Below, piece after piece: positions 1 through 64,000 of a stretch of DNA of 64,000 bases. The notes under the pieces were generated by a model that did not search any database, had not been told where the DNA came from, and saw only the letters and a program-made list of their open reading frames with translations. Origin of the DNA: Alphaproteobacteria bacterium (lineage in GTDB: Bacteria; Pseudomonadota; Alphaproteobacteria; Rhodospirillales; Rhodospirillaceae); NCBI GenBank assembly GCA_030835385.1, contig JAURPI010000005.1:1-64000 (forward strand), given 5' to 3'. The translations under genes were made by a program, and so were the position numbers. The stretch's first letter is position 1. Every line of letters starts with the position of its first letter.

Positions 1-1
1 A

Positions 2-973
2 ATAGCTCTGGATACGCCCGTATTGTTGGCACCGATGTCCGGTGTGACAGATCAGCCATTCCGGGCTTTGGTTCGCGGTTTTGGAGCTGGTTTGGTGTTC
101 TCTGAAATGATCGCCAGTCAGCAAATGATCAGAGCCCACAAAGATACGCTGCGCATGAGTACTGCTTGCGAAAGCGAAAAGCCCCTGGCGGTTCAACTTG
201 CTGGATGTGATCCTGCAGTTGTGGCTGAGGCAGCCCGTTTAAACCAAGACCGGGGAGCTGCTTTGATAGATATCAATATGGGCTGTCCCGTGAAGAAAGT
301 GGTGAAGGGGTGGGCCGGCTCTGCGCTCATGCGAAATGAAAGTCATGCCCTTAGTATTATTGAAGCCGTCGTTGAAGCTGTCGATCTACCAGTAACGTTG
401 AAGATGCGTCTTGGATGGGATCACGACAGTTTGAACGCTCCTTCGTTAGCGCGAAAGGCGGAGGCAGCAGGTATTCAGATGATTACGATCCATGGGCGCA
501 CTCGAATGCAAATGTACACAGGGTCAGCCGACTGGAGGGCGGTAGGATCTGTAAAGAGTGCGGTCGATGTGCCGGTGGTCGTTAACGGTGATATCAAAAC
601 GGAAGAAGACGCAGTTCAGGCATTAAATTTGTCGGGAGCGGATGGCGTTATGGTTGGCCGCGGGTGTTATGGCAAACCCTGGTTTCCGTCGCAGGTGTCT
701 CACTATCTAAAAACTGGTGAAAAGTTGCCTGACCCAATCCTCGATATTCGTCGCGATACGATGTTGGAACATTATGACGCAATTCTGTCCCACTACGGCA
801 CAGGTAAGGGAATAAGAGTAGCGCGTAAGCATCTTGCGTGGTCTGCGTATGGGTTACCTGGGGCAAACTCATTCCGGGCAGCTATCAATACTGAAACGGA
901 CTCAGAGACCGTAAAAACACACATCAAAGCCCTGTACGCTTTACAATTTGCGTCGCTTGCAGAGGCTGCCTAA
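2..973 (+). CDS. dusB: tRNA-dihydrouridine synthase (DusB/NifR3 family), 5' end outside window
   Basis: Reading frame is open from base 2 ([21 protein letters not shown]), so the listed start at 23 is internal; [11 protein letters not shown] and [11 protein letters not shown] motifs; sits directly upstream of ntrBC as in alphaproteobacteria. Confidence 0.95.
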
Positions 974-2088
974 TGGCCGAAACTTCGCCAATTGTAGCTC
1001 TTGAGCACCCTATTCGTGCAGACGAAATTTTATCCGCGTTAGGTGCATCTACGTTCGTCGTCGATCAGGCATTTCGATTTCGATATGCGAATGGAGCTGC
1101 AGAGCAGTTGTTTCAGTCCAGTTCTGCCACGCTCATAGGCCAAAGTTTGGCAGACTTTTTGCCAACGGATGGCCCTGTACAGGCGTTGATTGAGCAAGTT
1201 TTTCGCGAACAAGCGCCGGTATCTGAATACGGGGTCTCGCTAAATACGCCAAAAACTGGAACCAGGGTGATGGCTGTTCATGCGGCACCCCTGATTGAAC
1301 GCAGTGACGCTGTTGTTGTGTCTCTTCAAGAACAAACCCGTGCGCTTAAAATTGGTCAGCAATTAGAGAATCGCCATAGTGTACGTTCCGTGACCGCGAT
1401 GGCAGCGCTGCTCGCTCATGAGGTAAAGAACCCGCTATCCGGGATACGCGGTGCTGCGCAGCTGTTGGAGCAAAACGCGGCCGGTGACGATATTCCACTG
1501 ACACAACTAATTCGTGATGAGGCTGATCGTATTGTCGCTCTGGTCGATCGGATGGAGGTTTTCTCCGATGATCGACCACTCGAACGCAAAGGGGTGAATA
1601 TTCACAGGGTGCTCGAGCATGTTCGACGTATTGCCGAGCATGGCTTTGGCAGTCGAGTTAGGTTTATTGAGAAGTATGACCCATCTTTGCCACACGTATA
1701 CGGCAATCGAGATCAGTTAATTCAAGTTTTTCTCAATCTCATTAAGAACTCAGTTGAGGCTATACCGAAGAGTGATGGTGAGATCACTATATCTACGGCC
1801 TATCAACCCGGCGTGCGTGTTAAAATTCCCGGGCAATCTAATCGGCTTCAACTTCCACTCGTTGTCAGCATCACAGACAACGGCGTAGGTATTCCAGAAG
1901 ACTTAAGTTCTCATTTGTTTGATCCGTTCGTTACAACAAAGTTGAACGGAAGCGGTCTTGGGCTTGCGCTGGTAGCAAAAATTGTTTCCGACCACGGTGG
2001 TGTCATAGAGTTTGAAACTGCTTCGCAGGGCACAACATTCAAGATAATGCTGCCCATTCTTACAGACCCTGAGGTGCCACATGACTGA
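973..2088 (+). CDS. ntrB: Nitrogen regulation sensor histidine kinase NtrB
   Basis: PAS-like N-terminus, H-box [23 protein letters not shown] boxes [23 protein letters not shown]; followed by ntrC. Confidence 0.95.
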
Positions 2089-3520
2089 GGCATCTATTCT
2101 TGTTGCTGATGATGATACGGGCATTCGTACCGTTTTGAACCAAGCGTTGGGTAGGGCAGGCTATGCCGTGCGCTCGACCGGAAACGCGGCAACGTTGTGG
2201 AACTGGATCGAATCCGGGGACGGCGATTTAGTGATCACCGATGTGGTGATGCCTGACGAAAACGGACTTGACCTCATTCCTCGTATTCGCAAGTTGCGAC
2301 CGGATCTTCGGATAATAGTCATGAGCGCCCAAAACACTTTGCTTACTGCTGTAAAAGCAGCGGAGCGGGGAGCATTCGAATATCTTCCGAAACCGTTTGA
2401 TCTCAGTGAATTGGTGACGGTGGTAAAACGCGCACTTGATACACCGTCAGATAAACCCTCGAGCAAGTCGCATACGGACGATGAGGAACGTTTGCCTTTA
2501 ATTGGACGTTCGGCGGCGATGCAAGAGGTTTATAGATCGGTTGCACGTCTTATCAGTACAGATCTCACGGTTATGATCACGGGTGAATCTGGCACAGGTA
2601 AGGAGCTTGTTGCGCGCGCGCTGCATGATTATGGGCAACGTCGGTCTGGCCCATTTGTAGCTGTGAATATGGCGGCTATTCCACGTGAACTGATTGAAAG
2701 TGAACTGTTCGGGCACGAGAAGGGTGCTTTCACTGGGGCGGCGCAACGAACTTCAGGTAAGTTTGAGCAAGCCGCTAGTGGAACTTTATTTCTCGACGAA
2801 ATTGGCGACATGCCTTCAGAGGCGCAGACCCGGTTGCTGCGTGTTTTGCAAGAAGGTGAATACACCATTGTCGGTGGACGGAAGACAATCAAGGCTGATG
2901 TCAGAATTATCGCTGCGACGCACCGGGATCTTACCGAACTGATTAAGATGGGCTTGTTCAGAGAGGATCTGTACCACCGATTAAATGTTGTTCCTATGCG
3001 ATTACCAGCATTGCGCCAAAGAACGGAAGACATACCGGAATTGGTTCAGCATTTTCTTGCAGAAGCGGTCGCCGACGGCTTGCCAGAAAAAACTATCGAG
3101 CCGGCTGCGGTTGCGCGGATGAAGTCTTATCGTTGGCCTGGGAATGTCCGCGAATTAGAAAACACGGTGAAGCGATTAGCTGCTCTCTATGCCGAAGAGT
3201 CGTTAGGAATAGATGCGGTTGAGATGGAACTTGCCACTGTGTCTTCAACGCCATCATCCGATGAGACTTCGCAAGAAAACCTCACGGATGCCGTCGAAAA
3301 ACATCTCAATCAATATTTCTCCAGGTATGGAACCGATCTACCACCTGACGGTCTGTATGACCGTGTTCTTCGTGAAATTGAGCGCCCCCTTGTCTCGCTG
3401 ACGCTGAATGCGACGGCAGGCAATCAATTAAAAGCGGCGAGAGTGCTGGGGCTTAATCGCAACACTCTTCGGAAGAAGATCAAAGACCTTGATATTAACG
3501 TCATTCGTGGAATTGGTTAG
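2081..3520 (+). CDS. ntrC: Nitrogen regulation response regulator NtrC (sigma-54 activator)
   Basis: Receiver domain, AAA+ with [14 protein letters not shown] ([12 protein letters not shown]), C-terminal Fis HTH ([18 protein letters not shown]). Confidence 0.96.
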
Positions 3521-3562
3521 GACAAGTATCGACATGTACTGCCCAATTAAAATGACAAGGGA

Positions 3563-5875
3563 ATGGTGTTCCGAATGGAGGTAGCCCAACGACCATTGTC
3601 ACTGCGTCGTCTAAGTCTGCGGTTCATTATTTGGGCGCGGCGGACCAAGCTCGTCAATGCGTTGGCCATGATTTTATCATTGGCTGCGGTTGTATCAGGC
3701 GTGGCGACATACGCGGCACTTTCGAATTGGGGCGGAGAAGGTCCGAGTGCAAATACGGTCCTTATCCTCTTAAACATCGACTTGTTCCTATTATTAGCGC
3801 TTGGTGTTTTGGTGTCTCATCATGTGGCCCGGCTGTGGACCAATCGGCGCTCAGGAACGAGTGGCAGTCGTCTTCATGTGCGCTTAGCGCTTCTCTTCGG
3901 TGTAGTCGCGATTACTCCCGCCATCGTCATGATGGTTTTTGCCGCTCTGCTATTCACGCTTGGAGTTGAAAGTTGGTTCAGTGAGCGGGTGAGGACTGCA
4001 CTCGTTGAGTCTTCAGAAGTTGCAGAGGCCTACCTCGCAGAACACATTCAAGTGATCAGAGCAGATGCACTTTCAGTGGCAAGCGATATCAATCGGCAAT
4101 GGCCGCAACTAAATCGTTCAAATGATGTGTTGAATAGATTTCTCTCGACGCAAGCTGGGCTGCGCGGACTTACAGAGGCCGTAATTTTTCGCGAAGATAT
4201 GCAGGTTATTGCGAAGGCGGGATACACATTCGCGCTTCAAACAGGCGAGCAAATTCCGCTAAGCGTGATTGCTGAAGCAAATATGGGTGAAGTTGCAGTC
4301 TTAACGGGCGAGGGCGGTGACCGCGTGAGGGCGCTGGTACGGCTAGAGGCTTTGCCCGGGAATTATCTTTATGTCGGACGTTTCATCGATGCAACAGTGC
4401 TTGGCCGAGTGGCGCGCACACAGGATGCTGTCGACGAGTATTTGCTGTTAGAAGGCCGGCGCTCAGATATCGAGATCAGCTTTACGCTACTGTTTATTGT
4501 TGTCGCCCTATTGTTGCTAATAGCGTCGGTTTGGTTTGGTCTTACCTTAGCAACAAGATTAGCAAAACCGATCGTAGATCTCATTGAGGCGTCAGAGCGG
4601 GTTCGCCGCGGTGATCTATCTGTACGTGTGGAGGAAAAAGCGACCAGCGACGAGATCGCTTCACTTGGCCGCGCGTTTAACCGTATGACAAGCCGCCTTG
4701 GCACTCAACGGGAAGCCTTGGTTGAAGCGAACAGCCAACTAGATGAGCGTCGTCGTTTCACAGAAGCAGTGCTGTCGGGTGTAACTGCAGGAGTCATCGG
4801 TCTTGACCCGGCGGGCAACATAACTTTACCCAACAGAGCTGCGTCGGACCTTCTTGGGGTCTCATTGAATGATAGTGTCGGAGTACCCCTTTCAGATTTT
4901 GTGCCTGAATTTGTGCCACTGATAGAAGAAGTTAAAGCGAATAGAGACCGGACGATTGAACGAGAGACGCGTGTAAAACGCGGCGGTAAACCAAGAGTGT
5001 TTCTGGTCCGGCTCACCGTTGAGCAAACCGATAATCGTGTCGTTGGATTTGTCTTTACCTTTGACGATATAACTGAGCTGCAAGCCGCGCAGCGGAAAGC
5101 CGCGTGGGCAGATGTGGCTAGGCGCATCGCGCACGAAATTAAGAATCCACTGACACCCATTCAACTTTCAGCGGAGCGACTTAAGAAGCGATACCTGTTA
5201 CGTGTCGGCGACGATACCGGGGCGTTTGAGTTGTGTACGGACACAATTATCCGGCACGTTAGTGAGATCGGTCAGATGGTCGATGAATTCTCATCCTTTG
5301 CGCGCATGCCGCAACCCTCAATGGCGGTCACTGACCTCGCAGAGTTAGTGCGAAGTGCAGTTGTTTTACCGCAAACCGCCTACCGTCATATTTCGATACA
5401 GCTCTCAGCACCGTCCGATGAAATTTTGATCAATAGTGATGCGCCGCAAATACGACAAGCGATTGCTAACATCCTAAAAAACGCTGTAGAGGCAATTGAA
5501 GCAAAGACGGGCGGAAGTCGCGAAAAGGATTCAGGACAGATTACTGTCGAGGTGGGTGCCAGCAATAATGAAGCTTTCGTCGAAGTAACGGATAATGGTG
5601 TTGGTTTACCCGAAGATGATGTCAGGCAAAGACTAACCGAGCCATACATTACGACCCGTTCTAAAGGGACAGGGCTTGGGCTTGCTATCGTATGGAAGAT
5701 TATCGAAGACCATCGGGGTAGGCTCATTATGGAAGATGCACCTGGCGGCGGTGCCAAAGTCCTGTTTCGTTTTCCGATGGTCGACCAGTCTTCTACTGCT
5801 GTTAAAGTGATGACCGGCGACAATCAATTAAGCTCTAAAGAACCGAGCATTAAAATCACTGCAAAGAGTGCGTAG
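3563..5875 (+). CDS. ntrY: Sensor histidine kinase NtrY
   Basis: Multi-TM N-terminus, HAMP, PAS, RRIAHEIKNPLTPIQLSAERLKKRY H-box, HATPase; ntrBCYX gene order. Start may be 3575. Confidence 0.95.
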   Translation: MVFRMEVAQRPLSLRRLSLRFIIWARRTKLVNALAMILSLAAVVSGVATYAALSNWGGEGPSANTVLILLNIDLFLLLALGVLVSHHVARLWTNRRSGTSGSRLHVRLALLFGVVAITPAIVMMVFAALLFTLGVESWFSERVRTALVESSEVAEAYLAEHIQVIRADALSVASDINRQWPQLNRSNDVLNRFLSTQAGLRGLTEAVIFREDMQVIAKAGYTFALQTGEQIPLSVIAEANMGEVAVLTGEGGDRVRALVRLEALPGNYLYVGRFIDATVLGRVARTQDAVDEYLLLEGRRSDIEISFTLLFIVVALLLLIASVWFGLTLATRLAKPIVDLIEASERVRRGDLSVRVEEKATSDEIASLGRAFNRMTSRLGTQREALVEANSQLDERRRFTEAVLSGVTAGVIGLDPAGNITLPNRAASDLLGVSLNDSVGVPLSDFVPEFVPLIEEVKANRDRTIERETRVKRGGKPRVFLVRLTVEQTDNRVVGFVFTFDDITELQAAQRKAAWADVARRIAHEIKNPLTPIQLSAERLKKRYLLRVGDDTGAFELCTDTIIRHVSEIGQMVDEFSSFARMPQPSMAVTDLAELVRSAVVLPQTAYRHISIQLSAPSDEILINSDAPQIRQAIANILKNAVEAIEAKTGGSREKDSGQITVEVGASNNEAFVEVTDNGVGLPEDDVRQRLTEPYITTRSKGTGLGLAIVWKIIEDHRGRLIMEDAPGGGAKVLFRFPMVDQSSTAVKVMTGDNQLSSKEPSIKITAKSA

Positions 5876-5880
5876 AGAAT

Positions 5881-7299
5881 ATGTCTGCAGATATACTGAT
5901 AGTTGACGACGAAACAGATATCCGTGTTCTGATTGCTGGGGTTTTGGGAGACGAAGGATATAGTACACGACAGGCCGGAAATGCCGAGCAGGCGTTAGAG
6001 GAGGTAAGGGCCAGGGCGCCATCTGTCATACTTTTGGACATTTGGTTAGAGGGAAGCTCCATGGATGGCATGGAGTTGCTTAAAGCGATCAAACGACTTC
6101 GCCCGCAGACTCAGGTCATCATGATCAGCGGTCACGGCACGATTGAAACTGCGGTCAAGGCAATGAAGCTAGGCGCCTACGAGTTTATAGAAAAGCCGTT
6201 CCAGTCAGATCGCCTTCTTTTGCTTGTCGAACGGGCGATCGAAGCGGCTAAATTACGGCGGGAAAATCTCGAACTTCGGTCCCGAGCGGGAGGCCCTGAA
6301 GACTTAATTGGTGCCTGCACGTCGATAACAAGTTTGAGTAGAACGATTGAAAGAGTCGGACCGACAGGATCACGTGTGCTCATTACTGGACCGGCGGGTT
6401 CGGGCAAGGAGATTGTCGCCCGCCTAATTCATCGAAATTCAAAGAGGTCTGGTGCACCGTTTGTTGTAGTCAATTGTGCGTCTCTTCAACCAGATCGCTT
6501 GCAAGAGTATCTGTTTGGTGGAAATGAAAGCTCTGCCAACGGTGGTGTTTTTGATCAAGCAGATGGCGGTACATTACTGTTGGACGAAGTTGCCGACATG
6601 CCGTTGGAAACCCAGAGCCGCATCATTCGAATTTTACAAGAGCAAAGGTTTGAAAGAGGTCACGGGCAAGGACAAGTCGAAGTTGATGTTAGGGTTATTT
6701 CGACAACCAACCGTGATCTAAAGCAAGAAATACGAGACGGCCGTTTTAGAGAAGAATTGTTTTATCGATTGGCCGTGGTTCCGGTTGACGTGCCGTCGCT
6801 CTCAGATCGACGGGAAGATATACCTGATTTAGCAAGATACTTTATGGAACGGGGCGCTCAGACTGCCGGCATCCAGCCACGGACAATCGCTGAAGATACA
6901 ATTGCGGCTTTACAAACCCATCCGTGGCCAGGCAATGCCAGGCAACTCCGTAACGTTATTGACTGGCTTTTGATAATGGCTCCAGGGGATGGGTCAGACC
7001 CAATTCGCGCAGAAATGTTACCCGCCGATTTATCCAGTGATGCCCCGCAAATGCTGCGACTGGAGCGTTCTGACGAGATCATGATGCTGCCACTTCGCGA
7101 TGCACGGGAAATGTTTGAGCGAGAATATATGATGGCTCAGGTAATTAGATACGGTGGTAATATATCGCGCACGGCTGAGTTTGTTGGTATGGAGCGCTCG
7201 GCGCTGCACCGTAAGCTCAAGTCTCTTGGTGTAACGACCGAAGTTCGGTTGCTGCGGGAAGGCGCGAGTGACAACTCAAAAAAAGCCGCAGAGTATTAG
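5881..7299 (+). CDS. ntrX: Response regulator NtrX
   Basis: Receiver + AAA+ (GPAGSGKE, LLLDEVADMPLETQ) + Fis HTH; adjacent to ntrY. Confidence 0.95.
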   Translation: MSADILIVDDETDIRVLIAGVLGDEGYSTRQAGNAEQALEEVRARAPSVILLDIWLEGSSMDGMELLKAIKRLRPQTQVIMISGHGTIETAVKAMKLGAYEFIEKPFQSDRLLLLVERAIEAAKLRRENLELRSRAGGPEDLIGACTSITSLSRTIERVGPTGSRVLITGPAGSGKEIVARLIHRNSKRSGAPFVVVNCASLQPDRLQEYLFGGNESSANGGVFDQADGGTLLLDEVADMPLETQSRIIRILQEQRFERGHGQGQVEVDVRVISTTNRDLKQEIRDGRFREELFYRLAVVPVDVPSLSDRREDIPDLARYFMERGAQTAGIQPRTIAEDTIAALQTHPWPGNARQLRNVIDWLLIMAPGDGSDPIRAEMLPADLSSDAPQMLRLERSDEIMMLPLRDAREMFEREYMMAQVIRYGGNISRTAEFVGMERSALHRKLKSLGVTTEVRLLREGASDNSKKAAEY

Positions 7300-7320
7300 T
7301 TCCAAGGGCGAGGGAAAGCA

Positions 7321-8697
7321 ATGAAAGTCGTTATTTGTGGAGCCGGTGAAGTTGGCTCCAATATTGCACGCTATCTCGCGACTGAAACCAATGATGTGAC
7401 GGTTGTTGATCAGAGCCCTGAGCTCATTCGGCAGCTTTCTGAATCATTTGACGTAACTGGGCTCGTCGGTCATGCCTCACAGCCTGATGTGCTCGAGCGT
7501 GCCGGTATTGAAGATGCGGACATGATTATCGCAGTTACATTTACTGACGAAGTGAACATGATTGCCTGTCAGGTCGCTCATTCCTTGTTTGGTGTACCTA
7601 CTAAAATTGCACGAATACGCAGCCAAAGTTACTTGCAGCCCATGTGGGCTAACATGTTTACCCGTGATCACCTTCCCATCGATGTTGTGATTTCGCCCGA
7701 AATTGAGATTGCCCGTGCGGTGACTCGACGTTTGGAGGTGCCCGGTGCGACAGAAGTTATTCCACTGTCTGATGACAAAGTGAGGCTGATTGGTGTGCGT
7801 GTCACAGATGAGACGCCGCTTATCAATACGCCATTACGACAGTTAACCAGTTTATTTCCTGAGATGCAGATCATCATCGTCGGAATTAAACGTGGAGACA
7901 CATCTATCGTTCCTCATGCGGAAGACGAAATGTTTCCCGGTGACGACGTCTATTTTGTTGTTGCATCAGATCAATGTGAACGCGCGATGGCAGCCTTTGG
8001 TCATGAAGAGCCTGAGACGCGACGCGCTGTCATATTTGGTGGCGGTAACATTGGCCTGTTTCTGGCTCAAGAACTTGAAAGAGTTCATTCAGAAATCAAC
8101 GTCAAGATTATTGAGTTGAACCGACAGCGGGCGGAAGTCGTGTCCGCCGAATTAAAGAATGCTGTGGTGATTAACGGAAACATTCTTGAGCCGGATATCC
8201 TTTACGAATCCGGGGTTGATAAGTCTGAGACGGTTATTGCTGTAACGGAGGACGATGAGACCAATATTCTAGCCTCTCTACTAGCCAAGAAATGTGGTGC
8301 GCAACGTGCGATTACCCTAGTTAACAAGTCGACCTATAACCCGTTGATGGGGCCACTTGGTGTTGACGTCGTGGTCAATCCGAGGTCCATAACCGTGTCG
8401 CAGATTCTCTCCCATGTTCGACGTGGCCGTGTTCATTCAGCCTATTCTGTTCAGGAGAATTTTGGCGAACTGATCGAAGCTGATGCCATGGAAACGTCAA
8501 TTTTGGTTGGTAAACCTTTAAAAGAGGTCGACTTACCAGATAAGACTCGCGTTGGAGCCATCATTCGAGATGGTCACATTATTGTACCCAGACCACAAAC
8601 GGTCATTGAAGGGGGAGACCGGATAATCCTTTTCGCAGCGACAGAAGCCGTGCGTAAGGTTGAGAAATTATTCTCGGTCCTCCTAGAGTACTTCTAG
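7321..8697 (+). CDS. trkA: Trk potassium uptake system NAD-binding protein TrkA
   Basis: Two Rossmann RCK_N domains (MKVVICGAGEVGSNIA; AVIFGGGNIGLFLA) and RCK_C regions. Confidence 0.95.
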   Translation: MKVVICGAGEVGSNIARYLATETNDVTVVDQSPELIRQLSESFDVTGLVGHASQPDVLERAGIEDADMIIAVTFTDEVNMIACQVAHSLFGVPTKIARIRSQSYLQPMWANMFTRDHLPIDVVISPEIEIARAVTRRLEVPGATEVIPLSDDKVRLIGVRVTDETPLINTPLRQLTSLFPEMQIIIVGIKRGDTSIVPHAEDEMFPGDDVYFVVASDQCERAMAAFGHEEPETRRAVIFGGGNIGLFLAQELERVHSEINVKIIELNRQRAEVVSAELKNAVVINGNILEPDILYESGVDKSETVIAVTEDDETNILASLLAKKCGAQRAITLVNKSTYNPLMGPLGVDVVVNPRSITVSQILSHVRRGRVHSAYSVQENFGELIEADAMETSILVGKPLKEVDLPDKTRVGAIIRDGHIIVPRPQTVIEGGDRIILFAATEAVRKVEKLFSVLLEYF

Positions 8698-8704
8698 AAA
8701 TACC

Positions 8705-9586
8705 ATGACTCGTTTCGCGTATGTCAACGGCCGCTATGAGACACAAAGCGCGGCTTCAGTCTCGATTGAAGATCGTGGGTATCAATTCGCAGATGGAGTT
8801 TACGAGGTCGTTGCATTGTGGAACGGCTGCCCAATTGACCTATTAGGCCATATGGATCGACTAGAACGGTCAATGGCAGAGGTGCAGTTTCCCAACCCGC
8901 CTTCACGAATGGCATTAAAAGTTATTGCTCGGGAGCTTGTCCGCCTCAATAGGATCCGAACAGGTATTCTCTATATTCAGATCAATCGAGGTGCTGCTCC
9001 TAGAAACCATCCTTTCCCAGGCGATCATATCAACTGTTCAGTTGTCATGACGGTCCGGCACGGCCTCGGTCCGTCAGACACAGAAATTGAGAACGGTGTA
9101 GCTCTAAAAGTTGAAGAGGATCAGCGGTGGCGAAGAAGGGACATAAAAACAATTGGTCTATTGCCCAATGTTCTGACCAAGCAAGCTGCAAAATCTGTTG
9201 GTGCATTTGAGGCTTTGTTAGTTAATCCTGATGGAACAGTGACAGAAGCGAGTGCCGCTAATGTTTGGCTTGTGGACGCGGGCGGCGATCTTGTGACTCG
9301 TCCGCTGGGCCTAGATATTTTAGGTGGCATTACGCGGGCGCGGGTTATGGCGCTAGCGGCAGATGCCGGTCGAAAGGTGCGTGAAGCAACGTTTACTCTT
9401 GATCAGGTGTTAGCAGCACGTGAAGTTTTCCTGACGGGGACCACAACCTTTGTTTTGCCGGTTACCAAAATTGACCACACAGTGATTGCTAACGGGCATC
9501 CGGGTGAAATCGCTTGCGATCTTCGAGATCGTTACCAGGCGTTTCTAAATGCTCACGAACCAGATACAAGCTGGCATGTCGGCTGA
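8705..9586 (+). CDS. D-amino-acid aminotransferase (PLP fold type IV)
   Basis: FADGVYEVVALWNG, LLPNVLTKQAAKSVGAFEALLVNPDGTVTEASAANVWLV, TGTTTFVLPVTKID. Confidence 0.9.
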   Translation: MTRFAYVNGRYETQSAASVSIEDRGYQFADGVYEVVALWNGCPIDLLGHMDRLERSMAEVQFPNPPSRMALKVIARELVRLNRIRTGILYIQINRGAAPRNHPFPGDHINCSVVMTVRHGLGPSDTEIENGVALKVEEDQRWRRRDIKTIGLLPNVLTKQAAKSVGAFEALLVNPDGTVTEASAANVWLVDAGGDLVTRPLGLDILGGITRARVMALAADAGRKVREATFTLDQVLAAREVFLTGTTTFVLPVTKIDHTVIANGHPGEIACDLRDRYQAFLNAHEPDTSWHVG

Positions 9587-10244
9587 GAAAGAAGGGACCG
9601 CGCTGGCAAAGCCTGAAGCCATCTTATTCGATTGGGATGGAACACTCGTTGACAGCCACCCGGTTCTAGCGGCCGCGATGAATCACACGTTGGAATTTTA
9701 CGGTCGTGAACCATGGACCTATGAACAGTGGCAAGCATGGTTAGGTCTGTCCGCTCGGGACGCATTTCCAAAAGAGTTTGGCGAAGACTGGCAACAAGCG
9801 CGAACCATTTATCTCGACGCCTACGGAAAGCTACATTTGGAAAAAATCCAGTTGCTTGAGGGTGCAACCGAATTGATCACCATGCTGGCGAATGAGTCTG
9901 TTCCGCTTGCCGTCGTTAGCAATAAAACCGGTCACTACCTCCGCGCTGAAGCGGCGCATTTTGGATGGCAGGACACGTTCTCCGCTTTGGTTGGATCAGG
10001 TGATAGTCAGCGTGACAAACCGGCTACTGATCCAGTTTATGACGCGATGCGCCCTATGGACCTTCAGCCGGGAAAAACGACTTGGTTTATCGGCGATAAT
10101 GATGTCGATGTGGCCTGCGGTCGCGCTGCGGAATGCACAACAATTTTGGTTGGTGAGGGGTACCCAGACTCAGACCCGGACCACAGAGTGAGAGGTCTAG
10201 TCGCGCTTCGAAACTTGATTCTCGAGAAGCTCAAATCGGATTAA
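9576..10244 (+). CDS. HAD-superfamily hydrolase, phosphoglycolate phosphatase-like
   Basis: ORF 9549..10244; ATG at 9576 preferred. FDWDGTLVDSHPVL, VVSNKTG, WFIGDNDVDVACG HAD motifs. Confidence 0.85.
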   Translation: MSAEKEGTALAKPEAILFDWDGTLVDSHPVLAAAMNHTLEFYGREPWTYEQWQAWLGLSARDAFPKEFGEDWQQARTIYLDAYGKLHLEKIQLLEGATELITMLANESVPLAVVSNKTGHYLRAEAAHFGWQDTFSALVGSGDSQRDKPATDPVYDAMRPMDLQPGKTTWFIGDNDVDVACGRAAECTTILVGEGYPDSDPDHRVRGLVALRNLILEKLKSD

Positions 10245-10363
10245 ATCAGCTCTCAGTGAGAGACGTGGTTGACCCACTCGAAAGAAACCCTCTAGATACG
10301 GGGGCAAGTCCGCGCACAATCAATGCCACCGGATAAAAAAGAAAATAATCAAGGTGTTAACCT

Positions 10364-10633
10364 ATGTCTGGCGAAAAATCACAAAACGTACAGGACGTCT
10401 TTCTCAACACAATTCGAAAGAATAAGACCCCGGTGACCGTATTTCTGGTCAACGGGGTCAAACTCCAAGGAATCGTGACTTGGTTTGACAACTTTTCAAT
10501 GCTGCTCCGCCGCGATGGTCATACCCAGCTGGTTTACAAGCACGCCATTTCAACGGTGATGCCGTCTGGCCCATTGCAGCTGTTTGATCCTGAAGTCCAA
10601 GATGACTCGGCTAAGGAAGAGGGTGCCGAATAG
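10364..10633 (+). CDS. hfq: RNA chaperone Hfq
   Basis: [60 protein letters not shown]; followed by hflX. Confidence 0.98.
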
Positions 10634-10645
10634 GCTTTCATCCGT

Positions 10646-11968
10646 GTGACCGCTACCGGCCAATACTCCGATCCCGCGGCTACTGCGAAAGCAAAGACCC
10701 GCGTAGTTGTTCTTTATCCTGATCTGCGGCAACGACCGGCCGCGGATGAAACGCGCGCGCGCGTCGAAGAAGCCTGTGGACTGGCGGCGGCGATTGATCT
10801 CGACGTCGTTCATGCGGAACATATTTCTGTTTCGCGTCCGCGCCCGTCGACATTGTTTGGCAAAGGCGTGGTTGAACGCTTCGAAGCGTTGATTAAAGCC
10901 TTGGAGGCAGACCTTGTTGTCGTTGATCACAGTTTATCCCCGGGCCAGCAGCGCAATTTAGAGCGGGCCTGGAAATCAAAGGTTATCGACCGGACTGGTC
11001 TCATTCTGGAAATCTTCGGTGAACGAGCGCGAACTCGAGAAGGGATGCTGCAAGTTGAATTGGCGCATCTCACCTACCAAAAGAGCCGGCTTGTCCGAAG
11101 CTGGACTCACTTGGAGCGGCAAAGAGGCGGCGCGGGTTTTCTTGGTGGTCCAGGGGAATCCCAAATCGAAATTGACCGCCGCTTGATTGCAGACCGCATT
11201 ACACGTCTTAAAAAAGAATTGGATAAGGTCGTGCGCACCCGCGACCTGCATCGTGCCGCTCGCAAACGGGTGCCGTATCCCATTATCGCGCTAGTCGGTT
11301 ACACCAACGCTGGAAAGTCCACGCTGTTCAATTATTTGACGGAATCTGCTGTGCATGCACAGGACCAGTTGTTTGCAACCTTGGATCCCACCATGCGTGC
11401 TCTCGAGCTTCCGTCTGGTCGTAGGGTGATTCTCTCTGACACGGTTGGATTTGTCTCAGACCTTCCGCACGAGTTGGTTGCTGCCTTTCGAGCTACGCTA
11501 GAAGAAGTGATTGAAGCGGATGTCATCATCCATGTGCGCGACATTTCTCATGCGGAAACTGAAGATCAGAAGCGCGATGTAGAGGAGGTGCTTTCTCGGA
11601 TGGATATTGAATCCAGCGACAGGCACCCCATTCTAGAAGCCTTGAATAAGGTTGATCTACTCGATGGCTCGTCACGAGGGTTGATGCATGACCCAACGGC
11701 AAGTGATGCAGCCGCGTTACCCGTGTCGGGATTAACCGGTGATGGCACCGCGGAGCTCATTGCCCATGTCGAGCGGCTCATTTCTATCGGACGCCGCGAG
11801 CTTGGCGTAGCGGTCCCCGTGGAAGACGGTAAAACTTTGGCCTGGCTCTATCGCAAGGGTGAGGTTGTTGCGCGGGAAGATGGAGACAGTGAAACAAAGG
11901 TCACGGTGTTTCTCGACCCTGCCGATGCGGATCGCCTGTCTGCAAATGAGTCAGTCCGGCTGTTGTGA
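10646..11968 (+). CDS. hflX: GTPase HflX
   Basis: GGAGFLGGPGESQIEIDRRLI, GYTNAGKSTLFN, DTVGFVSDLPHELVAAFRATLEE; GTG start. Confidence 0.96.
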   Translation: MTATGQYSDPAATAKAKTRVVVLYPDLRQRPAADETRARVEEACGLAAAIDLDVVHAEHISVSRPRPSTLFGKGVVERFEALIKALEADLVVVDHSLSPGQQRNLERAWKSKVIDRTGLILEIFGERARTREGMLQVELAHLTYQKSRLVRSWTHLERQRGGAGFLGGPGESQIEIDRRLIADRITRLKKELDKVVRTRDLHRAARKRVPYPIIALVGYTNAGKSTLFNYLTESAVHAQDQLFATLDPTMRALELPSGRRVILSDTVGFVSDLPHELVAAFRATLEEVIEADVIIHVRDISHAETEDQKRDVEEVLSRMDIESSDRHPILEALNKVDLLDGSSRGLMHDPTASDAAALPVSGLTGDGTAELIAHVERLISIGRRELGVAVPVEDGKTLAWLYRKGEVVAREDGDSETKVTVFLDPADADRLSANESVRLL

Positions 11969-12156
11969 CTCCGTCTACCTATTCCCCCGCACTAATCCGC
12001 GACGTTGAAGAGCTAATTCAGGCGGTTTCCAAAACCACGATTTTTTTTAGGTACCAAAGTCTCGCTAATAACGAGATCCGCACCAAAAGTGGGCCTGGTG
12101 CTCTTGTCACCATTGCCAATGAAGAAGCCGAAAGTGCCTTGGCTGATGACTCTTAA
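11965..12156 (+). pseudogene. N-terminal remnant of an inositol monophosphatase family protein
   Basis: 63 aa ORF overlapping the hflX stop: RDVEELIQAVSKTTIFFRYQSLANNEIRTKSGPGALVTIANEEAESAL resembles the IMPase N-terminus; terminates before the catalytic motifs and the following DNA is an oppositely oriented gene. Confidence 0.7.
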
Positions 12157-12165
12157 GTCTAGAGG

Positions 12166-12462
12166 CTAGGCGCCTGGACCCGTCGTCGCCAGCTGTCTAT
12201 CCAATTGCAGTGACATTTTCGGCGCCTTTTGCCGGAACGAGTTCACCTTCCAATCATACATCACGTAGCCGGGCATTGGGGCTGGGAGAACAGACATGGC
12301 GTTGTGACTCAGCACCGGGGCGTCGGTGACGATGCGCAGTAAGCCGTCGGTTTTGGTAATGCGTATTTCAGAACCGAATTTGTATGGCGCCCAACATGAG
12401 GCGAGGGGTAGCGCGACCAGAAGGCCAATCAAAGCTCGAGAAATTCGCTTTGTGTTTTTCAT
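12166..12462 (-). CDS. Small putative lipoprotein of unknown function
   Basis: MKNTKRISRALIGLLVALPLASCWAPYKFG: signal peptide with lipobox-like LASC; RBS-proximal to mazG. Confidence 0.6.
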   Translation of the reverse strand: MKNTKRISRALIGLLVALPLASCWAPYKFGSEIRITKTDGLLRIVTDAPVLSHNAMSVLPAPMPGYVMYDWKVNSFRQKAPKMSLQLDRQLATTGPGA

Positions 12463-13274
12463 GGGGCGTCTACTTCTGCCTCAGTTTTTGCCTGCTGCCA
12501 AAGGTCTTCCAACTCGTCTAAACTGGCGTCCTGCGGTGCTCGTCTCTCTTTTGCTAGCATGCGCTCAATATAACGAAAGCGCTGCTCGAACTTGAGATTG
12601 GTTTGGCGCAAAGCAGACCCGGGCTCAACCTTGATCTTTCTTGCCAAGTTGACCACTGCGAATAGCAAGTCACCTAATTCATCTTCAATACGGTCAGAGT
12701 CTGAGCCAGCCGTCAATTCGGCTTCCAACTCCCCAATTTCCTCTCGAATTTTATCAAACACGGGCGCAGTCTCCGGCCAATCAAAGCCGACCCGCGCCGC
12801 GCGCTTCTGCAACTTCTCAGCCCGTTTCATGGCGGGCAGGGCGGTTGGAACGTCATCAAGCACACTTGGCAGCGCATTGGGTTTTTGCTTCTCAGCCCGT
12901 TCGCTGGCTTTTATTGCCTCCCAATTCGCTGTCTGGGCGTCTGATCCCTTAATCACCGCGTCGCCAAAGACATGAGGGTGTCGCCGGATCATCTTAGCTG
13001 TGATAGCGTCTGTGACGTCGCCGAAATCAAACCAGTTTTCTTCTTCTGCCATGCGGGCGTGGTAGACCACCTGCAGGAGCAAATCCCCCAACTCGTCTTT
13101 CAGCGCGGCCATATCATTGCGGGAGATGGCATCGGCCACTTCATAGGCTTCTTCAATTGTATAGGGGGCTATGGATTTGAAGTCCTGCTCGATGTCCCAG
13201 GGGCAGCCGGTGTCAGGATCGCGCAACTGCGCCATAATATCCAATAAAGCCGCCAATGTGTGCTGTTTCGCCAT
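12459..13274 (-). CDS. mazG: Nucleoside triphosphate pyrophosphohydrolase MazG
   Basis: MAKQHTLAALLDIMAQLRDPDTGCPWDIEQDFKSIAPYTIEEAYEVADAI...; ORF extends to 13490 but MazG homology begins at the ATG at 13274. Confidence 0.93.
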   Translation of the reverse strand: MAKQHTLAALLDIMAQLRDPDTGCPWDIEQDFKSIAPYTIEEAYEVADAISRNDMAALKDELGDLLLQVVYHARMAEEENWFDFGDVTDAITAKMIRRHPHVFGDAVIKGSDAQTANWEAIKASERAEKQKPNALPSVLDDVPTALPAMKRAEKLQKRAARVGFDWPETAPVFDKIREEIGELEAELTAGSDSDRIEDELGDLLFAVVNLARKIKVEPGSALRQTNLKFEQRFRYIERMLAKERRAPQDASLDELEDLWQQAKTEAEVDAP

Positions 13275-13643
13275 GGCCAACGGCTTAGCGCGCCTGGGCT
13301 TTGCAATCAACCAGAGGCCCCAAGACTGGTCGATTTTGTAGCAATCAGGCGTGATCAGTAGCAGCGTACCGCGCAGTGAAGCTTGCCTGAATCGACCTTG
13401 GAATACTGGCGCGGGAAGCTTCCCGGGCGATAGCGGCGACACGGATCGTGGCACGGCCGGAAACGGCGCGACCTCGGCAGGAGCCGGCAACCCCGGCCGC
13501 GGGGTGATCTTCTGAAGTTCCGCCTGTCTGCCGCAAAATTTTCAGGCACTTTCGCCTTTCGAGCGCGAGCGCGCCGGCCCTTGAGATTAACCTTTGAGAA
13601 GCGCAGAATTGCAACACAAAGCGTAACTAGGGAGGGCAGCGTC

Positions 13644-14060
13644 ATGGCTGACTCAAATTCGAAACGAAAGTCCTATACGGCGGACTTCATTAAATCAGAT
13701 ACCGACGAAGCGGTGTTTCTTGGCAATCCGCTGATGGACGACATGATGACGTCGATTATCGCTCTTGGGGCCGAGGTGTGGGCCAACCGTCGGCGCACCC
13801 GAATCATTGAATTGCTGATGGAAAAGGAAGGCGCGGTCACCCGTGAGATGATCGAGGCCTATGTGCCGACCGAGGACGAAGAGGCAGAAATGCGCGATGA
13901 GCGCGATGCTTTTATTCAATTGACCTACGGGCATATCGCGCGGACCGGCGAAGACCAAACCGCGCTCGATGGCAGTGCCAAAACAAACCCTGGCAAAGCC
14001 TCGGCCAACGAAACTGACGACGACATGACCGGCGATGCCGGTATGGGAATGGGAGGCTGA
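13644..14060 (+). CDS. Conserved-looking small protein of unknown function
   Basis: MADSNSKRKSYTADFIKSDTDEAVFLGNPLMDDMMTSIIALGAEVWANRRRTRIIELLMEKEGAVTREMIEAYVPTEDEEAE; GGAGG-like RBS before ATG 13644; stop is 3 bp before the next CDS. Confidence 0.7.
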   Translation: MADSNSKRKSYTADFIKSDTDEAVFLGNPLMDDMMTSIIALGAEVWANRRRTRIIELLMEKEGAVTREMIEAYVPTEDEEAEMRDERDAFIQLTYGHIARTGEDQTALDGSAKTNPGKASANETDDDMTGDAGMGMGG

Positions 14061-14062
14061 CC

Positions 14063-15262
14063 ATGATGAACAGACGGACTCTATTTGGAGCCTCAGCGGC
14101 CACGGCTTCTTTTGTCGGCGCTTTGTTCGGCAGCAAGAAAGCCTCAACAGCGACAACGACCTCTTCCAAATTTTCATCTGCTGATGTGGAACCCCGTGGC
14201 TCTAAGGGCCGCCTCGAACGGCTGCCGCGCCAGCACCTAGAAGCGCAACATGATTTCATCACCGGATTTCGTGTGTTCGCCAATCGCGACATGACCAGCG
14301 CCGCGCGGCGACGCATTGCCAAGATTATGCGGGCCAAGGGCATCGACCCCACCAAGCGTCTCTCTTATAAAGAAGTGCTAGGTCATGTTGGTGGTGACCC
14401 ACTCGTGGCGGCAAGTGCGCGCATGTGGCTTAGCGCCCAGCAAATTAATTGGAAAACCCTGTACGACGAATTTCATGGCAATGCCAACGCGTATCTTGCC
14501 GAAATGGAAGCAACCGACAATGCAGGTCCGGGCACGTTAGAACTCAATCCGGATATGTATATTCCAGAATATTTAACCCATGAAATTCACATTCAACCCG
14601 GTGGCTACGTCGGGGATGAATTTGCTGGTCACATTTATCACTACGGCACCAATAACTTCTTTGAAGGCCGTAATGATCAAGACGAGTTGCATATCGGTCT
14701 TGCCACAGCCATGCCCGAGCCAGAGGACGGCAAGGTGGTACGGGTGCTTGATCAAGGGTGCAGCTGTGGCCAGTTGAGTGTGGCGCTCAAGGAACGATTC
14801 CCAGACGCCGAGGTGTGGGGCATCGATGTTGGTGGGCCAATGGTCCGCTATGCCCACATGCGGGCAGTCGACATTGGCATTGACGTGAACTTCGCACAGC
14901 GCCTGGCTGAGGACTCTAAGTTCCCAGACAACCATTTTGACATTGCCACCAACAACATCATGTTCCACGAGGTGACAACCGAAGCGGCGCATGAAATTCT
15001 CGCGGAGTCCTTCCGGGTGTTACGTCCGGGTGGGGTGTATTACCCAATCGATTTCTATACCGGGAATCCGGCACCGAAAGGTGTGTTTAGTACCTTCCGG
15101 CAATGGTGGGACAGCCGCTGGAATGGCGAGCCCTGGCGATTAGACTATGCCAAGTTCGATATGGCGGCGGCGATGCGCAAGGCTGGATTCATAGTCAATG
15201 AAAACGGTCCGCCGAGCCGACGCGGCGCAAGACGTAATATTTTAGGAACGAAACCGACCTAA
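14063..15262 (+). CDS. Class I SAM-dependent methyltransferase with twin-arginine-like leader
   Basis: MMNRRTLFGASAATASFVGALFG leader; VLDQGCSCGQLSVALKERFPDAEVWGIDVG motif I region; same family as 56288 and 57415. Confidence 0.85.
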   Translation: MMNRRTLFGASAATASFVGALFGSKKASTATTTSSKFSSADVEPRGSKGRLERLPRQHLEAQHDFITGFRVFANRDMTSAARRRIAKIMRAKGIDPTKRLSYKEVLGHVGGDPLVAASARMWLSAQQINWKTLYDEFHGNANAYLAEMEATDNAGPGTLELNPDMYIPEYLTHEIHIQPGGYVGDEFAGHIYHYGTNNFFEGRNDQDELHIGLATAMPEPEDGKVVRVLDQGCSCGQLSVALKERFPDAEVWGIDVGGPMVRYAHMRAVDIGIDVNFAQRLAEDSKFPDNHFDIATNNIMFHEVTTEAAHEILAESFRVLRPGGVYYPIDFYTGNPAPKGVFSTFRQWWDSRWNGEPWRLDYAKFDMAAAMRKAGFIVNENGPPSRRGARRNILGTKPT

Positions 15263-15401
15263 TAGCCCTCATTTGCGCGCGTAGTAGTTACCCGTTGTTA
15301 CCCAGAAAGCCTGCATTTCTGGGGTTTCCTCGGGTATACAGGAGTGGCCTCTGAAGAGTATTTGTCAGAGGAGTTTTGGACTGCCGATTGGACTTTTATA
15401 G

Positions 15402-16460
15402 ATGCCACTAAACAAGACATGGATATCTCTGCTCGTTGTCGGAGTGATTGGCGTCACGGCGATCTACCTGTGGCAAGATGATGCCGCCGCGCCGGCCAGT
15501 GCGGATATTCAAACCACTAAAGTCAGCCGGGAAACACTGACCCGGGAAGTGATCGCAACCGGAGTCATTCGACCGGTCGTTGGCGCTGAAATTAACGTCG
15601 GCTCGCGGGTATCAGGCATTGTTCAAAACCTACCGGTCAAGGTGGGGGATCGTGTAGAAGCCGGTGAGCTTCTCGCCCAATTAGATCCAACACCGTTTGA
15701 AGCCCTGGTTCAGCAAGCCACCGCAGATGTGGATTTATCCAAAGCGGAATTGGCGTTGGCCGAAAGTAATTTGGCCCGCAAACAGAATTTGGCAGCAGAG
15801 GGCTTCAGTCCGGAAGCGGATTTGCAGCAGGCTATTCGGGATATCAATGTGGCGCGGGCAAAACTGGCGCTCAACGACGCCAAGCTAAGATCCGCTGAGA
15901 TTGATTTAGGGTACACGCGCATCACCGCGCCGATCAAAGGTGTAATCGCCGATGTGACGACGCGGGAAGGGGAGACAGTTGCGGCCAGCTTCTCTGCGCC
16001 CAAGTTTGTATCGATCGTTGATCTTGATCGTCTTGAAGTTCAGGCCTTTGTTGATGAGACAGATATCGGTCGCGTGTTTGTCGGCCAGAATGCGCGTTTT
16101 GAAGTGGACACTTATTCGGATCGGGATTTCCAAGCCAAGGTAACGGCCATCAACCCTAAGGCGGAACTCCAGAACAGCGTGGTCAATTATATCGTCGTGC
16201 TCGACTTTGAAGGACAAGAGGGCAGCATCTTGCGTCCAGAAATGACAGCCCATGTGCGGCTACAGCTAGAGGAACGTAACAATGTTCTTACAGCTCCGCG
16301 CAGTGCCTTGCGCCGACAAAATGGGCGGCAAATGATTGTGGTTCAACGCGACGGAGATTGGACCACTCAGCCGGTCCGTATAGGATGGCGAACAGATCAA
16401 AAAGTTGAGATTGTAGATGGCGTGACGGAAGGCGATGTCATTCAACTTAATCCAAGTTAA
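15402..16460 (+). CDS. MacA/HlyD-type periplasmic adaptor (RND/ABC membrane fusion protein)
   Basis: N-terminal TM, GSRVSGIVQNLPVKVGDRVEAGELLAQLDPTPFE lipoyl/barrel-sandwich motif, TRITAPIKGVIADVTTREGE. Confidence 0.9.
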   Translation: MPLNKTWISLLVVGVIGVTAIYLWQDDAAAPASADIQTTKVSRETLTREVIATGVIRPVVGAEINVGSRVSGIVQNLPVKVGDRVEAGELLAQLDPTPFEALVQQATADVDLSKAELALAESNLARKQNLAAEGFSPEADLQQAIRDINVARAKLALNDAKLRSAEIDLGYTRITAPIKGVIADVTTREGETVAASFSAPKFVSIVDLDRLEVQAFVDETDIGRVFVGQNARFEVDTYSDRDFQAKVTAINPKAELQNSVVNYIVVLDFEGQEGSILRPEMTAHVRLQLEERNNVLTAPRSALRRQNGRQMIVVQRDGDWTTQPVRIGWRTDQKVEIVDGVTEGDVIQLNPS

Positions 16461-16487
16461 TCGCCCTCGGGGGAAAAGGAGCGACCA

Positions 16488-17210
16488 GTGATTCAGTTAA
16501 AGGGGATTTGCAAATCCTATCCGCGGCCAGATGAAGGTCCGCTTGAAGTCTTGCGCAACATTGAGCTGAATATCTACGAAGGCGATTACATTGCCATTGT
16601 TGGTCCATCAGGCTCGGGCAAGTCAACATTGATGAATATTCTCGGGCTGCTCGATCATGCGGACAGTGGTGAGTATGTGATGGATGGTGAGAATGTCGCA
16701 GGTTTATCGCCTGCGAAACTCGCCAAGCTGCGGAACGAAAAAATCGGGTTTGTGTTTCAGCAATTTCATTTGCTGCCTCGGACGACCGCGATAGAAAACG
16801 TCGAAATTCCATTGATTTACTCCAACGCCGACAACCCGGAAGAGCGGGCCATAGAGGCTCTTAAGAATGTTGGGCTTGAGGAGCGTTTGAAGCATATGCC
16901 CGAAGAGCTTTCTGGTGGACAGCAGCAGAGAGTCGCCATTGCGCGGGCGTTGGTTACAGACCCGCAGCTGATCCTCGCTGATGAACCGACCGGGAATTTA
17001 GATAAGGCTTCGGGTGAAGGCCTGATGGATTTACTTCAAAATTTAAATGAGGACGGCCGGACCATCGTGGTGATTACCCATGATGAGAATCTGGCCAAGC
17101 GGGCGAAACGGACGGTGCGTATCGATGATGGCCGTCTCAGTGAATTGCGTGATGTTACCCCGGACTCAAGTGGGAGTTCTGGCGAAACCCAAATGGGAGA
17201 TGTGGCATGA
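16488..17210 (+). CDS. MacB/LolD-type ABC transporter ATP-binding protein
   Basis: Walker [25 protein letters not shown], Walker [13 protein letters not shown]. Confidence 0.95.
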
Positions 17211-18418
17211 ACACGAAACTTCTATTCGCAGGTAGCGCGCGCATGATGATGCGCTACAAAATGCGGACTTTCTTTATGGCAATTGGTATTGTGGTTGGCG
17301 TGACCGCGCTGGTCTTTATGCGGGCCATGGGTGTTGGCGCCGAGCAGGCGATGATGGATACGGTCAACAAAACCTTCTCTACGGCAACGATCAACTTGGT
17401 TGCTGGTGGTGGGCATATGGGGCCGCGGGCTGGCGGGCCGGTGACTTCGCTTAGAGTTGCTGACTTTGATGCCATCGAGAATCAAATTGATGGCGTTGTT
17501 ATAACTGGTGCGATGCAGTGGCTCCCTAGTGAGGATATTCGTTATCAAGGCAATACACGACAAATGAGTATCTACGGATATACGGATCAAACCGAAGCTG
17601 TTTGGCTCCGCGGTGTTGAATATGGTGAGTACTTCACGTCCGAAGATATTGAGTCTGCATCGCGTGTTGCGGTAATCGGACAACGGGCCGCAGAAGCGTT
17701 GTTTGGAGATGAAGACCCTATCGGCAAGCAGATCCAAGCAGGCTCTGTGCCACTTCGAATTAAAGGTGTGCTCGAGTTGCAGGGGATTGATACCCACGGC
17801 GCCGATAAGGATGACGAAATTCATGTGCCCGTGACAACGTTGATGCGTCGTCTGATGAATGTGGACCACGTGTTCGCAGGTCGAGTAATTATTGATGACC
17901 CCGACAACGTGGAAAATGTTGGAGAAGAAATCAAATTACTCATGCGGGAGCGGCATTCTCTAAATGAAGGAGAACCTGACGACGTTGTTGTGATTACGCC
18001 GAATCTTGTTCAGGACATTGTGAGCAACGCGAACCGGGTACTCGGACGGTACCTTCCAGCCGCCGCAGGTGTGGCGTTGTTAGTGGCTGCGATTGTCATT
18101 GCAAACATCATGCTGATTGCGGTGAAGGAGCGGGTACCGGAAATTGGTATTCGCAAAGCGGTTGGCGCTGAAAGCGGTCAGATTAACTTTCAGTTCCTGA
18201 CTGAAACCGTGGTGATTGCGTTGACCTCTGGCTTGTTCGGTATCGGCATCGGGATGATCGCGGCTGTCGCATTTGGAAATTTGAGTGATGTGCCGATGAT
18301 TGTGACGCCAGGGTCCTTGGCTCTTGGACTCGGCGCTGCCGTGTTGGTCGGCATCTTTGCGGGTGTTATGCCAGCACGCCAAGCCTCGGCAATGGATCCA
18401 GTAAACGCATTGCGGTAG
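17207..18418 (+). CDS. MacB-type ABC transporter permease (FtsX domain)
   Basis: MacB periplasmic core + four TM topology, ELIGIRKAVGAE-like EIGIRKAVGAESGQI. Confidence 0.9.
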   Translation: MNTKLLFAGSARMMMRYKMRTFFMAIGIVVGVTALVFMRAMGVGAEQAMMDTVNKTFSTATINLVAGGGHMGPRAGGPVTSLRVADFDAIENQIDGVVITGAMQWLPSEDIRYQGNTRQMSIYGYTDQTEAVWLRGVEYGEYFTSEDIESASRVAVIGQRAAEALFGDEDPIGKQIQAGSVPLRIKGVLELQGIDTHGADKDDEIHVPVTTLMRRLMNVDHVFAGRVIIDDPDNVENVGEEIKLLMRERHSLNEGEPDDVVVITPNLVQDIVSNANRVLGRYLPAAAGVALLVAAIVIANIMLIAVKERVPEIGIRKAVGAESGQINFQFLTETVVIALTSGLFGIGIGMIAAVAFGNLSDVPMIVTPGSLALGLGAAVLVGIFAGVMPARQASAMDPVNALR

Positions 18419-18428
18419 ATCTCCATAA

Positions 18429-19646
18429 ATGAAGTGGCAGAAAAACCTCCGCTTCTCCTTTAGAGCGATCAACCGGTCCCGAGGGCGGGCACTACTGTCT
18501 ATCAGTGGTGTCGCGATCGGTATTACGGCTGTGGCAATTCTCATCGGCGCCGGGGCAGGGGCCGAGCGGGCGTTTCAGAAATCTCTGGAGCAACTCGGTG
18601 AGAATCTTATGGCCGTCAACGCGGCTCGCACAGAGACGGATGCACTGCGCGGCGCGAGCCAGCTCTACCGCACCCTCAAGCTCAATGATTGGGAAGCGAT
18701 TAAGTTTCTTGAAAGCGTTAAGCGTGCAGCTCCCGTTGCCGATGGCGGTCGTACGCTAAAAGTCGGGCGCATTGCGCAGGCCTTTACAGTGCTCGGCACG
18801 ACACCAGAGTTTCAAGAGGCGAAGAAATTTAATCTCGTTGCAGGACGATTCATAGACCAGGACGACATTGATAATAGACATCGTGTTGCCGTCGTCGGCG
18901 CGGACGTGGTGAGCGATTTGTACTTTGGAGAATGGCCGTTAGGAGAGCGGGTGTCCGTTGGTGGCGTGCCGTTCACCATTATCGGTATTCTTAAACGGAA
19001 AGGATTGAACCCGGATGGGACAAGCGATGATGGACAAATCATCGTTCCCGTGACAACTGCGCAACGTCGTGTGTTCAATATTGACTACTTGTCGCGAATC
19101 TTTGTGCAAGCTGTGTCTCAGCCTGCAATTGATGAAGCGAACAAAGATATTACGGCCCTTCTTCGAGATGAGCATGGTTACGGCCAGCCTAACTATACCG
19201 ATGATTTTGAAATCCAAGATCAAGACTCATTGCTGGCTACTCAAGAGCAAATGAAAGGTTCTTTCAGTGAACTGACAGTGGGGCTTGCTGCTTTGACATT
19301 GGGGCTAGGTGGGGTCGGATTGCTTGCCGTGTCATTGTTATCTGTAAGAGAGCGGTATGGCGAAATTGGATTGCGCATCGCCGTTGGGGCCAGGCCACGC
19401 GACATACTGACTCAGTTTCTGACAGAGTCCGTATTGCTGGCTGTGATGGGTGGAATTACGGGTATTCTTGTCGGCGGCGCGTGTATTCTCATTGGCAGCC
19501 AGCTTACCGGATGGAGCATGATTCTAACTTGGGAATCCGCGGCCTATCCGTTCTTAATTTCGCTCGCTATCGCAGTAGTTTTTGGTGCATTTCCTGCGCT
19601 TCGGGCGGCGCGGCTTGATCCAATCGTGGCGTTACGAAGTAAGTAA
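18429..19646 (+). CDS. MacB-type ABC transporter permease (FtsX domain), second copy
   Basis: SISGVAIGITAVAILIGAGAGAERAF, EIGLRIAVGARPRDILTQFLTES. Confidence 0.9.
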   Translation: MKWQKNLRFSFRAINRSRGRALLSISGVAIGITAVAILIGAGAGAERAFQKSLEQLGENLMAVNAARTETDALRGASQLYRTLKLNDWEAIKFLESVKRAAPVADGGRTLKVGRIAQAFTVLGTTPEFQEAKKFNLVAGRFIDQDDIDNRHRVAVVGADVVSDLYFGEWPLGERVSVGGVPFTIIGILKRKGLNPDGTSDDGQIIVPVTTAQRRVFNIDYLSRIFVQAVSQPAIDEANKDITALLRDEHGYGQPNYTDDFEIQDQDSLLATQEQMKGSFSELTVGLAALTLGLGGVGLLAVSLLSVRERYGEIGLRIAVGARPRDILTQFLTESVLLAVMGGITGILVGGACILIGSQLTGWSMILTWESAAYPFLISLAIAVVFGAFPALRAARLDPIVALRSK

Positions 19647-19759
19647 GAAAAGTTGCGCATTAGGTATATTTGAGTCCATTGACTCACCCCTGGGGAGGGC
19701 GCACCGTTAGGAATTAGACGCACAAAAAAGACACCTTCTAAAATAAGGAGAGAGCGACC

Positions 19760-20899
19760 GTGAAAACGCGATCAATGACAAAAGCCATCGGGCTCTGCGG
19801 AACACTGCTCGCCGGTGTGTGGACTGCGGGTGCACTTGCCCAATCCGTACCTGAGTTGGTTCGTCCTGATGGAAGCTATCCAACCGTTCCGTTGGAAAAA
19901 GATGTGGTCGTTCTCAAGGTCGTTCAAAACGAGCCTCAGCTTCTTCAAGAGGCCGAGAGCGTTGAAGCGGGCCTTAAAGAAAACGTCCGCCGGATGGGCT
20001 ATTGGATCAACAAGGCCTGCACGGAAGGCAAAAAGCCTGATTTCATTCTGTTCAATGAGTTTCCGCTGACCGGGTATTCCTCTGGCACGCGTGAAGAAAA
20101 ACTAAAGTTCACCATTCAAGTCCCTGGCCCCGAAACAAAAGCTATCGGTGAGTTTGCCAAAGCGTGTGACACCTACATCATCTTTGGTAGTTACGCGACG
20201 GACCCGGATTGGCCAGGCCATATTCTGAGCCTTAATCCAGTGATTGGCCGAGACGGTGAAATCAAACACACCTATTGGAAAACCCGCAACGCCTCTCGGT
20301 ATACCGATGACGGTGGAGAGATACCCACCACGACGATTGAAAACGTCCGAACCAAGTTTCGGGCGAAGTACGGCATTGCGGAAGAATTCCCGGTTCTGCA
20401 AACGGAGTTTGGCAATATCGCCGTGAGTACGGTTCAGATTGACCCATTTGTCTTTGCCGCCTTTGCCATGCGGGGGGTTGAGATCATGTTGCGCACGGCG
20501 ACCGGGTTTTCTGAAGTCGATGTGCAGGGGATTGCCTATTACAACAACGTCTATTCTGGTATGTCGAATATCACGTTCCCATCTAACCCGAACTTCCCCA
20601 AAGGGTTCGGCGGAAACTCGCTGATCGTCGCGCCGGGCGGCAAGATTTTAGCTCAGGAAAAAGGTGACGCCGAAGCCATCGTCGAAGCGGAACTTAATAT
20701 CGCAGAACTACGCAAGGATCGGCGTATCCCGCGTTATCCGATGGAAGTCGTCAAGCCGGTCTTCGATCAGTTTGTTCAGGAAGTTCCGATCGATATTCTT
20801 GATATCCCGCAAGATGAATTGCCGCAAACGCGACAAGATATGAAAGGGCTGATGGACCAGCGCAGCCGGTGGCTCAACCTGCAAGGTGATGCCGGCTAA
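19760..20899 (+). CDS. Secreted nitrilase-superfamily (C-N hydrolase fold) protein, probably non-canonical active site
   Basis: Signal peptide MTKAIGLCGTLLAGVWTAGALAQS; NEFPLTGYSSG Glu motif, ATDPDWPGH; the nucleophile region reads FGNIAVSTVQIDPFVFAAFAMRG with no Cys. Confidence 0.8.
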   Translation: MKTRSMTKAIGLCGTLLAGVWTAGALAQSVPELVRPDGSYPTVPLEKDVVVLKVVQNEPQLLQEAESVEAGLKENVRRMGYWINKACTEGKKPDFILFNEFPLTGYSSGTREEKLKFTIQVPGPETKAIGEFAKACDTYIIFGSYATDPDWPGHILSLNPVIGRDGEIKHTYWKTRNASRYTDDGGEIPTTTIENVRTKFRAKYGIAEEFPVLQTEFGNIAVSTVQIDPFVFAAFAMRGVEIMLRTATGFSEVDVQGIAYYNNVYSGMSNITFPSNPNFPKGFGGNSLIVAPGGKILAQEKGDAEAIVEAELNIAELRKDRRIPRYPMEVVKPVFDQFVQEVPIDILDIPQDELPQTRQDMKGLMDQRSRWLNLQGDAG

Positions 20900-20925
20900 G
20901 GTTTTCAGACACTTAGCGTTCAATG

Positions 20926-20968
20926 CGGGCATGGTGGGAATGATATCCTTCCATGCCCGTTTTGCTTT
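20926..20968 (+). terminator. Rho-independent terminator
   Basis: CGGGCATGG ... CCATGCCCG stem followed by TTTTGCTTTT, 27 bp after the stop of the 19760 CDS. Confidence 0.75.
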
Positions 20969-21093
20969 TGGGGTGAGAGGACGGATGCCCACCCGAGCCT
21001 TTATCCAGCGTTGCATTCTATTTTTAATTGTTGGCAGCCCGTGCCTTCAAGCTCTATAAATGTTCTTATTATGTTCTATCGGGAGGATTAGCG

Positions 21094-21828
21094 ATGTGCG
21101 GCAGTTTATCTGGCTATAAGCCATGGAAAGACATCCATGACCATTATGCGCTTTCCATTGCCAGTGAGCCGCTTAAAAAAGCTGACCCACAGCCAACAGC
21201 CGTTGTGCGTCCGACGGACCAGAGACCTTTTATTCGCGTGGCCGGGGGGAAAAAGGGGCTCGACCTTGGGATTTGGGGTTTTCCACCGCCGGAAGGACGA
21301 TCTAACCCGATCATCAATGCCCGTTGTGAGACAGTTTATGTGCTGCCGACCTTTGCCAAAGCCTTTGAAAAGCACCGCTGCGTGATACCGGTCACCGGAT
21401 ACTATGAATGGAAGAAAGAAGTCGACGGGTCTAAGACGCCGTGGCGCTTTTGTCTCGATGGACCGGCCAACAATGGTGGCGCTGTCAGCGAACGGATGAC
21501 GGCGCGAAATCGGAAGTTTGAGGGTGAGGGTGGCAGCCTGTTTGTTTTAGCGGGCATCTTCATGGTCAACCGAGCAACCGGACATCGGCATTTCGCCATA
21601 ATCACGACAGAGCCAAACGAGCTGGCGGCCGAGATCCACGACCGCATGCCCTTAATTCTGACAGACTCAATGATGGACCTCTGGCTGACACCCTACACAG
21701 CGCCTCAGGCGTTAAAACGGATGTGCCGACCTTACGAAGGCAGCAACCTGATTGCCCAGCCAGTTTCCAAAACACTGCATCAATCACCAAAGTATGTAGA
21801 CGAAAATCAGATGAGTTTGGGGGTGTGA
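21094..21828 (+). CDS. SOS response-associated peptidase (SRAP/YedK/HMCES family)
   Basis: MCGSLSGY catalytic Cys2, NARCETV, CVIPVTGYYEWKK, FAIITTEPNELAAEIHDRMPLIL. Confidence 0.93.
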   Translation: MCGSLSGYKPWKDIHDHYALSIASEPLKKADPQPTAVVRPTDQRPFIRVAGGKKGLDLGIWGFPPPEGRSNPIINARCETVYVLPTFAKAFEKHRCVIPVTGYYEWKKEVDGSKTPWRFCLDGPANNGGAVSERMTARNRKFEGEGGSLFVLAGIFMVNRATGHRHFAIITTEPNELAAEIHDRMPLILTDSMMDLWLTPYTAPQALKRMCRPYEGSNLIAQPVSKTLHQSPKYVDENQMSLGV

Positions 21829-22154
21829 GTAAGAGTTGGGGAGACCTGCGAAACCAGAAAGCGTCATACCAAGTTGTCGCATAATGTATATTATGTATAT
21901 TTTAGTTATATAAGAATCCCAGCATTTCTGGGGTTTAGGCTTTGCGTTCTTTTTGTCTGCTCTCTTACGCCTGACAGACATATTGCTCGCGATGTTCTTA
22001 AAGCTTGGGTCTAACTACACTCAGCTTACCTGTTGTTTTTAATCGCAAATCCCCCTTTAACCGAACCGCGCTTTTAACGTCCGCGCAGTGCGGTATGATC
22101 GAAGCCATTCTTCTAATCAAAAAAACACATACGGGCTTAAGCACAAACTCCAGC

Positions 22155-23528
22155 ATGCCAAATTCCACTGATAGTCATGTCGCATCACACTCCTATGCGT
22201 CGAATTTCTATAAAGAGCAAACACCCGCGCATCTGCATTACGCCCAGTTGTGTGGCGTCGGAGGCCAAGCTGGTGTCGGCTTACCCACGGCGTTTTCATC
22301 CGATGACATGTTTGCCAGCTGCGATATTGGCTGTGGTTTTGGTCTTACGCCACTCATTACAGCGGCTGTCGATCCAACAGCTGATATTTGGGGCTTTGAT
22401 TTCAATCCGGAGCACATTTCCAGTGCCACAGCGCTCTCGGAGGTTGCCGGTATTTCAAATGCCACGTTTCTAACGGCAAGCTTTGAAACGTTTCTGGATC
22501 AAGAAACCCCAGATTTTGACCTCATTACCCTGCACGGCATCTTTTCCTGGGTAAGCCCGGAAAACCGGCAGCAAATCAGAGATATCCTGGCGAAAAAGCT
22601 AAAGCCCGGCGGTATGGTTTACGTCAGCTACAACTGTTCTACGGGTTGGGCCTCTGCCGCGCCAATGCAACAGTTTTTATGTGATTACGTCGATAGACAT
22701 GGATCCGAGCTAAAGAAAGGAGCCATAGACTCTGTTGTATTGGTTGACCAAATGCGCACGGCTGGGGCGTCATTTTTTGGCGTAAACCCACAAGCTGGGA
22801 AAATCTTAGATAAGGCGCTCCAATCGGACCCTCGCTATCTGGTTCACGAATACCTCACGGGGCATTGGACCGTGTTTTCACCGGCGCAGGTGGCAAATGA
22901 GCTGTCAGGCGCTGGTTTGGAATACGCCGGAAGCGCTGATGTCACCCATGCGTTCGATGTGTTCCACATGACTCCTGAGGCTCAGGCAATGCTGAACAGT
23001 ATTGATGACCCGCTATTGCGGCAGGGTGTTCGTGATTTCTTCATGACCCCCCTGCTCCGCAAGGATATTTTTGTTAAGAATCCGCAACAGATATCACCTA
23101 AACAACAGACAGAACTCCTTCTAGACCAACGGTTTTGCACCACCAAAGCCGCTGATCAACTGCCGCAGCATTTCAACTTTCCACGCGGCGGCGTGAGTCT
23201 GACAGCAGAGGCGCACGCGGCCATCAAAGCGGCGATGATTCAAGGGCCGGCTTCAGCGCGTATGATCATCGACGCCAGCAGTACGGAAACGAAAAGCGTT
23301 TTAAACGGCCTCAAGCTATTGACGAATATTGGATTTCTCGCCCCAGCTTTACCTGAGGCAATGACAAAAGCAGCCCAAGAGCAAACATACCGGTTTAACG
23401 CGGCGCTGGCCGGATTCGAAGAAAATGGCGATGAGCCCGTGCCATTCTATGCCTCACCGGTTACCGGCGGCGGTATTTCTCGCGATACTGATCCAGCGTT
23501 ACGGCAGGCACTGGGCATTAGAGTTTGA
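22155..23528 (+). CDS. Class I SAM-dependent methyltransferase with methyltransferase regulatory domain
   Basis: ORF 22005..23528; ATG 22155 preferred. YASNFYKEQTPAHLHYAQLCGV, CDIGCGFGLTPLITAA, DLITLHGIFSWVSPENR. Confidence 0.8.
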   Translation: MPNSTDSHVASHSYASNFYKEQTPAHLHYAQLCGVGGQAGVGLPTAFSSDDMFASCDIGCGFGLTPLITAAVDPTADIWGFDFNPEHISSATALSEVAGISNATFLTASFETFLDQETPDFDLITLHGIFSWVSPENRQQIRDILAKKLKPGGMVYVSYNCSTGWASAAPMQQFLCDYVDRHGSELKKGAIDSVVLVDQMRTAGASFFGVNPQAGKILDKALQSDPRYLVHEYLTGHWTVFSPAQVANELSGAGLEYAGSADVTHAFDVFHMTPEAQAMLNSIDDPLLRQGVRDFFMTPLLRKDIFVKNPQQISPKQQTELLLDQRFCTTKAADQLPQHFNFPRGGVSLTAEAHAAIKAAMIQGPASARMIIDASSTETKSVLNGLKLLTNIGFLAPALPEAMTKAAQEQTYRFNAALAGFEENGDEPVPFYASPVTGGGISRDTDPALRQALGIRV

Positions 23529-24333
23529 CGACCATTCCATCGTAGGCGGGTGTCACCCCAGCTGGGCATTTTTCCAACACGGCATCGTAATCTAGGCTTG
23601 GTCCCATATGCGTGACGATCGCGCGCTTGGGCTTGAGTTCGTCTATCCATTCAAGGGCTTGGCTCAGGCTCACATGTGTTGCGTGGTCGCGCTTATTGGT
23701 GAGCGCACCAATGATCCACACGTCGAGGTCTTGAAGCGAGTCCATAGCTGCGTCTGGCAAGTTCATAAGGTCGGTCGAGTACGCGAAATCACCAATGCGG
23801 AACCCGAGGGTGTTCATTACGCCATGATCTTGGAGAAAAGGCGTAATGGTCATATTGCCAGCAGTAAACGGCATTGGAGCATCTATGATGTTGGGTAGCA
23901 GCCATGGCCGAAATATGGGCTGACCGGGCGCAAGCCCTTCGAAGGCGTAGCCAAAGCGCGTTTCGAGATCTTTCATGGTGTCGACGTCGGCCCAAATGTT
24001 GAGTGGGCCACCAAGCACGCGGTTTACTTCACGTAACTCGTCTAACCCGTTGGTGTGATCGGCGTGACCATGGGTAAAGAGAACGGCGTCGAGGGTTTGT
24101 ATACCTGCATCCAAACATTGAACCCGTAAGTCTGGCGAGGCATCGATGAGAATGCGGGTGCGGCTAGTTTCGACGAGAAGGGACGCACGACGGCGATTAT
24201 TACGCGGATTGCCTTGGTTGCAGGCACCCCATCCGGCTGAAACCGAGGGCACACCCCCTGCTCCACCGCAGCCAAGAATGGTGATTTTAACGTCCTCACC
24301 AGCAGGCGATAGCTTTTCGGCTGGTACGGCCAT
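23518..24333 (-). CDS. MBL-fold metallohydrolase (PhnP-like phosphodiesterase)
   Basis: ILGCGGAGGVPSV, RILIDASPDLR, TLDAVLFTHGHADHTNGLDELR. Confidence 0.9.
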   Translation of the reverse strand: MAVPAEKLSPAGEDVKITILGCGGAGGVPSVSAGWGACNQGNPRNNRRRASLLVETSRTRILIDASPDLRVQCLDAGIQTLDAVLFTHGHADHTNGLDELREVNRVLGGPLNIWADVDTMKDLETRFGYAFEGLAPGQPIFRPWLLPNIIDAPMPFTAGNMTITPFLQDHGVMNTLGFRIGDFAYSTDLMNLPDAAMDSLQDLDVWIIGALTNKRDHATHVSLSQALEWIDELKPKRAIVTHMGPSLDYDAVLEKCPAGVTPAYDGMVVKL

Positions 24334-24342
24334 GAGCCCCTG

Positions 24343-25122
24343 TTATGCCGCAGCTTTGCTAAACAGGCGGAAAAAGTTCTCTGTGGTTTGTTCAGCAAGG
24401 CTTTCAGGAGACAACCCATGGAGTTCAGCCACACACGCAGCTGTGTGCGCGACAAAGGCCGGTTCATTGCGTTTCCCGCGTTTCGGCACGGGGGCTAAGT
24501 AAGGTGAGTCTGTTTCAACCAATACCCGATCCAGGGGCACGCGTTTTGCCGTCTCACGCAATTCTTCCGCTTTTTTGAAGGTGACTATCCCTGAAAGCGA
24601 AATATAAAGCCCTAAATCTACTGCTTTTTCAGCGAGTTCTGGGCCGGAGCTAAAGCAATGTATAACGCCAGCAAATGGGCCCGCTGCCATTTCGTCTTCA
24701 AGAATACGAGACATCTCTTCGTCCGCATCTCTGGTGTGTATGACGATTGGCAGCCCGGCCTCGCGTGAGGCTTGGATGTGGGTGCGAAACTGGCGCTCTT
24801 GAACGGCCCGAGGGCTGTTATCGTAAAAGAAATCTAGTCCAGTCTCGCCAAAGGCAACAACTTTGGCGTCATTGGTGGCAATATCGATCAGTTTTTCCTT
24901 GTCGATTTCGGGTTCATTTTCGGCTTCATGCGGATGGATTCCGACGGTGCAGTGCATGTCGTCAAAGCGTGCTGCGATCGCCCGCACCTGTTCGAATTTG
25001 GTGATATGGGTGCAGATGGTCAGGAAATGCCCGACCCCTGCTTCCCGTGCGCGCCCTACGACCCCTTCTAAATCATCCTGGAAATCAGGGAAATCAAGAT
25101 GGCAATGGCTGTCGACTAACAT
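24343..25122 (-). CDS. TatD family deoxyribonuclease
   Basis: MLVDSHCHLDFPDF, FGETGLDFFYDNS, LVETDSPYLAP; next to metG. Confidence 0.94.
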   Translation of the reverse strand: MLVDSHCHLDFPDFQDDLEGVVGRAREAGVGHFLTICTHITKFEQVRAIAARFDDMHCTVGIHPHEAENEPEIDKEKLIDIATNDAKVVAFGETGLDFFYDNSPRAVQERQFRTHIQASREAGLPIVIHTRDADEEMSRILEDEMAAGPFAGVIHCFSSGPELAEKAVDLGLYISLSGIVTFKKAEELRETAKRVPLDRVLVETDSPYLAPVPKRGKRNEPAFVAHTAACVAELHGLSPESLAEQTTENFFRLFSKAAA

Positions 25123-25136
25123 CTCGATGCCTCCCC

Positions 25137-26726
25137 CTACTCCGCGCCTTCGTCTGTGAACTCTAATCTTTGGAACACGGGTTCTGGCGTAGGTAATTCC
25201 TCACCCGGTACCGGCGCATGCCCAGGCGCGAATGCCATGAAATCTCGTTGGTCCTCAGGGACAGCCAGCTGGTCGAGAATATCCTCGGTGGCATGTGGTG
25301 TGAAAGGTTGCATCACCAGGGCAAGCAGGCGGATGACATCGGTTAGCACGTACAACACGGTGGCCATCCGCTCTGGATCTTCTTTACGCAGGACCCACGG
25401 AGCTTGTTTATCGACATATCCGTTGGCGGCGCGCACCACGGTCCAAATGGATTCCAAAGCATCATGAAACGCTTGACGGTCAACGGCCTCGCGTACCGGA
25501 TCTAGCATCTCAGCTGCAGCATTAAGGATGTTTGCGTCATCAGGCGTGAAATTGCCTGGTGTTGGCACCTTGGCATCGCAGTTCTTGTGAATCATCGACA
25601 GGACGCGTTGTGATAAGTTGCCGAATTCGTTCGCAAGTTCGCCATTTGCTCTTTGTATCAGGGCTGTTTTTGAGAAATCGCCATCGTTGCCAAAGGGCAC
25701 TTCTCGCAGCAGGAAGTACCGCAATTGATCGAGGCCGTAGTCTTCGATCAGAGCGTTGGGATCTATAGCGTTGCCCAAAGACTTCGACATCTTTTGGCCT
25801 TCGATAGTCCACCAACCATGGGCAAAGATGCGTTTTGGGAGAGGCAAACCGGCGGCCAGCAAAAACGCGGGCCAATAAACACAGTGAAAACGAATGATAT
25901 CTTTGCCGATCATATGCAGATCAGCAGGCCACAGAGCTGTATATTCCTCAGCGTTTTCATCGGGATAACCGACGGCTGTCAGGTAGTTTGTGAGGGCGTC
26001 AATCCACACATACATGACGTGTTTATCATTGCCAGGTACGGGTACACCCCAGTCAAAGGTGGTGCGAGAGATTGAAAGATCTCGCAGACCGCCCTTAACA
26101 AAGCTGGTGACTTCGTTTCGACGGCTTGCGGGAGCAATGAACTCTGAATAACTATCGTAGTACTCCAAGAGGAGTGGCTCAGCCGCTGAGAGACGGAAGA
26201 AGTAGCTCTCTTCCTCGACCCATTCTACTGGATTACCGTTGGGCGCAAGCTTTGTGCCGTCTGGTCCTGAGGTTAGTTCGTCTTCTGTGTGGTAGGCTTC
26301 GTCCCGGACTGAATACCAGCCAGAATAGGTGTCGAGAACAATCCACGGCTTGCCATCGGGCGCAGTGTTGTCAGCGATACGGGTCCATAAGGCTTGGCAG
26401 GCCCGTGTATGGCGCTCTTCCGTGGTTCGAATGAAATCGTCATTGGTGACATCAAGATTTTCTGTCAGATCACGGAATGTCTTGGATACTTCGTCGGTAA
26501 AGGCTTGCGAGCTGACCCCTTTTTCAGCTGCTGCTTTAGCTACTTTTTGTCCGTGTTCATCGGTTCCGGTCAGAAACTTGACTCGATAACCGTCCAACCG
26601 CTTGAAGCGCGCCAATACATCGCAGGCTATGGTTGTGTATGCATGGCCTGTATGGGGCTTGTCATTGACGTAATAAATTGGCGTCGTGACGTAAAAGGTT
26701 TTGTCTGATCCGGTTGCCATAACCAA
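25137..26726 (-). CDS. metG: Methionyl-tRNA synthetase
   Basis: FYVTTPIYYVNDKPHTGHAYTTIACD, FAHGWWTIEGQKMSKSLGN. Confidence 0.96.
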   Translation of the reverse strand: MVMATGSDKTFYVTTPIYYVNDKPHTGHAYTTIACDVLARFKRLDGYRVKFLTGTDEHGQKVAKAAAEKGVSSQAFTDEVSKTFRDLTENLDVTNDDFIRTTEERHTRACQALWTRIADNTAPDGKPWIVLDTYSGWYSVRDEAYHTEDELTSGPDGTKLAPNGNPVEWVEEESYFFRLSAAEPLLLEYYDSYSEFIAPASRRNEVTSFVKGGLRDLSISRTTFDWGVPVPGNDKHVMYVWIDALTNYLTAVGYPDENAEEYTALWPADLHMIGKDIIRFHCVYWPAFLLAAGLPLPKRIFAHGWWTIEGQKMSKSLGNAIDPNALIEDYGLDQLRYFLLREVPFGNDGDFSKTALIQRANGELANEFGNLSQRVLSMIHKNCDAKVPTPGNFTPDDANILNAAAEMLDPVREAVDRQAFHDALESIWTVVRAANGYVDKQAPWVLRKEDPERMATVLYVLTDVIRLLALVMQPFTPHATEDILDQLAVPEDQRDFMAFAPGHAPVPGEELPTPEPVFQRLEFTDEGAE

Positions 26727-26759
26727 CTCCAGCGCGGCGCCAAGGCCTGAGCTGCCAGA

Positions 26760-27884
26760 TTATCCGGCCGCCCTATGTTCAATGGCGAGAAGCGCGTTGA
26801 GAACGGTCCGCTTTTTGTCGAGATGTACCGCATCGGCACGTTCGAAGAGGCGGGCGATGTTTTCCCACACCTCCACCCATTGATCAAGGCCAGCACTGGC
26901 ACACAGCCTGTCGGCGATAGCATGTTCGCCGGGCACTATTTCTTGGGAGTGAGCCCATTCGTTCCGAGCGGTGACTGAGACCATGCGCGCTAGCCACCAG
27001 GTCATAAGATCTGCGACTGTGCGGAACCCCTCGCCCTTAAAAGTGGCGTCGGACAGAGCGTGCGCCATGCCGATATCCATTTTAGGCATGGTTGCCAGGA
27101 CACCGATCAAACTGCGGAACAGGTCGAGACCACCGGCATTGGCCAGTTCCAAAGCACGGCCAATTGACCCATCAGCCAGCACCGACAATGGTCTAGTATC
27201 CTTGCTGTCGAGATCTGGTCGATAGCGCATAATAAGGTTCGCCACGGTTTGCGACGGCAATGGGGACAAATCCATGCGCCGACAGCGTGATCGAATAGTG
27301 GGTAGTAGCCGTGCAGGATTATGTGAAACTAAAAATATCAATGCCCGCTGTGGCGGCTCTTCCAAAATCTTCAAGACGGCGTTTTCAGCATTACGGTTCA
27401 TTTCATCCGCAGCATCGATCAGAACAACACGCCATCCGCCTTCTGCCGGCGTAAGCCTTAAAAAACTGCCGATCCCTCTCACCTCACCGACAGAAATAGA
27501 TGCTTTCCTCTTGCTTTGTTTGGTGTCGGCCCAGGCTCTCTCGATAGCGCGGAAATCACCATGGCCGGACGCTGCGACCCGTCGAAAAACCAGGTGTTCG
27601 CCTGACATTTGTAAGGTGTCAGCTACAGGCTCAGTGTCTCCAAAAAGCCCTGGCCCACTGTCCTCGTCATTGGGCTGTGAAAGCGCAAATCGGGCCATGC
27701 GATAGGCCAGGTTCGCCTTGCCAATGCCGCGAGGTCCACAAATCAACCAGGCATGGGCGAGACGTCCAGATTTCCAGGCATCCAGAAACGTTTGCTCAGC
27801 CTCGTCGTGTCCGGTGAAAAACGGATTGTCGCGAGATTGCGGAATTTCATTTTCCGGCGCGATAGTCTTTGATTTTTTAGCCAT
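26760..27884 (-). CDS. holB: DNA polymerase III subunit delta'
   Basis: LAHAWLICGPRGIGKANLAYRMARFAL, NAVLKILEEPPQRALIFLVSHNPARLLPTIRSRC. Confidence 0.93.
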   Translation of the reverse strand: MAKKSKTIAPENEIPQSRDNPFFTGHDEAEQTFLDAWKSGRLAHAWLICGPRGIGKANLAYRMARFALSQPNDEDSGPGLFGDTEPVADTLQMSGEHLVFRRVAASGHGDFRAIERAWADTKQSKRKASISVGEVRGIGSFLRLTPAEGGWRVVLIDAADEMNRNAENAVLKILEEPPQRALIFLVSHNPARLLPTIRSRCRRMDLSPLPSQTVANLIMRYRPDLDSKDTRPLSVLADGSIGRALELANAGGLDLFRSLIGVLATMPKMDIGMAHALSDATFKGEGFRTVADLMTWWLARMVSVTARNEWAHSQEIVPGEHAIADRLCASAGLDQWVEVWENIARLFERADAVHLDKKRTVLNALLAIEHRAAG

Positions 27885-28515
27885 GCCAGGATTCTATCAC
27901 CGGAATGACGACTTCTTGAAGGCGGCTCTCCACCTCATCTTCAGACCCTTTGGCGTCAATGATGCGGCAACGATAGGGCGCACGCTTAGCTATATCTAGG
28001 AAACCGTCCCGCAGGCGGTGGTGAAACGCCACGTCCATGTCCTCATACCGCTGCTCCGTGCCTCCACGGGACACGGCGCGCTTTAATCCTTCTTCAACGG
28101 GTATATCGAGAATCAAAGTTAAGTCTGGTTCAAAACCGCCCAGGGCCAAGTCGTTTAGTTTTTCCACGGTTTCTCGACCGAGGTCATGGCCATATCCCTG
28201 ATACGCCATTGTTGAATCCGTAAAGCGGTCGCAGATAACGACATGTCCCGCTTCCAATGCAGGATTAATTGTGCGTTCGACATGATCTTTGCGCGCTGCG
28301 AAAAGCAGAAGAGCCTCTGTCATTCCGTCCCATCGATCCGCGTCTCCTGTAACGAGGAGTGAGCGAATAGATTCTGCGCCGGGAGATCCGCCAGGCTCTC
28401 GGGTCACTGTAACCTCATGCCCAAGAGACTCTACAGTCGCGAGAAGCCTCTTGGCTTGGGTCGACTTACCGCTGCCTTCCCCACCCTCTAACGTAATAAA
28501 TAGGCCCCGCGCCAC
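27877..28515 (-). CDS. tmk: Thymidylate kinase
   Basis: FITLEGGEGSGKSTQAKRL, TREPGGSPGAESIR, DRFTDSTMAYQGYG. Confidence 0.96.
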   Translation of the reverse strand: MARGLFITLEGGEGSGKSTQAKRLLATVESLGHEVTVTREPGGSPGAESIRSLLVTGDADRWDGMTEALLLFAARKDHVERTINPALEAGHVVICDRFTDSTMAYQGYGHDLGRETVEKLNDLALGGFEPDLTLILDIPVEEGLKRAVSRGGTEQRYEDMDVAFHHRLRDGFLDIAKRAPYRCRIIDAKGSEDEVESRLQEVVIPVIESWHG

Positions 28516-28553
28516 GTAACTCGTAATCCTGTTTGTTTGAGCTGAAGCTCGCG

Positions 28554-29723
28554 TCAGTTGCCGCTGGAGAAACCGAATAAGATTTGCGACGCCGCAGCTT
28601 GGATCCGTCCCGTGAAGCCCAGTTTTGCGACAGAGGCACCAGCCGTTAGATCATATTCCAATGGATCCATTCCGTCTCCATTGATGACAAGTTTCGCTAC
28701 AGCTGTTCCTTGTTCGATAGGAGCTGCGATCGGCCCCTCGTACACAGCTTTAACTTCAAGGGTGCGCCAGGCCTGCCGCGGTATTGTGACGGTGATATCT
28801 TCGTTGATTATCAGGGGAATTGTTGGTTCAAGTCCAAGCCACACCTCAGCATCAGAGACCATCTCTCCAGCCCGGAATAAATCCTTATTTGTAAAGTTCC
28901 GGAATCCCCAGTCCATGAGTTTCGCAGTTTCTTCCGACCGCGCCTGTGTGCTCGCCATTCCATTGGCAACCAAAATCAAACGACGACCATCACGAACAGC
29001 CGAAGCGGTTAGGCCATACCCAGCAGAATCCGTGTACCCCGTTTTTAGACCGTCAGCGCCACCTGGGCGATAAAGCAAGGGGTTGCGATTAAACTGCTTG
29101 ATATCGTTGTAGGTAAATTCGGTCTCTTCGTAGAGCGAGTAGTATTCAGGAAAATTGGTAATGATGAGTCGTGCGAGTAAGGCCAAGTCTTCAACCGTCA
29201 TGTAATGGTTTGGGTCTGGCAATCCGCTCGCATTGGCAAAATTGCTGCCTGTTAAACCCAAATCGCGCGCCCGTTCTGTCATTTCATCGGCAAACGCGTC
29301 TTCACTTCCTGCCATGTTTTCTGCAACCACAATGCAAGCATCGTTACCTGACTGAATAATGATTCCACGCAAGAGATCTTCGACGCGAACGCGACTATTC
29401 GGCTCCAAAAACATTGTTGAGCCACCTGAAGCGGCACCACCTTGGCGCCAAGCGTTTTCACTCACCATGAATTCATCATCGAGAGAAAGCGCGCCTGAAT
29501 GAATTGCTTCAAAAACCATGTACGCAGTCATTAATTTTGACATCGAAGACGGTGGCATGGATTCAGTTCTGTTCTGGCTATCAAGAACGGAACCGGTTTG
29601 AAAATCGACCAGGATGAATTCTCGTGCCGCAATCTCGATTGCTACGGAAGTAGACGATTGGAATGTCAGGCTGGCGAAAATTCCGAGAATTAAACCTGTT
29701 AGCGCTCTTCTATGGTGATTCAT
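28554..29723 (-). CDS. D-alanyl-D-alanine carboxypeptidase (DacC/DacF-like)
   Basis: SSMSKLMTAYMVFE (SxxK), SGNDACIVVAE, GLKTGYTDSAGYGL (KTG). Confidence 0.94.
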   Translation of the reverse strand: MNHHRRALTGLILGIFASLTFQSSTSVAIEIAAREFILVDFQTGSVLDSQNRTESMPPSSMSKLMTAYMVFEAIHSGALSLDDEFMVSENAWRQGGAASGGSTMFLEPNSRVRVEDLLRGIIIQSGNDACIVVAENMAGSEDAFADEMTERARDLGLTGSNFANASGLPDPNHYMTVEDLALLARLIITNFPEYYSLYEETEFTYNDIKQFNRNPLLYRPGGADGLKTGYTDSAGYGLTASAVRDGRRLILVANGMASTQARSEETAKLMDWGFRNFTNKDLFRAGEMVSDAEVWLGLEPTIPLIINEDITVTIPRQAWRTLEVKAVYEGPIAAPIEQGTAVAKLVINGDGMDPLEYDLTAGASVAKLGFTGRIQAAASQILFGFSSGN

Positions 29724-29770
29724 AGGTCTGCTTTTCGCTCCCCAATATGGCTATCGAATGGCACCGTTTG

Positions 29771-30772
29771 TCAGTCTTCAACTATACGGGCGCTGTCATA
29801 TCCGCGACTTAGCATGTCGGACAGCAACTGCTGTGCCGCCGCTTGATCAATCATTGGTCCGATACGGACACGATGAACTACACGTCCCCCAATGTCTGCC
29901 ATCGCTACAATTATATTTCCGATGCCTGACAGTTGCGCTTCAAGCCTGCGGGCATTTTTGATGTCTGAGAAGGCGCCTGCTTGAACAAAAATTCCAGATT
30001 GTGTAGCGCTAGCGGACACAGTAGCCACAACCGACGCGGTTTCCGTCGTCGCTCCGGGTGGCGGAGCTAACGGCGTGCTTGTGATGCTTGGGGCTGGTGG
30101 AGACGGCACTGGAACAGTGACCGGTGGACTCACAACTGCGACAGGCGGAGTTAAAGTTTCTGCGACCACCGGTCCGCGTGGGGACCCGACCACGGTTGGC
30201 ATTTCGGCAATGGGCGGTTGGCCGCGCGCGTCTAGCGCCATGTTCTTGAGTGTGAGTGAGTCCTCTGGCACCAGCTCTACACGCACTTTTGCGATTCCAC
30301 TCCGTATAACATCGAGCTCTTGGGCCGCGCGTCGTGATAAGTCGATGATACGACCTTCAACGAACGGACCACGATCATTGATGCGCAACTTCATGGACCG
30401 CCCGTTTTCTAAGTTTGTGACTTTGACAACCGACGGTATCGGCAAGGTTTTGTGGGCGGCGGTTAGCGCATCCATGTCATAAACTTCGCCATTAGCCGTG
30501 CGCTTGCCATGAAAGTTTGGGCCATACCAAGAGGCAATGCCCTCTTCCAGATAGCCAAAATCTTCGGCGGGGTAATACCACAGTCCTGCAACCTGATACG
30601 GGTTCCCAACTTTATAAGAGGTCACAAGCTTGCCGCTGGGGTCACGACCGAGTTGTAGGTAGTGAGGTAGACTAGAGTTGACAGGGGACGTGCGATCGCT
30701 GGCGCAGCCAGCCAAAACAAGCAATGTAAGGCCGAGAGCTGCGAACGCCTTCACCGGTTGAGATTCCCTCAT
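29771..30772 (-). CDS. rlpA: Septal ring lytic transglycosylase RlpA family lipoprotein with SPOR domain
   Basis: Lipobox LLVLAGCASD; GIASWYGPNFHGKRTANGEVYDM; C-terminal SPOR. ORF extends to 30838. Confidence 0.9.
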   Translation of the reverse strand: MRESQPVKAFAALGLTLLVLAGCASDRTSPVNSSLPHYLQLGRDPSGKLVTSYKVGNPYQVAGLWYYPAEDFGYLEEGIASWYGPNFHGKRTANGEVYDMDALTAAHKTLPIPSVVKVTNLENGRSMKLRINDRGPFVEGRIIDLSRRAAQELDVIRSGIAKVRVELVPEDSLTLKNMALDARGQPPIAEMPTVVGSPRGPVVAETLTPPVAVVSPPVTVPVPSPPAPSITSTPLAPPPGATTETASVVATVSASATQSGIFVQAGAFSDIKNARRLEAQLSGIGNIIVAMADIGGRVVHRVRIGPMIDQAAAQQLLSDMLSRGYDSARIVED

Positions 30773-30846
30773 ATTGTGGATCCTAATCCCACCCGCCACA
30801 GAATATTCCATTTTATGGGTGTGCTGGGTACGAAGCAAGGAAAGGT

Positions 30847-32118
30847 CTAGGGGGTAGGCCGATTGAGATTGGCTGCGTTGACAATGGCCTCATAAACGGT
30901 GCTATCAGGATAGCCATCAGCCGGCAATCCTGTCGCTTTCTGAAAGGCTTTCACAGCCGCACGCGTTCTCGGTCCGGCTTGCCCATCCGGTTCACCAGCG
31001 TCGTGATTTAACGTGTTCAAGAGCTCTTGCAATTTGGTGACCTGATCACGGGACAGAGGTTTCTCTTGCAGCCGCGGTGATTGCAATGGACCTAGGCCAA
31101 TCAAGCGGTCTGCTAAGTGACCGACCGAAATCGCATACAACAGAGAACGGTTCCAATTCAGAATTGCATTAAAATTTCTGTAGACCAAAAACGCAGGGCC
31201 GCGATGGCCAGCAGGAATTATAACGGCGCCCGTGATGTCAGCATTTGGGAGATCGAGACCATCGATACGGCGTAAACCCAGGTTTTGCCATTCAGAAAGC
31301 GTTTTCTTAGTGCGCAGCTCAGCGAGGTCGAGATCAAAACCTTTCGGTAACTGAACCTCCCTACCCCAGGTGTATTGGTTGTCCCAGCCTAATCCGCTCA
31401 AATAGTTTGCGGCTGAACCGAAGACGTCAGGTAGTGATCCCCAGATGTCCTTTTGGCCATTGCCATCTTCGTCAATGGCATAGCGTGCAAATGTCGATGG
31501 CATGAATTGGGGTTGTCCCATCGCGCCGGCCCAAGACCCCACCATGTTTTTGCGGTCGATATGACCCTGTTCCAGGACTGTCAGCGCATCAAAAAGTTCT
31601 GCACGGAAAAATGCGCTGCGCCGATCGTCGTATGCCAATGTGGCGAGGGCATCGATTACGGAGAAACCACCAAGAAACTGTCCAAAGTTCGTTTCTAACC
31701 CCCAGAAGGCAACAAGAAACCGCCCTTGGACACCGTGCTTCTCTTCGATTCTAGACAAGAGTTGCTTGTGTTGAGCAAGAAGTTGGCGGCCTTTTTTGAT
31801 GCGGTTCTCTGAAACGCGTCCGTTTAAGTATGTCCAAAAGGTTTGAGTGAACTCTGGCTGATGGCGATCTAGTTCAAGGACGCGCTCGATGGGCTCAACG
31901 CCGTTTAACGCTTCTTCCACTGCGGAGGCCTCGATACCCCTTGTCTTTGCTTCTTCGGCGACACCTTGTAGCCAAATCTCAAAGGTAGGCTTAGGAGCCG
32001 AACCAGTGGGAGCCTGGGCATAACCGGGGACGACAAGATAGGAGGAAAGCGCCAGGAAAATCATGGCGAATTGTTTGAAATATAGGGGAATCTGGGGTTT
32101 TTTAAGCATATAGAACAT
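30847..32118 (-). CDS. Lytic murein transglycosylase (MltB family) with peptidoglycan-binding domain
   Basis: FWGLETNFGQFLG, GSWAGAMGQPQFMPSTFARYAIDEDGNGQKDIW; C-terminal PG_binding_1. Confidence 0.93.
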   Translation of the reverse strand: MFYMLKKPQIPLYFKQFAMIFLALSSYLVVPGYAQAPTGSAPKPTFEIWLQGVAEEAKTRGIEASAVEEALNGVEPIERVLELDRHQPEFTQTFWTYLNGRVSENRIKKGRQLLAQHKQLLSRIEEKHGVQGRFLVAFWGLETNFGQFLGGFSVIDALATLAYDDRRSAFFRAELFDALTVLEQGHIDRKNMVGSWAGAMGQPQFMPSTFARYAIDEDGNGQKDIWGSLPDVFGSAANYLSGLGWDNQYTWGREVQLPKGFDLDLAELRTKKTLSEWQNLGLRRIDGLDLPNADITGAVIIPAGHRGPAFLVYRNFNAILNWNRSLLYAISVGHLADRLIGLGPLQSPRLQEKPLSRDQVTKLQELLNTLNHDAGEPDGQAGPRTRAAVKAFQKATGLPADGYPDSTVYEAIVNAANLNRPTP

Positions 32119-32341
32119 CTAGGTGTCATACCCTTTCATCTCACCATTGAAAAGGAAAAGCGGATGCCTGGCGTTTGGCAAAGCGAGCAGCGCTGAGCTA
32201 AAATGTTGTATGTTGCGTCGCAGGCAAAAATCGCTTCTATTTCAGCCTGTTGGAGCTCTGCAGAGGGTGGCAGAAGAGACTTTCAGAGAACGGATGGGTG
32301 AAGGACCTTATCTGGGTCAACGCCGATTAAGGGGTTAGGTT

Positions 32342-32419
32342 ATGGTCACGGGCAACGATATGTTTGGTGACGGTGTGAACATTGCTGCGCGTATTGAACC
32401 CAAGTCATGCGCGGCCTAA
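32342..32419 (+). pseudogene. Remnant of a class III adenylate/guanylate cyclase domain
   Basis: Short ORF MVTGNDMFGDGVNIAARIEPKSCAA* matches the GDGVNIAARIE signature of class III cyclases; upstream DNA degenerate. Confidence 0.5.
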
Positions 32420-33435
32420 GAAGAATAACGCTAGCGTTCGTAGCTTTTGTTCTTGCTTCAATTAGCATCTTAGCGTCGCCAAATGCTTCATGGGCCGCAG
32501 ACAAAATCACCTTCGGGACCGATTGGCGCGCGCAGGCTGAGCACGGCGGATTCTATCAAGCCCTCGCCCTAGGTTTTTACGAAGACGCGGGAATTGACGT
32601 TACAATTCGGCAAGGCGGGCCTCAGGTCAATCATTCACAACTTCTGGCTGCTGGCCGTTTAGATTTCGGTATGGCGCCCAATTCTTTCCTGCCGCTGAAT
32701 TTTGCATTTCAGGAAATTCCAGTCGTGGCGGTTGCAGCGATATTTCAAAAAGACCCGGCGGTTCTTATTGCACACGCATCACGCGGCTATCAGACTTTAT
32801 CCGACCTGCAGTCTGAGAAGGTCATGATTTCCCCGGAAACCAGAATTGGTTTTTGGAGATTTCTAAAGGTTCGGTATGGCTTCGTGGACTCACAAATTGC
32901 GCCATACACATTCAATGTCGCGCCCTTTCTGTCCAACGACATGGCCGTGCAGCAGGGCTACCTCACAAGCGAACCTTACGTCATTGGTGAAGCTGGAATT
33001 GATCCCTCGGTTTTTCTGTTAGCAGACTCAGGATATGCGAGCTATGCGGCTGTTATTCAAACTTCTCAAAGAATGATCGACAGCAATCCCGACCTTGTTC
33101 AACGGTTTGTCGATGCCAGTATACGTGGCTGGTACAGCTTTTTGTATTCGGACCCCTCGCCCGCCTATGCGCTGATTAAGAAGGACAATGCGGATATGAC
33201 AGATGGCCTACTTAGTTACGGCCACGAAATGCTACGGCGTTATGGTTTGGTCGATAGCGGCGATGCCGCCCGGGACGGTATTGGTATGATGACGGAGGCG
33301 AGATGGCGCGCTTTCTTCGATGTTATGGCCGAAGACAATGTGTATCCCGGTGACATGGATTTTCAAAAAGCCTACACACTTCGATTTATCGGTAAAAGAG
33401 TCGGAATGGATACAGTGCTGCGTGGCGCTGATTAA
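32407..33435 (+). CDS. NMT1/THI5-like ABC transporter substrate-binding protein
   Basis: Signal peptide, DKITFGTDWRAQAEHGGFYQALALGFYEDAGIDVTI; followed by ATPase and permease. Confidence 0.85.
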   Translation: MRGLRRITLAFVAFVLASISILASPNASWAADKITFGTDWRAQAEHGGFYQALALGFYEDAGIDVTIRQGGPQVNHSQLLAAGRLDFGMAPNSFLPLNFAFQEIPVVAVAAIFQKDPAVLIAHASRGYQTLSDLQSEKVMISPETRIGFWRFLKVRYGFVDSQIAPYTFNVAPFLSNDMAVQQGYLTSEPYVIGEAGIDPSVFLLADSGYASYAAVIQTSQRMIDSNPDLVQRFVDASIRGWYSFLYSDPSPAYALIKKDNADMTDGLLSYGHEMLRRYGLVDSGDAARDGIGMMTEARWRAFFDVMAEDNVYPGDMDFQKAYTLRFIGKRVGMDTVLRGAD

Positions 33436-33441
33436 AGTCTA

Positions 33442-34203
33442 ATGACGCAAAGCCCTCAGCACCAATTGCTTACCCTTAGGGACGTCGCCAAAACGTTTGG
33501 CACGGGTACTGAAGCGCTCGCCCCGACTGCTTTCTCACTTAAAGAAAGTGAGTTCGTGTCCCTCGTTGGACCATCCGGCTGTGGTAAGTCGACCCTACTT
33601 CGTATCATCGCGGGGTTAGTACCTCAAACCGCTGGTGACCTTGCGGTGAATAATCCAAAAATAGGGTTTGTGTTTCAGGAACCAACGTTGATGCCGTGGG
33701 CGACTGTGATTGAGAATGTGCAACTGCCATTTCATCTGACCTCCAAACCCGAAGGCCAGGCAGCTGATCACGCAAAGACTGTGCTTGAATTAGTTGGCCT
33801 CGCAGATTTTGCTAATGCCTACCCTCGCGAACTTTCTGGAGGAATGCGCATGAGGGTTTCTATAGCCCGCGCGTTGATTGGTGAGCCGACCCTCCTTTTA
33901 CTTGATGAGCCTTTCGCCGCATTGGATGAGTTTAACAGAGCGCAACTCAATGAAGACTTATTGCGCTTATGGGAGGAGCAAAAGTGGTCGGCTATTTTTG
34001 TGACTCACAGTATTCGCGAAGCGGTTTTTCTGGCAAATCGTGTTTTGGTTATGTCGCCCCGCCCTGGACGCATAATTTCCGACATAGAGGTTCCGTTTGA
34101 CTATCCGCGAAAAGATGCTTTGCGTAATGATCACGCCTATTCCGATCTTTGCGCTTCGATATCTCAACAATTGGCGTCATCGATGCACGAGAGTGCGTTA
34201 TGA
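33442..34203 (+). CDS. ABC transporter ATP-binding protein (nitrate/sulfonate/taurine/THI5 type)
   Basis: GPSGCGKSTLLRIIAG, LSGGMRMRVSIARAL, LLLDEPFAALDE. Confidence 0.93.
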   Translation: MTQSPQHQLLTLRDVAKTFGTGTEALAPTAFSLKESEFVSLVGPSGCGKSTLLRIIAGLVPQTAGDLAVNNPKIGFVFQEPTLMPWATVIENVQLPFHLTSKPEGQAADHAKTVLELVGLADFANAYPRELSGGMRMRVSIARALIGEPTLLLLDEPFAALDEFNRAQLNEDLLRLWEEQKWSAIFVTHSIREAVFLANRVLVMSPRPGRIISDIEVPFDYPRKDALRNDHAYSDLCASISQQLASSMHESAL

Positions 34204-34988
34204 ATAGCGCGAAACGATTGCTTTTGCCGATCTTCTTTGGATTAGCATTACTCGGAATGTGGGAGGTGCTCGTCGCTGTTTACGAAGTGCCACCTTATAT
34301 TCTGCCGTCACCCGCGGATATTGGTAAGTCTCTATGGGTTGACGGGGCAAGCCTTCTAACCGCTCTAGCGGTCACTCTTCAAGTCACACTTGCGGCGCTA
34401 GTTCTGGCGTGTCTTACCGGTGTGGGCATTGCTGTTTTGCTTGTTCAATCCAAAGCACTAGAGCGCATGTTGTTTCCCTATGCAGTGTTTCTCCAAGTTA
34501 CGCCCATTGTCACCATTGCGCCCTTCATCATCATTTGGGTTGATAATATTTTCGTTGTCCTTTTGATTTTGGCGTGGATGGCAGCTGTCTTTCCCATAAT
34601 CTCAAATACGCTTCTTGGTCTTAAAAGTACTGACAGAAACCTCCATGATCTTTTTACGCTATACGGTGCTAATCGATGGCAAGTTTTGCGACGCCTCCTT
34701 GTGCCAACAGCGTTGCCCTACTTCTTAGGTGGATTACGTATCAGTGGAGGCCTCGCTCTTATTGGGACGGTTGTTGCAGAAATGGTGGCAGGAACCAGTG
34801 GAGAGAGTTCTGGCATAGCTTCCCGTCTGCTTGAGGCGAGCTATAGATTAGAGTTGGCGCGCGCTCTGGCGTGCTTCGTTCTTCTAAGCATCACGGGGTA
34901 TGGCATCTATGCTTTTCTCAATTGGATTTCTTATCGCCTCCTCCGGCACTGGCACGAGAGTGCGTTAGACGATCCGTCTAAGGCCTAG
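34200..34988 (+). CDS. ABC transporter permease (BPD_transp_1)
   Basis: Multi-TM; LLVPTALPYFLGGLRISGGLALIGTVVAEMVAG EAA loop; ATG overlapping the ATPase stop. Confidence 0.9.
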   Translation: MNSAKRLLLPIFFGLALLGMWEVLVAVYEVPPYILPSPADIGKSLWVDGASLLTALAVTLQVTLAALVLACLTGVGIAVLLVQSKALERMLFPYAVFLQVTPIVTIAPFIIIWVDNIFVVLLILAWMAAVFPIISNTLLGLKSTDRNLHDLFTLYGANRWQVLRRLLVPTALPYFLGGLRISGGLALIGTVVAEMVAGTSGESSGIASRLLEASYRLELARALACFVLLSITGYGIYAFLNWISYRLLRHWHESALDDPSKA

Positions 34989-35004
34989 ATACACTTTAAT
35001 CGCC

Positions 35005-35679
35005 TTATATGAGTCCGTCGTCAAACGGCGCAGTGTGATCTCCATAGGTTTCGAATTTCTTTAGAACGCGCCGCATTTCTTCATTGCTCAAAAGCTTAGG
35101 CGTTCCACCCTGAGAACTTTGCCAATACATGTTGGCTAGTGTCTCAACCTCGCCCGCCATTTTGAGAGCTCCTGCCAAGTCGTCACCCATTGCAATCTGA
35201 CCGTGGTTTGCCAAGAGGCAGGCTTTTCTGTCTTCAAGCGCTGACATCGCATTGATTGATAGAGCTTCTGTTCCAAATGTCGCATATGGCGCGCAGCGAA
35301 TATTGTCTCCGCCGGCGATCGCAACCATGTAGTGAAATGGCGGTATCCCTTCAGCGCGACAAGCCAACGCCGTTGCCGCGTCAGAGTGGACATGAACAAT
35401 GGCATTTATGTCACGTCGAGTTTTCATAATATCTCGATGAAAACGCCATTCCGAAGATGGCTTTCGCCCTCCAAATAATTGCCCGTCTTCATTGAGACGT
35501 ACGATGTCCTTTGGTTGAAGGTCATCGTAATTTAGCCCCGTTGGGGTGATTAGTAGTGAGTCACCGTCCAGACGTACGCTCGCATTTCCAGATGTGCCAA
35601 AAGTTAACCCAGTCTCAGACATAGCCTGACAGGTTTGTATGAGCTCCGCGCGCAAAGTCTCTTCACGTTTGGTCATCAT
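35005..35679 (-). CDS. Class II aldolase (candidate 5-methylthioribulose-1-phosphate aldolase, Ald2-like)
   Basis: [45 protein letters not shown]-like [11 protein letters not shown]; next to mtnA/mtnP. ORF extends to 35730. Confidence 0.85.
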
Positions 35680-36773
35680 GTTTTTTGCTCTGGATAGAGA
35701 TTTAACAAGCCCTGAACGGAAGCCTCGCATATGCCACGTTCTGTAATTAATCCTGTGACATATCGCGCGGGTGTTACATCAAATGCAACGTTTAGGGCAG
35801 CAGTGTCGTCAGGTGTAATTTGAACTGAGGCTACCTCACCCTCAGAATCCTTGCCCCACACATGGGTGACTTCCTCGGGTGAACGAATTTCTATCGGAAC
35901 ATCGCGAATGCTATCATTGATAGACCAATCTATGGTCGAGTGAGGTAGCGCAACATAGAAAGGAACGTCATTATCATGGGCAGCCAAAGCCTTGAGATAG
36001 GTTCCAACCTTGTTGCAGACGTCACCAGCGGCCGTCGTACGGTCTGTCCCTACGATACACATGTCGACCTGCCCATGCTGCATCAGGTGTCCGCTGGCGT
36101 TGCCTACGATCACAGTGTGTTTAACTCCGTGTTTGCCTAGTTCCCACGCAGTTAAACTGGCACCCTGATTTCGCGGACGGGTTTCATCAGCCCATACATG
36201 TACGGGGACGCCTTTTTCGTGAGCGCCGTATATCGCAGATAATGCTGTGCCCCAGTCTACCGTCGCCAACCATCCCGCGTTGCAATGCGTAAGGATGTTG
36301 ATGCGGTCTGGCCTTCCCTTACTTATCCATAGTTTTTCGATAATACTTGCGCCGTGTTCGCCTATGGCGCGGCAGGTTGCGACATCGTCTTCACATATTT
36401 CTGAGGCTCGTTGGTAGGCAGCAGCTTCGCGCTGGCTCTCTGGTAACGGTATCAGCACCTCTTTTAAATTGTTCAATGCCCAGGCCAGGTTGCTTGCTGT
36501 CGGACGCGTCTGGAGCAGTGCATCTGAGGCTGAATCTAGGTTGGTGTCACTCGCGTCCTCTCGCATCGCCAAGGCTAGACCATAGGCCCCCGTAGCTCCG
36601 ATAAGAGGTGCGCCTCGGACCAGCATGTCGCGGATAGCTGTCGCAGCGTCCAGAGCTGACTTTAGGTCAGCAATCTCAAAAATATGAGGCAGCTTCGTTT
36701 GATCAATTATATGGACTGTTTGGCCATCATCCGCCAACCAAATACTGCGATAAGGCGTGCCATCGATCTTCAT
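35676..36773 (-). CDS. mtnA: S-methyl-5-thioribose-1-phosphate isomerase
   Basis: [88 protein letters not shown]. Confidence 0.95.
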
Positions 36774-36784
36774 GATGTCCGTCC

Positions 36785-37672
36785 TTATTCACCAAGGACA
36801 CGGGCAACAAGTGGGCCAAGAGCCTTAACCTTATCTGGGTCTTGGGACTCTGGCGCCGTAATAATCGAATTATCGAGCGCGGTATGACAGCCTTGGCTGC
36901 ACGTTTCACGTCGTTCAGCCAGCATTGGAATTACCGCCTTCACAAGGGCGCGCGCCTGATCGGCATTCGACAACAGGGTTTGAATGACTTGGTCTACCGA
37001 GACGGCGTCATGATCTGGGTGCCAACAATCGTAATCTGTCACCATCGCAACGGTGGCAAAGCATATCTCTGCTTCTCGGGCTAGTTTGGCCTCAGGCATA
37101 TTGGTCATGCCGATGACGTCACAGTCCCAAGACCGATACAAATTTGATTCTGCTAGAGTGGAGAATTGAGGCCCCTCCATCGCGAGGTAGGTGCCACCGC
37201 TCTGATATGGAATTTCAAGATCTCTAACCGCGGACTCGAGATTAGTGCAAAGGCGCCCACATGTAGGATGAGCCACAGACACATGAGCGACAAAACCTTC
37301 TCCAAAGAAACTTTTTGCCCGTGCAAACGTGCGATCAATGAATTGGTCGACTAATACAAAGGTGCCTGGCGGCAACTCTTCTTTGAATGACCCGCAGGCG
37401 CTGAGCGACAGTATCTCTGTCACACCTAAGGTTTTGAGGGCGTAGATATTGGCGCGATAGTTTAGGTCAGATGGGGATAGCTTATGACCGCGGCCATGCC
37501 GAGGCAGAAAGACCACTTTCTGGTCCCCATAGGTCCCAGTTAGCAATTGATCAGATGGTGGCCCATAGGGTGTTTCTACGTTGACCCAACTCGTATTTTT
37601 GAGTCCGTCGATGTCGTAGAGGCCCGACCCGCCGATAATACCGATGACGGGCGGTGTTTCTGCCTGAGCCAC
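36785..37672 (-). CDS. mtnP: S-methyl-5'-thioadenosine phosphorylase
   Basis: [74 protein letters not shown]. Confidence 0.95.
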
Positions 37673-37796
37673 TCTTTTTTCTCCTTTAGGGTGGGCGGAA
37701 GTGTGACACAGGCCACGAAACCCACAAAGTCATCTTGACCCCGCCCGGACCCTCCGGTATCCCGCTCATCTTGTAATTGATCGCTTCACTTCATGC

Positions 37797-37886
37797 GGAT
37801 GGGTGGCCGAGCGGTTGAAGGCACTGGTCTTGAAAACCAGCAGGCGTGAAAGCGTCTCGTGGGTTCGAATCCCACCCCATCCGCCA
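37797..37886 (+). tRNA. tRNA-Ser (anticodon TGA), CCA encoded
   Basis: GGATGGG...CCCATCC acceptor stem, long variable arm, anticodon loop CTTGAAA, GTGGG-TTCGAAT-CCCAC T-arm, terminal GCCA. Confidence 0.97.
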
Positions 37887-38149
37887 GATCTTTCAGAAAA
37901 ACTTTTCTTATCAATTGCTTGACTTAAGAGTGGCTCAGGTCAAATCTCCATAACGGAATTTGACAAATAACGAGCATAGAATTCTGCCAGTCTAGGTGGA
38001 ACACCTTCACCGTAGGCGTGCGCTAATCCGATTCTTCGGCAGTGCCTTTCCGTATAGCAGCGGTAGCGGTTTGTCAGTTTGCGACTAGTCCTCTTTTTGG
38101 CCAGGTGTTCTCTGGTCAGCCCTAGTGAATTGAAAAATCTCTTCTGATC

Positions 38150-38899
38150 CTAAAAAAGTGCCGAATAACCCTCTTCTTCTGGGCCTAAGCTTTCTAGAAA
38201 CGCTTGTATTTTCGGGTCCGCTTTAACTTCTTCAGAAACGTATTCTAATATATCTCTGGGCGCGTGCCCTAGGTTTTTAGTTGTGTTCAATGCTTTCATC
38301 ACAATTTCTATGTCAGATTTTAAGTTCTCTGCGGCAGAAGAGAGTGCATGCCCATTCGATTCAACTGCTGTCAAAACTATCTCTCTATCGCCCTTGAGGT
38401 CTTCGGAAGCATATTGCAGAGCCGTACCATTTTTGAGAACAGCCGCTAAAACTATCTCTCTGTCTCCCATCAACTCTGCGTCATCACTTATAAAAATAAG
38501 CGAATATCTGCCCCGTTCAGATCTGCAGGCAGTCAGAACTATTTCTCTATCTCCTCGGATCTCCCAGTAAACATCTTCAAGCGCATCGCTATTATTTCTT
38601 ACCGCTGCCATAGCAACGTCTTTGCTTTTTTTTAAGGCTTTCCGAGGCCCACTCTAGAGCCCTCCCATGTTTGCTGACTAGTGGTAATACTATTTCGTTG
38701 TCGGCGGCCAAATCTGAGGATACGTATTCAAACTGTCTGTAAGAAAAATCATCTTCATCACTCATTTGTTCAACCCAAGCCATTATAATCTCCTTATCTG
38801 ATCTAAGTTCTTCAGATAGATCCTCTAAGGAGTTTTCATCGTAAAAAAAACTCCGTTCTTTATTAAGTCGAGAACTTTGGCCTTATCACTTACTTGCAT
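38150..38899 (-). pseudogene. DUF4116-repeat protein, interrupted by two homopolymer frameshifts
   Basis: Repeats of the form (G)DREIVLTAVxxNGxALxYASEDLKGD; N-terminal, middle (38592..38783) and C-terminal (38150..38611) parts join if the T8 run at 38843-38850 (+1) and A8 run at 38626-38633 (-1) are corrected. Confidence 0.75.
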
Positions 38900-39155
38900 T
38901 TTTAGGCTCCGTTTTAATTTCAGGTGATTAATAGGTAGGCCTTCCTGGGGCAAAAATGCCAGGAAAACCGCACAGTGTTCGGCCTAGGGTCAATTAGCTG
39001 AAATTACTTTCCATTGCTATTGTGACGCTGTTTTTGCTCAATTAAAGGACTTTGCCAACCAATCACCAAGCCCTCCTCGAAACTACCCGCATGTTCGAAC
39101 TACGGATCGATAACCATCTACCAGAACTTCGCGCACACCCGAAGAACGGACTCAT

Positions 39156-39626
39156 CTAGTGTACTCTGCGCCACTTCCATGGTGTGATAAAGGTGCCATT
39201 CCACAGACCGCGCCCACCGGTTTTCGCCACCGCTTCCTCGTCCACATAGTCTTTTGAGTAAATTCGGTACGCCAGCGCCCAACCGTTGCTAACCATCCAC
39301 TCACCTATATCAGTTCCGTCCGGCATGAAACACTTAGCAACCATGCGGCCATAGCGGTCTGTGTCTAACCGCTCACAACTAAGACCGGCACCGCCCACAT
39401 AATCGCGTAACGCCTTGGATGCTTCTTGCCCACATAACCAATCCAGCCCATCACGCTGACAGGTTTGCTTGGTCTCGGGAGCATCAATGCCATACAGACG
39501 TATCCGTGTTCCGTCTATTACCAGGGTGTCGCCATCAACGATGCGTGGTGTGCCTGAAATGCTTGCGACATCTGAAGCCGCGAGCGCTGGTGAGGTTAGG
39601 AGTAGTAGGGCCGCAAAAAGCTTCAT
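39156..39626 (-). CDS. Thermonuclease (SNase) family protein, secreted
   Basis: Signal peptide; RIVDGDTLVIDGTRIRLYGIDAPETKQTC, YGRMVAKCF. Confidence 0.93.
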   Translation of the reverse strand: MKLFAALLLLTSPALAASDVASISGTPRIVDGDTLVIDGTRIRLYGIDAPETKQTCQRDGLDWLCGQEASKALRDYVGGAGLSCERLDTDRYGRMVAKCFMPDGTDIGEWMVSNGWALAYRIYSKDYVDEEAVAKTGGRGLWNGTFITPWKWRRVH

Positions 39627-39791
39627 TGGTGGGTCTAAAAGAATTTCCGATTGGTTTATGAATGGTAGTATCCACCCATGCTCAAAGGAACCCTACAAGA
39701 CTGGCTTGACGCGCACGTCACTATTTTCCTTCCGCCTTAAAACTGGGCCAAGTGTTGCTTAGCATTTAGTCTGGATTTTGGAGGGCTGGAG

Positions 39792-39863
39792 ATGGCCCGG
39801 AAGCGGCATTCGGACGAGGATGTATTGAATCTGCTGCGGCAGATTGAGCTGGACCTGTCCTAG
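39792..39863 (+). mobile_element. IS3-family transposase OrfA remnant (N-terminal 23 aa)
   Basis: MARKRHSDEDVLNLLRQIELDLS* resembles the IS3 OrfA start (M(A/K)(K/R)xRHSDEDxLxLLRxIE); truncated by a stop. Confidence 0.65.
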
Positions 39864-40561
39864 AACATAGCCGCGAATTTCAGCACCATTTCGTTACCTG
39901 GCTTAACCACACCCAAGACCGCCTCTAGAAAAACGATAAACCAAATAAACAGAACCCAAGGTTTCGCATTCTTTAGCCCGGCGGCCATTTTGGTGTTTTC
40001 TTCAGCAGTAATTGAGCCCTTGGCCAATGCCTGTATGCCAGCAATATAGTCTGGCAAGTGCCGCCGGATCATTACGCCACACAAGATTAACAAGCCAAAC
40101 AGTCCGACTTTTGCTGTTAGCCATGGCGTATCAGCCAGACGACCAGTGTAAAGCGTGTAGGCCACCGACAACGCTATTCCTGCGATTAAAATACGACGTA
40201 GCCAGGTGTCTACGACCCCCATCGTTTTGGCGAGCGGATTGCCGTGGTTGAAATGCATGTAGATCACCATGAACAACCAGACCGGAGATAAAATCCAGAG
40301 GGCGATCATCTGTCCTGGATAGTGATCAACACCTTGAAAGCTAGCCAATTGCGCACCGATCGTTAGCATGAGTGTCATGCAGATTCTCGGTATCAAATCC
40401 AAGTCCATCATAATTTTTGAAGCGGTCAGGCGTGTTTCAGCTGAATACTTCGGATTGATCACGAAGCCACTGGAATAGAAGACGCCGATATCGCCACCGA
40501 GCCAGTACACAAAGCCCAAGAGGTGTAAGATGAGAAAAAGATCGTACGCAAATTCGGTCAT
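39860..40561 (-). CDS. Multi-pass membrane protein of unknown function (possible quinone/heme-type anchor)
   Basis: Six to seven hydrophobic helices with conserved-looking His (LILHLLGFVYWLGGD); last gene of the minus-strand molybdoenzyme cluster. Confidence 0.6.
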   Translation of the reverse strand: MTEFAYDLFLILHLLGFVYWLGGDIGVFYSSGFVINPKYSAETRLTASKIMMDLDLIPRICMTLMLTIGAQLASFQGVDHYPGQMIALWILSPVWLFMVIYMHFNHGNPLAKTMGVVDTWLRRILIAGIALSVAYTLYTGRLADTPWLTAKVGLFGLLILCGVMIRRHLPDYIAGIQALAKGSITAEENTKMAAGLKNAKPWVLFIWFIVFLEAVLGVVKPGNEMVLKFAAMF

Positions 40562-40705
40562 AGTCTATCCCCTGACGAAGGCCCCAGAATGAGCTTAAAT
40601 TTGGCTGAATAATGCTGTTTATGGAAGAGAGTAGATAACAATTTCAGACTACACCAAAGTTCTGGATCAATACCAGATTCCTTGCCTACAGCAACAAGCG
40701 TTACA

Positions 40706-41599
40706 TTATCCCTCAAGCATCAATGTGCCGAGATAGAGACTCTCCTCTTGAACCTCGACTTTGGCAGAGTATTTGCCACCTGAGCCCTGGCTAATCTCAA
40801 GATCATAGGCGCCACTTCCCGGTGCTAACTTGTCCAGTTTGAATTCTCCAAAAACATCGGTCGACGCGCGAGCGATTTCAATTCCATTTTGGGACAAAAC
40901 GGCAGTGGCATTTTCCGCGCATTCGTCGACGCCATCGATCATGGTGACAACAGAACCGGCTACAAAGCAGCTATTCATCAAATGCAGGTTTTTGTAATAA
41001 ACGCGCGGCTTTGTTCCCTCCTCGGGAAGAAGCACGTCTAGCTCTTCTTCCCCTTTGATCCGCTGCATTTCAGCATCGCTGACTTTCAGAGTCTCAAAGA
41101 CATTTGTTGGGCAACTTTGCTGTGCGCGGGGCTTGGTCCAGCCTGAATCCAATAGATGGGCGTCGAATATCCACGCCTGAGGTATTTGCTTCTCTTCATT
41201 CCAGTAAACGGCGCCATATGGGCAGGCATCGACTATTTCTTTCTGCCCTTTGGATTTTTCTGGATCGATAATAACAATGCCGTCCGAGCGTTTTTTGATA
41301 GCGCCGTCTTTAGCAACCTTCATGCACGGCGCATTATCACAGTGATTGCACATCACGGGCATAAAATTAGCTTCTACAATTGGGTAGCTTCCCCGCTCCT
41401 TGTGGCGGATATCAACCCAACTGTGCTCTTTCTCAGGCTGAGCCGCCGCGTACCCTGGAAAGTCATTGCTAATGTGCTCGTCCTTAGCGGCAAGAAAACA
41501 ATTGCGACAATTGTCGCAGCGGGCAACATCAACGACCAGATTCCACTTCTTACTCATTAGACCGCCTCCGCCCGTTGCCACGTATCGACGCCGGTCCAT
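40706..41599 (-). CDS. Fe-S subunit of a pyrogallol transhydroxylase/resorcinol hydroxylase-like molybdoenzyme
   Basis: CDNCRNC, CNHCDNAPC ferredoxin motifs, ACPYGAVYWNEE, TKPRVYYKNL; C-terminal beta-barrel/CarboxypepD-reg-like domain as in AthS. GTG/ATG starts near 41560-41599. Confidence 0.85.
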   Translation of the reverse strand: MDRRRYVATGGGGLMSKKWNLVVDVARCDNCRNCFLAAKDEHISNDFPGYAAAQPEKEHSWVDIRHKERGSYPIVEANFMPVMCNHCDNAPCMKVAKDGAIKKRSDGIVIIDPEKSKGQKEIVDACPYGAVYWNEEKQIPQAWIFDAHLLDSGWTKPRAQQSCPTNVFETLKVSDAEMQRIKGEEELDVLLPEEGTKPRVYYKNLHLMNSCFVAGSVVTMIDGVDECAENATAVLSQNGIEIARASTDVFGEFKLDKLAPGSGAYDLEISQGSGGKYSAKVEVQEESLYLGTLMLEG

Positions 41600-44520
41600 T
41601 TCTCCATCTGGATTAAGGTCGTGTTGGGCTTAATGCTGTGGGTATGCTCCGTCATATTTTCGCTTGAGTTGAGCATGTTAACGCAACCACCGAGGTCTGT
41701 TGAATTTCCTGGCTCTCCAGCAGGTCTATATTCAGCTGATGCCGTTGGGGCACTCACCACACCCGGCTGAACGCGGTCTGTCACAAAAGCGGCGCAAACA
41801 ACAGACCCACGGTGATTCCACAATCGAATCAGATCACCACTCGCAATATCTCTATCTCGCGCATCTTTGCCGCTAATCGTGGCAACCAAATATTCGTGGC
41901 CGTCTACTCTCAACCGATGATCTTTGATGTCTCTTATCGTACAGCCCTTCTCATCTCCCATAATGTGGAAGGGATAACGGGTGTGCGGGGTTAGAAGCTG
42001 GAGAGGAAAGCCAGACAGGTGCTCATCTCTCTCTGGGTCCTCGTAGGTCGGCATATATTTATTCAGGGGCGGACGCCCAGAATCATCGATGTTCTTGAGT
42101 GAACTCGCGACAAACTCAAATTTGCCTGATGTTGTTTGTAGTCCCTCGCCAAAATTACCCTTGTAATCAGCGGGCAATGGATATGGTTCTGGGGTGTCTT
42201 TCTTACGCCCTTCATAAAACCAGCGATTTCCGGTAGGAGCGCGTGTCCCTTCAGAGACCGGCGGCACGACGTAGTAACCCTTTTTGAGGAAGTGCTTCCA
42301 CGTAATGTGCTTAGACATGTCAGATGAATCAAAAGCGCGCTTACACCAATCTAGCTCAGTATTACCGCCTTCAGAGTACATCGCCCCCATATCGAGGCGC
42401 TTCATAATCTCTAAGAAGATATCATGATCTGATTTCGATTCTCCGAGAGGTTCAATGCACTTGTGTTGCATTGAAATAACGCGGTGATTGTTCATGGAGT
42501 ACATGTGATGAACGTAACCCGCGCCCACATTGTACCACTCACCAATGTCATCGTGTTCAAAGACCGTGCATGCCGGTAGAACAATGTCGGCGTACTTTGT
42601 TTCGCCCTCCCACCAGATTGATTGGTTTACCACGAAGGGAAGTTTCTCGGATTGATACATCTTGATGTAACGGTTGGAGTCCATCTGTGTGCCCATGGAT
42701 GAACTGCCGTATTTGTACATCATCTCAATCTTGGCGTGGCCAGGCGCAGGATAGCCAACCTTCATGAATTGACCTTGAACCGTTGACACATCGGTCAGGT
42801 GACCAAGGGCGACGCCGTCAAGTATTGCCTCGGGGATAAACTTCCGCGGTATCGCCTGCCGCACCGTACTCATGGTGACGATATGCGGCATGCGTTGATA
42901 GTTATTGGCCGCGTTTGCGCTTTGTGTCAGTTCGCCAGACATACCGCCTTCGGCATATCCCGGGAAATAGAATGAGAAATCTACGGGTGCGCCGAACTGG
43001 AGATTGCCAAAGTTAACACCTGGTCGTCCATAGCCCTGCATGGCGCCGAGAATAGTCATCATCCGGGCCCATTGCGCCCCCATGGGACCACGCCCTGCTC
43101 CACCGAGACCACAGCCCCAACTTCCGGCGCCAAGATAGGTTTTTTTACGACCCCACTCTCGTGCAAGGGCTCGCACGTCGCGCGCCGGGATGCCCGTTTC
43201 CTTTTCTTGCCAATCTGGATCTTTAGGCGTGTTATCTGAGAGGCCGAGAATGTAATCCTTCCATTCCTCAAAGCCCTCGGTTCGCTTCTCTACAAACTCT
43301 TTGTCGTAAGTTCCTTCGGTGATCCAGACATGACATAAAGCTTGTGCTAATGCGGCATCTGTTCCTGGTTTTGGTGCGAACCACTTGCCGCCCATTAGGG
43401 CTGCCGTATGATTGAGATAAGGATCAATGTGCACCATTTTGATGCCCAGTTCCTTTGCCCAGGCCCGTCGGATGGTTCCTTCATAGCCATAGGTTTTGTC
43501 TGGATCGCTTGACCAGAAAACCATCATCTCTGCTTCTTTAAGGCAGTCTTCTACTGTGCCATAAAATTCTGGCGTACCGAGGCGCATGCTATTGCCCCAG
43601 TGGTGCATCGCTCCCCAAAACCAGCCTTCCCAACTATCGGGGCTGCCCATCATTTTTGTGCAGCCTAGAAGATTGGTGAATCTTCCAAACGCACTCAGGT
43701 AGTGACCAAAGTTACCCCATTGATGGTGTGATCCTGAGTTCGCAAATATTGCGCCGCGGCCCTTCGCCTTGGAGCGCTTGATTTCTTTTACTACTATATC
43801 GAGAGCTTCATCCCAGCTGATCGGGACAAACTCAGATTTGCCGCGGTTCTGAATATTGCGTTCGCCATCGACATCAAAATCCACCCGCTTCATCGGTGAC
43901 ATGATCCGATCTTCGGAATAGACCATCGACTTCAGGGCCAAGCCATGCGCTGCCAATGAGGTCTTACGAGGTGGCGTAAATTTCTTGCCCCGCGCTTCAA
44001 TAGTCCACGACTCTGCGTCGTCGTCATCGAATTCCATCGGTGTAATTCGAATAATTTTACCTTCTTTGACGTAGACAAAGATGGGGCCGCCATTTGTACC
44101 GTTGGTGTACCGGGTGACACCATTGCCCATATCGGTGCCGCTCTTCCAACCCACGGTGGTCATATAAGTCAAAGTGGAGGCGAACCAGACGACGAGTTCG
44201 TCAGGCCCTTCCATGCCGACTTTGAAGTTTTTCGCTGCATCAATGCGGGTCAATTGGTCAAATGGAGGCGTTAGAAATTCGGCCGCAATTGCCTTGTTAT
44301 GAAAGAAGAGGGAGAGATCTGGATTCTTATGAATTCCGCTCCCTGACTTAATTTTACCGTTCATGAACTGAATCCAACGTCCCGCTGAATTATCTTTCAG
44401 TTTGAACTGAGCAATGACGTCCCGCTCTTTCACACGAGCAGCGAACTTAGGATAAATACGGGTTGCTATACGGAGGGCCTGAACCAACCCCCATAGAATG
44501 ACAGAAAACTTCATTAACAT
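41557..44520 (-). CDS. Molybdopterin oxidoreductase large subunit, pyrogallol transhydroxylase/resorcinol hydroxylase-like, with N-terminal SCP2-like domain
   Basis: Molybdopterin family motifs (RVDFDVDGERNIQNRGKSEFVPISWDEALDIV, CTKMMGSPDSWEGWFWG, RRAWAKELGIKMVHIDP), molydop-binding C-terminus; ~130 aa N-terminal extension FKLKDNSAGRWIQFMNGKIKSGSGIHKNPDLSLFFHN. Confidence 0.88.
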   Translation of the reverse strand: MLMKFSVILWGLVQALRIATRIYPKFAARVKERDVIAQFKLKDNSAGRWIQFMNGKIKSGSGIHKNPDLSLFFHNKAIAAEFLTPPFDQLTRIDAAKNFKVGMEGPDELVVWFASTLTYMTTVGWKSGTDMGNGVTRYTNGTNGGPIFVYVKEGKIIRITPMEFDDDDAESWTIEARGKKFTPPRKTSLAAHGLALKSMVYSEDRIMSPMKRVDFDVDGERNIQNRGKSEFVPISWDEALDIVVKEIKRSKAKGRGAIFANSGSHHQWGNFGHYLSAFGRFTNLLGCTKMMGSPDSWEGWFWGAMHHWGNSMRLGTPEFYGTVEDCLKEAEMMVFWSSDPDKTYGYEGTIRRAWAKELGIKMVHIDPYLNHTAALMGGKWFAPKPGTDAALAQALCHVWITEGTYDKEFVEKRTEGFEEWKDYILGLSDNTPKDPDWQEKETGIPARDVRALAREWGRKKTYLGAGSWGCGLGGAGRGPMGAQWARMMTILGAMQGYGRPGVNFGNLQFGAPVDFSFYFPGYAEGGMSGELTQSANAANNYQRMPHIVTMSTVRQAIPRKFIPEAILDGVALGHLTDVSTVQGQFMKVGYPAPGHAKIEMMYKYGSSSMGTQMDSNRYIKMYQSEKLPFVVNQSIWWEGETKYADIVLPACTVFEHDDIGEWYNVGAGYVHHMYSMNNHRVISMQHKCIEPLGESKSDHDIFLEIMKRLDMGAMYSEGGNTELDWCKRAFDSSDMSKHITWKHFLKKGYYVVPPVSEGTRAPTGNRWFYEGRKKDTPEPYPLPADYKGNFGEGLQTTSGKFEFVASSLKNIDDSGRPPLNKYMPTYEDPERDEHLSGFPLQLLTPHTRYPFHIMGDEKGCTIRDIKDHRLRVDGHEYLVATISGKDARDRDIASGDLIRLWNHRGSVVCAAFVTDRVQPGVVSAPTASAEYRPAGEPGNSTDLGGCVNMLNSSENMTEHTHSIKPNTTLIQMEKWTGVDTWQRAEAV

Positions 44521-44672
44521 CTCCTGGTACGCGCACGGTATTTGGCCGTCTGCGCGGTATTTTCTTGAATGCTAACCTAAATGCGCTGGCCAAGCTTTGG
44601 CAATACCTGCGAACCAATGTCTAGCCTGCCTAAATTGCATAGGAGCGCGTACTGGGGAGGTCTTAATTTAGG

Positions 44673-45515
44673 TTACAATTCGAGGTAATCGTCTAACTCT
44701 TTAACTATGTCCGGAAAATGTATCTGGTTATTTCGGGCAAGATCGCTTGGCAGTTCTTCGTAATCAGCGATGACCCGTCCCGCTCCACGAGACATTGTAA
44801 CACCATGGATTTCGGCCATATCCATCCAAGGCCGCCAACTGATGATATTCACTTTATCAACGGTTGTTGGCACGTGAGATATTGAACTATTAACAAGAGC
44901 ATTGGCGTCCGCCCGGAAAGCGAACACCTCATGAAATTTGAGCGGCGCTCCTCCGTCCGTCATCGGTGGAACGTATGAGTCAATACGTTCATTTAACATC
45001 ATATCCCCACCGACACTTGGCAGTGGTTCTAACCAATGCGTGTTGACCACACCTTCCATAGTGTAGGGTTCATTTATGATTTTGAGGTCGAGAGGAATTT
45101 CGAAGCGAGTTGGGCCTAGTACTTGCGCAGGCACTGTGACTGTTCGGTCGGTGTACGGGTTGTTCCATATTTCCATCACTGCGCCAGTCTTAAGGTCAGT
45201 GAAGAATACGAATTCAAAGTATACAGCCACGTAGCTGCCGTCTTCGCGACGTCGATGACGTGTAAAGACCTGCTGCGATATGCCCATTAGTTGGGTGGTC
45301 TCTTGTTCAATGATTGCTGACAAGACGCCATAGGTCCACCGGATGGCAATTTTTCCATCCGTTCGGCCCATCATACGAATTATTTTGTCTAATCGATCGG
45401 CAGGTTCTCCCCATTTCAATGAGGTCGCTACTGGACTCCTTAGACCACTGGACAAGAGTGTGATTGCGCCAAGCGCCGCTGTCGCACCGAGGTGTCGTCT
45501 AGAAAGAAATGGAAT
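44673..45515 (-). CDS. DUF1838-family protein with Tat-like leader, apparent ATT start
   Basis: ORF listed from TTG 45455; in-frame upstream codons from ATT 45515 encode (M)PFLSRRHLGATAALGAITLLSSGL. DLKTGAVMEIWNNPYTDRTVTVP is DUF1838-like. Confidence 0.7.
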   Translation of the reverse strand: MPFLSRRHLGATAALGAITLLSSGLRSPVATSLKWGEPADRLDKIIRMMGRTDGKIAIRWTYGVLSAIIEQETTQLMGISQQVFTRHRRREDGSYVAVYFEFVFFTDLKTGAVMEIWNNPYTDRTVTVPAQVLGPTRFEIPLDLKIINEPYTMEGVVNTHWLEPLPSVGGDMMLNERIDSYVPPMTDGGAPLKFHEVFAFRADANALVNSSISHVPTTVDKVNIISWRPWMDMAEIHGVTMSRGAGRVIADYEELPSDLARNNQIHFPDIVKELDDYLEL

Positions 45516-45557
45516 GCTGGCGCCCTCAAACTACGTTTATGATCGTTGCGTTGGATT

Positions 45558-46280
45558 CTAAGCTTCCCCTAAGTCTCTCTCATCCCTGCCTCCAAATCTA
45601 TACGCTGCAGCTATTAAGCCCGCGTTAAAGATGGGCTCCCCAAAATTACCCAGAATTTGGCCATAATAGAATCCAGGCATCTGCGATAAGCCTGCTGCGA
45701 CAAACATAAATAGGCAGCAGAGGGCCAGCCATTTAAAGCCATGCCTTATCCAAAGTGCAAATCCAACGAGCATCAGAGTGACATTGATAGAGATCGCAGG
45801 GATGGGGGCGACTGAAATACCTTCCGGGGGTGGATTGGCAGGATCACAGATTTGACCGGCTGGAACATTGGTCACCAGCCGAAATGTCTCTCCGTAGCAG
45901 GCTGGGTAAAAGTCGACCTGGAAGATGTAGGGCACGTCCATCGCCATGAAAACAATGGCCACGACGCAGAACAACCCCATAACAACCTTCTTCTGGACAA
46001 AAGCAAAGCCACTCTTACGCAATAGAATGCCGGCAACAATCATTAAGACTGGAAGGACCTGCCAGTGCATGAAATACCGAGTGTAGCTCATTGCCGTAAG
46101 TAAGGCGCCCTCGCCGACATACGCGCCGACCGCAATGGCAAAGTTATCCAGCCACAACATGGATAGGGCGGCGAGAATGAGAAGACTCATCGCATCCTTT
46201 CGTTCCAGCCATAGCTTGACTGAGTAATACAAAGCGACCAGGCACATTACTGTGATGATCGAATAACCAATCGTGATCAT
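45558..46280 (-). CDS. Multi-pass membrane protein of unknown function
   Basis: About seven hydrophobic segments; same strand and immediately upstream of the DUF1838 and molybdoenzyme genes. Confidence 0.6.
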   Translation of the reverse strand: MITIGYSIITVMCLVALYYSVKLWLERKDAMSLLILAALSMLWLDNFAIAVGAYVGEGALLTAMSYTRYFMHWQVLPVLMIVAGILLRKSGFAFVQKKVVMGLFCVVAIVFMAMDVPYIFQVDFYPACYGETFRLVTNVPAGQICDPANPPPEGISVAPIPAISINVTLMLVGFALWIRHGFKWLALCCLFMFVAAGLSQMPGFYYGQILGNFGEPIFNAGLIAAAYRFGGRDERDLGEA

Positions 46281-46538
46281 GGTTCCCGTCTCCTCATTAA
46301 TATCCCATACACGTGTAGAGATTTCGCCACATCTTCCGCTCTATCCGCTATTATTTAAACGATAGGCGCAACGGAGCATCTTCGTCTGTTCTTTATGTGG
46401 ACAGAGATGTTGTCTCATAGAACGCTATTGGCTCATGGTTTGAGGACGAGTAGGATTAGGTCTGCTCGATATCACTTGACCTGGGTGCGGTGAAGAACTC
46501 TTACGCCTTTCAACAATGGGAAGCCTGCTACTAATGAC

Positions 46539-46691
46539 ATGGTGACTTGGAGATATGATAAGTTAGAAGATCTTCCCGCAACTATGCGTGAATATGTAGA
46601 AACGGAAGCCCCTTTTGGTGCGCTCCGCCCCTTTACCTTGAAGATAACCAGTCATTACAAGTTGCTGAGCCTTCTAAGTGAAGAAAAGTAG
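46539..46691 (+). CDS. Small ORF (50 aa), unknown
   Basis: MVTWRYDKLEDLPATMREYVETEAPFGALRPFTLKITSHYKLLSLLSEEK; ends 6 bp before the DsbA-family ATG. Confidence 0.35.
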   Translation: MVTWRYDKLEDLPATMREYVETEAPFGALRPFTLKITSHYKLLSLLSEEK

Positions 46692-46697
46692 TTCATT

Positions 46698-47357
46698 ATG
46701 CGCATTGATATTGTTTTCGATACAGTTTGTCCTTGGTGCTATGTGGGAAAGCGCCGATTTGATAGCGCGTTAAAATTGCGACCAAATCTAAAGCCAGAGA
46801 TTCAATATCGCACCTTCTTATTGAACCCCGACCTTCCAGCTGATGGCGTTGATCGCCAAGAATTTTTGGAACGTAAGTTTGGGTCTTCACATCATTACGA
46901 GCGGGTCATTGAAACGCTTATATTTACGGGCAAAGGTGAAGGCATAAATTTTGCTTTAGATAAAATAGATCGCACCCCCAATTCAGCAAACTCTCATCGG
47001 TTGGTTCGGCTGGCTCAAACCATCGGTGCCCAGGGGCAAGCAGTAGACGCGCTATTTGCCGCCTACTTCGAACGCGGCATGGATATTGGTAATCCGGAGG
47101 TTCTGATCCAACTAGCAGAGGAAATTGGACTCGACCGACAGGTTGCGACAAAACACATGCTAAGTGAGAGCGACCTCAACTCAGTCTTTAATGAGAATGC
47201 CCGGATGCATCGGCTCGGCGTTACAGGCGTGCCATGTTACATCTTTGACGAAAGCAAAGCGATTTCAGGTGCCCAGGAGCCAGAAATCATTGTCCGCATG
47301 CTTGATATGGCGTCTGCGCAGGAAGCTGAGCAACCAACTCTGCAAAGTACAGGCTGA
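46698..47357 (+). CDS. DsbA-family oxidoreductase (FrnE-like)
   Basis: MRIDIVFDTVCPWCYVGKRRFDSAL CPWC active site; LGVTGVPCYIFDE cis-Pro loop. Confidence 0.92.
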   Translation: MRIDIVFDTVCPWCYVGKRRFDSALKLRPNLKPEIQYRTFLLNPDLPADGVDRQEFLERKFGSSHHYERVIETLIFTGKGEGINFALDKIDRTPNSANSHRLVRLAQTIGAQGQAVDALFAAYFERGMDIGNPEVLIQLAEEIGLDRQVATKHMLSESDLNSVFNENARMHRLGVTGVPCYIFDESKAISGAQEPEIIVRMLDMASAQEAEQPTLQSTG

Positions 47358-47365
47358 CCTGTTTT

Positions 47366-48409
47366 CTATTTGTCTTCAGGTAGATTCACCACGCCTGCCT
47401 CGGCCATCTTGCCCAAGGCCTCCTCTTGCAGTTCCATGATTCTCGCTTTTGAATCCATTGGAGCATCTGCAAATGCATTCGGCGGGTAGAATGAAGACTC
47501 ATTGTACAATGGTCGATACATCTCAATACGTTGGCGCAAAAGCCTATTGCCTGCTCCCGGTATACGTCGTTCGCGACGCAACGCTTCGACATCAATAGTT
47601 GCTGACGCCACAGTGCTCTCTCCAGGGCCACCGACATCAGCAAGAATACGTCCGTGAAAGTCGATGATTTTGGAGTGACCAAGCGTTTGCCCCTCTGGAA
47701 TAAAGGCTCCGATTTGTCCCGTAGCATTTGTTGAGATGAGATACATCATGTTCTCTGAGGCCCGAACTTTCTTAGCTGATTCCCAGCCCCATTTATCTGC
47801 AGCTCCATGATCAGAGGTCGGGTGAAGCAGCACTTCAGCTCCTCTAAACATGAACATCCTGGCGGCTTCCGGATACATGATCTCTCCACAGGGCATCATT
47901 GCGATGTTGCCTAATGGGGTCTTAGCAACCGGGAACGTGCCCTCTAGGCCATACTTGTCCAAATACGCATCCATGAAGTCGTGGGGTGATGCGGTATGAA
48001 CCGTATTAATACGGCGATACTTAAGAATGATGTCGCCTGATGGGTCAATTAGGTAGCAGCAATTAAAATAGCGTCCCGGCCAATCAGGATCTTTTTCATA
48101 ACTGTTCGCGCCGATATAACACTTAAGGTCCTGTGCTGCTTTTTGAAGCTTGGCTGTTTCAGGGCCAGGAATCTCAATACACGCTTTATCAATCCACTCC
48201 TCCGCCGACTCAAGAAGTGGAAAGCCAGTTAGAGCAAACTCCGGGTACAATAGTACGTAGGGCCCTACCCCCCTTGCAGTTCCCTTCGCGAGAGTCACCC
48301 AGCGATCGAGGCTTTTGTTTACAATCGCCATCGCTTCTTCGCGATTGGTCGCGCTGTTGACGGTGTGTGTGTAGACCTGCATGCAGGTCGCTGTCCAAGG
48401 CTGAACCAT
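47366..48409 (-). CDS. Nitrilase/aliphatic amidase superfamily protein
   Basis: YPEFALTGFP Glu, LKYRRINTVH, GNIAMMPCGEIMYPEAAR Cys nucleophile region. Confidence 0.88.
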   Translation of the reverse strand: MVQPWTATCMQVYTHTVNSATNREEAMAIVNKSLDRWVTLAKGTARGVGPYVLLYPEFALTGFPLLESAEEWIDKACIEIPGPETAKLQKAAQDLKCYIGANSYEKDPDWPGRYFNCCYLIDPSGDIILKYRRINTVHTASPHDFMDAYLDKYGLEGTFPVAKTPLGNIAMMPCGEIMYPEAARMFMFRGAEVLLHPTSDHGAADKWGWESAKKVRASENMMYLISTNATGQIGAFIPEGQTLGHSKIIDFHGRILADVGGPGESTVASATIDVEALRRERRIPGAGNRLLRQRIEMYRPLYNESSFYPPNAFADAPMDSKARIMELQEEALGKMAEAGVVNLPEDK

Positions 48410-48432
48410 GACTCTCTCCTAGTGTATATTCG

Positions 48433-49470
48433 TTACTTGCGTGGTGGCAGCATGTCGTTATTGACCATGTTATCTAAGGCAACGTTTAGCGCCTCTTTGA
48501 CCGCCTTACGAGATTCCATTGGTTTTTCTGCAAACCTATTTACAGGGTAAATTGAAGTGGAGGCGTATAAGGCTGCATACGCTTCTGGACGGGATTGCGC
48601 CAATCGGTTGAAACCGCCCCGTGTAGAGCGCACACGACGCAACGCCTCAACGTCGATCAGCGAAGAGCATCGTAACGATTCCCCTGGTGTAGGACCTTGC
48701 GTCAGAACTCTTCCTTCCCAGTCGAAGATTCTAGATTGCCCAGCGATATCGTTAATGCCGCGGTAGGCTTCTGGCATACCGCCAGCGTTTGCCGAGATAA
48801 AGTAAACCATGTTTTCTGAGGCACGGACCTTCTTTGCGGATTGCCAACTCCAATTATCGTCTGCGCCATAATCAGATGTTGGATGGAGGATAACTTCAGC
48901 TCCCCTAAAGGCCAACGCTCTTGCTGCTTCGGGATACATAACTTCACCGCAGGGCATCATGCCAATGTTGCCCAGGGGAGTCTTGGCGACAGGGAACATG
49001 CCCTCGATACCGTACTTGTCGAGATACTTATCTAGAAAATCATGTGGTGACGCAGAATGGGCCGTGTTGATGCGCCGGTATTTCAAGATAATTTCACCCG
49101 AGTCATCTATTAGGTATGAGCAATTGAAGTAACGGCCAGGCCACTCCGGATCAGTTTCGTAACTGTTCGCACCGATGTAGCATTTGTAGTCCTGAGCCAA
49201 TTTTTGCAGGCGCTCTGTCTCTGGTCCAGGAATCTCAAAGCATGCTTTGGCAATCCACTCTTCTGCACTCTCATGAATGGGAAACCCTTGTAGGGCAAAT
49301 TCGGGAAACAACATCAGCTGTTTTTCGTCGCTGCGTTTGGCGGCCCCGACCAGTTCCGTCCAACGGTCGAGACTTTTATGTACGATTGCCATTGCATCGT
49401 CGCGGGTCGACACCCGATTAAGAATGCGGGTGTAGATCTGCATACAGGTCGCGCGCCACGGATTAATCAT
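48433..49470 (-). CDS. Nitrilase/aliphatic amidase superfamily protein, tandem paralog
   Basis: Closely similar to 47366 CDS throughout: FPEFALQGFP, LKYRRINTAHSASPHDFLDKYLDKYG, GNIGMMPCGEVMYPEAAR. Confidence 0.88.
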   Translation of the reverse strand: MINPWRATCMQIYTRILNRVSTRDDAMAIVHKSLDRWTELVGAAKRSDEKQLMLFPEFALQGFPIHESAEEWIAKACFEIPGPETERLQKLAQDYKCYIGANSYETDPEWPGRYFNCSYLIDDSGEIILKYRRINTAHSASPHDFLDKYLDKYGIEGMFPVAKTPLGNIGMMPCGEVMYPEAARALAFRGAEVILHPTSDYGADDNWSWQSAKKVRASENMVYFISANAGGMPEAYRGINDIAGQSRIFDWEGRVLTQGPTPGESLRCSSLIDVEALRRVRSTRGGFNRLAQSRPEAYAALYASTSIYPVNRFAEKPMESRKAVKEALNVALDNMVNNDMLPPRK

Positions 49471-49675
49471 GATAGGTTCCTTGTCAGCGAATAAGCCACA
49501 ATATTTTAGTTACGATAGATCAGTGTTGAGCAGACCGGCTTACCCAACATATCTGCCTCCACTAGTTAGCCATTCTCATAGGTTGATGGGAATATCAAAG
49601 GACCCATTCCTTGGGCGGGCCGACAATAATCAATGCACGCCGGTCATTCCCAAAAGCAGGTAGCGCTCCTAAGTC

Positions 49676-50908
49676 TTAAACCTCTGACCTTAAGCGGGTT
49701 GCTCTCTGCATACCAAAGATTGTTAGAATAATAGCAATTTGAAATAAACCGGAAATTAAGAAAACGTTTTCTGCCCGTCCACCGTCTAATAAAACACCGA
49801 ACACGATAGGCGCCACTATTCCTCCGACGTTTAGCCCTGTGGACACAAAACCAAACACCGTTCCGATAGAATCTTTTGGAGTTACGGCTCTTACGAGCAA
49901 GTCACGAGACGGCGCTGTCATTCCGGTTGCAAAGCCAGCTACGGACATTGCAACCATGATGGCTACCACGGTCATTTCTGTCAGGCCCATGGTAAGAATC
50001 GCTACTCCTGAAAATACAGTTCCGTAGATAGCGATCAGATCGTGACGATGAGTCCGGTCACTAAGCGCGCCTCCAAAAAGTATCCCAACACTACTCGCCG
50101 CCAGGAATACCGTGAGTGTAATATTTGCAGTGGCAAGCGGCATTTCATACATCTGATCGAACACGGAAACAGAAAAGTAAGAAACACCGGTGTGAGCGAC
50201 TGAGATGAACAGCCAAAAAATGAAGCCCATCAGAATGGGCAATGATAGCAATAAACCTGCGGTCCGTTTCAGCGTACCACCTGTTTTTCGCCGCTCCCCT
50301 TCATTCGCAGGGTCTGGCGTCTCTGGGTCCACCAAGATATGGCCACAGACTTGAAGAATCCCCGCAATTACAAGGCCTCCACCGCCTATGAGAACTACTG
50401 CTGTTTCCCAATTAATTGTGGTGGCGAGTATCACCATTATCAAAGGTGCAGTTGCGCTACCGGCAAAGCCAGAGACCGTGTGGACGCTAAAAGCGCGGCC
50501 CATCATCTCTGGGGCAACAGTGCGATTAAGTATAGAATAATCTGCGGGATGGTATACGGCGTTGGCTAGACCTGCTGGCACCATCATGACCAATAAAATC
50601 CAATATGAGGACGCAAGTCCAATTACAATCAACGACAGTCCCTGAAGGGCAACAGCGGTAGTAAGCAGCTTCGGTGCATCTAGCCGGTCGACCAGCATGC
50701 CCATTGGCAGCTGGGTCAAAGCGCTCACAACATTGAACACAACAATGAGCAATCCTAATTCCGTATAGCTGACGGAGAGATCGTCTCTTAAGAGTGGAAA
50801 TAGCGGCGGTAGAACGAAAAAAAAGAAATGACTGTATAGATGAGCAAGACTGATGAGACCTGTTACCTTAATGCTGTTTGCTGTTTCGGATGTGGATGAT
50901 TCTATCAT
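49676..50908 (-). CDS. MFS transporter
   Basis: 12-TM pattern, QLPMGMLVDRLDAPKLL, GGALSDRTHRHDLI. Confidence 0.9.
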   Translation of the reverse strand: MIESSTSETANSIKVTGLISLAHLYSHFFFFVLPPLFPLLRDDLSVSYTELGLLIVVFNVVSALTQLPMGMLVDRLDAPKLLTTAVALQGLSLIVIGLASSYWILLVMMVPAGLANAVYHPADYSILNRTVAPEMMGRAFSVHTVSGFAGSATAPLIMVILATTINWETAVVLIGGGGLVIAGILQVCGHILVDPETPDPANEGERRKTGGTLKRTAGLLLSLPILMGFIFWLFISVAHTGVSYFSVSVFDQMYEMPLATANITLTVFLAASSVGILFGGALSDRTHRHDLIAIYGTVFSGVAILTMGLTEMTVVAIMVAMSVAGFATGMTAPSRDLLVRAVTPKDSIGTVFGFVSTGLNVGGIVAPIVFGVLLDGGRAENVFLISGLFQIAIILTIFGMQRATRLRSEV

Positions 50909-52143
50909 GGCGTTACACTGTCTTTGATATCAGCGGTGTCTCGACGTCGACCGTCAACTATTGGCGTACTTAGAAAGAGACCAAGAGCAACGACGGTAAT
51001 CACGCCGGTAATCCCGAACGGGAGCCAATTTGCGGTTTGATAAAGCGCTGCTGCTGAAGCCGGTGCAACAAGGAAGGCGATTGACTGAGTCGATGTTGAA
51101 ATGCCGGCCAAACGGCCCTGAGAGTCAGGACCAGAAGCGAGGGAAAGAGAGGTGTTTATTGTCGGCATTGAGAAACCCTGCCCAAGTCCATTACACACCA
51201 TAGCGGCTATAAACATTGCCTGGGTCGAGCTTGTCCATAGCAATCCTATGGAAAGTAAAGTCACGCTTACGCCGATGACTATAAGTGTTTTTGGGCTCTG
51301 GTTAATGCGTCGTAGAACAAATGCCTGGATAAACACATTTGCAGCCGCAGCGCACATAAGGCCTAACCCCATTGCTTGGGCAGCTGGAACTGGTTCTAAA
51401 GAAAAACGATCTTGCACAAAAAAGCCTACAATGGAGAACGTACCGTAGGTGCCTACCAAGAAACACGCTGCGCTAACCGCGATTTTGAGTATCGGTCCTT
51501 TTAGTAGATGACGATAACGAACATTTGTCGCGCTAGTCGACGATCGCGTTTTCGGTAAGAATAATCTTGCGAATATAGCCGAAAAGAGTCCCGTAACTGC
51601 GATGATGTAAAACGGTGCAGATAACCCAAAGCCGGTAAAGAATGCGGATACTGACGGTCCTAATATAGCCCCCGTACTTGTAGCTGCGGTCAACATAGAT
51701 ATTGCACGCAGGCGCATCTCTGGAGAGGACATATCGGCGGCCAGTGCCATAGCCGACGGAGTAACAGCCCCAGCCCCCACAGCGAACAAAGCTCTTGAGC
51801 CCACGAGCATCCACAAAATAGCCATTCCCGAAACTAGCCCGCTAATCGCCGCATCAACGATCAGACCAAACATCACGACGGATATCACGAAAGCGAAACA
51901 GCCGATGATGATCACTCGCCGCCGTCCCCAAGTTTCGCTCACGGCGCCCCACATCGGCCCGGTAAACAACATAAAAAGGCCGTGGACAGACATAACCAAA
52001 CCAATTTGGTAGTCCGCCATGCCTACTTGTCGGCCGATAGGAGGCAAAATCGTGAACAGAAATGCCTGCCCCACAATCATGATCATAACTGCGTAAAAGA
52101 GAGACGCGCTGACTTGAAATGGCAGTTTGCCGTCGACGGACAT
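50905..52143 (-). CDS. MFS transporter (drug-resistance type)
   Basis: GPMWGAVSETWGRRRVIIIG; ORF extends to 52362 but likely start is ATG 52143 or a nearby GTG. Confidence 0.88.
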   Translation of the reverse strand: MSVDGKLPFQVSASLFYAVMIMIVGQAFLFTILPPIGRQVGMADYQIGLVMSVHGLFMLFTGPMWGAVSETWGRRRVIIIGCFAFVISVVMFGLIVDAAISGLVSGMAILWMLVGSRALFAVGAGAVTPSAMALAADMSSPEMRLRAISMLTAATSTGAILGPSVSAFFTGFGLSAPFYIIAVTGLFSAIFARLFLPKTRSSTSATNVRYRHLLKGPILKIAVSAACFLVGTYGTFSIVGFFVQDRFSLEPVPAAQAMGLGLMCAAAANVFIQAFVLRRINQSPKTLIVIGVSVTLLSIGLLWTSSTQAMFIAAMVCNGLGQGFSMPTINTSLSLASGPDSQGRLAGISTSTQSIAFLVAPASAAALYQTANWLPFGITGVITVVALGLFLSTPIVDGRRRDTADIKDSVTP

Positions 52144-52336
52144 GACGGGTGGCGACGCTTCTGTAGGAGATGAGGACACGAAGAACCTGACTAGATAATC
52201 AATGGAGACGGATTTGACCTCTTTGACAGGCAGTACGCAAGGGTGAGGAAATTGCCGTGTTCGCGTGGCGCAGAATTGACCTGGGCTCGGTATAGTGGTT
52301 TTAAGTAAATACATTGAAATACGAGGATATATCCTG

Positions 52337-53140
52337 ATGACACGACCCCGCCGCGGATACACCGATGGTCCTTTTGGCCAAATCCATTTTCAGGACACGG
52401 GGGGTGACGGATTCCCCCTCATTCTTTGCCATCAAGCTCCCATTACCTCTCGTCAATACGACACGGTCTATCCGCTTCTCGCTGCTGAGGGTATTCGGGC
52501 CATTGGTATTGATACACCGGGATTTGGATTGTCTGACGAGCCCGATCATGTTCCGACGGTGGAAGAATACGCGACTGCAATACCGCCCGTCCTCGATCAC
52601 CTTGCAATTACGCAAACAGATATTTTGGGGCATCACACTGGCGGGTTGATTGCGACTGAAGTCGCCCTTCAATTCCCAGATCGCGTACGCAACTTGATTA
52701 TCAATGGTCCCTCCCCCTTCACGCCGGAAGAGATTGTTGAATGGAATGGGTTTGTTGAAAAGTTCGAGAAAAACTTCGAGCACAAAAAAGATGGCACACA
52801 CTTAAGCAAATTGTTCGCTCGACGGTGGGAATGGGCGGATGAAGATACCGATCCCGCCTTAGTAACTCGGTATGTTGTCGAGCAACTGCAGGGCTATGGA
52901 CCATTTTGGTACGGACACAATGCGGCCTTTTCATACGACCACAATGTTACTCTCCCAAAGATCAATCATCGCACGATGATTCTGATAAATACCGGCGATA
53001 TCATCTACGAACACGCGAAAAAAGCTCACGAGATACGACCAGACTTTGAATTTTGTGAGCTCAAAGGCGGAGGTATCGACATAACCGATCAAATGCCCAA
53101 GGAATGGGTCGATGCAGTCGCAAACTTTCTCAAAGGCTGA
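52337..53140 (+). CDS. Alpha/beta hydrolase
   Basis: DTPGFGLSDEP, LGHHTGGLIATEVALQFPDRVRNLIINGP. Confidence 0.88.
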   Translation: MTRPRRGYTDGPFGQIHFQDTGGDGFPLILCHQAPITSRQYDTVYPLLAAEGIRAIGIDTPGFGLSDEPDHVPTVEEYATAIPPVLDHLAITQTDILGHHTGGLIATEVALQFPDRVRNLIINGPSPFTPEEIVEWNGFVEKFEKNFEHKKDGTHLSKLFARRWEWADEDTDPALVTRYVVEQLQGYGPFWYGHNAAFSYDHNVTLPKINHRTMILINTGDIIYEHAKKAHEIRPDFEFCELKGGGIDITDQMPKEWVDAVANFLKG

Positions 53141-53145
53141 GGGTT

Positions 53146-53970
53146 TTAAACGCCCAAGAAAGACATAATGGAAGTTGCCGTGTCTTCCGGCTTGTCTTGA
53201 TGAGGGAACGCACTCGCATCTTGAATTGCCTCAGACTGTCCGTTCTTCATTAGTGCGATCGCTGGTTCAGCGAAGCGACCGTAATTTCCGTTTGTGCCGT
53301 AGGCCATGAGAACAGGTGCGTCGATGCGCGGTAGAATACTGAGATAATCATACAATGCCACACCTCTCGCACAGGGTTGAATCCACCGCCCTGCTGCTTG
53401 GCGACTGAGTGTCATCTCTTCCATATGCGCGGGGTCGCGCATTCCAAAGATATTTTCCATAAAGGAGTGAGGGCGTGGCAACGGAACCTCATTACTATCA
53501 AAAAGACCATCTGCGATGGCTTCAGCTGCGTCCGACTTCAGAGAAGAGTGAGGCACGCCCCCTCCTAAAGCTGAACCAACAGTAATCAATGCACGGATCC
53601 TCTCTGGCCAAAGACTTGCGCACACAGCGCCGACACAGCCACCAATAGAACTTCCAACGATACTCACAGTGTGTTCATCGACCTCGTTGAGCGTCGCCAT
53701 AAGGTGAGACGCCAGCTCTTCCTGGGTCGCGATGAAGGGGGCCTCCCCGTTCATACTTGAGCTACCGTGTCCGGTTAGATCGACAGCCATGACCCGCATA
53801 CGTGTTGCGAGAATGGGCATGACCCCGCGCCATTCTGAGGTCCAGCCGCCAAGCTTATGAAGAAGAAGAACAGTCTGATCACCCTGCCCACCCACAACAT
53901 AATGAATTCTTCCGCCGACGACAGGAATATGCCCCTCAGAAAATCCTGGAAGTGTCGATACATCGGACAT
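53146..53970 (-). CDS. Alpha/beta hydrolase
   Basis: VLLLHKLGGWTSEWRG, DLTGHGSSSMNG, VGSSIGGCVGAVCASLWPERIRALITVGSA. Confidence 0.88.
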   Translation of the reverse strand: MSDVSTLPGFSEGHIPVVGGRIHYVVGGQGDQTVLLLHKLGGWTSEWRGVMPILATRMRVMAVDLTGHGSSSMNGEAPFIATQEELASHLMATLNEVDEHTVSIVGSSIGGCVGAVCASLWPERIRALITVGSALGGGVPHSSLKSDAAEAIADGLFDSNEVPLPRPHSFMENIFGMRDPAHMEEMTLSRQAAGRWIQPCARGVALYDYLSILPRIDAPVLMAYGTNGNYGRFAEPAIALMKNGQSEAIQDASAFPHQDKPEDTATSIMSFLGV

Positions 53971-54346
53971 CGTATATGCACCTTCTCTAGCATAAATCTC
54001 GGTCTTGAGCCCTGGTTATAGGGTCGGTCAATATGTCCCGGGGGGCAAGCTTGAAATGGCGGAAAAATCGCAGCACGATCAATCCAAAATGGGAAATTAG
54101 AAAGAGTATGAGGTGGCAGTGAATAAGGCCATCTCTGAGCTCACAAGCGAGACAATTCCAGATCACGAACAAGCGTCTGACGCATAAGCGTCAGTAGGAG
54201 AAGATAATGATGACCAAGAGTTGCAGGCTAAGCGCGACGCTATTAAAGCAAAAGCATCTGCTAAGATGCGTAAAATGGGATTATTAGCTCGGGTTCTAGA
54301 CGCTATCATTCCGTGGTCTGGAAAAATACTAAGCGTAAGGGGTGTT

Positions 54347-55057
54347 ATGAAAACTAAGTTCTCAACAGCGGTGCTAACGTTTTTTGTGCTGTGCAGTCCC
54401 TTGATGGACGTTGTGCGTGCCGAGGATTCACCTGGCTTTCTTTTCGTCAATGCTACGGTAACAGACACACAAAAATTAGGTGCCTACGGCGCTGCTCTAC
54501 CCCCCGTTTACGCTAAGTACGGCGGTCGATATTTAATATTTGGCGGTGTTGGGCGCGGCATCACGGCATTGGCTGGTAGCCTACAACATGAGTCCGTAAT
54601 TTTTGCTGAGTTCGATAGCCTCGCAGATGTCGAGAAATTTTGGTGGTCAGATGAATATCGAGCAGTTGTACCCTTGAGAGATGGAGCAGGGCAATTCGAC
54701 GTCTTGGGCTTATCCGGAACGGGTATAGAGCCTTACTCTGCTCAGAATGACGTTCAGCCCGCATACATGTTCACGTACATAAAGATGATCAATCGCGATA
54801 AGGCCATGGAATACATGGCCGCGGCGCAGGATACGATTTCTTCGTCTCCCGGACGCATTATTGCCTTGGTACGGCCCGAGGATATGTCCGTCTTGGAAGG
54901 ATCGACGCCGGAGTTTACGATCGAAATATCTTCATGGCCCAGTCTGGCCGCGATTGACGCGTTTATGTCTGATCCGATGTATCAGGCCGCCATCCCTCTC
55001 AGAGACGCCGGGATGGAAGTGATAGTGCTCACGGCCGAACTGCCGAAGCCTCGTTAA
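54347..55057 (+). CDS. Secreted protein with two DUF1330-like domains
   Basis: Signal peptide MKTKFSTAVLTFFVLCSPLMDVVRAED; LGAYGAALPPVYAKYGGRYLIFGG...EFDSLADVEKFWWSDEYRAVVPLRDGAGQFDVL and a second ...AIDAFMSDPMYQAAIPLRDAGMEVIVL. Confidence 0.75.
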   Translation: MKTKFSTAVLTFFVLCSPLMDVVRAEDSPGFLFVNATVTDTQKLGAYGAALPPVYAKYGGRYLIFGGVGRGITALAGSLQHESVIFAEFDSLADVEKFWWSDEYRAVVPLRDGAGQFDVLGLSGTGIEPYSAQNDVQPAYMFTYIKMINRDKAMEYMAAAQDTISSSPGRIIALVRPEDMSVLEGSTPEFTIEISSWPSLAAIDAFMSDPMYQAAIPLRDAGMEVIVLTAELPKPR

Positions 55058-55062
55058 CTCGA

Positions 55063-56262
55063 TTACTTCCAGCTGCCGAAGATAAACCAACTCGCGCCAT
55101 TACCATGCTGCGGCACTGGCATATCTCCATTCACAAATGCCTCAAATTTATCGTGCCCAAAGGAGGAATAGTTGGGTATGAGGAATTTCAAACACTTCTC
55201 AGACTGGAACCCGGCGTCGCTGCAAAGCCCCAGAACATCTTGATTTCTGAATTCGGCGTAGAAAGGTTCATTATTGTTGGAGCCTGCGTCCCAATCTAAG
55301 TAGAACGCATAGTAGGGATCGACCTCAGAATTGGGCGGTAATTCCATATGGACCATGAGGCCACCGGGCTTAAGAACACGGTACGCCTCTCCAAAAATGG
55401 CTTGCGTTGATTTGACCGGCAACTCGTGTAGAAAAAAGCTCGACGTAACGATGTCAAAGGTGTTGTCTTCAAAATCTAAATGTTCTGCATTCTGTTGAGA
55501 AAAGTGTACCGGATGCCCCTCATAAGACGCGACGGCATGACCATAACGAAGCAGGGGCGCTCCGACATCGACACCATAGGCTTCAGCATTTGGAAAAACG
55601 TCAAGGTAAGGAAAGAGGTTCTTTCCCGTATTGCAACCAAGATCCAGAATGCGCCTAGGGTCGAACTCTGGGTGTTTTAACTTGAGATAATGCGCTATCG
55701 ACTCCCCAACCCCGCCTGGATTGCCTTTTCTATGGCGAAACCCACCCCGAAAGACGTCACCACCAGCAACCTGTACTGCGCCCTGCGCTACATCATCCTG
55801 CGTATGTTCAGTATGAAAACATCCAGGCATGAGATGTACATCGAGCGCCGACACATAGCGAGGAATCTCTAGCTGGGGATCAAGACGGAGCGAGCCGCCT
55901 GCAGGATTCATAACGGCGGCGTCTTTGGCCAGATCGATCATCTCTGTTAAAGCTCGCTCAACACCATTTTGCACCGATGCCCACACCATTTCTTGCGCAT
56001 TGTATCGAAGAGAGCTCCACATCCTATAAAGTGTGCGGGTCTCCATGGCTTTCTTTACATCGCGTGCCGTTGAAGGTTCGGATCCCGTTTTAGCGGCGTA
56101 GGCAGGTTTAACATTGGACTCATAGTCTCTACGCATCTCAGATGCTAGATCGACCATGATGTGCTTACGCAACGCACTCACAAATCCCTGGCGTGACAAT
56201 TCTGTTGGACTGAAAGTCATCACTTCAGAAATATCAGAAAGGTTTTTGTTTTGATCGAGCAT
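55063..56262 (-). CDS. Class I SAM-dependent methyltransferase
   Basis: RILDLGCNTGKNLFPYLDVFPNAEAYGVDVG; LRLDPQLEIPRY...HLMPGCF signature shared with the two downstream neighbours. Confidence 0.85.
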   Translation of the reverse strand: MLDQNKNLSDISEVMTFSPTELSRQGFVSALRKHIMVDLASEMRRDYESNVKPAYAAKTGSEPSTARDVKKAMETRTLYRMWSSLRYNAQEMVWASVQNGVERALTEMIDLAKDAAVMNPAGGSLRLDPQLEIPRYVSALDVHLMPGCFHTEHTQDDVAQGAVQVAGGDVFRGGFRHRKGNPGGVGESIAHYLKLKHPEFDPRRILDLGCNTGKNLFPYLDVFPNAEAYGVDVGAPLLRYGHAVASYEGHPVHFSQQNAEHLDFEDNTFDIVTSSFFLHELPVKSTQAIFGEAYRVLKPGGLMVHMELPPNSEVDPYYAFYLDWDAGSNNNEPFYAEFRNQDVLGLCSDAGFQSEKCLKFLIPNYSSFGHDKFEAFVNGDMPVPQHGNGASWFIFGSWK

Positions 56263-56287
56263 GACAGGTACGTTCTAGGGAGCCTAG

Positions 56288-57412
56288 TTAAGCCTTCTTA
56301 GTACCTAATAAGTTATAGCGGCTACGCCACGCCGGTGGCCCCTCTCGCGTGACCTCAAATCCCGCATCAGCCATCGCTTTGGGAAAATCAAAGCGCGCAT
56401 ACTCCTGGCGCCAGACTTCTTCATTCCAACGATGATCTTTCCACTGGCTATACTTGGCATAGGCCGAACGCGCACCCGGTGACGAACCGGTCTGAAAATC
56501 GATCGGGAAAAACACACCGCCCGGACGCAGGATGCGGTGGACCTCTTTGGTGATCTCTTTAGAGATCTCTTCCGGCACTTCGTGATGGAGAATATAAGAA
56601 GCCACGACATCAAAGTGGTTGTCTGGGAACTTGGTATCTTCCGCCATGCGCTGGGCGAAATTAACGGCCACATCAAGTTCAACCGCTCGCATATGCCCAT
56701 AGCGAATCATTGGCCCACCGGCATCAATGCCCCATACCTCGGCATCGGCAAACCGCTCTTTCAGAGCAACGGCTAATTGCCCAATGCCACATCCGATGTC
56801 GAGAACTCGTGTAACTTTGCGATCTTCAGGTTCAGGTACCTGATTCCCAAGTCGGGTGTGCAGCTCATCCTGGTAGTTGAAAAGCTTACCGGCGTTATAA
56901 AAATTGTTTGTGCTGTAGTGGTAGATGTGTCCGGCAAAAGCATTGCCAACATAGCCACCCGGCTGCGTATGGATCTCATAGCGGGCGTAATCGGGAATAT
57001 CTAAATCAGGGTCTAACTCGAGACTTCCCGGCCCTCTATTGTCAAATTCTTCCATTTCCGCCAGGTAGTAGTCCGCATTCGACTTAAACTCTTCGTCAAA
57101 GTTTCGGTGCATGACGTCATGAACGCCCGTTCGATAACGAGCAGCCACGCCAATGATCGGATCACCGTCAATTGCGGCAAATATCTCTTCCATCGGTGTA
57201 TCTGTTGACTTCGGGTCGATCCCTGCTTGCTCAAGAAGCTGATCGAACCGCTTGACGGCGGCGGGAATTGCGCGATCGGATCCCCAAGTGCGATAGCCGG
57301 TGAGAAAATCATCTCGGCTTTCCACGTCAAGGGTCGCGAGGCGTTCTAAGCGCCCTTTCGAGCCGCGAGGCTCTTGGTCAAACTTTAGTTTGGACGCCAT
57401 TTCTCTCTCCAA
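56288..57412 (-). CDS. Class I SAM-dependent methyltransferase (no leader)
   Basis: VLDIGCGIGQLAVALKERFADAEVWGIDAGGPMIRYGHMRAVEL; EPRGSKGRLERL N-terminus. Confidence 0.87.
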   Translation of the reverse strand: MEREMASKLKFDQEPRGSKGRLERLATLDVESRDDFLTGYRTWGSDRAIPAAVKRFDQLLEQAGIDPKSTDTPMEEIFAAIDGDPIIGVAARYRTGVHDVMHRNFDEEFKSNADYYLAEMEEFDNRGPGSLELDPDLDIPDYARYEIHTQPGGYVGNAFAGHIYHYSTNNFYNAGKLFNYQDELHTRLGNQVPEPEDRKVTRVLDIGCGIGQLAVALKERFADAEVWGIDAGGPMIRYGHMRAVELDVAVNFAQRMAEDTKFPDNHFDVVASYILHHEVPEEISKEITKEVHRILRPGGVFFPIDFQTGSSPGARSAYAKYSQWKDHRWNEEVWRQEYARFDFPKAMADAGFEVTREGPPAWRSRYNLLGTKKA

Positions 57413-57414
57413 CT

Positions 57415-58617
57415 TTAGGCAGTTTTGGTGCCAAAGATATTGCGATTGCTATACCAGGCCGGCGACCCTTCCTTATTCACGTCGAAACCAGCTGTCTCCA
57501 TGTCGCCTGCAAAATCCATCTCTTTGTACTCAATGCGCCAGACTTCGTTGTTCCAGCGATGGTCTTTCCATTCTTGATATTGTGAATAGGCTCCCGGCAC
57601 ACCCCGGCGTCCCCCAGTATAAAAATCTATTGGGAAGTAAAGTCCGCCCTTGCGCAATACGCGGTGCGCTTCCTTAAATACGGCGCGACTGATGTCGGCC
57701 GGTATCTCATGATGAAGAATGTAACTTGTTACAATGTCAAAATGTCCGTCGGGGAAATCTGTGGCCTCAGCCAGACCTTGAACAAAATTGACTTCAACTC
57801 CTTCGTCAACGGCGCGCATATGACCGTACCGAATCATCGGTCCGCCCACTTCAACACCCCAGACTTCGGCGTCAGGGAAGCGTTCCTTTAGGGCGACAGT
57901 AAGCTGGCCTAACCCGCAACCCATATCGAGGATGCGGAGGACTTTGCCATCTTCAGGGGTTGGTATTTGTTCTGCTAGCCGAGCATGATGTTGGTCTTGG
58001 TAATTGTCAGTTGCTCGCGCCGAGTAAAATGCATTCGTTCCGTAGTGATAGAGATGCCCTGCAAACGGATTACCGACATAGCCACCTGGCTGCATATGAA
58101 TTTCATGTTTGGCATAGCTCGGGATATCGAGATCCGGATCAAGCTTTAACGTACCCGGTCCGATTTTGTCGTAAGCCTCCATCTCACCAAGATAAGTCTC
58201 AGCATCGTCCGCAAAAGCGAGATAAAAGTTCCTATGTGCAAAACGCTGGCTATAGACTCTCATTAAGCCTTCTGTACCGACCAAGTGATCTTCCGCAATC
58301 AACTCATGGATTTGCTCCATAGGCAGTTCTTGTTTGGGATCATGGCCTGCTTCGCTGATAACTTTATCAAAACGCACCTTTGCAGCACGCTGAACAGTTG
58401 AACCCCGCCAATTACGGAAGCCGGTGAGAAAGTCATCACGGCCTTCTGCGTCAAGGGTCGGCAAACGTTCTAAGCGACCTAAAGCGCCCCGTTTCTCAAC
58501 ATCGGGCAGAGCGTTTTTTGTAGAGGATTTAGCCGTTGCTTTACGGCCAGTCAGCAGCGACGCGGCAGCTGTTCCTATTCCTGCGGCAGCCCCAAATAAA
58601 GTCCGACGGTCCAACAT
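57415..58617 (-). CDS. Class I SAM-dependent methyltransferase with twin-arginine leader
   Basis: MLDRRTLFGAAAGIGTAAASLLTGRKATAK leader; ILDMGCGLGQLTVALKERFPDAEVWGVEVGGPMIRYGHMRAVDEG. Confidence 0.87.
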   Translation of the reverse strand: MLDRRTLFGAAAGIGTAAASLLTGRKATAKSSTKNALPDVEKRGALGRLERLPTLDAEGRDDFLTGFRNWRGSTVQRAAKVRFDKVISEAGHDPKQELPMEQIHELIAEDHLVGTEGLMRVYSQRFAHRNFYLAFADDAETYLGEMEAYDKIGPGTLKLDPDLDIPSYAKHEIHMQPGGYVGNPFAGHLYHYGTNAFYSARATDNYQDQHHARLAEQIPTPEDGKVLRILDMGCGLGQLTVALKERFPDAEVWGVEVGGPMIRYGHMRAVDEGVEVNFVQGLAEATDFPDGHFDIVTSYILHHEIPADISRAVFKEAHRVLRKGGLYFPIDFYTGGRRGVPGAYSQYQEWKDHRWNNEVWRIEYKEMDFAGDMETAGFDVNKEGSPAWYSNRNIFGTKTA

Positions 58618-58751
58618 GAGTCATCTCCTTGAATGATTTATGCGGCAGTATAACGCCATTGTAAGCCATTCGCGAGTTGCCAAAGTCACCGCGTTCACAG
58701 CATAAATATTACTGATATTTCAATATCTTATCCAATGACCAGGCTAGCAAA

Positions 58752-59523
58752 TTGACCCTACTCCCCACGCCAAAAGCTATTGATCCAAACGACCCTGATC
58801 ATTTGGACTTTCTTCATAGCAAACTCCTGTATGCGTTAGATGATAGGCCCATCTTTTGGTGGAAGCGCGGCACCAAATACGGAGTCATAGAGGGAGAAGC
58901 AAAGCCCATGTGGAATATGTGGGTGTTTTTCGTGCAACGGGTAACAGCTCATCGTGCCGAGAGCTTTGACGTTGCCTCTTTGGAAGCGATCTATCTTACA
59001 GACTTAGAAACGGGCGAGTTGCTTGAGACTTGGCACAACTTTTATACCGGAGAAACTCTTCCGGTCCCGGGCCGGTTAATGTGACCTGAAATACAAACCT
59101 TCACCAAAGACGGCAGCAGTATGGCAGCACCCCCCCCTGCCTGGGATAGAGATCAAGCGTAAACACACCCTCGGGTCAGCAACGATCGTCGGCAATGAAG
59201 CTTGGTTGTCTTTTGATTCGTTGGCCATTGTGACGCGTAAAAATGTCGACGGTAGGTCTCAGTTTCGGATCAATGACCTTGAGACTTTCAATGCAAAGTT
59301 AAACGACATACTCGACCCAGCCCAACTCAGCGCACCGGCGAGCGCTACACTACATCTCATTTCGAGTTGGCAAGGCTGGCTTAATATGGGTGACCGACCT
59401 GGAAGTCAGGTCACGCGTCTGGTGGCCAAGAAAGTGTTTCAATTTGAGGATATCGCGCCGCCCTGCAGCATTTCATACAACAAACCTATCCAGAAATTGC
59501 ATCAAATCCTGTGGCTGCTCTAA
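58752..59523 (+). pseudogene. DUF1838-family protein, interrupted by one in-frame stop and one poly-C frameshift
   Basis: LDFLHSKLLYALDDRPIFWWKRGTKYGVI...IYLTDLETGELLETWHNFYTGETLPVPGRLM*; continues PEIQTFTKDGSSMAAPPLPGIEIKRKHTLGSATIVGNEAWLSFDSLAIVTRK if TGA 59082-59084 is read through and the C8 run at 59130-59137 is C7. Confidence 0.7.
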
Positions 59524-59562
59524 ATCGAGCGCCCGAAAGTTTCGAAGACTAGACCCGAATTT

Positions 59563-60837
59563 TTATTCGGAAAGTGATCTTGCAACCCGGAAACCGAAGC
59601 CAGTCCCAACAGTCGTCGCGAGAATACGCAGCCGGGTTGCAGGTCGAAGTAAACCAGGAAACCCTGCCCAAGAACCTCCTTTAGCGACCCAAGCCCTGCA
59701 TTGGCGTTTGTTAAACGGCGTTCCATCCGTTGGTACATTATCGTGAGAATCTTGATAGCAGTCCTCCGTCCACTCTGAGACATTTCCTGCCATATCAAAC
59801 AAACCCCACGCGTTGGGCTCAAAACTCCCAACCGGAGCTGTGAAAACATAACCGTCATCACACTCGGCATATTGTCCATAGGGAATGTCAGGGACGTTCG
59901 GAACAAAGGCGAGATCAGCACCGTTTTGGTAAGTACAAGCGTCATCCCAATTCTCACCCCAGTACGTCGCTTGGGTTTCCGAAGTGGCACCGCCACGAGC
60001 TGCATACTCAAACTCTGCTTCGCTCGGCAGTCTGTATGCCTGTCCTGTTACTTCACTTAGCCAGTCAATATAGGCGAGCGCGTCAGGCCTCCTCACGCAG
60101 GCGACGGGATGATTGTCTGTAACTTCGAAACCAGGGTCTTCCCAATTGAGTTTAGGCTGAACCGACCACCCCGCGCTTGTAAGATGAAAACACCCAAATT
60201 TCACTTTATAGCCGGTGTCTTTAACAAAAGCTGCAAACTGGCTTTGTGTGACCTCGGTCTGACCGATAGCGAAAGATCGGCCTATCGTAATTTCAACCTG
60301 TGGCCCCTCATTCGCAGACATGCGGTCCAACATTCCCCACCGCTTACCTTCACTTTGCTCAGCTCCAAAGGTAAAGGTGCCCGGCGGTAGAACGACTAAA
60401 TTCGGACATAACTCACAATCTTTTATGGCCCTCGGCTCTTCGGCAATTTCTGCAGACACTACCGTGGCGGTTTCTCCCTTTTTCATAACAAAGGCAGAGC
60501 CTAAGACACCAGAGCGCGACCAACTGTTCATATAGGCTCCTCGCGTTGCCCGATCTGGATCAACCCAGAGCATGGCGTGACGCACTTCTCCCGCCCGAAT
60601 GTTGTCGGAAACTACGTGCATGTACCGCGACACGTCGTCATGGACATACATGGACCAATACTCAGACGCGCAACTAGCATCGTTCTTAGAAGGCTCTCGG
60701 CATTGCGTAGTGCCCTGCAAGATTTTTACGATGCCAGGTTTTCGGTCGGCTGGGTCGATCATGGTTGGCTGGGCCAAGGCCACAGCGGCAATGACTATTC
60801 CGAAAAGAGTCAGTGGGAGGGTCACTAAAATTCGCAT
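59563..60837 (-). CDS. Secreted SUMF1/FGE-sulfatase-fold protein with an additional N-terminal domain
   Basis: Signal peptide; LPPGTFTFGAEQSE, GQTEVTQSQFAAFV, RLPSEAEFEYAARGG, GLFDMAGNVSEWTEDCY, GGSWAGFPGLLRPATRLR...GFGFRVAR. Confidence 0.88.
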   Translation of the reverse strand: MRILVTLPLTLFGIVIAAVALAQPTMIDPADRKPGIVKILQGTTQCREPSKNDASCASEYWSMYVHDDVSRYMHVVSDNIRAGEVRHAMLWVDPDRATRGAYMNSWSRSGVLGSAFVMKKGETATVVSAEIAEEPRAIKDCELCPNLVVLPPGTFTFGAEQSEGKRWGMLDRMSANEGPQVEITIGRSFAIGQTEVTQSQFAAFVKDTGYKVKFGCFHLTSAGWSVQPKLNWEDPGFEVTDNHPVACVRRPDALAYIDWLSEVTGQAYRLPSEAEFEYAARGGATSETQATYWGENWDDACTYQNGADLAFVPNVPDIPYGQYAECDDGYVFTAPVGSFEPNAWGLFDMAGNVSEWTEDCYQDSHDNVPTDGTPFNKRQCRAWVAKGGSWAGFPGLLRPATRLRILATTVGTGFGFRVARSLSE

Positions 60838-61054
60838 ATCTGAGCGTCCAAATGATGTGGAATACTGAGACTAGACCGAAAAGCCATTTGCCCTACCCTT
60901 AAATCACGCCATATCGTTCAATGAATGAGCACTTGTTGGGTGAGTAAGCACTTAAGAGAGGTGTGCCAAGGAGACTTGCAGTCTTGTCACTGGTTCTTTG
61001 GTCCAAACTCGGGCATCACAGCATTCATCACTGAACCTCATCTGGATTTCCCTC

Positions 61055-61597
61055 ATGTCTGAAACAGTGATCGCAGTTTCTCGTAGCCCCAAACACTCCT
61101 TCTCCAAGGCGAACGAACAATACGTGAGATTGGTTGAAGGCTTGGGCGTTGACGGTGACGCCCATTCAGGTGTGACAGATCAACACCGATCTCACGTCGC
61201 ACGTAATCCTAATGCTCCAAACTTACGTCAAGTACACCTCATTCATGCTGAGCTCCATGATGAATTGGAATCTAAAGGGTTTAAAGTTGCGCCTGGACAA
61301 ATGGGGGAGAATATCACTACTCGAGGTGTCGATTTACTAGGCCTCCCGACGGGGACACGCCTTCACCTTGGAAACGAGGCCATCGTTGAAGTCACCGGGC
61401 TCCGCAATCCGTGCAAGCAACTTAATGGCATCCAAGACGGATTGATGCAGGAGACGCTTGAAAAGCGTGCTGACGGAACACTCATTCGCAAATCAGGCGT
61501 AATGTCGACTGTGATCGCCAGTGGTGAGGTCCATCAAGGAGATACGATCCGTCTTGAGTTGCCTCCCGAGCCACACAAACCGTTAGAGCCAGTTTGA
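61055..61597 (+). CDS. MOSC-domain protein
   Basis: GLGVDGDAHSG, GQMGENITTRGVDLLGLPTGTRLHLGNEAIVEVTGLRNPCKQL; ORF extends to 60998. Confidence 0.88.
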   Translation: MSETVIAVSRSPKHSFSKANEQYVRLVEGLGVDGDAHSGVTDQHRSHVARNPNAPNLRQVHLIHAELHDELESKGFKVAPGQMGENITTRGVDLLGLPTGTRLHLGNEAIVEVTGLRNPCKQLNGIQDGLMQETLEKRADGTLIRKSGVMSTVIASGEVHQGDTIRLELPPEPHKPLEPV

Positions 61598-61674
61598 CGG
61601 ACGGGTTTGTTATTTGCTCACATCCTAGTCAGCAGAAAACTCGGATTTAGGTATATTACACAGCCCGCTCGAAC

Positions 61675-63201
61675 TTGATATGCTGCAGTATGATTAAGTC
61701 ACTGGTTCGCTTTTCACTCTTAATCTGGATCATGATCCTGAGCGCCCTTCCCGGAGCTGCTCAAGATTCCCGGACTCTCAGGGTTGGCCTGCAAGCACTC
61801 CCACCGACCCTATTCAATCCCTATCGCAACACCGGCCTCCCATACGTCTATACCTGGAGTGCCGTATTCGACGGTCTTACGTCCATCGACGCCAATGGAA
61901 CACTGCAGCCATGGCTTGCAACATCTTGGGAGCGTATCGATCCAATTACCTGGGTGATTAAACTCAGAACAGACGTCACGTTTTCAAACGGCAAGCCAAT
62001 GACTGCCCAATCAGTCGTCGCAGCTATTGAATTTCTGACCAGTGATGATGCCAAAGCTGAGACGGTGGCACGCATGCTCCGTTTCATCAATAGTGCGAGA
62101 GCGATAGATACCTTTACTGTTGAAATTACGACCAATCGACCGACCCCTCTACTCCCGCGATTTCTACCTCAGCTGTATGTAGTCGAGCCTGATCATTTCT
62201 CTTCGTTAGGGCTGGAAGCATTCGCACAGGATCCAATCGCGACAGGTCCCTTTATTGTTGAGGACATTCGACCAGAGCGCATGACACTTCGCGCCTTCAA
62301 GACAGGTTGGCGCCCTCCAAATGTTGAGCGTATGGAGTTGCTCTCTTTACCTGACATGTCGACGCGCACGATGTCTATTGGCGCTGGCACACTCGATGTA
62401 GCGGTTGGAATCGGACCCGACGAAGTCAATGCCATCGTCGCCGATGGCGGCAATAAATTCTCTTGGCATGACGCTGCTAATTGGGCCTACCATTTCATCG
62501 ACGATGTCCACCCAGCCTTGGCCGATATTCGTGTGCGGGAAGCCTTGAACCTTGCCGTCGACCGGCAGGCCATCATTGATGCCCTATTGGATGGAGCCAC
62601 CTCAGCTGCAACTCAACCTGCGCCAGAATTGGTGTATGGGTTTAATCCAGATTTACCGCCTATTCCCTACGATCCAGATCGCGCTCGCGCACTTATAGCA
62701 GAGGCCGGGTATCCCGATGGATTCAAAATGGTGATCGAAGCTACAGCTGGATCGAGCGCAAATGACAGCGCCGTCAACCTGACTGTTGCCCAATATCTGG
62801 CAGCAATCGGAGTAGAGATGGAAATCCGCACCGTTAATGTCAACCAAATCATACGCAATGTCGTCGAAGGCACTTGGGACGTTGATGCTTTCGGTTTGCA
62901 TTACAACTTCGAGCCGTCCGTCGAAGCCCTTCGTGCGTTGGATACCAATTCATGTTTATGGCGCTACCCCTGGTACTGCCGCGAAGAGGTCATGCCCCTT
63001 ATCGCCCAGGCAGAACAAGAACTCGACCCGGAGAAAAATTTGAAATTGCGCCAAGACGTAATGGCGTACTACCGCAATGACTGGGCCTCCTTATTTATGT
63101 ACCAAGCGCCACGATTTGCCGGCAGTATTGCCGGTGTGGACGGTGTCGAAGTGGTCAACAACTTCATTTTGTACGATAGAATTACGCTCGATCGCCGCTA
63201 G
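61675..63201 (+). CDS. ABC transporter substrate-binding protein, family 5 (peptide/nickel/opine type)
   Basis: Signal peptide; LQALPPTLFNPYRNTGLPYVYTWSAVFDGLTSIDANGTLQPWLATSWERIDPITWVIKLRTDVTFSNGKPMTAQSV. Confidence 0.9.
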   Translation: MICCSMIKSLVRFSLLIWIMILSALPGAAQDSRTLRVGLQALPPTLFNPYRNTGLPYVYTWSAVFDGLTSIDANGTLQPWLATSWERIDPITWVIKLRTDVTFSNGKPMTAQSVVAAIEFLTSDDAKAETVARMLRFINSARAIDTFTVEITTNRPTPLLPRFLPQLYVVEPDHFSSLGLEAFAQDPIATGPFIVEDIRPERMTLRAFKTGWRPPNVERMELLSLPDMSTRTMSIGAGTLDVAVGIGPDEVNAIVADGGNKFSWHDAANWAYHFIDDVHPALADIRVREALNLAVDRQAIIDALLDGATSAATQPAPELVYGFNPDLPPIPYDPDRARALIAEAGYPDGFKMVIEATAGSSANDSAVNLTVAQYLAAIGVEMEIRTVNVNQIIRNVVEGTWDVDAFGLHYNFEPSVEALRALDTNSCLWRYPWYCREEVMPLIAQAEQELDPEKNLKLRQDVMAYYRNDWASLFMYQAPRFAGSIAGVDGVEVVNNFILYDRITLDRR

Positions 63202-63998
63202 GCCTGCCGTTTTTTCCACCAAAGCCACGCCCCCGTGACAAACAAAAACGGCATGATCAGCCCCGAAAGCAAAACTAGAAAACGCCCAAAGTTGCCGATG
63301 ATTTCGCCAGAATGAATGGCAAAAGCCCAGTCTTCGGCAAGTGGAATTCCCTCAAGGTCTTCCCAATCCCGAACAAACAGAACACGTCCGGAATGTCGCT
63401 CAAAGAAAACGCGATTGAGGGCCCGCACATTTGGGCTATCTGTGTCCAGAAAAGTGACAACGCAAACAGATCGCGCGAGGCGGATGTAACTTAAATCGCG
63501 AATGGGATCATTGGGAAAACTTGCCCGCGCTGTTTCTATAATCGTGTCTATTGGTACCGGGTTACCAGAGGTGTCCGAGCTCGCTCCTGCTGCTGCAAAC
63601 GCGCCAAAACCGCCAGAAGAGTTTGACCCGAATTCCGGGACCGTCAGCAGACCAAAAATCATCTTTCCTGACAAGGCGACCACAAAAAGCAGCACAAAAG
63701 AATACGCGCCTGAAACACGATGCAGGCCAAACAGAAATCGCTGCAATGGGCGTCGCTTAATGGTTAGCGATTGCTTCAACGTCTCGCGTCTGGGCCACCA
63801 CAGGTAAATACCTGACAACGCCATCAACAGCATAAGAAGACTGCCCAGATGCACTGCATTGATGCCGGGCGTTCCCATAGAAATTTGCTCGTGCAAACGA
63901 AACATCAGTTCAAACGGATACTGATATTTACTGCCCCATCCGGTGATCTCCCCCGTATAGGGGTTCATGCTTACATACATGTTTGGCGCTGGGGCATT
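63198..63998 (-). CDS. PepSY-associated TM domain protein, 5' end outside window
   Basis: MYVSMNPYTGEITGWGSKYQYPFELMFRLHEQI, LMLLMALSGIYLWWPRR, LFVTGAWLWWKKR; frame continues upstream past the window edge. Confidence 0.85.
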   Translation of the reverse strand, partial: NAPAPNMYVSMNPYTGEITGWGSKYQYPFELMFRLHEQISMGTPGINAVHLGSLLMLLMALSGIYLWWPRRETLKQSLTIKRRPLQRFLFGLHRVSGAYSFVLLFVVALSGKMIFGLLTVPEFGSNSSGGFGAFAAAGASSDTSGNPVPIDTIIETARASFPNDPIRDLSYIRLARSVCVVTFLDTDSPNVRALNRVFFERHSGRVLFVRDWEDLEGIPLAEDWAFAIHSGEIIGNFGRFLVLLSGLIMPFLFVTGAWLWWKKRQA

Positions 63999-64000
63999 GT

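Follow-up and report, generated by a model that had tools for sequence, protein, structure and literature searches.

The window (the whole 64,000-nucleotide stretch of DNA analyzed) carries a gene pair that probably encodes a soluble bis-MGD molybdoenzyme related to the transhydroxylase AthLS. Its Fe-S subunit retains eight of the 12 ligand Cys of AthS, and all four replaced ones (I-4, IV-1, IV-2, and IV-3) fall at the site of a single cluster, FS2. We regard the anatomy of the pair as solid; its function we infer from the features of the pair and from its relatives. The two genes lie as follows.

41557..44520, minus strand: gene for the large (molybdenum) subunit, AhtL-like, 987 amino acids.
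40706..41557, minus strand: gene for the Fe-S subunit (AthS-like), 283 amino acids, with two predicted [4Fe-4S] sites (FS1 and FS3) and a C-terminal beta domain.

The ATG of the Fe-S subunit gene overlaps the TAA stop of the large-subunit gene (TAATG), which makes a start at 41557 the most likely one. The original prediction had placed the gene at 40706–41599; the less likely start at 41599 would run about 40 bases into the end of the large-subunit gene. The nearest solved relative of the Fe-S subunit is AthS (PDB 4v4c_B; phmmer E 7e-75), with 43% identity over a full-length alignment. Its AlphaFold model (pLDDT 90.5) adopted the fold of 4v4c_B (Foldseek TM 0.90/0.93), so that the alignment and modeling originally proposed as checks both recovered an AthS-like small subunit. 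The large subunit matched PF21423 (AhtL-like domain 1, E 1e-29), PF00384, and PF01568 in Pfam, and scored 879 bits against 4v4c_A with phmmer.

Alignment with AthS located the lost ligands at these codons and the retained ligands in the span given last.

41486..41488, minus strand: Ala24, at lost FS2 ligand I-4.
41171..41173, minus strand: Trp129, at lost FS2 ligand IV-1; invariant in the clade described below.
41162..41164, minus strand: Asp132, at lost FS2 ligand IV-2; likewise invariant in the clade.
41123..41125, minus strand: Ala145, at lost FS2 ligand IV-3.
41111..41518, minus strand: span of the kept ligands, C14, C17, C20, and C149 for FS1 and C70, C73, C78, and C112 for FS3.

These assignments confirm the residue reading made earlier from the letters (C to A, C to W, C to D, and C to A, with eight ligands retained). 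The accompanying proposal, that I-4 pairs with IV-1, IV-2, and IV-3 around one cluster as in ferredoxins, agrees with the ligand table of NarH, in which residues 16, 19, 22, and 263 hold FS1; Cys26, 244, 247, and 259 hold FS2; 184, 187, 192, and 227 hold FS3; and 196, 217, and 223 hold FS4 (PMC5338063). Since the changed positions match the FS2 set by motif, FS2 is the cluster that would be missing. Electrons in ethylbenzene dehydrogenase (EbDH) run from FS0 to FS4 in order; its FS2 lies 6.6 Å from FS1 and 5.4 Å from FS3, edge to edge, and has the lowest potential of the series, near −400 mV (PMC8840923). The lost cluster would thus be the middle one, because FS2 of EbDH sits between FS1 and FS3. 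The chance that four losses among 12 ligands remove one complete cluster is 3/495 (0.6%).

AthS itself already lacks FS4 (II-4 plus III-1, III-2, and III-3) when compared with 16-Cys relatives, a point on which the original prediction needed correction. Proteins of the PsrB/NrfC type, DmsB, and NarH share the double-ferredoxin core and have 16 ligand positions, for FS1–FS4; all four sites are likewise present in the 16-Cys relatives L114 and L115. The window subunit, and with it the clade defined by Trp and Asp at IV-1 and IV-2 (the WD clade), is without FS2 and FS4, and so departs from the four clusters in two ferredoxin domains by which four-cluster molybdoenzyme beta-subunits are recognized. 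A Trp replaces one Cys in FS4 of NarH. The window subunit, too, has a Trp at a ligand position, but NarH keeps a [3Fe-4S] cluster there, with the three FS4 Cys listed above, whereas all four FS2 ligands are gone here.

A scan of 85,488 species returned 49 loci, 42 of which carry the W and D (54–98% identical). Six keep all 12 Cys and are ∼40% relatives in Desulfobulbaceae, Dehalococcoidia, and others; the last is a fragment. Intermediates were added by searching genomes of the order. Matches (WD members plus a few 12- or 16-Cys relatives) came from 44 of 300 genomes drawn from the order and 6 of 296 from the class; in an evenly spread draw of 399 genomes from the phylum, the window was the sole clade member. 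The hosts belong to the Alpha-, Beta-, and Gammaproteobacteria, with further members in cultured Rhizobium, Ensifer, Cupriavidus, and Burkholderia. Literature searches turned up no description of the clade. Some genomes of family f19 (G553, G579, G599, G634, and others) have two to four paralogues each, in differing ligand states, with 12-Cys and WD forms side by side in some of them.

W129 and D132 did not vary across the 99 rows of the WD set (a few of which are the same gene fetched twice). Trp5 and Trp140 were equally invariant (99/99, as for Trp129), and these three positions are mostly not Trp in the 12-Cys relatives. The other two lost ligands behave differently: the residue at I-4 may be T, V, A, D, N, E, or C, and that at IV-3 V, A, I, M, L, G, P, or C. 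L126, L147, and L148 keep both of these Cys beside the W and D, and other intermediates keep one. Two trees were built with the ligand columns removed; both were quick searches, in which AthS forms a long branch. They place the W/D change once, at a single clade origin (SH-aLRT 100), with at least seven changes at I-4 and at least five at IV-3. AthS branches next to the clade (support 98 and 93), so that the WD proteins would form a new clade, sister to pyrogallol-phloroglucinol transhydroxylase. The I-4 and IV-3 Cys were lost later and repeatedly, and in some members one or both persist. The loss of FS2 is therefore read most economically as stepwise: CxxC first became WxxD, after which the two Cys left without partners drifted. 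The check originally proposed, whether all four substitutions co-occur in close homologs, thus has a divided outcome: W and D always appear together and have one origin, whereas I-4 and IV-3 were lost independently several times, so that no one event removed all four ligands.

The intermediates bear on whether another cofactor occupies the site, either a [2Fe-2S] cluster held by two Cys and the Asp or a mononuclear metal. Members with both Cys beside W and D are where this would apply best; both are lost in the window protein and its close relatives, and we consider such a cofactor highly improbable. As a separate observation, one subclade (L086-L091, L093-L095, L097, L100, L101, L105, and L121) has Ser at FS1 ligand I-2 (pattern CSC), and a second cluster, FS1, may be altered there.

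Against relatives, pN was 0.03–0.09 for the large subunit and 0.10–0.18 for the small subunit, with pS saturated for both. The faster evolution of the small subunit is what a degenerating gene might display. However, the frames are open in nearly all members, its pN contrasts with a saturated pS, and most ligands, together with the W and D, are invariant across classes, so that decay has next to no probability. Open frames, clade-wide retention of W/D, and a pN far below pS instead support the Fe-S subunit as a maintained, functionally conserved protein. In the nearest relative, L003, synonymous divergence from window positions 40709–44520 is 0.045 for the small subunit and 0.195 for the large; the lower value hints at recombination inside the operon.

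The large subunit differs from AthL in having an additional domain, and its Mo site is AthL-like.

44146..44514, minus strand: SCP2-fold domain at the N-terminus of the large subunit; neither AthL nor any of the 12-Cys relatives has it.
43747..43749, minus strand: His258, aligned to active-site His144 of AthL.
43654..43656, minus strand: Ser289, aligned to Mo-ligand Ser175 of AthL.
42955..42957, minus strand: Tyr522, aligned to active-site Tyr404 of AthL.

Every full-length large subunit of the WD clade has ∼1000 amino acids and a conserved N-terminal extra domain of ∼130; those of 12- and 16-Cys relatives have about 840–870 and no such domain. No Pfam family matched the domain up to E 10. Its AlphaFold model (pLDDT 82) gave AF1534, SCP2 domains of alkylsulfatases, and UbiJ as top Foldseek matches (E 7e-6, TM about 0.6), and an SCP2 (sterol-carrier) fold is therefore predicted. 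The C-terminal domain of alkylsulfatase, UbiJ, and AF1534 share this fold; in the window it is fused to a molybdoenzyme. We take H144, D174, and Y404 of AthL to be Mo-site or active-site residues. Among WD large subunits, H144 is conserved in 64/64, S175 in 64/64, D174 in 61/64, and Y404 in 83/83. Ser ligation of Mo is found in the RhL/PgtL group, and this Ser-ligated family is the likeness between the window pair and resorcinol hydroxylase RhLS (PMC10100899). The large subunits inspected, those of the 16-Cys L114 and L115 among them, had no FS0 Cys motif. A NarJ/TorD-type chaperone gene (PF02613) adjoins the pair in L021 and L024, which suggests that Mo is still inserted; this gene and the MoaA encoded in the window's own genome make a Mo enzyme likely.

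The closest comparison is AthLS/PgtLS of Pelobacter acidigallici (PDB 4v4c, formerly the 1TI2 family; PF21423). The two-subunit plan, the Mo-site residues, the small-subunit fold with its C-terminal beta domain, and the lack of FS0 and FS4 are common to both. AthS, however, has 12 Cys for FS1–FS3 and AthL has no SCP2 domain, whereas the window pair is without FS2 and has that domain. Three [4Fe-4S] clusters on 12 Cys mark AthLS proper, as does a large subunit of ∼870 amino acids starting at the Mo domain; with 8/12 Cys and the FS2 set lost, and a ∼130-residue N-terminal extension, the window enzyme is, on its sequence, a variant of the transhydroxylase kind outside AthLS proper.

In the window, the pair has as neighbors one gene for a DUF1838 protein, two of the nitrilase family, and two membrane genes with poor conservation. 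The DUF1838 protein is encoded directly upstream of the large subunit (44673–45455, minus strand), and homologs occur near the pair also in L003, L004, L005, L008, and L026. The nitrilase-family (CN_hydrolase) genes (47366–48409 and 48433–49470, minus strand) stand in tandem beside the molybdoenzyme locus, with a third at 19760–20899 (plus strand); homologs lie near the pair in L007, L019, L021, L022, and L026. The membrane genes (39860 and 45558) were dismissed as candidate electron partners, being almost unconserved beyond near relatives, and no conserved electron-transfer partner or acceptor gene was found near the pair. Elsewhere in the window, a small protein of four DUF4116 repeats (GDREIVLxA) is encoded at 38150–38611 (minus strand), and four related class I methyltransferases at 14063–15262 (plus strand) and 55063–56262, 56288–57412, and 57415–58617 (minus strand), three of them at 49–59% identity. 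Two of the four begin with a twin-arginine-like motif (NRRTLFGAS and DRRTLFGAA), which is odd for SAM-dependent enzymes.

In cultured relatives, the pair is found on megaplasmids, with a small subunit 49–52% identical to that of the window (43% in Salipiger). Its operon companions there, not every gene at every locus, are extradiol-dioxygenase-like VOC proteins, an FAA hydrolase, an acyl-CoA synthetase, and FadL/TodX or OmpW porins. The VOC proteins resemble the HpaD/catechol 2,3-dioxygenase type, with scores below the curated cut-offs. No ring-cleavage operon adjoins the pair in the window, and one query of its own genome found no extradiol dioxygenase. That genome encodes a heme-copper oxidase, which points to an aerobic life of the host. 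Taken together, the SCP2 domain, the ring-cleavage genes, and a porin that admits hydrophobic compounds suggest a hydrophobic phenol as substrate, a reading that draws on neighborhoods of relatives ∼43–52% identical in the small subunit rather than on the window. Ubiquinone-type hydroxylation, raised by the SCP2 fold of UbiJ, was rejected, the pair not being linked to ubi genes.

Because the Mo site is AthL-like, hydroxyl transfer or hydroxylation would be the reaction. The reading we favor, to which we give an even chance, is hydroxyl transfer on hydrophobic phenols by an enzyme whose Fe-S subunit is no longer a through-wire. The substrate, a phenolic lipid or a hydrophobic (poly)phenol, would be delivered or held by the SCP2 domain, the Mo site would add or move a ring hydroxyl, and the product would pass to extradiol ring cleavage in aerobic bacteria. 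Such a reaction would need little or no electron export, and the Fe-S subunit need not be a continuous wire; FS1 and FS3 would stay for folding and docking, and Trp129 and Asp132, with the clade-specific Trp5 and Trp140, would fill and stabilize the former FS2 site. An idle Fe-S subunit would agree with redox-neutral chemistry and with FS0 and FS4 being absent. Counting against it, the complete invariance of W and D may be more than simple packing needs, and if the reaction were a net hydroxylation, like that of resorcinol hydroxylase, electrons would need a way out.

An alternative is a short relay in a true hydroxylase, with electrons passing from FS1, or directly from the Mo site, to some acceptor, and with FS3 in a structural role. 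The related resorcinol hydroxylase performs a net oxidation (PMC10100899), and acceptors are present in aerobic hosts. The nearest cluster would nevertheless be far from Mo without FS0, and no conserved acceptor gene accompanies the pair; we judge this short relay improbable.

The fixed Trp residues raise a further alternative, in which transfer between FS1 and FS3 persists and Trp129, perhaps with Trp5 and Trp140, is a hopping station in place of the very low potential FS2. The ligands of both outer clusters are retained, and without FS2 the gap between them would be roughly 16–17 Å (estimated from the EbDH distances), too long for a single fast step. Oxidizing Trp, though, takes a high potential, in which it differs from ordinary Fe-S relays. 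Moreover, with FS0 and FS4 missing, the usual partner is lacking at both ends of the wire, and no conserved gene for an electron-transfer partner was found; we consider this rewired relay unlikely and rank a non-conducting subunit above a Trp stepping stone. Correspondingly doubtful is the broader proposal that a Trp-based site replaced the middle [4Fe-4S] cluster and still carries electrons between FS1 and FS3, while a lipid-carrier domain was acquired in parallel to serve an aerobic pathway in which the hydroxyls of phenolic lipids are moved. The original prediction of selected rewiring rather than decay therefore stands in one respect, the loss of one complete site in a conserved protein; the rewiring we hold to be possible but unlikely. 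As the FS0 motif is unseen and FS4 was already gone, the relay was perhaps just taken out of service.

The family offers a natural series of relay dismantling, from 16 to 12 to eight ligands with a complete cluster set removed at each step, and its living intermediates reveal the order of loss, W/D first and the other two Cys later. It provides a test case for the role of Fe-S clusters in an enzyme whose known relative carries out redox-neutral chemistry, and for whether a Trp can take over from a cluster. The pair also points to an undescribed aerobic route in culturable soil bacteria, in which a transhydroxylase-like molybdoenzyme would be combined with a lipid-binding-type domain.
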